From Ricordea florida (lineage: Eukaryota > Cnidaria > Anthozoa > Corallimorpharia > Ricordeidae): a stretch of 64,000 nucleotides of DNA. This document shows positions 1-64,000 of this stretch, in pieces (the stretch's first letter is position 1; the number at the start of each line of letters is the position of its first letter). The stretch is taken from NCBI GenBank assembly GCA_949710005.1, contig OX453276.1, positions 2,086,201 through 2,150,200 of the forward strand, given 5' to 3'. Both the position numbers and the translations under genes were made by a program. The notes under the pieces are model-generated. The model had not been told where the DNA came from. It searched no databases and saw nothing but the letters and a program-made list of their open reading frames with translations.

Positions 1-797
1 GAAAATCAATCATTTTGTCATTTACTTTCTTAATGTGACATGCTTTTGCGAACAGTGATAACGTTTATCAATACTTAGCACACTTTAATCAAATATTCTG
101 TCTTTTCTGGCTCAAATTTATTTGCTGTTCCAGTTAAATTACATGAATGACATAATATTATTGGAGAATCATTTCAGTAGCTTGATTATTATTTACGGTA
201 TAAATAAAATTAATAGTTTTAAAATAAGTAATTTGTATATGTTTATTATTATGACACTGTGTCAAATTCACACCTGCAGTAAATCATCCTAACTTGAGTA
301 TAAGGCTCTTAGTACAAATATAAATGGCCAGAGGGACAAGCAAAGTGATAATGAGAGAAACAAAAGCAGTAGTATTCATATGTACTGTTAGGTTGTAGAA
401 TATTGCTCTTAAGAACCTTACTCTCGGAATTTCAATGTTAACATATCATATACCAGTTCCGAGCCAACAAATGGAAGCTATTTAGCTTTCCCTCAGAAAG
501 TATATCTGACCCTAAATTGTCAATAATTTACATAAATGTTGTAGGTAAAATGAATTTCAAGTCAAAATGGTTGCAAACAAGTTTAATTTGTTTTTCCTTT
601 GTTTCAGATTATTGGGGGATTATGAAAATTAATCTGAAACCAAGGAAAAAAAACAAATCAAACTAGTTTCAATGGAACCATTTTGACCTGAAATTAATTT
701 TAACCTACAACATAAACATGTCCAGGTAACACAAAATTATTATGAATCTTGAATCAACCATAAATTGCATGCTGGGTGCATTGAAGTGGCAGTTCTG
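1..797. other. 3' flank of the carrier gene, no gene seen
   Basis: AT-rich sequence downstream of the stop codon of the minus-strand SLC25 gene. It would contain that gene's 3' UTR, but I could not fix a polyadenylation site. It also holds one hairpin repeat, listed separately. No convincing coding exon on either strand. Confidence 0.5.
535..718. repeat. hairpin MITE
   Basis: The left arm starts TGTTGTAGGTAAAA and the right arm ends in its imperfect reverse complement, TTTTAACCTACAACA. The inner parts of the arms also pair (CAAAATGG with CCATTTTG, AAACAAAT with ATTTGTTT). There is no ORF, so this looks like a short non-autonomous foldback element. Confidence 0.6.
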
Positions 798-2679
798 TTA
801 TCTCCAAGGAAGCTGAAATCCTTTGCCGTACAATATTCCCTTGGCGATCTCATAAGTAACAAATTGTATTCCAACTAACGGGGCCACCTGAAATATCATA
901 TCAGAGCAGTGATGAACAATAAATGGAAAATGAAAATATTAAATACCAGTAACAAAGCTTCAAGTGAATTAAGTATTACGATGCCACTGCTTGAATCAAG
1001 GCTACTCAAATAAATTTTCATACAAATTTTGAATGTCTGTTTTTGATGTGAACAACAGATTTGTGGCAAGTTTCTACTGACAAAGATGATTCTTTTTCAA
1101 TCTTGATATGTTTTGTCCAGTTTTAGAGGAAATTATATGCATTTTAAGTGAAATATATTTAACATTTGTAGAGATTCTATTGCTCAAATACTGGATCTAG
1201 ATTGGATAATTTGTATGAAAATTAATTATGTTTGGGTAGCCTTGGTTTGAGAAGTCACATAAAATATAGACTAAATTCATACAAATATAAATCATCCTTA
1301 ACATAAATGGTGACTCAATTTTAATTTCCACTGTTATAATTTGATCATCTGATGTGCAACTTTAGCACACTGCTTACTGCAGTCCTATGACCACGCATTC
1401 CTTGATTTTTGTGTTTTCTTTCAGTTCAATGGTTTCTCTCTCTTTTTAAATATCAACTCTTCCAAAACTTAATTTGATAGATAAACAGTCAATAAAACAG
1501 GCTGAATTAAGTTCTAAGTTGTTATTCCTCCTTTTCTTAACAGTTTTAAAACGTATTATTCCATTTACCAACTCCTTAATTTTATTTCTTGGAGAGAACG
1601 AATGTCCATTTTATATAAACTTTGCTCTGGATTTCAAGCCACTATTAAAATATCTAGTCATTGTTTAGGGAATCGTTAATAGTTAGGGATCACTATGAGA
1701 AAAAAAAATGGCTATTTAATTCCATTACCATAAAACTTATGACCAGTGACCACCTGACAGTCTGGGACAACTACAATTGTTTCATAAAATCAGAACATCT
1801 AGAAAGGCCGGATGATACTGCTTATTATCTGGGACTTTCGTGACATGATAAAAACCAGGCTTTATTGTTAAATGTTCACACCACAAGAGTTTTAATAACA
1901 ATTTACCTTCAGCAGGTTGGGCCACATTCCTTTGTATAGTCCCTTGGCACCTTCTACTTTCATAATGGTGGCAAATGCATTTATAGTTGATGTGTAGGCA
2001 AACAACTGGCCACTAATCCCTTTCATTTGCATTCGTCGTCGCACAACATCCAAAGGGTAGGTAACTGAATGAAGTGAAACAAAACAGTTGGATAAGGAAA
2101 TAAGAACTTTCTCTTTGGTAATAGGTGCATGTAATACACTGTACGTCTGTGTTGAATTCTGTACTCACTTGTCTGTGAAAAGCCTCCAGCCATTCCTCCA
2201 CAAGCTAGCCTCACAACTACTGGTAGCTCTCTGTCTTTATCCATTCTCTTCAATTCAACTCCCCTTGCATTTGCAGTAAAATGATTCAACACAAAACCTG
2301 CAGTAATAAATTCAGTTTAGGTAATCTATTATCAGTGTGTGACCTGAAACCTCTTTCACAGACTAAAATTAACCGTAAAAGAATACAAGGGTGTAGCTGA
2401 TATGTAATAGTAATAGGACTGAGTGGAGTCCAATTCGGTCTGTAATCATACGAGTGATTAACAAAATCGGACGACCGTGTAGCGGGAGTCCGATTTGTTT
2501 AATCATGAGTATGATTGCAGACCGAATTGGACGACACGAAGTCTTATTACCAATTAATCATAATTTTAACAAAATTTTTTATATATAAACTTACTTTTTT
2601 CTTAATCAAAACACGTGAAATTCCAAGATTTGTTTTGCTAGCAGTGAAAAAAAAAGCCATTTAAGCGCGCGCGTGATGG

Positions 2680-2770
<91 letters not shown>

Positions 2771-3131
2771 TGTCCAATTTAACTGTCCTATTAAGGCTGA
2801 AATCAGGGCAGTTGATAGCCAATCAGATTTGAGAATTTTGTTATAGTTATGATTAGTAATGGTAATAGGACTGAGTGGAGTCCAATTCGGTCTGTAATCA
2901 TACGAGTGATTAACAAAATCGGACGACCGCATAGCGGGAGTCCGATTTGTTTAATCACGAGTATGATTGCAGACCGAATTGGACGACACGAAGTCTTATT
3001 ACCAATTAATCATAACTTTAACAAAATTTTTGATATATAAACTTATTTTTTTCCTAATCAAAACATATGAAATGCCAAGATTTGTTTAGCTAGCAGTGAA
3101 AAAAAAAGCCATTTAAGCGCGCGCGTGATGG

Positions 3132-3166
<35 letters not shown>

Positions 3167-4133
3167 TGTCCAATTTAACTGTCCTATTAAGGCTGAAATC
3201 AGGGCAGTTGATAGCCAATCAGATTTGAGAATTTTTTTATAGTTATGATTATACAAAAAATGGTACATTATCTTTGGATTCTCACCTTTTAATGTTTCAT
3301 AAACTGCAAAATTTAGTCCAATATATGGGGCAATTCCCTGTGAAAATAAATGTTTTTTTTAGTTTCCTTTTGGTTTTAATCAACCTATTTTTCTTAACTG
3401 AATTTTTGTTGGCTGCTGTCCACCTTCATCAGAGCTCGAAATCCAACACATTGTTATATTTCTAATGAAAGGCTGTCACGCCTTTTCTTGTCACTCACAG
3501 GCAAACTCGAAAAAGGCAAATCCAATTTCTCCCAACTGACAGGAGTCAAACCTACAACCTACCCATTACTAGTTTGGACGCTCTATCACTGAGCTACAGG
3601 ACACTCATGGTAGCAACGCCAACTAGGTTCATGGGACAAACATCCTGCATACTGCTAGGATTTGAATGTCAAAGCGGTGAAACAGTTGTTAAATTAAACG
3701 AACATGGTGAATTTTAGTAAAGGTAATCATACGGTTTCGAGTTCAATTTGGAATTAATTTGCACGAGTGAGTTTTTCAAAAAGCTGAAATTGCACGAGCC
3801 GCTTCGGCGAGTGCAATTTCAGCTTTTTGAAAAACTCACAAGTACAAATTAATTCCAAATTGAACGAGAAAAGCCGTATGATTATTTATTAATAATATAA
3901 ACATGAAAAAATTCACCTGGAGGAAGTGCTGGAAGATCTCATTGCGGACGGACAGGAAGTAAGCATTTGACGCGGATTTGACACGTTATTTACTGAAGAT
4001 CAACTGGTAACGCTACGAACTCAAAGCGGTTCGTTTAAAAATAAAGAATATCATAATCCAGAAAATCGATGTGTAATTTGCACTGGTGTTACACTTTTTG
4101 CACTGGTATTACACTTTTTGCACTGGTGTTACA

Positions 4134-4166
<33 letters not shown>

Positions 4167-7100
4167 GAGTAATTTTTTCATGTATATTATTATTTGTGAA
4201 AGATGTATCTTTTGGTACTGTCACAGGCAATGTTACTAATGCAATATCATGTAACTATGCAGTAACTATGAAAGTTCAGCAATCCCAATTATTTAGTCAG
4301 CTGAAAAAGTACAGTTCTAATTCTCATACCATAACAGTGGGAGCCAGTCCCTTGTAGAGACATCCACTGTGTAATCCACCCTCTTCTTTCAGTATCGTTC
4401 TAAATGCATGGAAAATATTGCTGTTGAAAAAAAAAGAAAAAAACAAACTGTTAGTCAAACTCAGAGCCTTATTTCTGAGGTTGAAGCTGACTCTTAAATA
4501 ACTTAAACTAAATATTATAATTATTGGTATTACTCATGCAGGCAATATCATCATAACTTATGGACTGTATCTAAGCCATCAAATTTCTGTGCACCTGTAT
4601 CTTCTCTCAGCACCTTCCCCCTGCGCAGCCAACCTTGTTCTAAAACAAAATAAAAAAAGATCATTTCTTTAAAGCAGGAAATAGTTTAGGTTATTGATGG
4701 TCACAATAAAAGGCTATTGAAGACAGCTAGAACCCTGGTAGAAATCCTACCCAGGATCCTGATTAGAATCTAAATCCTGGACAGGATCCTAATCCTATTT
4801 ACAGTAAGATCCTACAGGATCCTACGGAATCCTAAAGGATCCTGCAGGATCCTATGTACGATTTCTACCAGGAAATGACCAGGAGGAAAAGGAGAACAGG
4901 AAAGTGAGGCCAATCATGGTAAACAATGACAGGAAGTATCATAGTTGGTAAACTATACATCACTGATCGACTGGTTTTTACTTACAGTGTCTTATTACCC
5001 GACATTTACTTACACCTTGTAATTAAGCAACACCATTCATTGTGGGTACAAAAGAAGCTTCAAAGCCATGCCTGATCTGGCATCACCTTTGAAGAAGACA
5101 CTAGACAGGAGTGTTGAAACATCAGGTCGGTGGATTGTAAGTTTTTAAGTTACATTCATTAATTACTCTAAACCAGTGCAGCATCAAACTGTCTGATTGC
5201 CCAACTGGTGCACTGTGCACTTTTCCCTTAACTATGGTTCTTACTGTCTTACCTCACAAGATCCAGTGGATAGGTTGCCACCACAGATGTCATTCCAGCA
5301 AGACCACCTGCAATAAGGCGTCTCAGAGGAGTCTGCGCATGGGGATCCTCTGGGATTTTCAGCAGCTAAATGTAAATACAAACAGTAATTCAATAAAAAA
5401 AACTAAGAAAGACTGTAACAAGTCAGCATGGTGAAAAAATCACTCAATCAACACTCAGGGAGGTTTGAATCAGCTATCGGCTAATCAAGATGAATGAGGT
5501 CCATAAACCACAGGAAGCCCAGACTATTGAGTTCGACTGCAGATGTCTCACTTCCTTCAAGATGCAGAAAACAGATCAGATGCCTGCACAAAAGCTGATT
5601 AGTGAGACCCTATGAGGGGTAAATTCCGACACGTGACATGGCCTTGAGCCTGCGACACTGGAGCCACAAACTGACGATATGAATGACTTTCTCTCAGATG
5701 AGGTTTCAACAGGGAACATAAGAATCTTGCAAAATGCTGACATAGCTGATAATATTAATTTTTCTTTGAAACATATCAATCAGAGCAGACCACACAGCTG
5801 TAGACATAATGGTGAGCCTGAATTTGTCGACCCCATCGCCTGAAGACAACCAGCAGTGAGCGGTCAAAATGTCGCGATCAACATCCAGTGACTACATCAT
5901 GAATGACAAAAGAAGAATTTATATTATCATCACATTTTCCACGATGAACATCAACCCATTCCTTAATGCTGACATAGCTGCTAGTGAAATTCAGATGGCA
6001 GATATGGATACCCTCCCTAACCGGGCCTCATTGGTACACTTACCAGTGCATATGTTGTAGTTCAATTTTTTTTCTGGCTCCAAATTTTTTTGAACCAGTT
6101 TAAAATTCTTAAACTGGTTTGATTATTTTAAACTAGTTTCTTTTTTTTAATGGGTAATTTTTTGAAAGTTTTTCTACATTCTGTGTTCTATATTTCAGTC
6201 ATGAGAATTGTTACATGGGGTGATATACAAATATTATTTTTTACTCTTATTAATTAAGGGCTTATCATAATGATTGGGGTTAAGAGCTAAAGTTATGAAT
6301 GGTTAGGGTTAGGGTTAAGGGGTAAGGGTTAGGAACAAGATAGATTGTGGCATTGTACAGTTCGTCTTTATTTCATGAAATTACATTCTGCCAAAAAAGG
6401 TGAAATCCTCACATATATGTTAAATTTCAAAACATTTCATTAAACTATATAGCTTTCTTACATGCTGCAGAAAATGATAGCTCAGTTGTGTAATCGAGTT
6501 CAATGTTCTGAGATGTAACTGTGCACGGATACAAACGGGTGGGTGAAATCAATGTGTTTACTCTACCAAATTTGGTCACAACACGTGCATAAGTGTTAAC
6601 AATTTCTTCAATTTTTCCCAAAAGAAGGTTTGAATGAAGAGGTGATGTCTTGTCCACACGATCAATTTTAATGGAGACCATATCTCCTACTTGAAATTTT
6701 TTTTTCTAGCTTCATTTTTTTTCTGTGTTTGCTTGATCATTTCTTTATTATACTTTTCTTGATCTTCCATTATTTTTTGTCGCTTTTTGGGTGGTTCCTC
6801 TTCAACTTCATCCTGTAAATCTTCATGCTCTTCTGGATTTGTTTCATCATAAAATCTCTTTATCATTCCCAGAGTTAGCAGAATGAAAGACTTCTCTGTT
6901 GGGCTTCATGCCATACACAGCTTCGTATGGACTCATTTTTATTGCTCTATGGTAGCTTATGTTTCTAGTGTAAGCCGCTTCTTGTACTTTTTCACACCAT
7001 TTCTTTCGATTTCTGGAAGAGGTGCTCATTATTAAGGCTCTTGTGTCTTCTTTCCATGATCGATTTGATCTTTCGACCAAACCTTGAGTTGTAGGAGTTC

Positions 7101-8654
7101 GCGGAGAACCATGAGCAAGTTGAATGCCGTTTTCTTGACAAAATGCTTTTATCTTTTTGTTTGCAAATTCTCTTCCGTTGTCTGTTAGGATTTCTTTCGG
7201 AAAGCCATATGTGAAGCAGTGGTATGTGAATGCTTTCAGTACCTCATCCGCAGATTTATCTGTTAGAGCAGAAACGTGAACATACTTTGTATGGTGATCC
7301 GTAATGTTCATTACCCAGGTGTGTTTATGGGTACAATCACAAGCACAGTTACGGAAGTCCATTAGATCCATCTCGAGTAGAGAAAGAAATTTCGGAGATT
7401 GGATAGGTTTAGTAACAAGCTTAACACGACTCGTAATTGACTGCTGTTCCACGTGAATTGGACAAAGGCCAACAAATATGGCTATCACTTTAATGTTGAC
7501 TTCGGAATAGTTATTGTTTATCCATTTGGAAGTAATTTGTCGCCCACAATGAGCAGTGCGACTGTGAGCAAGAGATAGCACTTCATAAAGGTCCCTTTTA
7601 GGTACCACCTTTCTCTTGTTTGTAGTTATTATTGAGCCATCTGAGTAAGCCCATTTTTTTTCTAATAATTGTCGAGGTTTCCCACTTTGACGTCGTCACT
7701 TCTTGCGACTCGATTCCGAGTTTCTTCTCAGTTTGGTATTTTAGGAAAGCTTTTGCTTTATCGTAAAATGCATCCTCAATAAAGAGCGTTATCTGCGATT
7801 CCTTTTTAACTTGTTTGCTTTTTAATGCATCCAAGTGTTGGTAAAATATTCCCTTTGCAACGCATGGTTCGGTGGAGACTTCAGTCATGTTTTCAAGTCT
7901 CAATTTGTATTAAGTACGCATGCGCTACTCTATTTGAATATTTAATCAAATTGGCTGAGAGAGAAAGGGGGCCTGGGACTAATGAGTTGCTTTATAAGCA
8001 AGATTATGAAACCAATTTGCATCAAGTTCTTGTGTGGCTCAATGGTGATGAGAGAGGATTACAAGTCTGAAGGTTGTGGGTTCGAGTCTCAGTAAGTATA
8101 AGAAAAATAAGTGATAAAAGAATATTGTGTACATGACTTAGTAGGGGTAGTGAGTGTGTAAGAGTTGTACATGCAAAGTAAGGTGGTGGGTGGAGAGACA
8201 AGAGAACTGATAAAAAGTTAAGGGAGGGGAGTGACAGTCATAATTTAGTAATAACTTAAACTTTTATAATTATTAATTCTTTTCACCCCCCTAAAATGCC
8301 ATGCCCCTATTTTTTTACCTCACCCCAAAAGATAATAAATCCCTTTTCAGACAGGTGTTAAAAAACTGGTTTGAAAAAAATGGACTGGTTCAAAAAAATT
8401 GAACTGGTTTGGACACAATTAAACCACAGAAAAAAATTGAACTACAACACATATACTAACCCTTTTAAACTCCTCGTAAGCTGCAAACTGCACTGCAGAG
8501 TAGGGGATAATTCTGAGAACATTTGTACCATTGCCCTAAAAAGAAAACAATTGACATCACAATGAGGTACTGTAATCTTTCAATTTTTGTTAGTACCTGA
8601 TTTACAAAATTAATACAATAAACCTTTCCAACAATAATTATTGTTCCTTTTACT

Positions 8655-8697
<43 letters not shown>

Positions 8698-9882
8698 GTG
8701 TAGAAAAGAAGGTTTGCCAACGATGACGCTAGTGAGAAGGATCCCAAAGGATACACGACGCTTGCGCTCGGTGGATTTAGATGGAATGAAAGAGAAACAG
8801 CGAACTTCTCACATGAGGTTTAATACTGTATATATATATATATATATAATAGTTGTTGCGGGAGAAAAAAACACACAAACAAACTACAGGTTTATCCCTA
8901 CAAGCCTGTTTCGTGGTTGCCCACTCACCCTGATGAGTGGGCAACCACGAAACAGGCTTGTAGGCTGTATATATAAATATTCCGGCAAGATTTCCGCACA
9001 GACCTGTGCCTATTTCATTATGCATGCAGCAGACGAATTGTTTAGGGTATTTGCACATATTTCTTGTTATTGGTATAAGTAATCACATGATCTCATGCAA
9101 TTTGGGATAAATCAGCACGAGTAAATTTTTCAAAGGCTAAGCAAACTGCACGAGCCTGTAGGGCGAGTGCAATTTGTAGTTTTAGAAAAATTTACGATTT
9201 GGTTAGCCTTTGCTGAAATGTTTGCATGTATATTATTACAGAACGAAACAGTATGGCTACAGCATGGCGCATAATGAAGTAGGGACCTGTGCGGAAATCA
9301 TTCCCCATATTTCTTTCTTAATTCATTCTGTAAGTAGTTAAGTTCAAGAAATGACGGTTTGAAGTGCACTGATTGTCACAATTATAATTCTGATTTTGTG
9401 CATGTACGAAGGTTTCTGAAACTATAATTTCACATGTATCAGTACTTTACCTTAAAATAACCCTTCCAGCCTTCCTTTTTACCAATCTTTATCAAAGTCG
9501 CACAAACTCCAGCAAACTTAGGATTCTTCACTTGAATCTGACAGACCGGAAACGTGATAAGCATGATATAATATGGCAGCTTAATTCTTTTCAGAGATAA
9601 GCTGAGTACCTACATAAGCGTTATTAATTACGTCACTTCTTATAAAAGTACAATATAGACATGCAGTCGACTAATTGTTACCTGCAAAAGAATTTTTACT
9701 CTTTCGAGAGGAGAAACGCAAGTTCTAGACACGGCTCCAGCGATTCCTCCCGCAATAACATGTTTAATCTGCTTGCTAGGAAAGAACGAAGACGTTTTCT
9801 GTGTTTCGTCCCTCGTGCGAGGTAAATCTGCAATCTCTGTTGCACTTTGCGGTTGTTGTGGCGCGCTTTCCTTCAAAACCAT
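798..9882 (-). CDS. SLC25 mitochondrial carrier, nucleotide/CoA-type
   Basis: Ten coding exons, read right to left: 9682-9882, 9451-9537, 8461-8535, 5253-5365, 4595-4639, 4330-4420, 3286-3337, 2169-2297, 1907-2064, 798-887. All introns are GT-AG and the phases join to a 346-residue protein, a normal size for the family. The three carrier repeats carry the PxD/ExxK/R signatures PLERVK, PLDLVR and PLDVVR, each followed by a glycine-rich stretch such as GYFKGNGTN. SLC25 proteins are six-helix carriers of the mitochondrial inner membrane. The repeat sequences suggest the nucleotide/CoA group (SLC25A42, plant ADNT1, yeast YPR011C), but the substrate is inferred. The introns are full of repeats, including a Ginger transposon in intron 3. 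The gene is head-to-head with the MORN gene. Confidence 0.9.
2403..3252. repeat. two tandem copies of a MITE-like repeat in a carrier intron
   Basis: Two directly repeated copies, about 2406-2851 and 2858-3250. Each runs from an imperfect palindrome (CCAATTCGGTCTG ... CAGACCGAATTGG) to the end sequence TTATAGTTATGATTA. They differ mainly in an internal 28-bp satellite with core GCGTACTGTCCAATTACTC: three full units plus a partial in the first copy, one full unit plus a partial in the second. No coding capacity. Confidence 0.75.
3478..3665 (-). repeat. tRNA-derived SINE
   Basis: Read on the minus strand, it has a tRNA-like head: TGTAGCTCAGTGATAGAGCG (A box) followed by a B-box-like GGTTTGACTCC. 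A related copy surrounds the Polinton insertion site (17585-17639 joined to 32886-33010). Both contain GGGACAAACAT and a TGCTGGGA-like tail. Confidence 0.6.
3723..3890. repeat. long near-perfect palindrome (MITE)
   Basis: The arms begin AATCATACGG and end in the reverse complement CCGTATGATT. The centre is GCACGAGCCGCTTCGGCGAGTGC-like. Internal parts (GAGTTTTTCAAAAAGCTGAA and its complement) pair almost perfectly. Other members of this hairpin group lie near 9083-9235, 43617-43742, 55900-56095 and 61555-61740. Confidence 0.75.
4733..4873. repeat. hairpin element rich in GGATCCT
   Basis: Ends form a short inverted repeat, CTGGTAGAAATC ... GATTTCTACCAG. The interior is built from AGGATCCT-like units; at least five GGATCC hexamers fall within about 120 bp. 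No ORF. Confidence 0.6.
5366..6052. other. carrier intron sequence, nothing identified
   Basis: Intronic sequence between carrier exon 4 and the Ginger element. Short open frames are present, but I see no splice-consistent exon and no recognisable domain. The stretch 5560-5860 is less AT-rich than its surroundings and could be old transposon debris. Confidence 0.35.
6445..7903 (-). pseudogene. decayed Ginger/KRBA2-like DDE integrase
   Basis: The catalytic core is recognisable in the middle frame (7608-6847): D in LEMDLMDF, D in LTDNGREF and E in GLVERSNRS, with 35 residues between the second D and the E (DD35E). It is followed by the YEAVYGMKPN region typical of retroviral-like integrases. 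An HHCC-type zinc motif precedes the core, but its last Cys reads as His (CPIH). The reading changes frame at least three times: near 7655 (a run of A), near 6870, and near 6705 (another run of A, before the 78-residue C-terminal piece at 6445-6681). A host-domesticated KRBA2-like gene is an alternative, but the frameshifts and surrounding TIRs favour a dead transposase. Confidence 0.8.
8030..8100 (+). repeat. tRNA-like SINE head inside the Ginger element
   Basis: GTGGCTCAATGG resembles an A box, and GGTTCGAGTCTC about 45 bp downstream matches the Pol III B box. No cloverleaf acceptor pairing is evident, so it is tRNA-derived rather than a functional tRNA. Confidence 0.45.
8657..8694. repeat. 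(TA)n microsatellite
   Basis: Uninterrupted TA dinucleotides for about 38 bp. A second, shorter TA run lies at about 8830-8848. Confidence 0.9.
8898..8963. repeat. perfect 30-bp-arm hairpin
   Basis: The left arm starts CTACAAGCCTGTTTCGTGG, the arms meet at a short CCCTGA-like loop, and the right arm is the exact reverse complement ending CAGGCTTGTAG. It follows a TA microsatellite. Confidence 0.8.
8985..9300. repeat. nested MITEs
   Basis: The outer element has ends AAGATTTCCGCACAG and its complement near CTGTGCGGAAATC, with CATTATGCATG-like sub-termini. Inside, at about 9083-9235, sits a second palindromic element containing GCACGAGTAAATTTTTC. A free copy of the outer family lies at 33575-33727. 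Confidence 0.6.
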
Positions 9883-10138
9883 ACTTTTCTAGATTGAATG
9901 GCATTTTCTCGTCTTTAATTAAACTAAAGAGAACGACACGATTAGTCGCATAACGATTAACATTCTGACAGAAATTAGAAACTGAACGAGGATCAAATAC
10001 GAAAATCTCATTACTGGAACGTTACTTTTGGGCCTGGATGCCTAGTTTACCAGGTTACTCAGCATCGTCATGGCAGTCGAACCGAAACCCTGTACGTAAA
10101 AACTTTATAGAGTTTTGCTGAAAACAGACGGAGGAAAG
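9883..10138. promoter_or_regulatory. shared bidirectional promoter region
   Basis: The 256 bp between the start codons of the minus-strand carrier gene and the plus-strand MORN gene. They are divergent and head-to-head, so both 5' UTRs and promoters must lie here or overlap. I see no clear TATA box. Confidence 0.5.
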
Positions 10139-10665
10139 ATGCCAGGTTTGGAAATAAGTGTCATTTTTTTTGTTTTCTATGTCAGTTTAGTTGTAGTTTT
10201 GTCACTATTCGCAGTTGAAAAAGTGAAAGTTGCCTTTGATTTTTCATAAACTTTAGTCTTTTTTCTACACACTCGGAGAGAAACATTTAAGTGAGATAAA
10301 CAACTTCTTTTTAGCCCAAAATTAAGATCATGTGAGCGCAGAAAGAAAACGTTGGGTTAGATTTCGGTAGCACCCCATACTTCACTATACGTGCTGTAGG
10401 TGCACTGTTCTGTTCTTTGAAAATTAACAAGAAATGTTTGCACTTGCATTACCTAGCTCAACAATTCAGCCACAGCATGCAGAATGACATACATGTATGG
10501 GGTGATGCGGAAATCTAGCCAAATGTTACATTCATTTTGTAAATTTCAAAATAATTGGTTGTGTCATATTGACAGCTGTTTTTAAGATAATAAAAAGAAC
10601 TTTATTCATTTTCCAAAAATCCTATATACACACATTCTGAAAGAAAAATAGTATAAATATTACGG

Positions 10666-10697
<32 letters not shown>

Positions 10698-12150
10698 TTA
10701 TGTAATAACAACCTTTATTTGAGGGTCAACTGTATCTAGCACTAAAATAAAAAAAAACTAATAATTCAAAATTTAAGTGGTTTTTTCTGTGTTTTTTTTT
10801 GTCATTATTATTAGAATTTATAATTACCTGCATTAATTTTGTTTACACATAATAGCACCAACCAAAAAGGCAGACAAGAAAGGAGGGAAGAATGATGCGG
10901 GTAAAGCTTAAAATGCACTTGTTTGGTGGCTGTTTGTCTGTACAGTGAATGAGTTTTAGTTCCTTCACTCAGCAACCATGGTTCCGAACACTGTGCTCTT
11001 CCTCTTTGTGTACAGTTTGTAAAATCCCTAGCTATGGCTGTAAATAATTTTCTTTCTTTCTCATCTGACCTGACTTAAGCTGTAACAGTTAGCTGTGACT
11101 GGGTGGCAAAGTGTCCTTTTCCCATACAAATCCTTATAAATTCTTTCAACTGTAACACCACCAGTTTAAACAATATACTAACAAAGATCGGCATGGTAGC
11201 ATATTTTGAGCTGCTCTTTTTGTTTCTGTCAAAATAATTTCACAAAACAGGCGGTATCATCACATTTATGAGAAAAAAATAGGTCACATGACAAATTGGC
11301 CTATTACCACATGATGAATAGCTCTTGAATATTTAAGCAATAAACTGCAGTTTGTATAATAATAATAATCATGGACATTATTTGAGTGTCAACTGTATTT
11401 AGCACTAACATACTAATCATAGACACTGTAAAGCACAATTGAAATCAAATCATACTAAATTTAATAAAATCAACTAAAACGTTAGTTTTTGTGGAGAGGG
11501 CAAAACCAGAGTACCCAGAGAAAAACTGGGTATGGGTTTACCAGCATAGGAAACCATGGGGAATGTTGGGATAACATGAGAAGAGCTTGTAAATCATGAG
11601 CTGCAGCAAGTGATTTCAGAGAAGTCCTACAAGTGTTCTCCCAACATCCCAAGTGGTTTATTATGCTGGTAAACCTATAGAAACTGCAGTTTACTGCTTT
11701 TATTATTAGCTAACTTTAAATTAAACATAGAACATTTTTTCTCTTTTCTATGGTTTTACCTGCATAATAACCCATATGTTTTCGACAAATCAGCACATGC
11801 ATAGCATGTGAGTTGTTTTAGAAAGTTTGATAACCACTGTTGTTATTTACGAATGAAATCCCAAGTTAAGACTGTTGTTATGATAAATAATTATGCCTGT
11901 TATTTTTTTTTTGAATGGTTACATAATAATGATAATAATAATAATGAACTTTATTTGAGTGTCAGCAGCTGTATGTAGCACTAACACAGTAACTGTAAAG
12001 CACAAATGAAATGAAATCAAATCATATTAAATTAAATGAAATCAAATGAAATATTGGTTTTTGTGAAGGAGGGGAAAACCAGAGTACCCAGAGAAAAACC
12101 TCTTGGAGCAACAAACTCAGGCCACTAGGGCCGGGAATCAGACCTGGGCT

Positions 12151-12181
<31 letters not shown>

Positions 12182-12615
12182 GCGCCAACCTTGCTCCCAA
12201 CACTGCGCCAACCCTGCTCCCAACACTGTGCCAACCCTGCTCTCCAAATACAGCTAGAAGTAATTTGTGTTGAGAAAAAACTAATACGAAGCAGTATAGA
12301 ACAGTTTGATTTATTTTAATCTGTTCCTCTTTTATAATGCTGGCAGGTGCAACTGTTTTGAGGGGAGTGTACATGTTTCCAAATGGGGACAAATATGGTT
12401 TGTAATTATAATATTATAATTAAAATCATCTTAAGTCACTTCATTAAAGTAAGACTAGTACCTTAACAATGTCTTTACCTCAAAGTGAAAAGAAAACAAA
12501 TAGTGCAAAGGTTGCCAGTGTGATGTTCTCACAGGGGTGGGGGGGGGGGGGTGCTGCCATATATGGTCTATACAGGTATGACTTGTACCGCTGTGAAGGG
12601 TATGATTTTCAAGAA

Positions 12616-12666
<51 letters not shown>

Positions 12667-15324
12667 GTATCACTTTTCATGAAACTGACCAGTTGGTTGA
12701 AGATTTAATAAAAAAAAGCTGAACAAGTACAAATAAATCATTTTTTTTTTGGAGAGAGAGAGAGGGAGGGAGAAGGAAAGAGAGAGAAACGATTGAGGTG
12801 TAAGGTTATGTTTTGGCTAGACACTGTGCTGGTGACCTCAGTTTCTGGAAAACAGCTACTCTAGGATAGGAGTGATTTGTGGGGTTTCCTCTAGTATAGG
12901 ATAGCAAAATTCAGCTGAACCAGCTCTGGTATAGGCTAAGGGTTCCAGGGTTCCAGCGGCACGTCATCCCCACCCAGAAATTCCTAAAGAAACCTTCCAT
13001 CTTCTGGGTTTCTCACCTAGTATCATGCACATGTCAGTCTATGAGAATGCTAGTCATTTCCACTTAAGCACCTATATAATTATTTATTATTAATTAGCAT
13101 GTGATAAGAATGTAGAGGACACAAAAAAGTGAAGTTGTAGATTGCAGGGATGGAGTGGAAATAAAACCTAAATGTTTAGAACCCAGAACATTGCATCCAG
13201 TATCCACAGCTGCAGTATTTGTAGTATCCATGGCTACAGTATTAACCTCCACAGCATAAAACTTTCAGAGATACAAATTATTTGTTGCACCTGCCACCTC
13301 TTGGAGATATTTCAATTGCCCAATAAATTTTGAGTGGATATGCATAACATGAACTTAACTGACTACATTTACATACTGTTTACTCCAAAAATAAGTACAA
13401 AGCAGATATAATATTATGTCCAAGAGTTTGTGTTAACATGAAAAGTTCAGTTTTCACCAATAGTCCACTTTATCCTCTGTTTTGGTGATTTCAGATGGTG
13501 AGTACATACAAACGGATGGTGGATTACAACGACATGGGTATGGTGTCCATGTCACTGCTGACAATTTCAGTTATCATGGAAACTGGAGTGATGACAAGAT
13601 GAATGGACAAGGCAAGTGTCAATTGGCATAATGTATTATTAAATGTAATTTAACTAAGTTAACCACCACAAGCTTAGTAGTTAAGCGGTCCACAAGCTTA
13701 GCGGTGAAGCGGTCCACAAGCTTAGCGGTGAAGCAGTTCACAGGCTTAGCAGTTAAGCGGTCCACAAGCTTAGTAGTTAAGCAGTCCACAAGCTTAGCGG
13801 TAAAGCAGTTCACAGGCTTAGCAGTTAAGCGGTCCACAAGCCTAGCGGGCATCCAGCGGTCAATCCCATAAGGGCTGGCTCACATGGTATGCACTATCCT
13901 TGTACATTGCTGGGATTGACAAGTTTCTTCGTCCAGTGTTCGTGCAGTGGTCTGTGGAGCAGTTCATTTAGCGCCCTCCCCCCATCCCTATTTTTCTTCC
14001 TTATCCGAGAAGACCAGAATGTCTAACCATATACAGATGGTATTTAAGGATCCTTAGTGTTGGTCCGGCTGGGGTTTGAACCCGCGACCTCCCGCACGGT
14101 AGTCCAGTGCTCTACCAACTGAGCTAACCGGTCGGCAGTAAGATTTTGATCCATTCATCTTACATTTTTAAAAACTTGGGTTATTCTCATTTGGGTCCTT
14201 GATTTGGGTTTTGACACTATTTTCTTCTTGAGATTCATAAAAGGATTCAGTAAGTAATATAAAACTGAGTGCAACTGGGCAGATTTTAATATCTAGTTTT
14301 CTGTATTTTTCTTCACAATAGAATAAGGTCAGTCAAATTTTTATCAAGTAGGTAATGCCCCTTCTTTGTAGGGTTTTTCCCCTGTAGGTAATAAAGTTGT
14401 TAGAATTATTAATAAAATACAGAAATTAAAATTTGCTCCACTCATTTTTGAAGCATGCACTTCATCAAGTGGCTGAATTAATGGTTTTCACTCTTACACA
14501 ACTTGTTCCACAGGAAAACTTTTCCACCCATCTGGAGCCATATTTGAGGTACAACACATCTCTAACTTTGTTTTGTATGTTTTACATATTACATTAACTT
14601 ACTCTTAAGTTCTCTGTTGATTTCAGCAGAGTGCTTGTTAGTCTTCAGAGATTGGAGAATTCTCTGGTAACTGTGCAAACTTCTTGGTAACTATGCAGAA
14701 TTCCCACCTAAATTTTGATAATTGGAGCTGTCCAGATGTAATTGGCCAGGATTTCTTATTCTTGGCATGATATATATTATTGATGTTCTTGATAATTTAT
14801 TCCTGATATTCTTGACTGTTACAGCCTAATTAATAGTTTGTTCATTCTTTTGTGTCCCAAAAAGGGTGAGTTTGTCAATAACATGTTCCATGGATATGGG
14901 AAGTACACTTGGCCAGATGGATCGTATTATGAGGGAAATTTCACTGAGAACAAGTAAGAACTGTGAACATTTTATTTATGATTTATTTATGCAAGATAGT
15001 TAAGCAATAAAGCACAGTTTCTATTGGTTTACTGGCATAATAAACCACACAGGATGTTGGGAGAACAGGAGAAGAGCTTGTTGTGGCTTGTGATTTACAA
15101 GCCCTTCAAGGAGGCACAGAGGAGGTACTTTTGAGTAGATACGTAGCTTATCACTTTTATAATATAATTGCTTTCTGACTAAGGACATTTAACACAGTTC
15201 TTCCTGTCTAAACTCTGACAGGTTAGAAGGTCAGGGAACATTTACTGACACAAAATCACAAGTGTGGTATGGAACTTTCACCCACAAGGCTGCTCCAGGG
15301 CTCAAGTTCAAGCTAGACATGTAG
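10139..15324 (+). CDS. MORN2: MORN repeat-containing protein 2-like
   Basis: Seven exons: 10139-10145, 10856-10900, 12347-12397, 13495-13611, 14514-14548, 14865-14953, 15222-15324. They give 148 residues with consistent phases. A Lys-rich N-terminus (PAPTKKADKKGGKND) precedes about five MORN units of the pattern YxGxWxxxxxxGxG, for example YHGNWSDDKMNGQG, FEGEFVNNMFHGYG and YEGNFTENKLEGQG. MORN repeats form an extended beta-sheet that binds membranes or partner proteins. MORN2 proteins are linked to ciliary/sperm functions and LC3-associated phagocytosis (family knowledge). The first exon codes for only two codons plus one base. Intron 4 uses a GC donor (AAG|GCAAGT); the phase across that junction only works with this site. 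The gene is convergent with the methyltransferase gene downstream. Confidence 0.85.
10902..12346. other. MORN gene intron 2, repeat-rich
   Basis: No exon seen. Holds AAT microsatellite runs, a palindromic repeat with TTTACCAGCATA ... TATGCTGGTAAA ends (11530-11690) and two SINE-related copies (about 11370-11530 and 11930-12245). Confidence 0.5.
11930..12245 (-). repeat. tRNA-derived SINE copy
   Basis: On the minus strand it starts with GCGCAGTGGTGAGAGCACTT (A-box-like) and GGTCTGATTCCC (B-box-like), then a body containing TCTGGTTTTCCCC and CTCAAATAAAG, ending in an ATT microsatellite. A copy without the head lies at about 11370-11530. The head is followed by three GGTTGGCGCAG-like repeats. 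Confidence 0.6.
13665..13850. repeat. tandem repeat, about 24-bp unit
   Basis: About seven degenerate copies of CACAAGCTTAGCGGTTAAGC-like units, several with HindIII sites, in intron 4 of the MORN gene. The open frame across it is only the translated repeat. Confidence 0.8.
14060..14137 (-). repeat. tRNA-like sequence (SINE head or tRNA pseudogene)
   Basis: On the minus strand: GGTTAGCTCAGTTGGTAGAG (strong A box and D arm) and GGTTCAAACCCC (B box and T arm), with a near-matching acceptor stem. The anticodon stem does not pair, which argues against a working tRNA. Confidence 0.5.
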
Positions 15325-15973
15325 AATAATGACGACTGTAAAATTGTAAATTGTAAATAGGTTGTGCATACATGTTTTACTGAAAACAAAAACAGATTCC
15401 ATACACCTGGATTGTAACTGTTATTGACTTGATCCTTTTTTGTTGAATGTTTGTTAATAATAATAATAATCCATTGTAGCCTTGCTCTTCTTGCACTGGA
15501 GTCCAGAATGTACATTATTAGCAAATGTATAGAATTAGGGAAAAGAAGGTTTATATATTAAGCTGAGTATGGATCGAATAAGGTATTTTTGATTACCAGA
15601 ATCCCAAATACTGTAACCCCACACTCGTCTCCTTTGCAGCTGTTGTGTGGCGCATCATGCCATCATGCAATGCTTCTCTCCACACTGGGCAGAACTTCCC
15701 CCATCTTCACCCCACCCAAAATAAAGCTGTTCTTGACAAAGTCTTGTTATTGTCAGGAAAAATTGCATCCTGATCGTCATGTAACATCCATTGTCTCTGA
15801 CTGAGTCATGTGTCATCAATCAATTTGTGAGTTTTATCCCCAGTTCCCTTACTGAGGATCCGGAATGTGCTGTAATTAATAACACAGCTTTCCTCTTTGG
15901 CAGCACAGTCATGCAGACACTGAATTCATGTCCGAAGTTTGGGCAACTGTGCCCTGCATCAGTTGTGCTGCAG

Positions 15974-18900
15974 TCACCTTCTAGGCTTTCTTTTTAACTC
16001 TAAAAGTTTTATGTCTGAACTGTGATATACTGGGTCCTGTTGCTCTTCAGGGATTTCTTTGACTTCAAAATGCTCTTTCACAAGCTTTGGAAACAAATTA
16101 ACTATTAACAATTAATTGCAAAAGGTATTAATATTAATGTTAGAAATTGTCACAAAGTTAGATTTACCTTAAGGTGATGAAAAATGGTAGGGTTGTGGGA
16201 TGTGGCTTGAAATGACAACATCAAAATGTAATAAGGGTAAGTTGAAGCCACACATATGCGCACTGAGGCGACAGTGGTACAAGGAATAAAACCCTGTCAC
16301 CTCAGTGCGTATATGTGTGGTTTCAACTTACCCTTATTAGATTTATCTTAAGTTGAGCAAAGAGTTTGAAATGTCCTGCGGAGAATGCATGGTCTTGTTA
16401 ATGTTTGTGTACATAATATTTATTTATGTAAGGCAAGCCAAGAAGTTTCAACCTTGGATATGATCACAACAGTCTGGCTTAAACATGTACCTTTCACTTC
16501 TAAACTGGTTGGCTATAGCCTGACAGAATGATGCAAATACATGTATGTATTAAAACTTACTGTACCTGGAAAAATGTTTCTTGGAGCAAGGGTTTATTGC
16601 CTGTTGTTCTCTCTTCATAACTTATCAGAACAGTTGTGGTATTACTGCTTAGATCGCATAATGTGGTAACAAGAGGAACCAGTGACTGAAACATAGGTTT
16701 GTGGTAAAAGTTAAATTAGTCTTCTTTAATGAATTGTTTGTAGAACATTTGCCGAAAGTAAAGACATTCAGAATGGCTCAAGTTAAGTTTGCTGTTATAG
16801 CCATTGTTATAAACTTCCAAAAAGGATGAAAAATAGTTTGAGATAGCAGTATTTTCAAGATATATACGTTATTGACCAAGCATGAGGTCAAGATGGCTGC
16901 ATATTAACCCAGTTCTTTTTTTGCATTTTTACTGGCTGAGATGAAGTTGAGGTTGATAAAAATGCAAAAGAGAATGAGGTCAATATGCACCATATTGCCC
17001 CAAAAAGCTTGGTCAATAAAGGATTTATTATAATTATGGTCATTTTGCTTTGTTTGTTTTGCGGGACCACGCGGGAAATCCCGAGTGGGCCACATAGGCC
17101 CATCTTCCCTGCTTGGGTAGCCAATCAGAACACAAGATTTGTCTCTTCTTGCCCGCTTGCAGAACCATCCACATAATAAAACTGATCCTAGTAAATGACT
17201 AACAAAACAAGGGCAAAGCGAAAAATCTGGAAAAACGGCAAGTTCAAGACTGGCGCAAGGTTGGGCTTGATTTGATCTCAAAATTATCATTAACAATAAT
17301 TATGCAACTAGTAGATTTATGTATGACCAGAAACCCATAAGACTCACCTCTTCATAGTAAATGCAATCAGCAACTAACACGAAATCTGGATTCAATGGAA
17401 AACAGCTCACATCTTGACCCCTTAAGAAACCCATTATCAAAATTATTTAAAAAAATAAATACTACCATCTGTCATTAGGATAGTTCGACTATACACCTCT
17501 GATTTGATATGAAAGGGATGAACCAACTTCTATAATTTTAATAATAAAAATTAAAGAGACTACCAAGGACAAAGTTAACAATTTATTTTTGGCAATGTCA
17601 GCGTCAAACTCCCAACAGGAGTCTGTTCTTATGACCTTCTGATGTGTAATTATGGGGATCCTGGCACATTTGATAAACTAGGTGAGACGGGGCTCTTGCC
17701 CAAATTTTCATAAAGACTTCATCAAAGCCCCTACCAAGCCTCAACCAAGACCCCACCAAACCCTCAACCAAGCCATCACCAAGCCCTAATAAATACTTCA
17801 TCAAAGCCCCTACCAAGCCTCAACCAAGACCCCACCAAACCCTCAACCAAGACCTCACCAAGCCCTAATAAAACCTTCATCAAACATCCCAGGTGCGGAG
17901 CGCAACCAAACCCCTGCCAAACCATAGCTAATATGTTACAAAATCGATGTGAATATGATACGAGGATCTGGCACATTTAATAAAATAAAAATGATTTAAA
18001 AAGAATAAAATAATGATTTAATAAGAAGAAGAATTAATATACAAAATGGAACAAGAATTAAGAAGATTAAATGTTGTGCAACTGAAACATTTGGCTAGAT
18101 GGTATAATATTCCTGGCCGTTCACGTTTTATTAAAAGAGATTTTGTTCAAGCGTTGAGTAATATCCCTGAAATAACTAATAATATTCAACAAATTATTAC
18201 TAATATTGCTGGAATTGTTAATGAGTTACGTAATACACCAATGAGGCCAATAGATCAACCAAATTTACCTCTTCCAATTCCAAATATTGATCTGCCACCA
18301 ATAAGACCAGCAAATCAGCCAAATTTGCCACCTTTAACTATTCCTCAACCATCGCCTGGTTCACCAGATCGAATTAATCCAGATAGCCCGCCACCAGGCC
18401 CGCCACCTAATCGCCGACCGGGAACTCCACCAGGCCCGCCACCTAATCGTCGCGGAAGAGCTCCTCCGCGCCCGCCGCCACCTGTAATAAAAACAAAACA
18501 ACCACCAAAAAGACCACCTCCGCCCGTAATAAAACCAAAACAAAATACTTTTTTAGGAAATGCAATAAACAAGTTTTGGGGTGTAGTAAAACCATACATA
18601 CCTGAAAAAGTAAAAAATAAAGCAGTAGCGGCAAAAAATAAAGTAGAAAAAGTAGCTAAAAATTTTATAGAAAGATATAAAAAAGTAAATAAACCCAAAG
18701 AAATAAAAACACCACCTAAAAGTGATAATAAGAAAGGTGAAAGAAAAAATAATAGGGATTATGAGAAGGAAGGCGCAAGACCAAAAATATTAAAAAGAAA
18801 TGAGGAAAAAGAAATTGCAGAAGATTTTACACCAAGGGAATATGAATCAGCCATAAATGGTAATTATATTAGTTATAGGATTGAAGGAAAAGAAAAGATT

Positions 18901-21900
18901 GATGAAAAGACATTCTTACATAAAATAAAACCAAAAGTTATGGATTTACTTAGAAAGAGAGTTGAATCGAAAAAATCATTGAAGACTAAATTTATATTTT
19001 CATGCGAGTTCAAAAAATATGATCCTAAATATGGGGGTTTTATTACTAAATTTGTATACTGTGACGCATCATTTCCTTCTGAAAAATCAGAAATTGTTCT
19101 TGAATCAACAGATTTATCAGAATTATTTGATAGATTAACAAATCAACAACTTGAATTATTTGATGGTTTTATAAATAATGGATCTGGTTGGGAATTTGAA
19201 CGCGTACTATTCTTTGACATTTTTATAGATCGTTTTGTTCCACTTTTAGGAGGATCTTATATTCAATTACCAAAAGAATTGTTAAACAGGAATGCTATTA
19301 TTAACCCCAAGAATAATGATAATGAATGTTTCAAGTGGTGCGTAACAAGAGCCGTTTATCCAACTGATAAAAACCCGCAAAGAATAACTAAAGAATTAAT
19401 TGAACAATCAAAGAATTTTAATTGGAATGGAATTAATTTTCCAGCTTCTGATCAAGATGTTTTTAATTTTGAAAACCAAAATGATTATGATATTTCAATA
19501 TTTGGATATGATAAAAAAATAGGAGTATATACTATAAAAAGAAGTATGAAAAGAGGATTTAAACTGATTAGATTACTTTTATTAACAGAAGAAACAAATG
19601 AAGAGCCAAATAAACACTTTGTTTTAATAAAGAATATTAGTGCTCTTATACGAAGACAAGTTACTAAACGTAAATGTAAGTTGTACTTTTGTGATAATTG
19701 TTTGAATCCTTTTCATTTAAAAAGCACATTGGAAAAGCACGAAGGGTATTGTTATTTATACAAAGAAGCAAGGATTGATATGCTAAAAAATAAAGATGGT
19801 AGTCCGTGTTTTATTTCTTTTAAAAATTTTGTGAAAAAAATGAGAATACCTATTGTTGCCTATGCAGATTTTGAGTGTATTTTGAAACAAATAAAAAATA
19901 ATGAGTCTCTAGATAAAAGCAAAAGTTTTACAAATAAATATCAAACCCACAAACCAGTTGCATTTGGCTGTTTTATTAAGAGTTTTAATGAAAAAATATG
20001 TAAATCAAGATTTTATAGATATACAGCTAAATCTTCAGAAGATGATGTGGCACAGAAATTTGTTGAATATCTAGAGAAAGAATTTAAGGAAATTTATAAA
20101 AAATGTATTAGTTATAATGTAAAAAGATTCAAAAAGTTTAATAAGAAGAATATGACAGAAGATGAAAAAATAAACTATGAAAACGCAACTCATTGCCATA
20201 TATGTGAGAAAGAATTAGGCGAAGATAAGGTAATAGATCACTGTCATCTTACAGGAAAGTATAGAGGTGCGGCACATAATGAATGCAATTTAAATTATAA
20301 GATTCCAAAATTCTTTCCAGTTATAATTCACAATTTATCAGGATATGATGCTCATCTATTTATTAATAATCTTGCTAAAACAGAAGGTAAAATAAAACTT
20401 ATACCAAATAATGAGGAAAAGTATATTTCTTTCTCAAAAGAGATTGTGGTTGATACCTACAAAGATAAAGAAAGTGGCGAGATGAAATGTGTTAAGAGAG
20501 ATATAAAGTTTATAGATTCATTAAAATTTATGTCATCCAGTCTTGATAGTTTGTCTAGTAATCTTACTAAATGTGGAAAGTGTGATGTTTGTAAAGGTGT
20601 AATAAAAGGAAGTAGGTGTCTTAATCCGACAGATAAAAACCTACATGAAATTACAAAGTATTTTGTAGGCGAAGAATTAAAGTTATTATTGAGAAAGGGT
20701 GTATTCCCATATGATTATCTTGATGATTTTGATAAATTAAATGAAACCCAACTTCCCCCAAAGGAAGCGTTTTACTCAAAACTTAGCGGTAAAGATATTT
20801 CAGAAGATGATTACAAACATGCTAAAAAGGTATGGGAAACTTTTAATATGAAAACAATGAGAGATTACCTTAATCTATATCTACAGTCTGATGTGTTATT
20901 ATTAGCAGATGTTTTTGAAAACTTTAGAGATGTTTGCCAAACACATTATGGTTTGGACCCTGCTTGGTATTATACAGCACCCGGACTAGCTTGGGATGCA
21001 ATGTTAAAATTAACCAAAATTGAATTGGAGATGATAATCGACATTGATATGTTAATTATGATTGAGAAAGGCGTTCGTGGCGGAATAGCCCAAATATCAA
21101 ACAGATATGCTAAAGCAAATAACCCATACATGAAAGAATATGATCCTAAAATGGTTACAAATTATATACAATATCTAGATGCAAATAATTTATATGGTGG
21201 AGCAATGAGTAAACCACTACCCACTCATGATTTAAAATGGATACCAAAAGAAGATATTGAAAATTGGAGAAATATGCCATGTATATTAGAGGTTGATTTA
21301 AAATATTCACAACATCTTCATGATTTACATAGTGATTATCCGCTTGCCCCAGAAAGAATTAAGGTTAATAGGGTTGAGAAATTGATACCAAACCTCAACA
21401 ATAAAAAGAATTATGTTGTTCACCATGAAACTCTAAAAAAATATGAAAGTCTTGGATTAGAAGTAACAAAGATTCATAGAGGAATTACATTTGAAGAGTC
21501 TGAATGGTTAAAACCTTACATAGATTTGAATACTAAATTGAGAGCACAAGCGAAAAACGACTTTGAAAAAGATTTCTTCAAACTCATGAATAATTCAGTA
21601 TTTGGAAAAACAATGGAAAATCTTAGAAAAAGGGTAGATATAAGATTAGTAACAAATGAGAAAGATGCAAGAAAACTAATATCAAAAGCTAACTATAATC
21701 GCCGCACTATTTTTTCTGAAAATCTTATGGCAGTACATATGAATAGAACACATATAAAATACAATAAACCCATTTACTTAGGAATGTGTATTTTAGATAT
21801 AAGTAAAGCAATGATGTATGACTTTCATTATAATTATATTAAACCAAAATATGGTGAAAAAGCTAAATTACTTATGACAGATACAGATAGTCTTGTATAT

Positions 21901-24900
21901 GATATAGAAACTGAGGATTTCTATAAGGATATAAGCCCTGATGTTAGAGAAATGTTTGACACCAGCAATTACCCTAAAAATCATCCATCAGGTATTGAGA
22001 CGGGCGTAAATAAAAAAGTAATTGGTAAGTTTAAAGATGAAGCCGGTGGTAAAATAATAACTGAATTTGTTGGTCTACGGGCTAAGCTATACGCTTTCAG
22101 GATGGATGATGGTGATGAGATAAAAAAGGATAAAGGAATGAAGAAATCAGTTGTAGAAAATAGTATAAGATTTGATGATTATAAGGAATGTTTGGTTAGC
22201 AAAGTAAAGCAGATGAGAGAAATGCCAGTAATAAGAAGTTATAAGCATTTTGTTTATACTGAAACTGTTAATAAAGTTGCACTATCTGCTGATGATGATA
22301 AGAGAATCATTAAAGAAGATGGAATACATACTCTACCATATGGTCATTATCGGGCGGAGCCCTCCCCAGCAGAGCTGGATCTAACTAAAACAGAATTAGG
22401 AGGTAACTGCGTATCATAAGGAATAACTTGCAATTCTTCTCTTACAAATCCACGCCTCGGACCATCAGTCAAATAATATAAAACCGGTTGATTATGTGAA
22501 ATTATACTTTTATAAATATTATAAACTTTAATACTCCAAATAGGATCAGTAGCTCTCCTTTTTTCACCACCCTCAAGTTCGCCGGGAAATAATAAATATC
22601 TAACGTTAACATAAGGAGACAATCTAACCTCATCAAGACCAACAACTCGATTATACTTTTTAGGTTCAATATCAACCTCCTTCTGTTTTATAGATTTAAC
22701 AGGCTCTTTACCAGTTATTCTCGTTGGTGTATTATTCAAAGTTTTCAAAATATCTGGTAATCTTTTCACCCATACTCTTGATCGGGCATCACTTATCATT
22801 TCTTGCGCATATTGATGGCTAAATAATTTTTCACCTAATATTCTGTTTGCGTTTTCTACAAATGCTTGAGCTCTATGATTTCCAGCTTCACTTCTTTGAA
22901 TGTTTACATTATGATAATTCATAAGTTTAGTAACTTCACCCATAAATTCTTTTCCAGGATCAACCATTAATGTTTTTGGGTATTTTAACTTTCTAGAATA
23001 TATTTTTTCAAAAGCATTTGAAATTTCTCTACTTTCTTTTGAGGTTAATGGTTCAGCATCTTTATATCTTGATGCCACATCAACCACAACTAATGCATAT
23101 TTATATGTTTTTCTTCCAACTCTATCATGTGGTAAAAATAATAAATCTGCTTGGTTAATCTGATTAGGTTTATCTACAGTCCAGTGTGGTCTAGGTATAT
23201 ACTTTGGAGCTGGAAGATAGATTTGCCATATTGCTTGTTTCTCTAACCATTGTTTTGCTTCATCTTCACTTACTTTCGCCTTCTCAGCTAATTTAGGAAT
23301 TGCAGAATATCCTTTCCAATATCCTTCAGTTGAATAATATATTTTCGATAAAATGCTTTCGTTACTCATTTAAAGATTAACCAAAGTATCTTATAAATCA
23401 AATATGACGTCTGAAAAAATTAATCCAAATAGAATTCCTCGAGAGCCATTTGGGTTGAAAGCAGAATCAACTTTGAATAGAATTACATTAAATCCATCCT
23501 CGGCCAGCCCTGGAGAAACATTATATATAAATGTCCCTAAACTTTCTGATAATTTAGTGATTGTACCTGGAAGTGTATCTCTACTTTTCGATTTGGAAGT
23601 TGATGGGCATGCAAATAATACGGTTGTTAATAATTTGTCGGCCAATCTTGTAACCAGATTAAAAGTTCTTTTTGGAGGAGAAACATTGCAAGATACTCAA
23701 AGATATGATTTATTTCAAACATATCGCGATTTATTTTTAACCGCGGAAGAGAGAGAAGATAAATTAAAAAATGGCATTACTTCTTCTCTAAATATGAGAA
23801 AACTCAGAACAAAAGCTGGCGATGCAAAAACACAAGATGTAAAAGAAGTTGCTCTTGCTAATGTTCATGGTTCAAAGTATAGAATACCAATAAACCACCC
23901 AATTTTAAACGATCACGGCGTTTTTTACCCAAAAGCATTGGAAAATCATCTAATATTTGAGATTACACTCGCCCCAATTAATAATATTCTTATTTATTCC
24001 GATACAACAAAAGCGCCATCATATTCAATCAAAAACTTGGAGTTAGAATATTCTTCAATTTCAAGCGAATACTTAGCGCGCGAGGCGCAATCAACATATC
24101 AAGTTGGTAAAGGATTCTTTTATGAAAATATTACCTTACACAAAACTTTTACATTTTCTATTGGTGGTGATGGTGTTATTAATCAACATATTAATTTACC
24201 GAGAAGATCAATGACTGGGGTATTATTTTTGTTTTTAACACCTCAAGCTGCGGGGGCAAGGGATTCTGAAAATTTTTATAATCCTGGTATATCTTCTGTT
24301 GAAATTGATGTTGATGGTGTGCCAAATAGAATATACTCTAGAGGAATGATTCCATCTGATATTTGGGAATCCGTGAAAAAACGCTTTCATAGAGATGATG
24401 GTTTGCAAATTTCATTGAAAGAAAAGGATTTTTATGCAGATAAGTTTGCTCTTTGGGTTGATACTAGAACTCACCCAGATAATGGTATTCATGGGGGTGG
24501 ATTAGCTCTAAATAATACACATGATGGTGTAAAAATAGAAATTAAAAGGAAACAAAGCGGTTCAGGAACAATAACCTGCTATATGTTTGTTGTAGCTGAT
24601 GCAATGATGGAAATAATGAATTCAAGTTTGAGATCAATTAAGTACTGAGAATCTAAAAACATAATGTTATGATACAAAATCATGGAAGAACTACGAGAAA
24701 AAATACCATTCCACTGTATCATAACCGGACCAACAAATTGTGGGAAAACAAAGTACCTAATTGAACAGCTACGAGGGTCTTTCCGAAAAATTTTTGATTA
24801 TATTGTTTTAATTTGCCCAACCTATTCCAAAAATAAAACCTATCATAATTTTGCTAGAGGAGATAAACGTTTCTTTGTATTATCACCCGATGCCAGTAAC

Positions 24901-27900
24901 ATTGATGAGATTAATGAATTGTTAAATGATTGTCAAACTTTATTCTCTGGAACAAACACATTAATAATTTTAGACGATTGCGCTGTATCTAATGATTTGA
25001 AGAAAAGATCAAACAAGTTTATAGATTTAGCATTCTCCGGAAGACATCATGGTTTATCAGTTTGGGTTCTCACTCAGCAATTAACATCAATTGCAAAACC
25101 ATTCCGAGAAAATGTAGCTTGTGTTGTTACTTTTCATAATCCGTCACAGAAGGGTATGAAGATGTTTTTCGAAGATTATGGAGGTGATTTGGATTACGAA
25201 TTAGGTAAAAAGTTTATGCATCTCCTGAAAACTGAAAAATATTCTAGGCTATGTTTAAGTTTGCGATACCCATTTAATTGCTATTTGGAAGTCCCAAACG
25301 GGGAATAACGATTTAAAAATAATCCATGTATTACCACAAAAGATGACAGAAGTTGATCGAGCGAAGCTCTCCCCGGCAGGGCCGGAAGATTATATTGAAG
25401 AAGAAAATACTGTAGGAAAAACAGACCGACCGCAGGGAGGATCGGGAAAAGACAATGTAAAATCTGATGATATTGAAATAAAACAAGAATCACTAGCTAT
25501 TCTAGCAGCTCTTGGAACCACAAAGGAATATTTGGGTGTTGAAATGAGTTTGGGGGATATAAAAAAATTATCAGAAAAAGATGTAGAAAAATATTTTAAT
25601 CGATATCAAGCGGTAATGGGTAAAAAAATTAACGGTGGATTGGTAGATTCATCCCTTCAACTAGTTTCTAAAATTATTTCTTACATGGTTCCTGTGGATG
25701 ATATTGATGCACTTTGTAAGGATTTGAAGAATGATGATTTAGTTAATCGCGAACTGACAAACATTGTAGGGCTCTTAGCATTGAAAGCAGGAAGATTGGC
25801 AGCACTTGCTAGCGGGCTGTTCCAGGTTGCTAAACACATAAAATTCAACAAAAATCAACAAGTTTCAAGGGCAATTACAGATAATGCTAGCACAACTGAG
25901 CAGGATACTAAGCAAGATGCTAACGGTATTGATACTGTTTACTAAGCATTATGTGATTGATTTAAAGATTTCTTAATGATATGAAAATAATGTCAGAAGA
26001 AGTTGTTGAGCAAATTACAAGAGATCCTCCAAAAGAAGAGGAAAAAACTGCGGGAAAAAAGGCAAAAGATCCTAAAAAAGTAGCAGCTGGTAAAAAATTA
26101 GCTGAATATAATAAAAAAGCAAAAGAAGCGTTAGCTAGGGAGACCCAACGAACAGCGGAGCAAATGAAACGTGAAGAAAAAATGAAACAGGAAGAAGAGA
26201 CTAATGAAGATGGCGAATCAAAAGCAAATCGAAGCTGGCTACCAGAGTTATCTTTTACTACTGTTTTATCTATTGTTGGATTAGGTTTTACAGCATTTTA
26301 TCTTTTTATGAGATATCAGGAAAAAGCTAGAGATTGGTACACTGAATATAAAAATAGGATACCAGATTTATCACAAGTTCCAACACAACCTTTTCAAGCC
26401 CCGCCCATAAAGATTCATAATCCACAACCCACAGATAGACCAAAAATTGGAATGATTTAATTTAATCTCTTAAAAGTTATCTAAAGATTTCTTACTGATG
26501 TAGTAAAAAATCATGTCAACCGAAAATAAACTTGTGAAAACTGTTACTGATTCAGCAGTCCTTATTGGATTAGCAGCTGGTGTTGGATATGTTGCTAAAA
26601 AAGCAATGAAAGAATCATTTATGAACGACCCATCCTCAAGTATTACAAATTATGCAAAATGGGTTGCTGTATTATCGGGTAGTATGTACCTAAAAACATA
26701 TTTAGAGGAACAAAAGATACTTCCAAATTAACGAATATAAAAATGGCATCAATAGCATTTATGATTGGAGGAGCAGTATTAAATGCAACAGCTTTTGTTG
26801 GTGGAAACTATCTTGCAAAATATTTATCAGGAAAAAATGTTGATACAGAAAAAATAAGACACGATAAAGCAATGGAAAAATACCAAAGAGATTATGCGGA
26901 ATATCAGAAAAATAGACAGAAACTAATGGATTGGAAAATAAAGAAAAAAGATGAAAAATATCAAGCATCAAAAAATATTTCAACTACAAATGAACAATTT
27001 GCATTATATGAACAAATGCAAGAACCTAAATTTTCAGATTATTATAGACCCAGCGACAATCAAAAGATGGGCGAAATGGTATATGTGGGTGGTGGTATGT
27101 TGGCATTGGGTTATATGGCCAGTAAATTATTTTAGGTAATTGTATGCGATTAGTTTAAAGATTTCTTACTGATGAGTAAAAAATCTAAATATGGCAGAAG
27201 GAGGATATTTACCAGAAGATTTTGATCCAACTGAACTAAATGAAACAAAAGATGATGATGATGATAATGATATTGATGAACAAAATATGGAATTGGATAC
27301 AATATCATCAACCACTCGTTTAATTAACCAAGATGATGAGCGGGAGGAGGAGGCAGAAACATCGTTTGGTGGTGTTAATGAAAATGATCCTCTTTTTAAA
27401 AAGATTAAAGAAAAAAAAGAAGCTGAAGATGATATAAAAATTGTATATCCAAAACCAAAATTTCAACATATTATAACATTTTTACAAAATGTTGGGAAAG
27501 GAATAAAATTACCAGCAATTAAATTACCAGGTAGAACTAATTCGGCTACATATGTTCTTAGAGGTGGTGAATTTAGAAATCTTAAAAGTGGAGCTAAACT
27601 TCGTGATGGCCAACTAAAAAATGCTTTAGGACCAAGAGCAGAAGATATTATTGAAGATAATGATCGTGAGGTTGAAAAGATAAAAGAATCACAAAATAAA
27701 AAGAAGGAGGAGAAAAAATTCATTGAGGATAAACCATTGAAAACGCCAGAGGAAAGAGCAAGAATAGAGACTTTAGATAGAGAAATTGCTGATGATGATA
27801 ATGAAATGGCTGCTAGGGATCGCGAGAGTGAGCAAATCCGAGAAAGAATGTCATTACGAGAGCGAATTAAAGCAATATTCAAAAAGTATGGTTTTACAGT

Positions 27901-30900
27901 CTTTGCTGTTGTGAGTGCTGTTGGTGTTATAATTGGGGTTATAGTTTCTAATCTTTCAAAAGGATTATCTACTTTAGGAAAAGGTGTAGGTAATGGGTTG
28001 AAAACTCTTGGTAAAAAACTGGGTGAAATATTACCAGGAATGGTTGGTGCGATTGTAAGCTTTCTATTCAAAACAGCTGGGCAGGTTATTGGATTTTTAG
28101 GTAAGAATGCCTGGCTTTTGATAATGGCTGTGGTTCTATATTTTGTGGAAAGTATAAAAAAGAGAAAGTAACAAATTTAAAGATATCATGCTGTTCAGTA
28201 AAATACAATATGGATGAATACAATAGAATTTACCCTGGATTGTCTAATAATCCTGATCCTATTAATTTCAGACTGCAAAAATCAAGCGAAGTATTACAAA
28301 ATCTTGAGAAAGAAATTAGACATTACGAAGAAGTAAGAAAAAAATATAATAGAGCTAGAGGAATATTTACAAAAATAAGTGTTTGTGGCGGTATGATTTC
28401 AGTTATTCTATCTGCAAGCGGTTTAGGAACTTCTCTTACTGGTTTTGGTGCTGTTGTTGGTGTGCCTTTGGGTGTTGTAGGTGGAGTTTTTGGCGGATTA
28501 TCGGTTGGATTTGGTATTGCTGCTAAAAAACTTTCTCATAAAGTTAGCAAACACGAACAAACCACCGCAATTGCAAAATCAAAATTAAACACCATTAACG
28601 ACTTGGTTTCAAAGGCATTGAAAGATAATGTTATATCTGATCAAGAATTTTCCATAATTTTAGCAGAGTTGGAAAAGTTTCAAAAACTAAAACTAGAAGT
28701 TCGTCAAAAATTTAGGAGAGATACAGAAAAAAACTTAAACATGTCTCAGATAAGAAGAGAAGTTCGTGCAGATCTATTAAAAGAGTTAACCACTCCCGCT
28801 CATTAAAAATTTCATATGAAAGAACTGATGTGGGTTGCAATTGTTTTGCTAGTATTAGAAAAGAAATTAATTAATACTTTACATCTTATTCTTAATCTAA
28901 AGACCAGATTATCTGGAACACAAAGAATAAGATGTTATTAAACGACTTCAAAAATAGATATCCAAGCTCTAATCTTGATAAATTTACATTTGTGAATGAT
29001 TCATATGGAGGATATATTAAGTGGAAATATAATGAGATGACTGTCATGTCTAATGATGATCCTACTGGAAAAACATGGACTGATGGTCTATCACCTAATT
29101 TGAAAAAACTTTTATGGAAGGATTTAGGGTTAAGTTTGCCTGATGTAGTTTCATCTTTCCCAAAGAGTTTAACCATGACTAACCAAAGTTATCCTATACC
29201 GGCTATTAACTTTGATGACTTTACAAGTGATATAACAAAAATGCTAACCTCACTAGATATATATGTTTCAAATACAAAGAAATTCACAGCTCTAATGAGA
29301 AACATATTTACAAATCAAATTGTAACTTTCAAATCTGGAAAACAAAGCAAGAAATGGTTGAACTCACAAGATTTCAATTACTGGCCGCAGCAACTTAACT
29401 TTGCAGTTTGGTGTGCAACATCTGGTTGTGGTATAAGTCCTTTTGAGAGCCTAAATTACCCCAAAGTAGTTAATAGCTTCATTAAGTTTCATATATATTT
29501 TACAATAAGGCGGATATTATATGAATTAAGTCTTCCCCTACCCGATGAGCAACCATTTGTAATAAACAATAATCCATATAGTAAAGTAGCATATCAGCGT
29601 TTGTGTAAAGAGTTTGGAATTAGTAATACAGAAGATTTTAGGTTTAAAATTGGAACAAACAATGGATTGGGAGATATATTTTATAAATACGATGAAAGTT
29701 CACCTAAAGAAAACCAATATCCTGGTGGTGATAATAAATTTTCAGATGACCTAACTGAGAGAGAAAAAACTGTTGCTAAAGGATTACAAAAATTTTTAAA
29801 AAAGGACGCAGACTATAATCATGTTAAATTAATTTCATTTATTCGTAATGATGTCTTTGGTGATTACAGATATGCATGGTTTATTCCAACAAGTGGACAT
29901 GGACTCACTAAAGCTGGACTCGGTAGATTGAATAGATCCGCTGAGGCTTTTGTTTATTGTATATTAGGTGCACAAGTTAACACTAGAAACTCGATTTATG
30001 GTAACGGTGGTGGAGCAATCGAGACACAACAAGAATTCTTAGCTTTATTTGAAAGTAGCGTGATTGTGAATGACATTTCTAGTTCTATCCAAAGATATCA
30101 ATTAGCTGTACAAGAAGCGAAATTACGGCTTGATTTAGCTATTGCTCCAGGTTTGTGGTTGATGCCGAGTAATATGATTATAAATACGGAGAGCGTGACC
30201 GGATATAATAACAAACTTATGAAAGCAACTAATGATATGAAATTTGGGGTGAATAATACCCTAAACACCGAAGCAAAACAGGTCGGAATAAGTCATAACA
30301 TGGGATCTTCAAAGTTAAAGTTACCTCATTCAATAGTTGAGACAAATCCGAAACCAAAAATCCCTCCAACGCAAAATGAAAAGTCGGTCAAAGACTCATT
30401 CCCGCCGCGCGTAAAGTCGGACGTGACTACGCAACATGAAGATAATATATTAGCATTTATAATTGTCTCTAGTGTATTTGCGTGGTATCTATTTCGGTAG
30501 TTCATGACTATTTCACGTGATTATCATTGTTTTTGGATTAGTGTTCACGTGTAGAACAATAGATTGCATACTTTTACGACATAGCAACAAGCAAAATGTA
30601 AAGTGGATTTGAAATCGAAAAGTAGATTTTATGTTTACTTCAAAAAGGTCGGTTTCTAACGTCGCTCAGGAATGTGATTACGTCAATGATGTAATCAGAT
30701 CTAAAGACCAGCTTCGCTGAAAACAAAAATGTTAAGCATTACCATGTACGAGTCTGAAACAAGGATTTATTTAGATCCTCCGCTGAAAAATCTTCGGGAG
30801 ATACAACTCCTGGATTGTAATATACAAACCAAAAGATTGATTAATTTCAAGGAACAACAGATATTGTTTAATGATGAGAATCAACCACTAATAATAATAC

Positions 30901-33900
30901 AACCCGGTACATATTCGTTGCGTGATATTCAATCGATCTTTCTTAATGATACAGATAAGGCAAAGATAACAATCATTGAGACAGACACTGTTGACTATCT
31001 ATATTCAAATAAGAACTTCAAAATAAAACTTACGAGAGGGCTAGCGGTTGGTTTAGGTGTGACTGAAGTTATAAATCCTGGTAAATTATACCCTATAAAT
31101 ATACAGATTAAGGAACCACTGAGACTTATGTGTAGTATAGTGGATAATAAGTCATCATATATGAATAAAACCAAATATGGGGAACTTGTTAAACTCTCAC
31201 CATCGCACCTACTTGCAAACATACCCACAAAGGATTATCCAACAATCCCAGTTCGAAAATATGATAGCGTTATAAATCATTTTGATTTAAGCATATTAGA
31301 TGTTGAATGGAAAAAACTTGATCTGATGGGTTCTCCCATAACTTTTAGTTTAAGATTTAGATAAATTTTTGTTATGTAACCATTATTTAGGTTATATAAC
31401 TTAATTAATCTTCGCCCCATAACTCTTTCAAAAACTTTAACTCCTCGATATCAACAATCCAATCTAAATATCTACTTGGATGCCATGCTACAACCATTAA
31501 ATCATTATGTAAATCTTTGTAAAATTTATTTTTATGTAATACTTTATATGTTTTTGTATATACACTTACCCAAAAAGAATCAATAATAACTTTTTTATTT
31601 ACTAAAGCTTCTCTAAATTCTTTTGATTCTTCCCTATCCATTAAAAAATCATTGCTTTTTTCATCTTTGGGGAATATAACACTCATATCAGAGATTGGTG
31701 AAAAAGCAAAACAATAATAATACTTATTACCACAAAAATTACTATTAACATGAGTGTAATTAATTTGAAACTCTACTATTTCTCTTTCACCCATATTCTC
31801 ATATTTAATAGAAAGTGCTTTTGATAATGTGTATAAACAATCTTTTTTTATTAATCTTAAAAAATCCATATTATTAATTTTTTCATTGTTAAAATATTCC
31901 AAAGTAAAACCAAAATCTAAACATTTTTTTATTTTCCTCTTATATTTTTGTCTTTCCATCTTTTTTTTTATTTTATTTTATATATTTAAATCATTTTTAT
32001 TTTTTAATTTTATTCTACATTCCTTACAAGAAGCTTTCTGTTTACCATGTTCACATATTTGCGATCCTCCACATTCTTTACATTGTTGTTTTTGTTTATT
32101 ATGTACGCAAATTTGAGTGCCTTTACATTCTTTACAACGATATTTAACTTTCCCATGTATACATATTTGTGATCCACCGCATTCTTTACAAATATATTTA
32201 ACTTTTCCATGTACACATATTTGTGCTCCTTTACAACTTTTGCAAAAATATTTAACATTATCATGAATGCATATTTGAGGCCCTCTACATTCTTTGCAAA
32301 AATATTTATGTTTTTCATGTATGCAAATATAAGGACAAGTAGTGGTGACTTTTTCAATTAAATTTATAATTTTTTCTTCTTCAAACTTTTTAAACTCATT
32401 AATAAAATCTTCTCTTAAATATAGTTTTGATCTTCCTTTAATTTTTAAATAACTCGCAATTCTTTTCAAATTTGTTTTAGTCAAAGTTTCTAATTTTTCC
32501 ATCTTTAATCATTATTTTATTCTTTTTAAATCATTTTTATTTTATTAAATGTGCCAGATCCTCGTATCATATTCACATCGATTTTGTAACATATTAGCTA
32601 TGGTTTGGCAGGGGTTTGGTTGCGCTCCGCACCTGGGATGTTTGATGAAGGTTTTATTAGGGCTTGGTGAGGTCTTGGTTGAGGGTTTGGTGGGGTCTTG
32701 GTTGAGGCTTGGTAGGGGCTTTGATGAAGTATTTATTAGGGCTTGGTGATGGCTTGGTTGAGGGTTTGGTGGGGTCTTGGTTGAGGCTTGGTAGGGGCTT
32801 TGATGAAGTCTTTATGAAAATTTGGGCAAGAGCCCCGTCTCACCTAGTTTATCAAATGTGCCAGGATCCCCATAATTACACATCACCTTCCAATCGCTAG
32901 TTCAGATGATTGACCACTGAGCTATACGAGACTTGTGGGAATTAGGACATTGGTTTGGGCCACGGGACAAACATGCAACATGCTGCTGGGACATGAATGA
33001 CAAAGTTTGCCTGGGACAGTGCCCAAAAATACATCTTTCACAAATTCTCCAGGCTTAAAATATACCACTTCCATTATATCACAAGGGCAAAGGTAACTTA
33101 CAAATGGTCTACCCACCATTCCAGTATTTGAACTTCAAGTTTTCCTGTGATCATGTGCTGGTTAGCAACTCTGTTTATTTCTATCAGTGGAACGACCTCT
33201 GGCAAGTCAGTACAGCAGACATCAGCTCTGAGGTAGTGGAATACAAGTAAGTCATCAATAAGTTAAATTTAGTTCACTGACTGGTACACTCTTATCACAT
33301 CTTTAAAAATGCATAAGAAATTAAAATATTCAAAATAATATAGGTACAATAATATTTTTTTTGCGTTTAATTGTCCAAGGCATTTTATATAGTGCATTTC
33401 CGAGAAGAGCTGTTATTGATGTTGATTGACACTTTGACAATTAGCCATGGTTAATAGGTTCTCAGACAGTGAGAATGTTGGGTTAAATCAATACAACATC
33501 CTCGAGTTGGTAGCTAATCATTATGTTTTTGGTAATTGCTATGAATGGCAAATTCAAAGGTTTCGGAAGGCTTCAAGATAAGATTTCCGTACAGGTCCCT
33601 ACTTCATTATGCATTCTGTACCTATACCATTTCGTTCTTCGATCACAAGAAATATTTGCACGTGTATTACACCACACAAGACAGCTACAGCATGCATAAT
33701 GAAGTAGGGACCTGTGCGGAAATCTCACCGGCTTCAACAAAACTCGGAATTCGTCGGGTTTCTTCGAATATTGTCGAGGCACTTTCGGAAATCTGTTTCC
33801 TCTGGTATAAAAAATCTCGTGTTAAGCCAACGACTGAATATATTGGGTAAATGTTTTGATGCATACCCACAGCAGGCCGCCACAAGCCCAACAACTCCAG

Positions 33901-34111
33901 TCCCTGCGCCTAGCTCAATTACTTGCTTACTTTTCAAGGCTTCGTTTGAATAAAATCTATCTGTTTGCAAATATTTTGCAAGGACTAGAGCAGCATCCCA
34001 GACAACGCAGCTTTCGTCGCCCACTTCAGCTTGCTTGATTCTTAAAGTTCCGTGCCTGCAATCAATCTCTCTTTCAAACGTGCCTTTAAATTTTTTGATG
34101 GTCGCGTCCAT
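15974..34111 (-). CDS. VCPKMT: VCP lysine methyltransferase (METTL21D), interrupted by a Polinton in intron 2
   Basis: Five exons, read right to left: 33867-34111, 33117-33227, 17348-17420, 16566-16685, 15974-16084. They total 660 nt, 219 residues plus stop; the vertebrate protein is of similar length. The phases join exactly. SAM-binding motif I is IELGAGTGVVGL, the post-I acidic motif is TDLPEV, the METTL21-family DxxY motif is ADCIYYEE, and the SYEERT block follows. METTL21D trimethylates a lysine of the AAA ATPase p97/VCP in the cytoplasm (family knowledge). Intron 2 is about 15.7 kb, of which 15,246 bp is the Polinton. Splice sites on both sides are intact, so the gene can still be expressed if the long intron is spliced. 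Confidence 0.88.
17635..17639. repeat. Polinton target-site duplication, left
   Basis: CCTTC immediately before the left inverted repeat, matched by CCTTC at 32886-32890. It could be read as 6 bp (ACCTTC) if one terminal base is shared. Five to six bp is the usual size for Polintons. Confidence 0.8.
17640..18018. repeat. left terminal inverted repeat
   Basis: Matches the reverse complement of 32507-32885 over its 379 bp, with no difference that I found. The outermost bases are TGATGTGTAATTATGG. It contains two and a fraction copies of a 79-bp subrepeat (starting near 17716, 17795 and 17874) and, at its inner edge, a GATTTAAAAAGA box that appears to be a promoter. Confidence 0.93.
17993..18004 (+). 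promoter_or_regulatory. TIR-borne promoter box facing the polymerase gene
   Basis: GATTTAAAAAGA, 42-53 nt upstream of the polymerase ATG and the mirror of the box at 32521-32532. A second TTTAATA at 18017 is 29 nt from the ATG. Function inferred from the box shared with the other genes of the element. Confidence 0.5.
18046..22419 (+). CDS. protein-primed family B DNA polymerase (pPolB)
   Basis: 1457 residues. N-terminal SAP-like helix-extended-helix (about 5-45; core GRSRFIKRDF), then a Pro-rich linker (about 75-175), a basic region, a C2H2-like zinc finger (about 549-570) and an exonuclease motif with D608 and E610 (YADFEC). An endonuclease VII/HNH-like zinc module (about 716-755; CHIC ... 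DHCH ... HNECN) lies between exonuclease motifs. Palm motif A is DANNLYG (D1045), motif B is NNSVFGKT (about 1182-1189) and motif C is TDTDS (D1279, D1281). The KFKDE and C-terminal KGMKKS blocks match DNA_pol_B_2. It would replicate the linear element from a protein primer bound to its ends (family knowledge). No internal stops. Its last 73 bp overlap the 3' end of the convergent integrase gene. Confidence 0.95.
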   Translation: MEQELRRLNVVQLKHLARWYNIPGRSRFIKRDFVQALSNIPEITNNIQQIITNIAGIVNELRNTPMRPIDQPNLPLPIPNIDLPPIRPANQPNLPPLTIPQPSPGSPDRINPDSPPPGPPPNRRPGTPPGPPPNRRGRAPPRPPPPVIKTKQPPKRPPPPVIKPKQNTFLGNAINKFWGVVKPYIPEKVKNKAVAAKNKVEKVAKNFIERYKKVNKPKEIKTPPKSDNKKGERKNNRDYEKEGARPKILKRNEEKEIAEDFTPREYESAINGNYISYRIEGKEKIDEKTFLHKIKPKVMDLLRKRVESKKSLKTKFIFSCEFKKYDPKYGGFITKFVYCDASFPSEKSEIVLESTDLSELFDRLTNQQLELFDGFINNGSGWEFERVLFFDIFIDRFVPLLGGSYIQLPKELLNRNAIINPKNNDNECFKWCVTRAVYPTDKNPQRITKELIEQSKNFNWNGINFPASDQDVFNFENQNDYDISIFGYDKKIGVYTIKRSMKRGFKLIRLLLLTEETNEEPNKHFVLIKNISALIRRQVTKRKCKLYFCDNCLNPFHLKSTLEKHEGYCYLYKEARIDMLKNKDGSPCFISFKNFVKKMRIPIVAYADFECILKQIKNNESLDKSKSFTNKYQTHKPVAFGCFIKSFNEKICKSRFYRYTAKSSEDDVAQKFVEYLEKEFKEIYKKCISYNVKRFKKFNKKNMTEDEKINYENATHCHICEKELGEDKVIDHCHLTGKYRGAAHNECNLNYKIPKFFPVIIHNLSGYDAHLFINNLAKTEGKIKLIPNNEEKYISFSKEIVVDTYKDKESGEMKCVKRDIKFIDSLKFMSSSLDSLSSNLTKCGKCDVCKGVIKGSRCLNPTDKNLHEITKYFVGEELKLLLRKGVFPYDYLDDFDKLNETQLPPKEAFYSKLSGKDISEDDYKHAKKVWETFNMKTMRDYLNLYLQSDVLLLADVFENFRDVCQTHYGLDPAWYYTAPGLAWDAMLKLTKIELEMIIDIDMLIMIEKGVRGGIAQISNRYAKANNPYMKEYDPKMVTNYIQYLDANNLYGGAMSKPLPTHDLKWIPKEDIENWRNMPCILEVDLKYSQHLHDLHSDYPLAPERIKVNRVEKLIPNLNNKKNYVVHHETLKKYESLGLEVTKIHRGITFEESEWLKPYIDLNTKLRAQAKNDFEKDFFKLMNNSVFGKTMENLRKRVDIRLVTNEKDARKLISKANYNRRTIFSENLMAVHMNRTHIKYNKPIYLGMCILDISKAMMYDFHYNYIKPKYGEKAKLLMTDTDSLVYDIETEDFYKDISPDVREMFDTSNYPKNHPSGIETGVNKKVIGKFKDEAGGKIITEFVGLRAKLYAFRMDDGDEIKKDKGMKKSVVENSIRFDDYKECLVSKVKQMREMPVIRSYKHFVYTETVNKVALSADDDKRIIKEDGIHTLPYGHYRAEPSPAELDLTKTELGGNCVS
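22347..23369 (-). CDS. Polinton integrase (retroviral rve type)
   Basis: 340 residues. A helical N-terminal region (1-60) is followed by the RNase H-fold catalytic core with D74 (NQADLLFLP), D137 (LMVDPGKEF) and E172 (AFVENANR); I count 34 residues between the last two. The C-terminal part (about 235-325) looks like a small beta-barrel or chromo-like DNA-binding domain (IWSIKVYNIY ... GFVREELQVIP). It would cut and join the element's ends to host DNA, producing the 5-6 bp duplication. It is convergent with the polymerase, overlapping it by 73 bp, and divergent from the capsid gene with a gap of only 34 bp that must hold both promoters. All three catalytic residues are present, so the enzyme could be active. 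Confidence 0.93.
   Translation of the reverse strand: MSNESILSKIYYSTEGYWKGYSAIPKLAEKAKVSEDEAKQWLEKQAIWQIYLPAPKYIPRPHWTVDKPNQINQADLLFLPHDRVGRKTYKYALVVVDVASRYKDAEPLTSKESREISNAFEKIYSRKLKYPKTLMVDPGKEFMGEVTKLMNYHNVNIQRSEAGNHRAQAFVENANRILGEKLFSHQYAQEMISDARSRVWVKRLPDILKTLNNTPTRITGKEPVKSIKQKEVDIEPKKYNRVVGLDEVRLSPYVNVRYLLFPGELEGGEKRRATDPIWSIKVYNIYKSIISHNQPVLYYLTDGPRRGFVREELQVIPYDTQLPPNSVLVRSSSAGEGSAR
23370..23379 (+). promoter_or_regulatory. promoter box of the capsid gene
   Basis: TTAAAGATTA, ending 24 nt before the capsid ATG, within the 34-bp divergent gap. On the other strand the same gap reads GATTTATAAGA and may serve the integrase. Confidence 0.5.
23404..24648 (+). CDS. major capsid protein, probable double jelly-roll
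   Basis: 414 residues. I recognise the family of beta-rich proteins coded beside the packaging ATPase in cnidarian Polintons and related viruses. Segments such as VIVPGSVSLLFDLEV, LKVLFGGETL and HGVFYPKAL, followed by a second half with FALWVDTRTHPDN and a hydrophobic YMFVVADAMM end, fit two consecutive jelly-rolls. The length is near the minimum for a double jelly-roll protein (about 400 residues) and shorter than many Polinton capsid proteins. It would form the hexagonal capsomers. No transmembrane segment or zinc motif. The assignment rests on remembered family resemblance and gene order; structure prediction would settle it. Confidence 0.72.
   Translation: MTSEKINPNRIPREPFGLKAESTLNRITLNPSSASPGETLYINVPKLSDNLVIVPGSVSLLFDLEVDGHANNTVVNNLSANLVTRLKVLFGGETLQDTQRYDLFQTYRDLFLTAEEREDKLKNGITSSLNMRKLRTKAGDAKTQDVKEVALANVHGSKYRIPINHPILNDHGVFYPKALENHLIFEITLAPINNILIYSDTTKAPSYSIKNLELEYSSISSEYLAREAQSTYQVGKGFFYENITLHKTFTFSIGGDGVINQHINLPRRSMTGVLFLFLTPQAAGARDSENFYNPGISSVEIDVDGVPNRIYSRGMIPSDIWESVKKRFHRDDGLQISLKEKDFYADKFALWVDTRTHPDNGIHGGGLALNNTHDGVKIEIKRKQSGSGTITCYMFVVADAMMEIMNSSLRSIKY
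24651..24658 (+). promoter_or_regulatory. promoter box of the ATPase gene
   Basis: ATCTAAAA, about 30 nt before the ATPase ATG; a TCTAAA variant of the shared box. Confidence 0.4.
24682..25308 (+). CDS. A32/FtsK-HerA-like genome packaging ATPase
   Basis: 208 residues, a compact single P-loop domain. Walker A is GPTNCGKT (16-23), Walker B is LIILDD (94-99), a sensor-like TQQ is at 131-133, and the following IAKPFREN probably holds an arginine finger (R142). This is the typical short viral packaging ATPase that pumps DNA into preformed capsids. It lies 33 bp downstream of the capsid gene, the usual capsid-ATPase pairing. All motifs are intact. Bacterial-type FtsK is longer and carries a membrane domain that is absent here. 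Confidence 0.9.
   Translation: MEELREKIPFHCIITGPTNCGKTKYLIEQLRGSFRKIFDYIVLICPTYSKNKTYHNFARGDKRFFVLSPDASNIDEINELLNDCQTLFSGTNTLIILDDCAVSNDLKKRSNKFIDLAFSGRHHGLSVWVLTQQLTSIAKPFRENVACVVTFHNPSQKGMKMFFEDYGGDLDYELGKKFMHLLKTEKYSRLCLSLRYPFNCYLEVPNGE
25311..25318 (+). promoter_or_regulatory. promoter box of the 200-aa gene
   Basis: ATTTAAAA, about 31 nt before the ATG at 25343. Confidence 0.4.
25343..25945 (+). CDS. uncharacterised Polinton protein (200 aa)
   Basis: I do not recognise a function. The N-terminal 50 residues are polar and probably disordered, and the first codons sit on a GC-rich stretch (SPAGPED) that is unlike the rest and resembles the GC-rich 3' end of the polymerase gene. The rest (about 50-175) looks helical, with a strongly hydrophobic segment NIVGLLALKAGRLAALASG (about 140-160) that may be amphipathic rather than membrane-spanning. 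The tail is Thr/Asp-rich. It lies directly after the ATPase, so a virion or assembly role is plausible (inference). The start is supported by the promoter box 31 nt upstream. Confidence 0.7.
   Translation: MTEVDRAKLSPAGPEDYIEEENTVGKTDRPQGGSGKDNVKSDDIEIKQESLAILAALGTTKEYLGVEMSLGDIKKLSEKDVEKYFNRYQAVMGKKINGGLVDSSLQLVSKIISYMVPVDDIDALCKDLKNDDLVNRELTNIVGLLALKAGRLAALASGLFQVAKHIKFNKNQQVSRAITDNASTTEQDTKQDANGIDTVY
25960..25976 (+). promoter_or_regulatory. promoter box of the 159-aa gene
   Basis: TTTAAAGATTTCTTAA, almost identical to the boxes at 26480 and 27154. Its spacing fits a start at the second ATG (25990) better than at 25981. Confidence 0.6.
25981..26460 (+). CDS. small membrane protein with Lys/Glu-rich helix
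   Basis: 159 residues from the first ATG, or 156 from the ATG at 25990 (MSEEVV), which gives a box-to-ATG spacing like the neighbours and is my preferred start. A highly charged, probably coiled segment (about 15-75; KKAKDPKKVAAGKK, EQMKREEKMKQEEE) is followed by one hydrophobic span (about 90-110) and a Pro/Gln-rich tail. It resembles a single-pass membrane protein. The family is unknown to me. It begins a run of small membrane-protein genes, each with its own promoter-like box. Confidence 0.7.
   Translation: MKIMSEEVVEQITRDPPKEEEKTAGKKAKDPKKVAAGKKLAEYNKKAKEALARETQRTAEQMKREEKMKQEEETNEDGESKANRSWLPELSFTTVLSIVGLGFTAFYLFMRYQEKARDWYTEYKNRIPDLSQVPTQPFQAPPIKIHNPQPTDRPKIGMI
26480..26499 (+). promoter_or_regulatory. 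promoter box of the 72-aa gene
   Basis: TCTAAAGATTTCTTACTGAT, starting 33 nt before the ATG at 26513; the fullest form of the motif, shared with 27154. Confidence 0.65.
26513..26731 (+). CDS. very small membrane protein (72 aa)
   Basis: 72 residues. A hydrophobic, glycine/alanine-rich helix at about 15-28 (AVLIGLAAGVGYVA) and a weaker second one near 46-60. No family recognised. A perfect copy of the promoter box upstream and a good ATG context support a real gene despite the length. The next gene starts 11 bp after its stop, and only a weak TTTAGAG box precedes that gene, so the two may be on one transcript. Confidence 0.65.
   Translation: MSTENKLVKTVTDSAVLIGLAAGVGYVAKKAMKESFMNDPSSSITNYAKWVAVLSGSMYLKTYLEEQKILPN
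26743..27135 (+). CDS. small membrane protein with charged central helix (130 aa)
   Basis: 130 residues. Hydrophobic Gly/Ala-rich N-terminus (about 4-24; FMIGGAVLNATAFVGG), a long charged, Tyr/Lys-rich central region that should be a coiled or amphipathic helix (about 35-85), and a second hydrophobic glycine-rich span at the C-terminus (about 113-130; VGGGMLALGYMASKLF). Two-ended membrane topology. Function unknown. It is the only gene of the block without a clear promoter box. Confidence 0.65.
   Translation: MASIAFMIGGAVLNATAFVGGNYLAKYLSGKNVDTEKIRHDKAMEKYQRDYAEYQKNRQKLMDWKIKKKDEKYQASKNISTTNEQFALYEQMQEPKFSDYYRPSDNQKMGEMVYVGGGMLALGYMASKLF
27153..27172 (+). promoter_or_regulatory. promoter box of the 326-aa gene
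   Basis: TTTAAAGATTTCTTACTGAT, starting about 37 nt before the ATG at 27191. Confidence 0.65.
27191..28171 (+). CDS. acidic/basic protein with two C-terminal membrane segments (326 aa)
   Basis: 326 residues. The N-terminal 70 are very acidic (DDDDDNDIDEQ), the middle is charged and helical, and the C-terminal third has a conserved-looking block: LRERIKAIFKKYGFT, a hydrophobic span (about 234-256), a glycine-rich amphipathic stretch (GLSTLGKGVGNGLKTLGKK) and further hydrophobic segments ending in WLLIMAVVLYFVE. I recall this C-terminal block from uncharacterised cnidarian proteins. No function is known to me. The amphipathic glycine-rich helix between membrane spans suggests a membrane-active virion protein (inference). 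Confidence 0.7.
   Translation: MAEGGYLPEDFDPTELNETKDDDDDNDIDEQNMELDTISSTTRLINQDDEREEEAETSFGGVNENDPLFKKIKEKKEAEDDIKIVYPKPKFQHIITFLQNVGKGIKLPAIKLPGRTNSATYVLRGGEFRNLKSGAKLRDGQLKNALGPRAEDIIEDNDREVEKIKESQNKKKEEKKFIEDKPLKTPEERARIETLDREIADDDNEMAARDRESEQIRERMSLRERIKAIFKKYGFTVFAVVSAVGVIIGVIVSNLSKGLSTLGKGVGNGLKTLGKKLGEILPGMVGAIVSFLFKTAGQVIGFLGKNAWLLIMAVVLYFVESIKKRK
28175..28186 (+). promoter_or_regulatory. promoter box of the 198-aa gene
   Basis: ATTTAAAGATAT, starting about 34 nt before the ATG at 28210. Confidence 0.55.
28210..28806 (+). CDS. coiled-coil protein with glycine-rich membrane hairpin (198 aa)
   Basis: 198 residues. An N-terminal coiled helix (about 15-50) leads into a long glycine-rich hydrophobic region (about 55-107; GMISVILSASGLGTSL ... 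GVVGGVFGGLSVGFGIAA) that could form two membrane spans, then charged C-terminal helices (LSHKVSKHEQ, KLNTINDLVSKAL). Similar uncharacterised proteins occur widely in cnidarian genomes, to my memory. The layout recalls small pore-forming or membrane-remodelling proteins, but nothing in the sequence proves this. Confidence 0.7.
   Translation: MDEYNRIYPGLSNNPDPINFRLQKSSEVLQNLEKEIRHYEEVRKKYNRARGIFTKISVCGGMISVILSASGLGTSLTGFGAVVGVPLGVVGGVFGGLSVGFGIAAKKLSHKVSKHEQTTAIAKSKLNTINDLVSKALKDNVISDQEFSIILAELEKFQKLKLEVRQKFRRDTEKNLNMSQIRREVRADLLKELTTPAH
28816..28941 (+). CDS. possible 41-aa hydrophobic micro-ORF
   Basis: Starts MKELMWVAIVLLVLEKK, a short hydrophobic helix with a charged flank, and overlaps the start of the next gene by 10 bp in another frame. 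No promoter box precedes it within 40 nt. Weak support, noted because it fills the gap between two genes in an otherwise packed element. Confidence 0.25.
   Translation: MKELMWVAIVLLVLEKKLINTLHLILNLKTRLSGTQRIRCY
28895..28904 (+). promoter_or_regulatory. promoter box of the 522-aa gene
   Basis: ATCTAAAGAC, starting about 36 nt before the ATG at 28932. It is followed by the near-palindrome CCAGATTATCTGG. Confidence 0.55.
28932..30500 (+). CDS. large uncharacterised Polinton protein with C-terminal anchor (522 aa)
   Basis: 522 residues, the second longest protein of the element. No catalytic motif recognised. Conserved-looking segments include the N-terminal YGGYIKWKYNEMTV, FKSGKQSKKWLNSQDFNYWP, LNFAVWCATSGCGISP and AWFIPTSGHGLTKAGLGRLN. 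A Pro/Lys-rich linker precedes a single hydrophobic span at the very end (about 506-521; ILAFIIVSSVFAWYLF), giving a tail-anchored topology. I have seen relatives only as uncharacterised cnidarian proteins. Its size and position between membrane-protein genes and the penton gene suggest a structural or entry-related virion component (inference). Confidence 0.72.
   Translation: MLLNDFKNRYPSSNLDKFTFVNDSYGGYIKWKYNEMTVMSNDDPTGKTWTDGLSPNLKKLLWKDLGLSLPDVVSSFPKSLTMTNQSYPIPAINFDDFTSDITKMLTSLDIYVSNTKKFTALMRNIFTNQIVTFKSGKQSKKWLNSQDFNYWPQQLNFAVWCATSGCGISPFESLNYPKVVNSFIKFHIYFTIRRILYELSLPLPDEQPFVINNNPYSKVAYQRLCKEFGISNTEDFRFKIGTNNGLGDIFYKYDESSPKENQYPGGDNKFSDDLTEREKTVAKGLQKFLKKDADYNHVKLISFIRNDVFGDYRYAWFIPTSGHGLTKAGLGRLNRSAEAFVYCILGAQVNTRNSIYGNGGGAIETQQEFLALFESSVIVNDISSSIQRYQLAVQEAKLRLDLAIAPGLWLMPSNMIINTESVTGYNNKLMKATNDMKFGVNNTLNTEAKQVGISHNMGSSKLKLPHSIVETNPKPKIPPTQNEKSVKDSFPPRVKSDVTTQHEDNILAFIIVSSVFAWYLFR
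30501..30728. other. non-coding gap before the penton gene
   Basis: 228 bp, the largest intergenic space in the plus-strand block. Contains TTCACGTGATTA and GTTCACGTG, and an imperfect repeat GATTACGTCAATGATGTAATC that is nearly palindromic and CRE-like. Possible regulatory site. Confidence 0.4.
30699..30708 (+). promoter_or_regulatory. promoter box of the penton gene
   Basis: ATCTAAAGAC, 29 nt before the ATG at 30729; the same ten bases as the 522-aa gene box. Confidence 0.55.
30729..31364 (+). CDS. probable penton (minor capsid) protein
   Basis: 211 residues. The arrangement matches the small jelly-roll minor capsid proteins of Polintons as I know them: a short N-terminal strand (LSITMYESETRIYLDPPL), a NI/Q-rich region, the IIQPGTYSLRDIQSIF block (commonly PGxYxxxDI in the family), a central strand set, an LYPINIQIKEPL stretch, the late P-x-Y-Pro segment, and a final beta-strand pair (HFDLSILD ... 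GSPITFSLRFR). It would occupy the capsid vertices. No membrane segment. The family diverges fast, so this is less certain than the polymerase or ATPase. Convergent with the 184-aa gene, 40 bp away. Confidence 0.62.
   Translation: MLSITMYESETRIYLDPPLKNLREIQLLDCNIQTKRLINFKEQQILFNDENQPLIIIQPGTYSLRDIQSIFLNDTDKAKITIIETDTVDYLYSNKNFKIKLTRGLAVGLGVTEVINPGKLYPINIQIKEPLRLMCSIVDNKSSYMNKTKYGELVKLSPSHLLANIPTKDYPTIPVRKYDSVINHFDLSILDVEWKKLDLMGSPITFSLRFR
31405..31959 (-). CDS. AWHPSR-motif protein (184 aa), giant-virus-like
   Basis: 184 residues, soluble, Lys/Asn-rich. The C-terminal VVAWHPSRYLDWIVDIEE carries the AWHPxR...W signature that I know from short accessory proteins in large DNA viruses. The function of that family is unknown to me. 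Codes on the minus strand, convergent with the penton gene, 18 bp downstream of the zinc-repeat gene's stop. A TTTAAAT box lies about 25 nt upstream of the start, so it may be transcribed on its own. Probably an accessory or early gene rather than a virion component (inference). Confidence 0.65.
   Translation of the reverse strand: MERQKYKRKIKKCLDFGFTLEYFNNEKINNMDFLRLIKKDCLYTLSKALSIKYENMGEREIVEFQINYTHVNSNFCGNKYYYCFAFSPISDMSVIFPKDEKSNDFLMDREESKEFREALVNKKVIIDSFWVSVYTKTYKVLHKNKFYKDLHNDLMVVAWHPSRYLDWIVDIEELKFLKELWGED
31978..32502 (-). CDS. SAP-like plus CHCC zinc-repeat protein (174 aa)
   Basis: 174 residues. Residues 1-45 form a SAP/Rho-N-like helix-extended-helix (NLKRIASYLKIKGRSKLYLR) closely resembling the N-terminus of the element's own polymerase. 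The rest is six tandem 18-residue units of the form ICxHxKxKYxCKECxGxQ, each with one C-x-H and one C-x2-C pair, enough to bind one zinc. Units of this kind occur in proteins of giant viruses, to my knowledge. Probably DNA- or RNA-binding (inference). The promoter box lies inside the right inverted repeat, so it faces the same signal as the polymerase gene at the other end. Confidence 0.75.
   Translation of the reverse strand: MEKLETLTKTNLKRIASYLKIKGRSKLYLREDFINEFKKFEEEKIINLIEKVTTTCPYICIHEKHKYFCKECRGPQICIHDNVKYFCKSCKGAQICVHGKVKYICKECGGSQICIHGKVKYRCKECKGTQICVHNKQKQQCKECGGSQICEHGKQKASCKECRIKLKNKNDLNI
32507..32885. repeat. right terminal inverted repeat
   Basis: Reverse complement of 17640-18018, 379 bp. 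Ends ATAATTACACATCA. Contains the 79-bp subrepeats and the inner promoter box (GATTTAAAAAGA on the minus strand). Confidence 0.93.
32521..32532 (-). promoter_or_regulatory. TIR-borne promoter box facing the zinc-repeat gene
   Basis: GATTTAAAAAGA on the minus strand, 19-30 nt upstream of the zinc-repeat gene ATG. Mirror of 17993-18004. Confidence 0.5.
32886..33010 (-). repeat. right half of the SINE split by the Polinton
   Basis: Begins with the second CCTTC duplication, then CAATCGCTAGTTCAGATGA and ACTGAGCTATACGAG (the complement of a tRNA-like A box), then GGGACAAACATGCAACATGC. The left half, with the B-box complement GGAGTC, is at about 17585-17639. The unsplit relative is at 3478-3665. 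Confidence 0.6.
33575..33727. repeat. hairpin MITE in intron 1 of the methyltransferase gene
   Basis: The ends are inverted copies of GATTTCCGTACAGGTCCCTA and CTTCATTATGCA. Same family as the outer element at 8985-9300. Confidence 0.7.
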
Positions 34112-35904
34112 CTTGATTCACCGAATCACTTTTAGTACGTCATGTATGGAAACATATGTTATTTAACAATTATTCGCCGAAGGCGAAGTGATTATCGGTG
34201 AATATTCACCGAGACGAAGTCGAGGTGAATATTCATCGATAATCACTGAGCCTGAGGCGAATAATTGTTTTAGTATAAATACATAGGTGATTATTTCAAA
34301 AAAAGAAAAAAAAGCATTGTACATCACGAAAAAATTATATTTCATCAAAAGCGCGCGAACGACTGGCAGCCATTTTGTTCGTCGAGGTGATTATCGGCTG
34401 ATAATCCGAGATAGCGAACCAATCAGAGCGCGCGGTTTTGTATAACCACCTGAGTATTTATACTAAACTCAAGTAGTGGTGGTTTACAAAAACCGCAAAG
34501 ACGAAGGGAAATGTAAGGAGGGTCCCCCTGATAGGTTTTGGCGGGATGCAGGATTTGGCTTTTCTTCTTGGTGATATTCGGGATTTGAGTTCAAAGCAGG
34601 GGCGGGAAGCGGGCATTTCAGTTGCGAGTCGAAGCAGGATTTCGTATTTTTGTAGGGTTGGGATGCGAGATTGGCAATTGAAACAGAGCGGGATACGGGA
34701 TTTCAATTCCAATCTTCATTCTAAGTTGCCAAGCGCAATAACCGCTTTCAGGACTTGTCAAACGTTTCCATTCTCGATTACCCCACGCTAGCCTGTTTGC
34801 AACCGCCCCTCTCCTCTTTCCCGTTTTTTTAGGGTAGGGGACGGGTGTACACAGGCTATCCCATGCTGTCAGATCAAACCGTATGAGGTTTGTGAGTGCT
34901 ATTGTTTTAATTATTATTTAACAAATTACTAATCAACACAAAAACGTCTTGGGATTCCCAAGTAAAAAAGGGCGGGATGGCGGGACTAACCGAAAAAAAT
35001 GGGTGGGAAAGCGTGATTTGAGAACCCAATTATTGACCCTCTGTAAGCACGATACAATATGTGCCCTGATACAGAACAATATCCTGGATCAACATCAAAC
35101 CGCTGATCCAACTTCGTTCCCACGGTGACTCCCACGGTATGAAATTGCACTTTTAACCAACAGAGATTAGCTTGTCGATTAGCTCCTCACTCCGTCTTCT
35201 CACAGTATTTTTGGGAAGAGCTAATGAGGTCTCCATAGAGCCAAGTTGCAGAAGGGAAGCTATAACCGTGTGGCAACTCCAGCACAAAATACAGCAAGGT
35301 ACACCCTTTGAACGGTACGAATTATGTTCATTTTATAACTGTTGCAAGTTGCTTATTCGGCTATTTAGTTTGTCACATCATGTTCACGCTCCTTGAAAGT
35401 GTTGAAATGTGTTAAAAATTTCAAGAGCTTCTATAAATAATTATGATACAGGTAAACAAAAAACTACAAATAACCGTCAAAATGATTTGACACCGGAATT
35501 ATAGAATTTTATTTACACAAAGTGTTCTCCATAGAGACATAAATAGTGAAAAGTTTCTTGGCAGCTCGTTAGACTGTTAACTTGAGGAATGGTTGTTCCA
35601 GCCTTCCTATTTTTTTTTAACGCAGCGAAATAGAATGGAAACCTTAACTTGAGCAAGGGAATTATGAAATCCAATGAGAGATGGGGGGAGCTGTCTCTCT
35701 CTCCCCCCCCTATCCTCTCTCCTCTCCCCCACATATTTAGTTTGTGTGCAATTCACACCGAAGAAAATACTGAAGAAATTACTAAAGAAATGACCAAAAA
35801 AAAAAACTCAGACCCTAGTGCATTAATGAGTTGTGAAAACATGTGGCAAGTTGAAGCAAGTTGAAGAAGTTGAAAGTTGATTAAATCTTAAGGTTTTGCC
35901 TGCT
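34112..35904. other. intergenic region between methyltransferase and first pentraxin-type gene
   Basis: Contains the 5' UTR/promoter of the methyltransferase gene, a strongly palindromic element near 34165-34268 (AATTATTCGCC ... GGCGAATAATT) and mixed low-complexity sequence. No splice-consistent exon found. Confidence 0.5.
34165..34268. repeat. palindromic repeat
   Basis: CAATTATTCGCC at the start and GGCGAATAATTG at the end, with internal GTGATTATCGGTGAATATTC and its near complement. It lies 50 bp upstream of the methyltransferase start codon. Confidence 0.7.
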
Positions 35905-38900
35905 TTAGCAAGAAGCAGTGATGACTTGCACCCTTTCCTCCGCATCTGCTCTGAAGTCACACCTCTTGTAAACATCCCCCTCACCAGTCAAGCAAGAGTG
36001 TGACATGTCAGCAATCACTTCTTCAGTTAACACACTGCCCCAGATATTTACACCTGTCATTTCTCCTACAAAGCTCTGTGTGGCATCAAACCTTCCTCCA
36101 AAACTGTCTTGTTCTTGCCCAAGTATCAAAATTCCATTGCCATTGATCCGTTGACCTTCCAAGAAGTCAAAATGTTATTTAATGAATTTTGTACTTGAGT
36201 AATATAAGCAAAGCAATGAAGTGTTTCTGTTAAGGATAATTATATCCCCTTTTAATTCACCTTCAGTTATGGTATCTCACCTCATCTCATCTGATCTCTC
36301 TTCATCTCACTTGTCCCATCTCCTCCCATCCCATTTCACCTGATATTGTCTTATTTCATCCCATCTATGCTCATCTCATTCCATCTCACCTCATATTTTC
36401 TTATCCCATCTTTACTGATCTCATCTGATCTCATTCCACTGAACTCACACGTAAGGTCTCGTCTCATTCCATTTCCATCTCATCTCATCTCGTCTCATGT
36501 CACTTCATCTCATCTCATGTCATCTTGTCTCACCTCATCTAATCCAATCTCAAGTCACATCGTCTCATATTACGTGAAGTGCACTTATTTTTATAGCTCT
36601 ATTGAAATTACCTGTCACCAAATTACGGTCACTAGCAACAAGCTTTCCATCTTTGAACAATTTTCACATGCCAGAGTCATCCCACATCACACAAATATGG
36701 TGCCACTCTCCATCATTTGCAGACACTGGTGTGTTCCTAATTCAATTATATTCAATTATAAGAAAGTTAGTCCACTCACTCTTACTGATTTATAAATTAT
36801 GTTGAGTTAAATCACCTCTTTATTCAAAAACCCTTTGTACTTAACAATAAGCTTTCAACCTTAGAAGGGATGAAGATTTAACTTCTCACACTAGCAATAC
36901 CTTGTCAAACAACATTATCAATACCTTGTCAAACAACACTAAATACCTTGTTAAACAACACTAAATACCTTGTCAAACAATACTATCAATACCTTGTCAA
37001 ACAACACTATCAATACCTTGTCAAACAACACTAAATACTTTCACCATTGGCACCAGTCTTAGCTTTAAGCTCATAGGTTCAATCAAGTGATTCAAACAAC
37101 ATATATCAAGGTCACGAATCACAGTGTTTCACGTTGAAGCTGTTTGCAAGTGTGTCTAAGGTTAAAGGCAAAGGTGCACATGAGCTTTATGCAGCTGAAG
37201 CTTATACCAGTTTCAGTAACATGGAGCACCTGGAAATTAATGTTACTCCCCCCCCCCCCACCCTGGATGGGATGCTAGTCCAATGCAGGGTTACCCCCAA
37301 GATTATATTGGCGCTACCCATTTATACACCTGGGTGGAGAGAGACAGTGTGGAGTTAAGTTTCCTGTCTAAGGAAATAACACAAGTTACCCCCAGCATTA
37401 TATCTCTGGTACCCATTTATACACCTGGTTGGAGAGAGACAGTGTAGAGTTAAGTTTCTTGTCTAAGGAAACAACACAAGTTACCCCCAGCATTGTATCG
37501 CTGGTACCCATTTATACACCTGGGTGGAGAGAGACAGTGTGGAGTTGAGTTTCTCGTCAGGAAACAACACAGTGCCATCATCAGGGTTTGAACTCCAGAC
37601 ATCCCTACTCAGAAGTCCGACACGCTAACCACTACACTACCGTGTCTTAGGTGGGAGTTAAATCCTTGGGATTTTAAGACCAGTGGTTTTGCCACGTCAC
37701 CACAGTATGACTTGCAAGTGATTAAATGTTATTTTAACTTGATAGCTCATGATTTAAATCTTACACAGCTTTTTCTTTCACTGTTATCATGAAATCTTTG
37801 TAATGTTCAATGGTGAATTCGTTAGCATGCCAGTTGGATGTGGCATAGCTAAATATACATCCAGGTGATGCATCATTTGATTTCATCCAGAAACAGGCTG
37901 TTACGGCGTGGACAGCAGGAAATTTTTTTTGGACTCTTACGAAGCTATCGACAGACCTTGCTTGGAATCGTAAAGCAAACGCCTCTGAAAAAAATAATCA
38001 AACAAAACCTTGAAACATGAACTTCCATGATAACACCTTTTGTGGCAGTGTATCTATTTTTCAACGAATCATACAACTTATGTGACCATTCTGTGGAAAG
38101 CTTCTGAAAGTTATAGCCATGTGGTACTGTTTGGACTTTTTGCATCTCTGAATCAAACCATGCGATGTGGCCATTCTTTACAAAGCTACTGAACAGTATT
38201 GTACTGACTGGTACTGTTTGTTTTACTATAAAGTGTGGACGTGTGGTTCTTAATTTTTCATCGTTGAATGAAACGCCTCGTTTACATCTATGGGAAAATG
38301 GAAAAAAAAGAATGTCGGAAATCAGACTTGGCGATCAGGTTAATATTTTGAAAAAAAAAGTATGTTTAGTACATAAACTACCCACCTCGTTCCCAGGGTG
38401 TCCTCTTCCCAGCAAATAAAGAGACTGGGAGTGAGGTTAAAACCTACCTGTCTGACACTGGTCCCCAGTATATCCCGGGAAACAGAAACAGCTTACTCCA
38501 CTGTCGTGATCAATGCATTGCCCCCCATTCATACACATATCTGGGTCACATTTGTTAACACCTGCAGCTGTTAGAAATAGGAAAAATATTGTTGAGAAGT
38601 CACATTATAAAGACTTGAATGTTTTACGTAATATATCAAACACGAGATACAGTGTTTCATCAGGTATAAAACACGAGATAGTGTTTCATCACATATCAAA
38701 CACGAGATACAGTGTTTCATCACATATCAAACACGAGATACAGTGTTTCATCACATATCAAACACGAGATAAAGTGTTTCATCACATATCAAACACGATA
38801 TACAGTGTTTCATCACATATCAAACAAGAGTTTCAGTGTTAAATCACATATCAAACACCGAGAAGAGAGTTGCAAATACGACGCGCAGCGAAGTATTTTA

Positions 38901-41900
38901 AGCGAAATTCGAGGAGTTTGATTTGTGATGAAACACATGTATCGAGTGTTTGATATGGCTTCGAGAGAGAAGTTATTGAGAAGGTGAAATTAACGATGCA
39001 AATCGAACCGTGTTTCATCAGATATCCAAACACGTCACGGTGCTTAATTTCCATTGAGAAAGTCAGAGCCTAAGTTTTCTACTGCATAGAGTTAAGAGAA
39101 CACAAGGGACAGAGAGGCGCACTCGGGACGTCGGCTGAGATATGAAAACTTCAGTAGTGATAGGAACGGAAGTTTTTTTTTTGTTTTTGAGGCGGTACGA
39201 GGGCCTGAAGTGCAATGACCCCCGTCCATAACGGACTAAGACACCAACCTCAATGGGAGGGAACCCACTGAACGTGGCCAGTTTGCCAACTTCGCCGGGG
39301 AATCGAACCCCGCCTCCCATTTAGAAATTGCACATGAGCAAGTGCCAGCAAAAAATTGCACACGAAGTGCCAACTAATGGTATATGAAATTGAGACGAGG
39401 CTGCAGGGGTGGAAACGAACCCCCCAAACATCGCAAGAAGTTGCACAAAAGTGCCTACTGTGCCTCAGTTCAACCAATGAAGGCGACCAAGTGAACAGAG
39501 AAATTAGCGAGAAGCAGCGGAACAAGAACGGAAAATTCAGACTTAGAAACGGAAAAACAAAGTGTTACCCTGAACTTGGCAAATAACGCCGTTGCCGCCC
39601 TACTGGCGGTGAAAAAGGCGACGCTTCCTCGTAGATTTAAAACGTTTAAAATACAAGGGCAGATAGAATGTAACCAAAACCTTAATGGTAGCGATGAGGC
39701 CTACAGCACTAGGATGGACAGAGCGAAAACGTTAATCGTTCCGCTGAGACCACATCAGTAGCTTGAATACATGAAGCAGATATTGAAAGACCAAGGGTAC
39801 GCACAACAGTTCGTCCGGATTGAAACCAAAACGAACATGGCGCAAAGCGATAGAAGGTGCTGTTGGACTGGCAACAGTCAGAAGTGACTGAATCCAGTCT
39901 AGGCCGCTTTTAGCTAGCGGGCACGAGAACAAGAGGTGGTCCAAAGACTCCAAGACCCCGCCACAGAAGCAGCCCGCAGGGACGTTCAGGCCGAAGGATG
40001 TTAGGCGCTCGGCAGTGTAAGGAACGCCGTGGGCCACTTTCAAAAAGAGAGCGCCAAGTGGTGGGCCAGTAAAGGTCGCCAAAAATCGGGCGATATTTAG
40101 ATATACAATGAGGGACCGTGGAGATCCGCGACAACAGGAACTGAAATACCCGTTTGCAGGTGGCGGAGGAGACCAGAAAAGCATCCGGGGAGCCGTAACC
40201 TAGGACGAGGCCCCCATGACTGTAGGAATAAAAACCTCCCGCTAGTTGCCATGCCTTAACCAAGGAGGCGTAAAACGGCGGAAGTTTAGCCGAATCAAAA
40301 TCTAAAGGTCGAGAAAAGACCGCGAGAGGATCTACTCCAAAATGTAGATGACACCAAAAAGAGAGCGTGGACGCCCATGCGCTTTCTGAGCTGACAAAAG
40401 TATGTTTTCCGACAGGTCCGCGTGACTCCACCATAACCCAGTCCTTCTCGCCATTTTCATTTAAAGCCCTCGTGGTCCTGAATATGTATGTTTTGTCTAA
40501 TTATGGGTTATTCAGGCTGAATTTACTAACAAGAGTCCGCCATAAGCATCCATGAGCCTCACAATGAGGCATGCGGATCTCTTGGAAACCAGACTCCCGA
40601 GTCCAAAAATAAATGTTTTGAAATCTTCATATCAAAGGACTGGGCCGGGAGTGTTCCTCTCTGTCAGTTTTATTCTCTCTGATAGTGTTTATCAGGGATA
40701 CGAAAACTTGCGCTCGTTCGTACATCTTCACGCTCCCATGCATTTATTGGCTAGAAAAAAAAACTGCATGGGAACGAAAAATAAATATTATTTTTAAAGC
40801 GAACTTCTGAATTTTGATCCCAGATCAAGATTTTTAAGGTTAACTGCCATTTTAACTGTAAAATTGGTTACCTGCATCTCTGTTAATTTTACATAATGCT
40901 CCTTTAAAGCCCGCAGTACATTGGCAGCGGAACCCTTTATGTGTGTATCCTGATTGACAGGCGGCGTTGTTTGAGCACGGATTGGGCTCACAAGGATTCT
41001 AATTAAAGGAATAGGGAACGAATAGCGAAATGATCAGTGGACGACTGAATCCGACTTATTTAACAACAGAATCCGACTTTTATAATACGAAAGGTAAAAA
41101 CACGCCATGTATTCATGCAAACAGCACAAAGAATGGTCTCAAATTGAACTTGGTTTCGCACGCCATAGTCTAAAGCCTGCTGTAATATCGACTGACCTTC
41201 GTTCCTCGGTATATGAATAATCTTTTTGGTACCAGATGTTTTTCATCTGAAGAACTGTTCAATTCACAGATGTTTTCATCCTGAGGAGTGCGGAGGCTTC
41301 GTTTAAAGTTTGGTCCAAAGTTATAAGACACACAACCGCTGGCCATGAAGCACTGGTGTTCACAGAGCTCTCCGCTTGTCACGCTCAAGGTTCTGATCAC
41401 GTGACCTACAAGAGCCTTGTCATCATGGAAACGAACAAACTCTAAAGTTCGACAATGATCTGTATTCAGACATAAGAAAAAGCTTAGTGCGTCTGAAAAG
41501 ACGTTTGCCAAAGGTAATCAAATGGTAAAATCTCCTAACGATAGGAGGAAATTGCCAGCACTCAGACAGTGTCAGATACCAAATTGATTAAACACCACAT
41601 TCTCCGTTCAAACTTAAAACGAAGTGCATAGTATTTACTAAGGAGAATTACTACTCAGATCTTTGTAATGAGATAGTCATAGGAGTACATTGTCAGTGCT
41701 CAGCGGAGTCAGACACTAAACTGATCAAACTCCAAATTCTCCATCCTAATGCATAGGAGAGTGAATGCTACTAACTGAGGAGGACTACTCCTCAAGTCTC
41801 AAAATACGTTTTGTAACCACAAGAAAGGCTATGTTATATTTTTGTCATTTTTTATTCATGTCTTATATTATTTATGTTATATTTCATAAGGCTCGTTGCA

Positions 41901-42331
41901 TTTGTTTCATCCACATCAGGAGACTCAATGTTCTACCAAATTTATAGATTTTGAAAACTTTTAAAGTGGAACAATGAAAAAAAAATCTGTGAATATACAT
42001 GTATGTATGTATGTACAGAATACTTATAGAAAATACAAGATGAAAAATTAAAAAAATATATATATTCAGAACATTACCAAGAAAATGATTAAAGAGCCCC
42101 CTTGACTGCTTCAGATTTCCAAAGAAAGTTTTTGAAACCGATTTTGAGACGCCTCGTTATAGGGTATTTAGATGTTAACTGAAGTGAAGTTAGTCGTGTC
42201 TTTGGTAAAACACTGCTCTTACTTTATTGTTACATTGTTATTAAGAATCTCCTACCTTCAAAAGTCGCGCAAAGTTGCAACCAAAAAGTCGCCACGACAG
42301 CGATACAGACATACAAAAGACTGGATTTCAT
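35905..42331 (-). CDS. secreted PAN-EGF-EGF-pentraxin protein with in-frame stop (paralogue B)
   Basis: Seven exons, read right to left: 42256-42331, 41197-41459, 40872-40998, 38448-38561, 37765-37984, 36612-36736, 35905-36155; phases join throughout. They code for a signal peptide (YVCIAVVATFWLQLCA), a PAN/apple domain (GHVIRTL ... CVSYNFGPN ... CELN), one EGF-like domain (exon 3), a second EGF-like domain (exon 4) and a pentraxin/LamG-like domain (exons 5-7; CFWMKS, WHHICVMW, GEMTGVNIW). Such proteins are secreted lectin-like or adhesion molecules (family knowledge). In exon 6 a TGA at 36664-36666 stands where the paralogue has a Trp, removing about the last 125 residues of the pentraxin domain. 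It may be a pseudogene, a null allele or a sequencing error. It has one more EGF exon than paralogue A. Confidence 0.8.
36265..36560. repeat. CTCAT-type minisatellite
   Basis: Degenerate TCTCATCTCATC pentanucleotide repeats for about 300 bp, in an intron of paralogue B. The open frame across it is an artefact of the repeat. Confidence 0.85.
36890..37040. repeat. tandem repeat of AATACCTTGTCAAACAACACT units
   Basis: About six units of 22-27 bp. The units are directly adjacent, without unique spacers. Confidence 0.8.
37240..37655. repeat. tandem repeat ending in a tRNA-like SINE head
   Basis: Three units of about 100 bp with ACCCATTTATACACCTGG and GGAGAGAGACAGTGTGGAG. At 37570-37650, on the minus strand, TAGTGTAGTGGTTAGCGTG and GGAGTTCAAACCC resemble A and B boxes, so this is a SINE with a duplicated body. 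Confidence 0.6.
38050..38260. repeat. dispersed TACTGTTTG repeat
   Basis: Contains GTGTGGTTCT, ATCAAACCATGC, CATTCTTTACAAAGC and TACTGAACAGTA. The same unit of about 110 bp recurs at 44725-44965, 54420-54690 and 57120-57370. Confidence 0.6.
38630..38870. repeat. tandem repeat with CATATCAAACACGAGATA units
   Basis: About seven units of about 31 bp that include AGTGTTTCATCA. Units are adjacent and variable. Confidence 0.8.
39585..40434 (-). mobile_element. LINE (non-LTR retrotransposon) 3' coding fragment
   Basis: Two overlapping minus-strand frames (40434-39910 and 40184-39732) read through a frameshift into the C-terminal part of a reverse transcriptase protein. This includes the zinc-binding segment CFCGGVLESLDHLLFSCPLA and the preceding VAHGVPYTAERLTSFG block typical of non-LTR elements. 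The catalytic RT domain is missing. A 5'-truncated, dead copy in an intron of paralogue B. Confidence 0.7.
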
Positions 42332-43869
42332 TAGAGAGAGCTGGTTAAACAAGTCTCTAGAACACTATCACCAGAAAGGTTGTCAAAGGACGGTTGATTA
42401 GCCAAGTTCACTCTTTCTGTCTGAGGAGTTTTCCTTCTCCTTCGTTAGGATAGTAACTCTTTTCTGTGGTTCTGTTTCTTGTCATTTGCTATTCTAAATC
42501 CCTAATGTGTGGACGCCATCCAATCAGTGGTGTTTCCTGGCCATGTTAATCCTCTTTATAAATAATGAAAGCCTTGAGAAAGTTTGGTGAACATGGTAAC
42601 GTTTTTAACAGCGGGTGGCGGAATTGTACGAAAAAAGACAACGACATTCAACAGCTGTAGTTGCTGAAAAAAATATGAAACAGAGCAAGAAGATAACATG
42701 AAATAACAGTTCAGTTTTTATGGTTTTATGCGCAAATATATTCGAAAACGCATTTCGTTGTTGTTCTTGCGCAATTACTTCAGAAGTTATTTTTACTAGC
42801 TAAATTGTGCTTTTGGTGCTATAATGACATGTACAAGTGTATGGCAATTTGAAGTATCTAATAGTTGATCAGATATGCGCTAATCCTCAGCTCACGTTTT
42901 TATTGTTCAATACTCAAGTGAAATAAGCCCTTGATGAGCTATGACATAAAGTGTTTGCATTCAGTTATTGTACATTTTGGGAAAAGTATCACTTTCGAGA
43001 AAAACATGTATTTGTGTTTTTTTATCAGTACTGATTTTTCCTTAGACAAAACCTAATTTTTTTTAAGTAAATGACAAGAAGTAAAATAACCAAAGAATAT
43101 TCAAAAGCATAAGTCATACATATTTATTTTTCAAGAAAATTAAGAAGGTAGAGGTCGAGATTCCAAATGCTTCTATGCATAATGGCTGAATGTCCAACAT
43201 ACTCCACTAGATTCCACTGGAGATTCAGGCAGTCTAGCCATGAAATGCCTTGTCATGGGAGCCCTGACCAGAGACAAGCACGATACACAAGTAATATACT
43301 CGTTCTTTAAGCCAAGACCAGGGACGAGCAGGCTGCATATGAAATTTATGTCTCATACGAATAGAGAAATTCTGACTCCATTGGAGGCTAGTCGTGTGCA
43401 TTGGACAACCCTCAACAGTTTTCTCCCTTTGTTACATCCATTTTGAAATCACAGGTGATCCTGCAATTTGATTGGCCCATAGAAGTGTGATTTATTCACG
43501 AATTGTATCATTTTTTTTCTCTAAATCGCATCATTTTTTAAAGTCACTCATTCAAAAACCAAGCTTCTGAAATAGTTAAATAGGTAGTATTGACAAGAAA
43601 CCGCGTGATTTCAAAATGAGTGTAATAAAGTGGTAATTGAACTTTGTGTCGTGCAATTTTGGTCTAAATCATACTTGTGACTTTGAAATCACGCGTATGA
43701 TTTTAGACCAAATTGCACTCCACTCAGTTCAATTACCAATATTAACTTGAGTTTCGACACCGGTTTGAATCCGATTTAAACAAAAATTCAAGTTTTGTCT
43801 AAGATTACAAGGGTAAGTGCTATTGTATTCTCTGTTACACTCTGAAAAATAATGCATTTTTTATTTTAG
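42332..43869. other. intergenic region between the two PAN-pentraxin paralogues
   Basis: No exon found. Includes a hairpin repeat at about 43617-43742 (GGTAATTGAACT ... AGTTCAATTACC) and generic AT-rich DNA. It must contain the promoter of paralogue B. Confidence 0.5.
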
Positions 43870-46762
43870 TTAGCAGTCGGCCGTGGCGAATTTCACCCCT
43901 CCCCTGACGAAAGGTCTGAAGTCAGACCACTTGTAAACATCTCCTTCTCCAGTCAAACACGACTGCGACATGTCAGCGATCTCTTGTTCGCTTAACACCC
44001 TGCTCCAGATATTGACACCTGTCAATTCCCCCTTGAAGCTCTTGTAATCACTGAACCCCCCTCCATAGGAGCCTTGATTTTGCCCCAGTACCAGGATCCC
44101 TCCGCCATTTATAACACTACCTGGAAAATGGAAAAATAAGTACGAAAGCCTTTGAGATCAATCCAGGAAAGAAGATAGTATTGATTTCAAATCAAGGCTT
44201 CAAAACTCGCTGTACTTTATTCGGACTGAGTAGTTCTACCTGTTAATAATTTTATTCGAGAAGCTATATCAAAAACTCGATACAAGTATACTGTATTTCT
44301 GCTCTCGGTATTCGATATGTGATGAAACATTGCATGTCGTGTTTTGTATTGCTTGAAAATAACACTTGGAAAGTGTGAACCTCTTTCTTTTTATCCCTAA
44401 TATTTTAAGCAACCTATCGAGAAACATCTTGCATAATTGCGACAAAAAAGGAAGAAAAATTTGACTGAAAATGCCCGTTCGGTTATCCTAGAATTTTCAC
44501 CTTGCGCGTAGCCTTTGTCATCGAATTTGACTTTACCATCTTTAAACAGCTCCCACGATCCATCAAAACCGCTCCATGTGGTACAAATCTGATGCCACTT
44601 GCCATCATCAGCAAATATGTATGAATTCCTGTCAAACAAACGAGAAATGAAAAACACATCCCTGTTCCCGGGGCCCGCGTTTCTTTTTAGCAGCGTGTAC
44701 AGATCGTAAGAGCTGCAAACCTTATCAATTTGGTTTACTATACAGTGTGGTTCTAACTTTTTTATTTATGGATCAAACCATGCAGTGAATATTCTATGGA
44801 AAGCTACTGAACAGTATTTTACTGTGGTACTGTTTGTTTTACTATACAGTGTGGTTCTAACTTTTTCCCGGTGGATCAAATCATGCAGTGTAACTATTCT
44901 ATGTAAAGCTACTGAACAGTACTGTACTGTGGTAATGTTTGTTGTGTTATATAATGTGGTTCTAGGTATTAAACGTTCACCTGTAGTAGCGGTCAATTAT
45001 AAATCTAAATCCTTGGTCATCATCATGTCTTATGGTAAATTCTTCATCGTTATATGCGGTAGCGTAGCTTAACACGGTACTCGTCCCTGTGTCACTCGTC
45101 CTGATCCAAAAACAGACCGTAAATTCGTAGAGGGTTTCCATGCCCGACACCATGACATAATCCTTAGGTGTTTTCTCGGAAAACTGCATAACGTAAGTAA
45201 CTGTCAAAACCCAAGTTAGAAAAAGGCTTGTCATTCACTTGTGCCATGTATACCTTAAGCAAATGTCACTTAATTTTCCTACCCGTGTCACACAGTTCCC
45301 CCCGAAAGCCAGCTGGACAAAGGCAGCGAAATTGCTTGCTTGTAAACCCATATTGACATGTGCCGTTGTTTTGACAGGGAAGGAAATGACACGCATTCTG
45401 TGGAGGGAATAAGACGGTGAATAAAATCGTTGAAAAAAGATCGTTAGGTTTAGAAATGCGACCGAGAACTGAGACGCCGTTTCGACACCACGCTACCTCA
45501 GGTAACGGTTGCCATTGAATAGTACTTTATATCTTAATGATATAGTAATCTAAGGCTATTTAGTACAAATCTACAAGGACACTAATGCAAATGCCGCAAT
45601 CTGATTGGCTGAGCTACTGCACGCTGTCACCCATAAGAGTACAGCACCTGGTTGAAGATCGTTTTCAAAATGGCGAAGTTTCGCAGGAAGATTTAGCATT
45701 TTGGTATTTTTTCACCGACACATGATTTGTTTATTATAATTTTTAATAAAACAATTAGATTATTCGCTCTCGATCTCAATCTGTTATAATAGTTGAGTAG
45801 AGTTTGAAACGATCCTATGTACCAAAGGGAACAAATCCAAAGTTACGGTCGTAAATACTGCCCATACTCGCTATCACCATGAATTTGAAAGGCCGAATAC
45901 ATTGGTGTGAACATGCGCATTTCCGAGATAAATGTATGTCAGGCCTTGCCTGGGTCCCTCAAGGACTCTTCCCAGGCCTTCACGGTCAGTTCATTTCGAT
46001 GACGTATTTGAGACGCATTGATCGCAGCAAAAATGTAGAAGCCTGAGAACTAGGCGAAATAAGGCCTGGTGACCATGGCCTGGTAACGAACTAACCTCAG
46101 TCCCTTGATAGATAAAGAATTTTCTCGGCTGAAGATCTTTGTGATCCGTGGAGTTGTTTAGCTCGCATATATTTTTGTCTCCAGTCTCGCTTGGTCCAAA
46201 GTTGTACGAGACACAGGCGTTGTTACCAAGGCAGTGAAACTCACAACTTTCTTTTCTTTTGGCATACAGAGTCTCAATCACGTGACCCACCAGCACTTTC
46301 CCTTCCTTGCGATCAACAAATTTAATGGTTCGACAGCCATCTTGAAGAGAAAAAATAGCAGCAACAGCTAAATGATGCACATGAAAAGCCGGAAACGAGT
46401 ATAATTGAAGATGAGTTGGTAATCGATTAAGCCGACGTAATGTGAACTTTGAAAGTCTTTCTATAAAATGAAATAATAATGAGTTTAGTTTAAATTCTGC
46501 TTATACGAATTTTGAAACATTTGCCAGAGAACAATAGCTTTACTGACGGTAACTTGTTCTAAAAACGCACTTATCTAAATTTGACCGCATAAAAGTCACT
46601 ACTTTCTAGAAAAGATAAAGTGTATGTTATCTCTATCACTGTTTAATATTTCTATTTAAAGATCCCGATTGAAATAATCGATCTTGGTTTACCTGATGTA
46701 CTGTTGCAGTCCATTGTGCGAACCAACGAAAGACAAACTATGCAGAAGGCAAAATTGTTCAT
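43870..46762 (-). CDS. secreted PAN-EGF-pentraxin protein (paralogue A)
   Basis: Six exons, read right to left: 46693-46762, 46096-46340, 45283-45397, 44981-45200, 44501-44628, 43870-44120. They total 342 residues and all phases join. Signal peptide (FAFCIVCLSLVRT), PAN/apple domain (DGCRTIKF ... GHVIETL ... CVSYNFGPS ... ICELNN), one EGF-like domain (CHFLPCQNNGTC ... CLCPAGFRGELC) and a pentraxin domain with the WHQICTTWS signature, ending GELTGVNIWSRVL ... CLTGEGDVY. Exon lengths in the pentraxin part (220, 128, 251) nearly repeat those of paralogue B (220, 125, 251), showing tandem duplication. Pentraxin-type domains bind calcium and carbohydrates or phospholipids (family knowledge); the ligand here is unknown. 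Confidence 0.85.
45565..45770. repeat. dispersed repeat with CAAAATGGCG
   Basis: Related, in inverted orientation, to 58600-58860. Shared blocks are AATGCAAATGC, GGTTGAAGATCGTTTT, AAGATTTAGCATTTTGGTAT and AATTAGATTATTCGCTCTCG. Confidence 0.65.
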
Positions 46763-47890
46763 ATTACAGAATTCAGAATTTCCTTTGAAGATCGATACAA
46801 ACTGAACTTAAAGAAGAAAAGACCACTAACCCCCTTTAACCCTTAAGACTTTTATTGATCTGGTAATGACTGTCAATGTACAAAGGTTATCAATACAATA
46901 TCGCATGAGTGATATCTGCTCTGTTACCAAGGTCATCTGATGCAAAAGAATAGTGCTAAGTCAGGTAGCAGTTTTACGCATAAAAAGCAGAGAAATTTTA
47001 GAATACTTTTCAGGTGATTTTTCAGTGGACTGTAATATTTCCATGTCCGTCGTCTCTCTCTTGATTCATTTTTCATTTCTTTTCTCTCGCTCTTTTTTTT
47101 TTCTCTTTTTTTTTTTTTGAAGAAATTTCCCTGAATTAGATTTCTCTCTCTCTCTCTTGACTTTCTTTTGTCTCCCGATCCCCGTAAAAATTTTCGCAGT
47201 TGGAGCAGGCTCCACGATCCCTGTTGACTTTCCATGCGTCACTTGGTGTGGTTGTGATGACCGTTTGAAAACATACTAAAAACAACTCGTTTTTGCTCAT
47301 TAACCCAAAGTCTATTGTCTTAATATTTATAGCTGATTTTTCGGCTTTAATGAAGAGCTGTATTGAATGTGAATATATTAAAATTTCATATGCTGTATGT
47401 GAACTGTGGAAGAAAGATAGTTCACATTTTTGCGACGATCTTTCACTTATTGAAAAGCTTTCTACCACAGTTAACATATATTGAATTTTCATTTATTCAT
47501 ATGTGTTTTCTTATCGTCTACGGGTATATTGCAAACTCACAAATGACTAGCTCCTAGTTGGCTGGATAGTTCAATTGGTTCCAATCCCGTTCAAGCCTGA
47601 ATATTTTCAGGTATTATGCTCAAATTGCTCACACGTCGACCTTTCACTTATTCTGAAGAGCTCTATTGTTGAAAATGAAACTGAGCTCTAATTGTGCAAG
47701 TACTTTTAAGGTCAATGTTGATTGGTTTCCCTGGACCGGTAGAAGTAACAGCCTTGAAACGACAAATGCATTCGACGGTTCGTCAGTGTTGTTCTAAAAT
47801 TGAAAGAAGTGGGGCCTATAAGAATAACGGCGTTTGAATCTTATTAGAAAAGTAGACGAGTTTCTTTTGTGTGCATAGGCAAAGTTTGAT
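46763..47890. other. intergenic region upstream of paralogue A
   Basis: Holds a pyrimidine-rich tract (47075-47160, runs of T and CTCT) and AT-rich sequence. No convincing exon. It contains the 3' end of the helicase transcript and the promoter of paralogue A. Confidence 0.5.
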
Positions 47891-50800
47891 TCAGTTATAA
47901 AACTGTGGAGACAGTCTTCGTATTGGTTTCAGCACCCGGCGTAAGGGAGTCACGACAGCAGCGTTGACACCTCGCTGTGTTTGTCTTTCTTGCGATGACC
48001 TCAGCTGTCGAGTGGTGTACTGAACGGGCATTGGGACAGCAGCGTTGATACCTCGCAGTCTTTCTTGCGATGACCTCAGCTGTTGAGTCGTGTACTGAAC
48101 GGGCATTGGGACAGCAGCGTCGATACCTCGCAGTCTTTCTTGCGATGACCTCAGCCGTTGAGTCGTGTACTGAACGGGCATTGGGACAGCAGCGTTGACG
48201 ACTCGCTGTTGTTTTTCCTGCGATGACCTCCGCTGTCGAGTGGACAGTTTGTTCAAGTCGAATGGCTGAAAGAGTCATCATAGGAGAAACTGATTTATTT
48301 GCGGTCAATAAAACGATCCGCCGCGCCTAATACTAGGAGATATAACCGTTCCGTTTTTCTGCCTGCTGGTCTTTGTCCCATAAAGGAAGTTAATGAGCTT
48401 TCTTTGGTTTGACAAGCCTGAGTTTGTCATGTTTCTGCCTCATATTTTGTCAGCTGAGCGCAGGCACGTTACATTTTTAATTTCAGTTGGGGCTTTTTCG
48501 TGCTTGTACCGAACAGACCGAGGAAGTCGTATTAGACCCAATGCGCTCGTTTTTGCTAAGACTAGAATGTTTTCGGGCAGATTTCTATAACTCCCGCATT
48601 TTGTGTCATACTATCGACTTACCTCCAAGATGGTGAATGTATCCTTCCTCTTTGCATGGAATGATGTCGCAAATGGGGATACTTCAATCTCGTGGGTCTC
48701 TCCGCGCGTACGGATAGGTGCAGATGCTGCTGTAAAGAAACACCGCTGTGTTTATAAACTGAGCCAACAATCTCTAGGACTATGAGATTCCCATATACGT
48801 GTTTTAACTCAACCACAGTGACCGTAAGTACTAAATAACCAATCTTTTTGTGAATCAAATGAAACGTAAAACTTTAAGACATCTGGTTACGAAATGGCAT
48901 GATGGGGAGCTGAAATAAATACCCTTAGGAAGCCATGGAACCGTTTGACGGGTAACAAGAAAACTGTGCATGCCCTTTCCACGATTGATGATGGAACAGT
49001 GAATTGTCTCTTGTTCGAATTCATACCTTGTGGTGTTTCACATGCACGAAACAATCCCATCAAAATCTCGTTCACTGCGCAGTCTGGAATCTTGTGTCGG
49101 TCTTCCGAGCATTCCTTAAATATTGTGGAAAACACCATTCTGACTTGGTTTATTTTTGACAGGATATCGTTTCTGGGAGCAAACAAGACGCAAAAAGAAG
49201 TTGAACAAACCTTAGACTAAAGCTAGTGGACCAAAATGACCCATTTTCTCTACTAATCTTTTGAATATAAGATTGCAATAAAGAGATTCGATTTGTAATT
49301 TCATAGACGAAATCATGTTTTAACAATTTTCCATTTCTCTTCTGCTGCTTTCGAGTCAAGAGTTAAAACTTATTTAGTTTCAAGAAGGAGGAGCAATAAA
49401 TAACACTTATTGCTTTTAGTTTCTCCAATCAAAAGTCTGCATTTAAACTAACCAGTCAAATGACAGGGGAATGAAATACAGAAAAGCCATTGAGGGGCAA
49501 ATTTTGCAACTTCTATTGCCAAAATTTTGCCTTAATGTGCAGGTATTGAAATATTTGTGTTGACTAAAATCCTTTACTGTATCTCTCAGTTGGTACGCGC
49601 GCTGTGATTGGTCAATTTAGCGGGCCGTACTTTACTGTACGGCCCGCTAGATTCAAAAGTTTTTTTTCAGATATAATAAATATCTTACAAACCTCGTTTT
49701 CTCGGTCCGTATTGTAAGTTACGGATCCTCGCGCAACTGCATTTTGTGATTTCATAATGTTGCTGTGGAGTAGTTAAATTAATTTGAGGTTGTGTAAGTC
49801 TGAGAAGACTGTTTCACCAGTTCAATCCAACAAACATCCCTACCCCACCCCCCCTGATAGCAGGAAAAATAACACAAGCAGCTAAAAATAGTTAAACGCT
49901 ACTCGGAAACTTACGTCAAAGGGAACTGCTGACTGAACGTAAGGGACAACCCAGACAATTTTACTTTTCTAACAGTGAATGAGGGTTCGTCAGACAAAGT
50001 GAACTCCACTTTGGTATTCTGGGATATGAAGGCGAGCATCATGATTTTAGCCAGGAAACCATCGTCTTCAGACGGGAGAACTGTCACCCAATTGACGTGG
50101 CACTTCGTGGGGTCTCCTACGACACACAAATAAAAAGGAACTTTGATACTGCTTCAGCGACAGGTGCGCAGACGCAATATGTCAAGCACGACCGTCAGTG
50201 TTAAGCTACATGAACTCTGTTTCGCTACACTTGAAGTTATGCTCCTTAGAAGTGAAACTGTGGCAGTCTTCAAAATTTGAAAACAAGAAAAAATATGAGG
50301 AAAGTTGACTGCGAGGTGATTTACTCAAGTTGATGTTTGTTGCGACCGCGGTGGAGTTAGTGTATTGTACTTCGTTTTTTCACAAATTTTCATTTTCTTT
50401 GTCGATCGTTGTAATCTAGCGTTGAATGATGTTTAAGATAATTGGCTTTGACAATTTAAATGTCACGTGATAATTTATATCTTTTCACGTGAAAGCTGAT
50501 ACCTTTTCACGTGATAATCATACCTTTACATTTGATCATTCACACCTTTTCATTTGTTAACTCACACCTTTTCACGTGATACTTCATTCTTTTTCATGTG
50601 ACACCTCATACTTTTTCACGTGCTAATTCACTCTTTCTCATATGATTTTTCTCACCATTTCGTGTGATAATTCTGATGTATTCTCGAGATAATTCATACC
50701 TTTGCATGTGATAATTGATACCTCCTTGTGTAATAATTTATACCTTTTATCTCGCCTGCAACTGCATAGTGGTGTATCTGTCTTCCTCTTGTATCACACG

Positions 50801-53013
50801 CAAAACCGATTGGATTTCGCCAGTTTGTGATAAAAGCTAAGGAATGAATTACATTTACGCATCAATTACATTTTTTCTATTAGATCGCTGGTTGACCGAC
50901 TCATATACCACGCACGATATTTTACACTACTTAACTCTCGCTCCGTTTTTGCAATCCATTTCGTTCAATTTTGGCCAAAGGACACTTTGTTGAACTCCAA
51001 AGTAATAATCGCCTAAGCGCGAAGCTCGCGGGCCATAAACCCGAGCGGAAAAAACGAGGATCCGTAACTTACAGTACGGACCGAGAAAACGAGGTTTGTA
51101 AGATCTTTATTATATCTCTGGAGACATTTTGGCGACCAAAACAAACTTTTGAAGTTAGCGGGCCGTATAGTGAAGTACGGCCCGCTAAATTGACCAATCA
51201 CAGCACGCGTACTAACTGAGAGATATAATAAGCAGTTTTACTACGCTCGAGTTTATTGGCTCGGCATGTAGTATGATGTTTTTTGTAGAGAGAGAGGTTG
51301 GCGAAGTAGTAAGAGCCCACGCCCCTCACCTCGAGTTTGTTGTTGGTTCTCGCTTGCTGTGAGGCTTTTGCTCTAGTTTTCCTCAATCCATAAAAACCAA
51401 CACCTCTAAATTCCAATTCGATCAGGAAATTTTTAAGGGACCACAGTAATTGGCCCTCGCTGTTGTGGTTTCCATGCCTGACATAAGTACATACAGGCAG
51501 AAGACGAGTAAATTTTTAGCTTTAAGTTTCATACCTTGTAGCACATGAGGCATGCTTTCCTCTTTCTTCTGTCGCGCGAAATTCCAGTGCAATTTGTAAG
51601 GTTGAACAGGCTGTTGAAAGTCGAGCTGCTCCCGCCGGCAAACCCTGAAAGCGCGAGTGTATTTAGGCAAAGGTACCGTAAACCGGTTTCGTCCCTCACC
51701 AAACTGGCTTAACAAGTGTGCTTTGAAGGGCACGTCATGAAGAAGAGACATGTCTTGAGGCATTTCACTGTCGTACGAAAATTCTATGAAAATTCTGTCG
51801 TCTAAAGTGAGAAAAAAAGAGTCGAAATTACAATCAGAATCCAAACTAACAAAGAGAGAAGATTGTGTAAAGTAAGCACAAATGGCTCACTGATCATTAG
51901 AAGGAAAGCTAACTGAGACGAGTAAAATCTTGCGATTGTTAACGTGATTCCTTTGAGTTTCTTTTTCAGATTTTCTCGAGACTAAAAATTCAAAAAATAC
52001 TTACAGCGCTACTACACGAAACCAACGTCACCGAAACAAATTTTGACACAAGTTATCCAATCACGATGGAGTATCTAAACAATAGAATCTCTACAAACGT
52101 TTTATATTTCGCTTAAAATGCGTCTAATTTGCTCTATCACTGTACAAAACGTATCAAGATTGAAAAAGAACCATCTAAGTCGGTAGAAACTGCACAAATC
52201 TGTTGTTCAGCGTCAAAAAACAGACATTGAAAATTTGTAGGATAATTTATTTGGGTGACCTGGGTTCGAGTAGTCGCAGTATAAGACCGTTAGTGAAGTC
52301 TCAATGGATCCTTTTCAAATATTGTGATTGACAGTTTTGTTTGCTCACATGACAAAGTCGACAGTGGGCGTCTCGCAGTTGCGAAACCGTTTCGGTCCTA
52401 ATAGGGATACCGGAGATCAGCCCCTTCGCTACATGCACTAATAAGGATTATGCTGGGATATAAGTTACATATAGTGATGCACTTTAGAAAGGTTTAGAAG
52501 CAGACGAGGGAGCAAATTAACATACTTTTTGTTAGCTTACCCATTTTTTGACGGTTGCATATCAACACAAGTTTTCCGTTCAATGATCGGTTTGTCAAGA
52601 TCTATTTGTGACTGAACCCATGTGAACGACATTAGATGAAAATCCGTCCACTAGAATAACCTCTCTTGCCATTTGATGTACTTACATGTGCCAGCACAGT
52701 CTATTCTTTGAGGATCGCACGTTAGTTTGATTATTTCCCTTGTGATTGTTCGGTCTCTTTTCAGCTCGGGATTTCCCTCAAGAATATTATTCAAGGCTAC
52801 CGTTTTCTTGGGGTCAAAGCCACGTCTTTGCATAGCTGAAGCAGTTCTGGGTTCAAACGCGAAAAATCAAAGTCAAACATACAAATGACCTTTCTATATA
52901 TTTTTAATAAGTGAAAGCTTTCTTCCGCAGTTCACACATATGAATTTCATATATTCGCATTCATTCTTTCTACATCTGTTGGATAGAAAGAAAAAATATG
53001 TGCTTATTGACTT

Positions 53014-53045
<32 letters not shown>

Positions 53046-56000
53046 ATGGCTCGAGGTCATGACCTACCATTTACTAAGTTTTGAAAATTTCGAAAATTTG
53101 TTTTCATTTTAAACAGGTAGCGATAGCCTGGCGCGCACGGGAAAAATCACAAAAAAAAAAATTATACAATGAAAACTTTCCCAGAACAAGAATCTCGCAG
53201 TTCATCGAAAACGTGTCTTATTTTCTCATTTCTGTTGTTCAATGTTTTGTTTTTTGACTTCGTAGCAAAGTCAGACAAGTGCATCAGGGCCGGACGGATT
53301 TTCCGGTCCAGCCCTGCACAGGTCAGCTTTTTCTACCGTTTTCTATGGGACCGGACTGCGTGAGCAGGGCCGAACGGTTCATGTGATATATACGCTTATG
53401 AAATAGTCGTGTGACCATAGATAAGATCACATATGCTGTGCTTTGTCAACTTCTTGTTAAAATCGTTCTAACTTTTTTAACCCTTTCTGTTTCCAAGGAA
53501 AAACCTTGGCTCTTTTTTTAAAATTCCTGTTTCTTCTTTTAAGAAGCATTCCGTCACTTTATGGCAACAGCTCAGAGTAACCATGTGTACAAAACATGAA
53601 ACAATCTTTATGAATAGAAACTCTTCCACCTCGCAGCATACACATTAAAACACATCAAAAAGCAACTGACGTTTTAAGGTCCTGAAACCTGAAACAACTT
53701 TTTACATACTTTTCACATTTGTTCACCAATTGTAGTTTGCTTGGCTTGACTTCATCAAAGCAAGTTCCCTCTATAAATGTAGGACTGAATGCTGCAACAA
53801 GAAGGGCTTTTAGAAGGTTAGAGTTCTGGCTGAACCACTCGGTGGGACTGGATTTCCTTTTAGTGGCTGATTTCACCCTAGAAGGAACATTAGAAGCGGC
53901 AGTAGCTCCATCTGTTATGTCATCATCTTCAATATCTAAAACGACATCGTCATCTCCTTCAGTGGACAGAATTCTCATCAGATTTGTGACCTTTCTGCAG
54001 CCCTCGCTCTCCTCGGAAACGAAACCAATCACTCGAGAAGCCACCTCGGCGACGGAGTTTTCAAACTCTTTGAATCGTTTACAGTGTAGAGCGTTATCTC
54101 GGCAAAAATTCTTTCGTAGCGTATTGACCCGAGAAGCCGTTCTAGCTGGTGAATAACGCTCTAGACAAGACCTTTCTCCCTCTGCATAGTGTGTCAAGCC
54201 TGACATAAAAAATACAAACTTTGTCAATGAAATTTATTTTACTCCAATTTATTAATCGTTATACCAAAATCATAATGTGGATGTGGCTAAGAGGTCCCAA
54301 TGCTACCATGAAAAGAAATAAATTGTGTAGCGTTTAAAACTCAAATCCACTGCAGTGCTGGTGCAGTGTACTCCCGGCAACGCTTTCATCTGTACGAAAC
54401 CACACATAGCAATTTACTCTTAAGAAAACCAATTAAACAGTACTGTGCTGTGGTACTGTTTGTTTTACTATACAGTGTGGTTCCAACTTTTTCATCTGTG
54501 GATCAAACCATGCAGTGTGACCATTCTTTGTAAAGCTACTGAACAGTACTGAACTGTGGTACTGTTTGTTTTACTTTTCAATGTGGTTCTAACTTTTTCA
54601 TCTGTGGATCAAACCATACAGTGTGACCATTCTTTGCAAACCTACTGAACAGTAGTGTACTGTGGTACCGGATTTTGTTTAGTTTATCCAGTGTGTCGTA
54701 TAGGGACTGACCAAATGCAACCCACAAGCTCTAAGATGACGTTGTAGCCATGACGTGTTGTTAGTAAATGTTACCTGTATCTTGACTACCAGATGCACGC
54801 ACGTGTTCAAGCCAGGCTAAGAACAGATTCCTCATCATGACTGGCTCGCTGTAAAGGTCAGAGTCAAACTTGATTCGACTAGTGAAACTTCGTGTCAAGG
54901 AATTCAAGTATTTCTTAGGGTCTTTCATTATCTGGGGAAGAGATACAACACTTGACGGTTATTCAGTTACCATTCACAGTTTACCAGAAAACATCAAGAT
55001 CGCAGTAATCTACTGAATTATCCCCTATTAGGAGAGAAAAATAGAGAGCTTCAAATTTTTGTCAGTCTTAATTATTTGATCAGTTAAAAATGTTTTTTTT
55101 TTTAAGGCTGTTACCCACTAGTTTTACCCATTTACATCGGTAAGGATGTTTTTTGTTTTAATTCAAGTGTTTTTGTTTCAATTTGTGCGTGTGTGTGTGT
55201 GTGCGTGTGTGTATGTGTGTTTGTTATATCCAAATAAACCGTTTACCTTTAGTTGGTTCTTTTCTTGTGGCTCAGTGGTTCACGGCTTGATCAACTTTTA
55301 CAACCAAGTAGGAATGAGCTTAAAGCCTTGTTAACGCACCAATAGCAACCCCTGGTCTTTGTCTTATCCATACCAGATGTTTATGACGATCCAAATACCG
55401 CGTTAAACTCGACGTTTGACCAAAGTATTTTATGTGGGGTTAGCCCCTTATTTTTATATTCAGAGCATTGCGAAGTTTTCACATATGTTTGTTTCCTTTC
55501 CGAGATCGAGAACTGAACATCGTCAGGTGATCGATGTTTGAGTAGCCTGTGTAAGAAGCTGTTTAGTTATTCATGGCCACAGACCATTCTGTACGATGCT
55601 TCTCAGGTCTTTCCAGCTTAAGTAACTATTACCAAGAGTTAATGCGTTTCACCGAGAACGGTTTTGGTCAAAACATCAACAGATCCCAATAGAAAACAAT
55701 CGTAGTTAAGCGCGCATGAATCTTGTTCAATGGAGATACTGATTGTTATCATCCACTACAAACTGACTCGATCACTCTTGAGGAGATACTTAGATTATTA
55801 ACCTAAAATTTCAACGCGCTTGATTGGCTGAGAGCACGTCTGCTCAATTAATCTCAAACCGTGCAGAAAGTTGAAATGAGTGCAGAAATTTAAAATTAAG
55901 TCTTTGCATGTATATTGTTAACAAGTAATCAAACTGAGGATTTCGAGTCCGATTTTGTAGAAACAAGCCCTTGCAAATTTTTCAAAGACAACAAATTGCA

Positions 56001-59000
56001 CTCGCCCTACAGGCTTGTGCATCTTTGCAAAAATTCCTTGTGCTTACTTATTCAAAATTGCACCCGTAACCATTTGATTACCTGTGCAAATGAAAGCCTT
56101 TACATACCATTCTAAGCGGCAATGAAAATGGCTCCTGTCTCAACATCATAGAAGCCGCCATTACGATAGCATCGCATGGACAACCCATTATAATTCCATA
56201 GACAACAAGCCTGCACTGTAGTAGGTCCAGCGGAAGCCGCAATACAGCGTGACCAACCAAAGTTATGTCAGCCTCTTCAGAATAGTCTACAATGGGCAGA
56301 GAAAATTGCTGCATTGTTCAACGTAACACAGAATTTCACTATGAGAGTTTATTTACGATGTACGTACTATACAGCGCCCTACATTTTGTGTATTTTATGC
56401 TACAATTTTCGAAAGTGCTCATTTTGTTTTACTCCCTTATCTTGAAATCAACGTGCCATATTTTCAAGTGCGCATCACACACATACAAAAAAAAGCACGG
56501 CTTCTACCTGTCAAGGCGCCCACGTCACCTAGCCGTTCAATGGCCGCCTCAAGTTGCTCCAAGGGCGGAGGCTGGACGGCTTGATTAAGAAGCTCCCGGA
56601 CAGACTCCCCAGGGGCGATGTTTCGTCCTATCCACTTGATACGCAAAACCAGTTTATCCAGAGGCGAGATTTTCATCTCTGGTGGATCGAACTCTTCAAG
56701 ACCTCTGACGAAGAATTTTTTTGTGTACATTCTGAAGACAAATCCTTTGAAAACTCTTCCAGTTCGACCTGTAATCACACAGTACAGGATTGTTCAGTAC
56801 CTTTCCAGAATTGTCAAACTGCACGTTTTAACCAACAGAAGGAAAGTTAGAGCCAATGGATGGAATGCTAGTCCATCACAGGATTGCCCCCGAGCATTAC
56901 ATGAAACACAGTTCCAGAGTATGTTTTCATTATAGTTTTGTGATTCCTCAGGGGTGCTGATGGTAGTGCAAATTTTAAATCTTCAGTAAGCTAGTTTCTG
57001 GCCAATGAAGTCATGTTCTATCTGGAGTTACCAACCGGCCAAGCTGCAGACTGGAAGCAGTAACCGTGTATTAGGAGATCCGATCTATGATGGGCATCCC
57101 GTGCAAGACAAAGGTGTGTTTATGCGGCATGGTTTTATCCACATATAAAAGTAAAAGAACCACACAATAAAACGACAGTACCACAGTACAGCACTGTTCA
57201 GTAGCTTTCGAAAGAATGGGCACACCGCATGGTTTGATCCACAGATGAAAAAAGTTAGAACCACACTGTATAGTAAAACAGTACCACAATACAGTAAAGT
57301 ACAGTACCACAATACAGTAAAGTACAGTAGCACAATACAGTATACTGTTCAGTAGCTTTTCAGTGGGAAGGTAAGTCTTGAACTCCGTTGCTATCGCAAT
57401 GCAGATACATGATTTCATTCACATATATGTTGAAAATTCAAAAAAAAAAATAAGAAAATTAGTTGCTTACCTTTTCTCTGCTCAGCGCTAGCTTGGGAAA
57501 TCCAGGTGTCGTGAATGGAGGACATCTGACGGGCAGGATTATATACACACTGTTTACGAAGACCATAATCGATCACTATTCGGACCTTTGGTATTGTCAA
57601 CGAGCTCTCGGCAATGTTGGTAGCTAGTACGACATGCACAGTGTCCGACGGAGGGTCTCTAAACGCTGCCTCCTGTTCGTCATTCGGAATCTTTGCAAAC
57701 AAAAGAAGTTAGCAAACTATTGACTGAGTTAGAGTAAGTGCTTTGTGTGGGTGTACTATTATGAACTCGGGATTTCTATTTAAACAATAGAGTGTTTCTA
57801 AAAAAAAACACAAACCCTGATGATGACTTTTAGTCGAAAACGTTCGGTTTTATATTTTTAATTTGTATATATGATAGCCTTTGAACTTTTAACCCTTTAA
57901 GCCCCAATAGTGTCTTTTACACTGGCTAACGCCAGACAATTTTACTCGTCCCAGGGAAATCCCTCGGGGCTAAAAACTATCTCCTTAAACAATAGAGTGT
58001 TTCTTTCGAGGAACTATCGGCTGATAGTTGCCCTGCAGAAATTTGATGTTCCTAAAACAAATATTTGCCCGAGAAGCCAAGCTTCGAGCTGGGGCAAACA
58101 TGCTAGTTTTAAGAACATCAAATTTCCAAGGGGCAAATATCAGACCATAGTTAGTAACCGAAACTATGATCAGACTATGATCAGACTGATAGTTCCGAGA
58201 CATGAACACTCTACTGTCTTTATTATTCAAGGCTAAATTTTCTTCCGCGCGCCAACAACAGCAACAATTTCAACAATTTGAAAAACAGTCAAAACCCGCT
58301 AAATGCAGATCAATTTAAGTATTTGTTCATGCGTGCCTTGTTTTTTTTGGGGGGGGGGAGGGGGGTGGGGGTACAACCTCATTAACAAGGATATATACGT
58401 CTTCTTCGCTGACCTCGGCGAAGCGAGTAGCGATATTTATTAAAATTTTCATGGACGAGTTCTACCCAACCGAGTATTTTCCTCGGAAGGGCACTATGAG
58501 CTGATAGTGTTTCTCCGCGGACAAACGCTATCGCATCACGTGATCGATTTAAACCAATAAGAGTCGGATAAAATTTGTTGATGAACTATAAGGGGTGATA
58601 TTTGGCCTCATCACCTATTACCTCGTAGAAATCGAGAGCGAATAATCTAATTGTTTTAGTAAAAACCACAAACGAATCGGTGAAGAAAATACCAAAATAC
58701 TAAATCTTCCTGGGAAACTTCGCTAAAACGCAAAGACGTCGCCATTTTGAAAAACGATCTTCAACCAAGTGCTTCACTCTTCTGGTTGATAGTGTGCAGT
58801 AGCCTAGCCAATCATATTGCAGCATTTGCATTAGTATACTACTAGATTTTCACTAAATTCCGCTTATGTCTGGAACAGACCACAAGTGTTTTTAGTAAAT
58901 ACTTCTACTGGATCCGCGAATGGACAAGATGAGGCGAATCTTGGACTTTGATTGGCTGCCCGAGCGGACAAGATGGCCGCCTATCTTGCCCTCTAGTGAT

Positions 59001-62000
59001 TTTTCGTTTTTTCCCGGGAAGCAAAACAGAACAAAATGGTCATGTAATAAATCTCTTGACTTAGCTTTTATGGTCAAGATGGCTCCATATTGGCGTCGCA
59101 TCGGAGCTCTATAGAAATAGGCAAAACGTTCTTTTGCTGGAGAGATTGGTCATTGGATTTTTCAGTCGATAGGTACTCAAGATTGTAAAATAAAAACTAA
59201 GCAGATAGCGAGTAGTGAAAGAGTAGGTGTCCCGATTTTATGTGTTAGGGATTTAGAGAGATCTGCAGAAACGTTCCTGTGAGTGAAATGTGAACTAACC
59301 TGGGAGTGAAGAACAAAAATATGGATATTCTTTCCGCGCGGGTTTAGTTCATATGGCTCCAATTTTTCGTACATTTCTTGGATATCTGCCATTCCTGAAA
59401 TCAAAGGTAAAGAGAAATTAAAAAAAAACACAGAGACATTGTTTTTACCGTTTTGACCGGTTGTAATACGTTACGTCGAGTTAAGTTACGTTACGTTACG
59501 TTGAGTTAAGTTGTCTTTCGTTGTATCTTACACGTGACATAACGTTACTAACATGCATAACGATACATTACCGGGCAGGAAGACAAGTGTAGTTTCTCCT
59601 GGTTTTGAAAATGTCGTTATAAGCTTTTCGCCAACCTCAAGGAGGCCATCTTGAATTTGTGGCCAAGGATCTTTTGATCGTTGTTTTCTGACTGCAAAAT
59701 TAATCGCCCCCATGTCCATTTCTCGATCTGAAAATAATGATTAGTTTTAACTTGATATGTTCAGAATTCTACCTTTTCAAAGTAATCTAGGGAAACCTCA
59801 GAACATTCATGTGAGGGTCTTATTGATTTGGGCAGAGAAATCATGCAGTTAACTTTGGCTGCTGTTGTTGGTGTTGGTGTTGGTGTCATTGTTGTTATTG
59901 TTGGTTTTGTTGCTGCTGTGACTATTGTTGTTGTTACCGTTGCTGTTGTTGTTACTGTCGTTGTTGGTGTTGTTATTGTTGGTGTTGTTGGTGGTAATGC
60001 TGATGTTGTTAGTGGCGGTGTTGTTGTTGCTGTTGTTGGTGTTGTTGTTATTGTAGTTGTTGGTGTCGTTATTGCTGGCGTTGTTATTGTTGGCGCTGCT
60101 GTTGTTGGTGTTGTTGTTATTATTATTGTTGTTGTTATTGTCGTTGTTGCTGTTGTTGTTATTGCCTTTGTTGTTGTTGGTGTTGTTAGTGTTGTTGGTG
60201 GTGCTGTTGGTGTTGTTGTTGGCGTTGTTGGTGGTGCTGTTGGTGTTGTTGGCGTTGTTGTTGGCGTTGTTGTTGGTGATGCTGTTGGTGGTGTTGTAAT
60301 TGCTGCTGTCGTTATTGTTGGCGTTGCCGCTGTTGTTGTTGTTATTGGTGTAGGTGGTTTTGTTGGTGTTGTAATTGTTGCTGTTGTTATTGTTATTGTT
60401 GTTGGTGGTGGTGTTGTTGTTGTAGTTGTTGTTGATGCTACTGTCTGCTTGTTGTTGTTGCTGTTTCTGTTATTGTTATCGTTATTTTTGCTGTTGTTGT
60501 TGCTGTTGTTGTTGTTGTTGTTTTGTGTTGTTGCTGCTGATGCTGTTGCTGTTGTCTGCTTGTTGTTGCTGCTGTTGTTGTTATTCTTGTTGTTGCTGCT
60601 TTTTTTTCTGTTGCTGTTGCCGTTGTCACTACTGTTACTGCTAAACATAAGTACACGAACGAGGAAAGAAAGTGAAACCGGCACAATTAAAATAAATTAA
60701 TCAACGCAGGAGCTACTGATGACAAACCTTTTAAAATTTCGGGACGGTTAACTGTACGAATGTGCTGTAAAATAGTTCCCGCTAGATCGGGTGAAGTTTT
60801 AGCGTCGAAAGAAATCCAGGCCTTTGCGATGCTTTTTATTTCTTTGGTGCTCAATGCAGCGGTCAGATCCCTCAGCCGCAGAAACTCTTCCAAATAGATT
60901 TCATCCACGGGGTATCTGCGAGCTCCTACAAAAATTGGCTCTGGAATTGAAGCTTTTCTCCGATGGGTATCGACCGCGGCAGACTCTGAGAAATATCTAC
61001 AAGGCAAGTTGAAGAGAAAATCACATATGCACAGTGCGGTCTTAATATAGGGCTCTGTGTGGTTGGGTATTCATAAAATCCTAAGTACGTTTCTTCCGTT
61101 TAAACCATTATATGAAAGTAACACCGAGTTTCATAGCTATGTGAGAGGACCGGTGCTACACTTGGATTTAACTCTACTGGCTGCTAACTTCGGTAAAAGC
61201 ACAAAACAAAGAGCCCTTGAAAAAAATTCAACAAGCAACTCAAGCAACGTTTATGCTTTATTTACTTATAGTAAAAGACAAATTAGAGCTGCATTACTCA
61301 CTATTAGCTTAAAACAACTGATTTATTGTTTGTGTGTGTGTGTGCTTCGCTCTGGTTCAAAATGGCGTCATGAGCCAACTAAAGCTCACGTCACATGCTC
61401 ATTGGCTGAGAGCACGTCAATTAATCCCAAACAGTGCAGAAAATTAAAATTGAGTGCAAAAAGTTGAAATTGAGTGCAGAAAGTTGAAATTGAGTGCAGA
61501 AAGTAGAAATTGAGTGCAAAAAGTTGAAATTGAGTGCAGAAAATTGAAATTAAATTTTTGCATGTATATTATTAACAAGTAATCACATGATTTGTCTCGT
61601 GCAATTTGGGATAAATCAGCACTCGTAAATTTTTCAAAGACTACAAATCGGGCTCGTGCAATTTGGTTAGCCTTTGAAAAATTTACTCGTGCTGATTTAT
61701 CCCAAATTGCACTCGAAATCATGTGATTACCTATACAAATCACACTGTTAATTAATTAAGCATCAATCTGATTACACCAGTGCATAGACATCAAAGCTTC
61801 TGTACGCACCTGGAGAATAGTTTCCCCTGCAATGTGGCTGACATCACTATCACCTTAGTTTTGCACTGCTGTGCCATACATAACTTGATAACGAGGCTAA
61901 GTAAATCTGAGTCAATTTGCCGCTCGTGTATCTCGTCCAATATCACGTGACTATACCGCTGGAAAAAGTTCGGCCTGCTAACGAGGAGCTGGGAAGGAAA

Positions 62001-63988
62001 CAATGAAGAGAATCTTTGCTGAGTTCATGTGTAAGCGATCTTTTGGTGTGGGCTTATTCCAGGCTTCTGAAGCGCGAAGCATCCCGTATTCTGTCTTTTT
62101 TTTGATGGCAGTTTGAACTCTTGGAAAATAGCTAAACAGCACGAAAAAGACGGCTGTAGATGGCTCATGATTATTCATTACAAAGTCTTCTGCAGCGTTC
62201 ACACCGGACCTTAAACATGTGTAAAAGCTGTTTGGTTAAACATGGTTTGGAATCACTTTGCGCAAAACAGCCCCGTGTAAATTCTCTACCAACTTGAAAG
62301 TTATTTCTAATGAATCACTGTTAGACTCTTTTTCTCACTATGTGCAAAGATAAGACTTAACTAGACAAGTTCAGTTGGTGTGAACGCGGCATTCGATGTA
62401 GCGCGGTTTTCAATTAGCTACATGTAAAACCAAACCAAAAGTAATTATTCTGGCCAATCGCAGTAAATACACACAGTATAGTGAAGCGATTGGAACCCAG
62501 TACCCAGTTTGGGAAAACTCATATAAGCTAGTGGTCATTGTTTTTAGTTCAACCTCTTATGGTTAAAAATGTGGGAAAGCTAGTTTTTTTGGCCTAAAGC
62601 GACTTCTAGTTCCCCCCACATTTATGTGACGATTTTTCGATCAATGTCAGCTTCTGGGCAACTGCACACCTACCCGTCCCCTAAACCAACAAATTAGAAT
62701 AAGTTAAAAACGTTAATAAGTTAAAGTGTTAATGTTGGTTTAGGGGAGGGGTAGGTACACAGTTGCCCAGATACTGACATTGATCCCGATTTTTTTCTTA
62801 AACCAAGCTGGTCACTCACAGAGTTGTGGACTATAAAATTGGTAGAACACAAGGTGACATAGTACCTGAAGCAAGTAACCAGTGGTGACGTAGGTAATCC
62901 TCGTGTCAGCTGATCTCTTTGTATCCCTCGCTATGGCGTACCCTACAGTCTCCCCAGTCTCCTCTCCAAGATTAGATGCGACTCTTTGCGCCAGTGTCTT
63001 AGCAGCCAGCCGTCTCGGCTGAGTGACCACAATGTTTGCTTGATACTCTCGAGCGGCTTTGGGTGGAAGGTATTTCACGAAGCTTGGGCTGTTTGAATGT
63101 GAATAATAAACAATTAGTGAAGAAGGTTCAGCATGATGGCGAGAATTATCGAGGCCTAGGTTTGAGTTATCTGCCGAAGCCGAAGGTTCAGGTGAACAAC
63201 ACAAACCTCGGTCTTGATAACTCAGTGCATTACATTTCAATACTTCGCCGTGAAGGAAGCGGTGTAATCCGCTTTCACATCAAGAAACCTTATTCGTTTG
63301 TACATTTTTTCTCCCAATACAGATCAGGTGATGATACTCAGGAGATTTGATCCTCTGTCTTGTTCATTAAAAAGAGTGCATGCAGACACATAGTACGATG
63401 TTGGCGACAAAATGGGCACAATTTCCCTTTAAAGCCCGCTTACAGTAGAGACAATATGCGCACGATTTGGCGGACATAACAATAGATTTTTTTTTTTTTT
63501 TTGCGAAGCACAAGTGACAATGACTCAGTAGAATAGTAGCGCTTAAATATACTCTAAATAAGACGCGATTCGGAAAAAAATAACTGCTTTATACTCACCT
63601 TAACGTGCAAAAAAGACAAGTGGAAAAAATGGAAGTGAAAGGTGTGCATGAGATAGCTTTTTAAAAGAACAGTTTTTTAAACAGTGAAACAGTACAGTGG
63701 GGGCCACACTGACTTGTTATTAAACTGTGCGCAAAGATTAAATGAAGAATGGCAGACCTTTTTCCCGTGAGATCCTTATATAAAGCAAATGTATTTGTCT
63801 CACCTGTTCCTCTCGTAGTGCTCCAGCAAAAACTGAGGCACCATGCTCGACTTTCCACATCCAGTTTCACCTTGAATGCAAGTCACCCTATGGCTGGCGA
63901 TGTGCTGCACAATCTCGTCTTCGTGCTCACAAATAGGCAGCACTTCGCGTTGCTGTTTTGTCTTCATCCGCTGGCCTGGACGATCTGC
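47891..63988 (-). CDS. DEAH-box RNA helicase with long C-terminal extension (5' end outside window)
   Basis: Seventeen exons in the window, read right to left: 63804-63988, 62866-63088, 61810-61988, 60728-60996, 59572-59727, 59300-59394, 57471-57690, 56508-56768, 56108-56286, 54775-54931, 53710-54199, 52686-52846, 51535-51801, 49915-50116, 49027-49172, 48623-48729, 47891-48265; about 1,223 residues with continuous phase. Helicase motifs: GETGCGKSS (I), TQPRRLAA (Ia), DEIHER (II), SATLQG (III), ATNIAESSLTIP (V) and AEQRKGRTGR (VI, across a splice). An HA2/OB-like region follows, then an extension whose start (TVALNNIL ... RIFIEFSYDS) could be RRM-like. The last exon codes for three 25-residue repeats (MPVQYTT...LRSSQERLRGI). 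It should unwind RNA or RNA-protein complexes. The subfamily was not identified; I considered TDRD9/spindle-E and DHX29/36 types without a firm match. The N-terminus lies beyond the window. Confidence 0.85.
47950..48230 (-). repeat. 75-bp coding repeats in the helicase tail
   Basis: Three to four in-frame units of 25 codons in the last helicase exon, with conserved QYTT, RSSQER and AAVPMP segments. The high similarity between units suggests recent expansion. Confidence 0.75.
49570..49735. repeat. dispersed repeat, copy 1 of an inverted pair
   Basis: Contains ATCTCTCAGTTGGTACGCGC, a hairpin AGCGGGCCGTACTTTACTGT...CCCGCT, and CGTTTTCTCGGTCCGTA. The second copy, inverted, is at 51045-51232. Confidence 0.75.
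50460..50760. repeat. degenerate tandem repeat with CACGTGATAATTC units
   Basis: About a dozen units of 20-30 bp, each like TTTTCACGTGATAATTCATA, in a helicase intron. CACGTG is the E-box core, but the context is a decayed satellite. Confidence 0.7.
51045..51232. repeat. dispersed repeat, copy 2 (inverted)
   Basis: Reverse-complement relative of 49570-49735, including TACGGACCGAGAAAACGAGG, AGCGGGCCGTA and GTACTAACTGAGAGAT. Confidence 0.75.
52847..53709. other. helicase intron, nothing identified
   Basis: Intron between the 490-bp exon and the 161-bp exon. Contains short inverted blocks of GGGCCGGACGG. No exon seen. Confidence 0.4.
54420..54690. repeat. dispersed TACTGTTTG repeat, tandem copies
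   Basis: Two to three units of about 110 bp with TGTGGTACTGTTTGTTTTAC, GTTCTAACTTTTTCATC and GATCAAACCATGCAGTGTG. Related to 38050, 44725 and 57120. Confidence 0.7.
57120..57370. repeat. dispersed TACTGTTTG repeat (inverted copy)
   Basis: Same family in reverse orientation, with CCGCATGGTTTGATCCACAG and repeated ACAGTACCACAATACAGTAA. Confidence 0.65.
57985..58235. repeat. hairpin MITE
   Basis: Ends AACAATAGAGTGTTTC and its approximate complement GAACACTCTACTGTCTTTATT. Inner arms AAATTTGATGTTC / GAACATCAAATTT and GGAACTATC / GATAGTTCC. Confidence 0.7.
58600..58860. repeat. dispersed repeat (inverted relative of 45565-45770)
   Basis: Contains CGAGAGCGAATAATCTAATT, CCAAAATACTAAATCTTCC, GCCATTTTGAAAAACGATC and GCATTTGCATTAGT. 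Confidence 0.65.
59840..60645. repeat. 800-bp degenerate GTT-type trinucleotide tract
   Basis: GTT/GTTG-rich sequence with interspersed GCT, ATT and GGT triplets. All six frames stay open for long distances, giving false 290-307 residue frames. It lies in the helicase intron between exons 60728-60996 and 59572-59727, and neither frame has splice support. Confidence 0.9.
61380..61745. repeat. tandem repeat plus palindromic MITE
   Basis: Tandem units AAGTTGAAATTGAGTGCAGA (about five, 61440-61550) run into a palindrome with GATAAATCAGCAC(T)CGTAAATTT and its inverse, bounded by AATCACATGATTT / AAATCATGTGATT. Same hairpin group as 9083-9235 and 55900-56095. Confidence 0.75.
62625..62795. repeat. 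hairpin MITE
   Basis: Ends TCGATCAATGTCAG and CTGACATTGATC. Arms CTGGGCAACTG / CAGTTGCCCAG and CCCCTAAACCAAC / GTTGGTTTAGGGG, with an AT-rich loop. Confidence 0.8.
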
Positions 63989-64000
63989 CTGCAGATAAAG

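What the first reader, a model, noticed from the sequence alone, without database searches (positions are those of the whole stretch)
17640..32885. Apparently intact, recently inserted Polinton with a full virus-like gene set
The sequence shows 379-bp inverted repeats without visible differences, a CCTTC target duplication, and uninterrupted frames for polymerase, integrase, capsid, ATPase, penton and about eight further genes. Polintons are usually found decayed in animal genomes (established knowledge). Identical repeats and no disabled gene suggest recent integration, and perhaps an element still able to move or form particles (inference).
Basis: partly seen in the sequence, partly recalled or inferred. 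Interest (0 to 1): 0.88.

Follow-up and report, generated by a model that had tools for sequence, protein, structure and literature searches.

The report
Virus-like elements swapping polymerases, sharing capsids
A 15-kilobase virus-like element sits unbroken in this (likely animal) genome, which holds at least a hundred open copies of its shell gene, and comparing 18 of them shows near-identical shell genes paired with very different DNA-copying enzymes and end sequences, most likely because the elements exchange parts.

Summary
In detail: inverted repeats identical over 379 bp, a 5-bp target duplication (CCTTC), and 14 open genes. The insertion splits a tRNA-like repeat; another copy of that repeat in the window is uninterrupted. 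The element is Polinton-like in the broad sense (polymerase, rve integrase, double-jelly-roll capsid, ATPase, likely penton) but departs from classical Mavericks: no protease was recognised, and the family leaves 5-bp, not 6-bp, duplications (14 of 17 copies with recognisable repeats).

It is not a lone intact relic: 101 of 101 scored capsid-gene copies in this genome are open (6181 first-look candidates, the rest unscored). I compared 18 copies, picked by capsid similarity. Three classes of ends follow the polymerase and integrase trees at the minimum number of changes, but not the capsid tree. In one class the polymerase is only 29-31% identical to this one, although the capsid is 94-95% identical; in the three such copies mapped, DNA homology begins at the same base, between the convergent polymerase and integrase genes. 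I read this as exchange of an 'ends plus polymerase' module against a shared integrase-capsid module. A motif, ATYTAAARA, precedes 10 of 14 genes. Whether any copy moves or makes particles is untested.

The parts
17635..17639 (.). left copy of the 5-bp target duplication CCTTC
17640..18018 (.). left terminal inverted repeat, 379 bp, starts TGATGTG; holds 2.2 copies of a 79-bp repeat and the motif before the polymerase gene (17994)
18046..22419 (+). predicted protein-primed B-family polymerase, 1457 aa: SAP-like N-terminus, OTU-like Cys/His motifs (C428, H524), exonuclease motifs, endonuclease VII insert (704-749), palm motifs A/B/C
   Evidence: motifs; Endonuclease_7 E 2e-6; no Pfam polymerase model matched
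22347..23369 (-). rve integrase, 340 aa; likely catalytic residues D75, D137, E172; no chromodomain match
   Evidence: best NCBIfam match IS481 transposase E 1e-9, below cut-off
22387..22387 (.). base at which DNA homology to three ACTACT-ended copies (c9, d1, d10) begins; none found on the polymerase side of it
23404..24648 (+). major capsid protein, double jelly roll, 414 aa
   Evidence: 101 open copies in the genome
24682..25308 (+). packaging ATPase (Pox_A32 family), 208 aa
25343..25945 (+). 200-aa protein, unknown
   Evidence: open in 8 of 8 copies
25981..26460 (+). 159-aa protein with a predicted membrane segment
26513..26731 (+). 72-aa small protein, preceded by the gene-start motif
   Evidence: no Pfam match
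26743..27135 (+). 130-aa protein with a predicted membrane segment
27191..28171 (+). 326-aa protein with two predicted membrane segments
28210..28806 (+). 198-aa protein with predicted membrane segments
28932..30500 (+). 522-aa strongly conserved protein of unknown function
   Evidence: 754 homologues; no Pfam or PDB match
30729..31364 (+). likely penton / minor capsid protein, 211 aa
31405..31959 (-). 184-aa protein, unknown
31978..32502 (-). 174-aa protein: SAP-like N-terminus resembling that of the polymerase, then Cys/His zinc-ribbon-like repeats
32507..32885 (.). right terminal inverted repeat, 379 bp, ends CACATCA
32886..32890 (.). right copy of the target duplication CCTTC

Best explanation
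The stretch 17640-32885 is an inserted 15,246-bp Polinton-like DNA-virus element with all 14 predicted genes open, one of a family with at least 101 open capsid-gene copies in this genome, in which an 'ends plus polymerase' module and a shared integrase-capsid module have been recombined, likely by exchange between elements. How it would work: the polymerase is predicted to copy the linear element from its ends (protein-primed, from motifs and family knowledge; untested); the integrase is predicted to join the ends to the target with a 5-bp stagger (the 5-bp duplications are shown); capsid, ATPase and likely penton would build a particle (untested). Shown: polymerase and integrase sequences go with the class of ends; capsid sequence does not. 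Inferred: a polymerase and integrase must match the ends they act on, so these stay together, while the capsid packs any element and passes between classes; the junction between the convergent polymerase and integrase genes is a boundary where such exchange has happened at least once.
For: Insertion and duplication. Family: 101 of 101 scored capsid copies open, 93-100% identical (6181 candidates). Ends: 21 copies examined; three had a masked side, one had no repeat found, 17 had repeats; 14 of 17 have a perfect 5-bp duplication at matching ends, against 0 of 272 left/right pairs from different copies. Classes of ends (TG 4, AG 7, AC 5; c6 and d3 unlabelled) were named before the trees: integrase tree 2 changes, the minimum, shuffled mean 7.7, 0 of 200 as low; polymerase piece 2 changes, 0 of 200 as low; capsid tree 6 changes, and each class as one clade is rejected (p-AU 7e-54 TG, 1e-59 AG, 4e-4 AC). 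Polymerase piece against the window: TG 88-96%, AG 68-75%, AC 29-31% identical, the last still homologous (E 1e-16, 27%). Same junction, base 22387, in 3 of 3 AC copies mapped, against none in the AG and TG copies mapped. All 18 integrase, 18 capsid and 17 of 17 polymerase pieces read were open.
Against: Copies were chosen by capsid similarity, not at random. In the integrase tree the TG group has support 50/95 and AG is not one clade (2 changes; p-AU of one AG clade 0.28, not rejected). The three AC copies may share one ancestral swap, so the common junction may be a single event. The capsid tree has few strong branches, and its labels are not wholly random (23 of 200 shuffles as low). The gene next to the right end (174 aa) does not follow the class: TG copies d6 and d8 are 54% and 52% like the window's, no nearer than other classes, c2 96%. 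c2, c4 and d3 lack a perfect duplication. Open frames do not show expression.
Confidence: 0.75

Rival explanations
1. It is a classical Maverick/Polinton that happened to insert recently; the differences from other copies are ordinary divergence within one vertical family.
For: Gene set and size fit Mavericks (mean 16.9 kb, repeats 46-1447 bp, PMC8097293, passages); intact Mavericks are known there (134 in 17 vertebrate species).
Against: 5-bp duplications in 14 of 17; no protease recognised; polymerase 29-31% but capsid 94-95% identical in the AC copies with a sharp junction cannot come from one rate of divergence.
Confidence: 0.1
2. The mosaic arises among integrated, dead-end copies: gene conversion in the host chromosomes keeps capsid genes alike while polymerases and ends diverge, with no exchange between replicating elements.
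For: Many copies lie in one genome; conversion can homogenise single genes (general knowledge). One search shows only the mixing, not when it happened.
Against: The mixed copies have nearly identical repeats at both ends and clean duplications (for example c9, AC class, 0 differences in 376 bp), so each moved after it was mixed. Related elements in other assemblies show gene-tree conflict as well, though there contig identity is inferred from equal contig length.
Confidence: 0.2
3. The AC copies are assembly chimeras.
For: Not excluded by reads; none were available.
Against: Five AC copies lie at five places on five contigs, each with matching ends and a 5-bp duplication.
Confidence: 0.03

Closest known systems
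Meldvirus Meld23486 (PMC11071296, preprint; passages seen)
   Different: Its sequence was not compared here; the paper passages do not describe families of copies in one genome, classes of ends or duplications.
Maverick/Polinton of vertebrates (PMC8097293, passages)
   Same: Size, inverted repeats, polymerase, integrase, capsid genes, ATPase; intact copies exist.
   Different: 6-bp duplications and AG-type ends there; 5-bp and three end classes here; no protease recognised here.
Cnidarian Polintons (PMC10120064 passages; PMC4028283 passages)
   Same: Cnidarian capsids were the only metazoan ones outside the main Maverick-Polinton cluster, and the Hydra one matched only PBCV-1 VP54; the capsid here likewise looks giant-virus-like.
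   Different: Host not named here; no cnidarian Polinton sequence was available to compare.
Fall armyworm Mavericks (PMC5803895, passages)
   Same: Polymerase with a predicted recombination endonuclease VII domain; Poxvirus A32-like ATPase.
   Different: Their integrase has a chromodomain match and they list a protease; neither was recognised here.

Membership tests
Polinton/Maverick (strict) | 6-bp target duplication | tested here: not met
   perfect 5-bp duplication in 14 of 17 copies with repeats; the 6-mers found are palindromes inside the repeats, except a 7-mer one base off in c9; 6-bp rule from PMC8097293
Polinton/Maverick (strict) | protein-primed B-family polymerase | tested here: inconclusive
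   exonuclease and palm motifs in order; no Pfam polymerase model matched; priming not testable
Polinton/Maverick (strict) | rve integrase | tested here: met
   PF00665 E 6e-9, above cut-off
Polinton/Maverick (strict) | double-jelly-roll capsid protein | tested here: met
   model mean pLDDT 68; Foldseek and VIA rows are double-jelly-roll capsids; the tight alignments cover the N-terminal half
Polinton/Maverick (strict) | penton (single jelly roll) | tested here: inconclusive
Polinton/Maverick (strict) | packaging ATPase | tested here: met
   PF04665 E 1e-11, above cut-off
Polinton/Maverick (strict) | adenovirus-like cysteine protease (found in 74% of Polintons, PMC4028283) | tested here: inconclusive
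   no protease family in Pfam at E up to 1 among the 17 frames (including the 13 genes); distant ones could be missed
Adintovirus (definition in PMC11071296) | polymerase with N-terminal OTU-like domain | tested here: inconclusive
   Cys428 and His524 motifs read by eye; no domain match
Adintovirus (definition in PMC11071296) | integrase with C-terminal chromodomain | tested here: inconclusive
   Pfam reports rve and a weak DUF6140, no chromodomain
Adintovirus (definition in PMC11071296) | hexon recognisable by BLASTP to adintovirus hexons | not tested
   no reference hexon at hand

The most novel reading that the evidence does not exclude
The genome carries a freely mixing population of virus-like elements with one common shell: several unrelated replication systems, each with its own matching ends and integrase, compete for packaging in the same capsid lineage, and new combinations keep arising and inserting.
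Probability: 0.35. Interest if true: 0.82.

Novelty: new variant of a known kind. Interest (0 to 1): 0.62.

Why it matters
Whether Polinton-like elements in animals still live as viruses is an open question. A genome with many young copies, in which capsid and replication modules have been mixed and the mixed copies then inserted, makes it testable by observation: insertion differences between individuals, expression, and protected DNA in particles. The tie between ends, polymerase and integrase gives a direct handle on what each enzyme recognises, and the 5-bp duplication separates this lineage from classical Mavericks.

Tried and rejected
Led nowhere: five scans of viral contigs with capsid, capsid alignment, 522-aa alignment, penton alignment and polymerase found no relative. 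PDB sequence searches gave no meaningful relative of polymerase, capsid, ATPase, integrase, penton, the 522-aa protein or the AC polymerase piece. PHROGs and NCBIfam added little. IS481EU was considered because the integrase's best NCBIfam match is IS481, below cut-off; its duplications (about 4, 15 or 25 bp, abstract) do not fit. A polymerase/giant-virus capsid 'chimera' as such is not new (PMC11071296), and Polinton capsid models have been called more similar to giant-virus capsids before (PMC10120064), so I do not claim it. In the structure searches no family outside the listed rows is excluded.

Rejected: that the 6-bp matches are duplications (palindromic hexamers inside the repeats; 6 of 272 mismatched pairs also gave one). 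Weakened: the gene-start motif as a rule for all copies. It stands before 10 of 14 genes here, but I defined it after seeing the upstream sequences, one of three scrambled motifs also placed 2 of 6 hits there, and in 8 copies a looser form precedes the capsid gene in 6, the ATPase in 8, the 200-aa gene in 2 and the integrase in 0. The cross-assembly conflict used clades named after the distances were seen and contigs equated by length.

Not in print: I searched ten times and saw listings; I read passages of ten papers and the outline of an eleventh. None of those passages describes the class-matched ends or the 5-bp rule, but PMC8502044 and PMC10748475, likely the most relevant, are not held, so I make no strong claim of priority.

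Full report
Observation. The repeats at 17640-18018 and 32507-32885 are identical over 379 bp and the element is flanked by CCTTC on both sides. The host flanks joined without the element align with a second, uninterrupted copy of the same repeat at about 3528-3674; that copy matches the tRNA model weakly (E 0.002, below the gathering score). So the element lies inside a tRNA-like repeat. This is one site, and I do not claim a target preference.

Family in this genome. The window lies in a genome of 538 Mb. The capsid protein has 101 scored matches there, 93-100% identical, none with a stop; the first look had 6181 candidates and only the best were scored, so decayed copies are not counted. 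I fetched both ends of 20 other copies: the next ten by capsid score (c2-c11) and ten more taken down the list by hand (d1-d10). Three had a masked side and c6 gave no inverted repeat. With the window, 17 copies had repeats, and 14 of these have a perfect 5-bp duplication next to matching ends: window, c3, c5, c7, c8, c9, c10, d1, d4, d5, d6, d8, d9, d10. In five of them (c8, c10, d4, d5, d8) the true end lay 1-15 bases off the BLAST end. c2, c4 and d3 have none. Of 272 left/right pairs from different copies, 0 gave a 5-bp match. Mismatches between the two repeats are 0 in window, c8 and c9, one without gaps in c3, c5, c7, d6 and d9, and up to 27 of 417 in d4: insertions of many ages, several very young. 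Vertebrate Mavericks have 6-bp duplications (PMC8097293, passages).

Classes of ends. The ends fall in three classes: TGATG (window, c2, d6, d8), AG (c3, c4, c5, c7, c8, d4, d9) and ACTACT (c9, c10, d1, d5, d10); c6 and d3 are unlabelled. Over the first 300 bp, 25 of 42 same-class pairs and 4 of 94 different-class pairs share detectable similarity (d3 counted with the AC class).

Who travels with whom. I then read integrase and capsid from 18 copies (all 36 frames open) and built trees. The integrase tree needs 2 changes of class, the minimum (shuffled mean 7.7; 0 of 200 as low), with AC at 100/98 support, TG at 50/95, and AG not one clade. The capsid tree needs 6 (23 of 200 shuffles as low), and each class held as one clade is rejected (p-AU 7e-54, 1e-59, 4e-4). 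Capsid and integrase start only 34 bp apart. A piece of the polymerase from 17 other copies, all open, again needs 2 changes, with TG at 98/100 and AC at 100/100. Against the window this piece is 88-96% identical in TG, 68-75% in AG and 29-31% in AC copies, the last over residues 1150-1431; c9's piece is nevertheless homologous (27%, E 1e-16). The capsids of those AC copies are 94-95% identical to the window's.

Junction. In the three AC copies mapped (c9, d1, d10) DNA homology with the window begins at base 22387, inside the overlap of the convergent polymerase and integrase genes, at 79-82% at once; integrase DNA is then 86-87% and capsid DNA 90-91%, and nothing is found on the polymerase side. 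AG copy c5 and TG copy d6 are homologous through the same point. The penton does not follow class either (AC 81-87%, AG d9 80% and d4 52%, TG d6 58% and d8 83%), nor does the 174-aa gene at the right end.

Reading. Polymerase and integrase act on the ends, so selection would keep them matched to the ends; the capsid has no such tie. That this follows from recognition is inferred. The mixed copies carry nearly identical repeats and clean duplications, so they moved after being mixed, which favours exchange between replicating elements over conversion among dead copies. One ancestral swap may underlie all AC copies.

Expression signals. ATYTAAARA occurs 12 times in the element (both strands), 10 of them 21-52 nt before 10 of the 14 genes; 20000 random placements never gave more than 4; it occurs 3 times in the other 48754 nt, and in 1 of 220 coding 60-mers. 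The motif was defined on these sequences, and its conservation in other copies is uneven. The repeats carry it toward both the polymerase and the 174-aa gene, whose N-termini resemble each other (score 65; 0 of 2000 shuffles reached it, maximum 40).

Host. No name is given. PAN-domain proteins and a lysine methyltransferase fit an animal; a cnidarian is my guess from gene content and from the passage that cnidarian capsids stand outside the main Maverick cluster (PMC10120064).

Verdict. A new variant of a known kind: a Polinton-like family with 5-bp duplications, class-matched ends, polymerase and integrase, and a capsid lineage shared across classes. Intactness alone would be ordinary.

Noticed in passing
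   Followed up: yes
17710-17884 and 32641-32815: Both repeats contain 2.2 copies of a 79-bp unit with an 11-12-bp inner period, possibly a binding array.
   Followed up: no
18046-18200 and 32350-32502: The polymerase and the 174-aa protein, the outermost genes at either end, share a similar SAP-like N-terminus, as if the repeats once reached into the genes.
   Followed up: partly
28932-30500: A 522-aa protein with 754 relatives and many invariant residues has no known family or fold.
   Followed up: partly
3528-3674 and 32886-33010: Two diverged copies of a tRNA-like repeat; the element sits in one, in its tRNA-like part.
   Followed up: partly
6847-7695: Fragment of a retrotransposon-type integrase (rve E 4e-13), unrelated to the element's.
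   Followed up: no
P0001-P0300 (contigs of other assemblies): Related elements elsewhere: penton and 522-aa trees conflict (one pair 100/100 in one tree, rejected at p 9e-10 in the other).
   Followed up: partly
59863-60595: Long imperfect TGT repeat of 243.7 copies.
   Followed up: no
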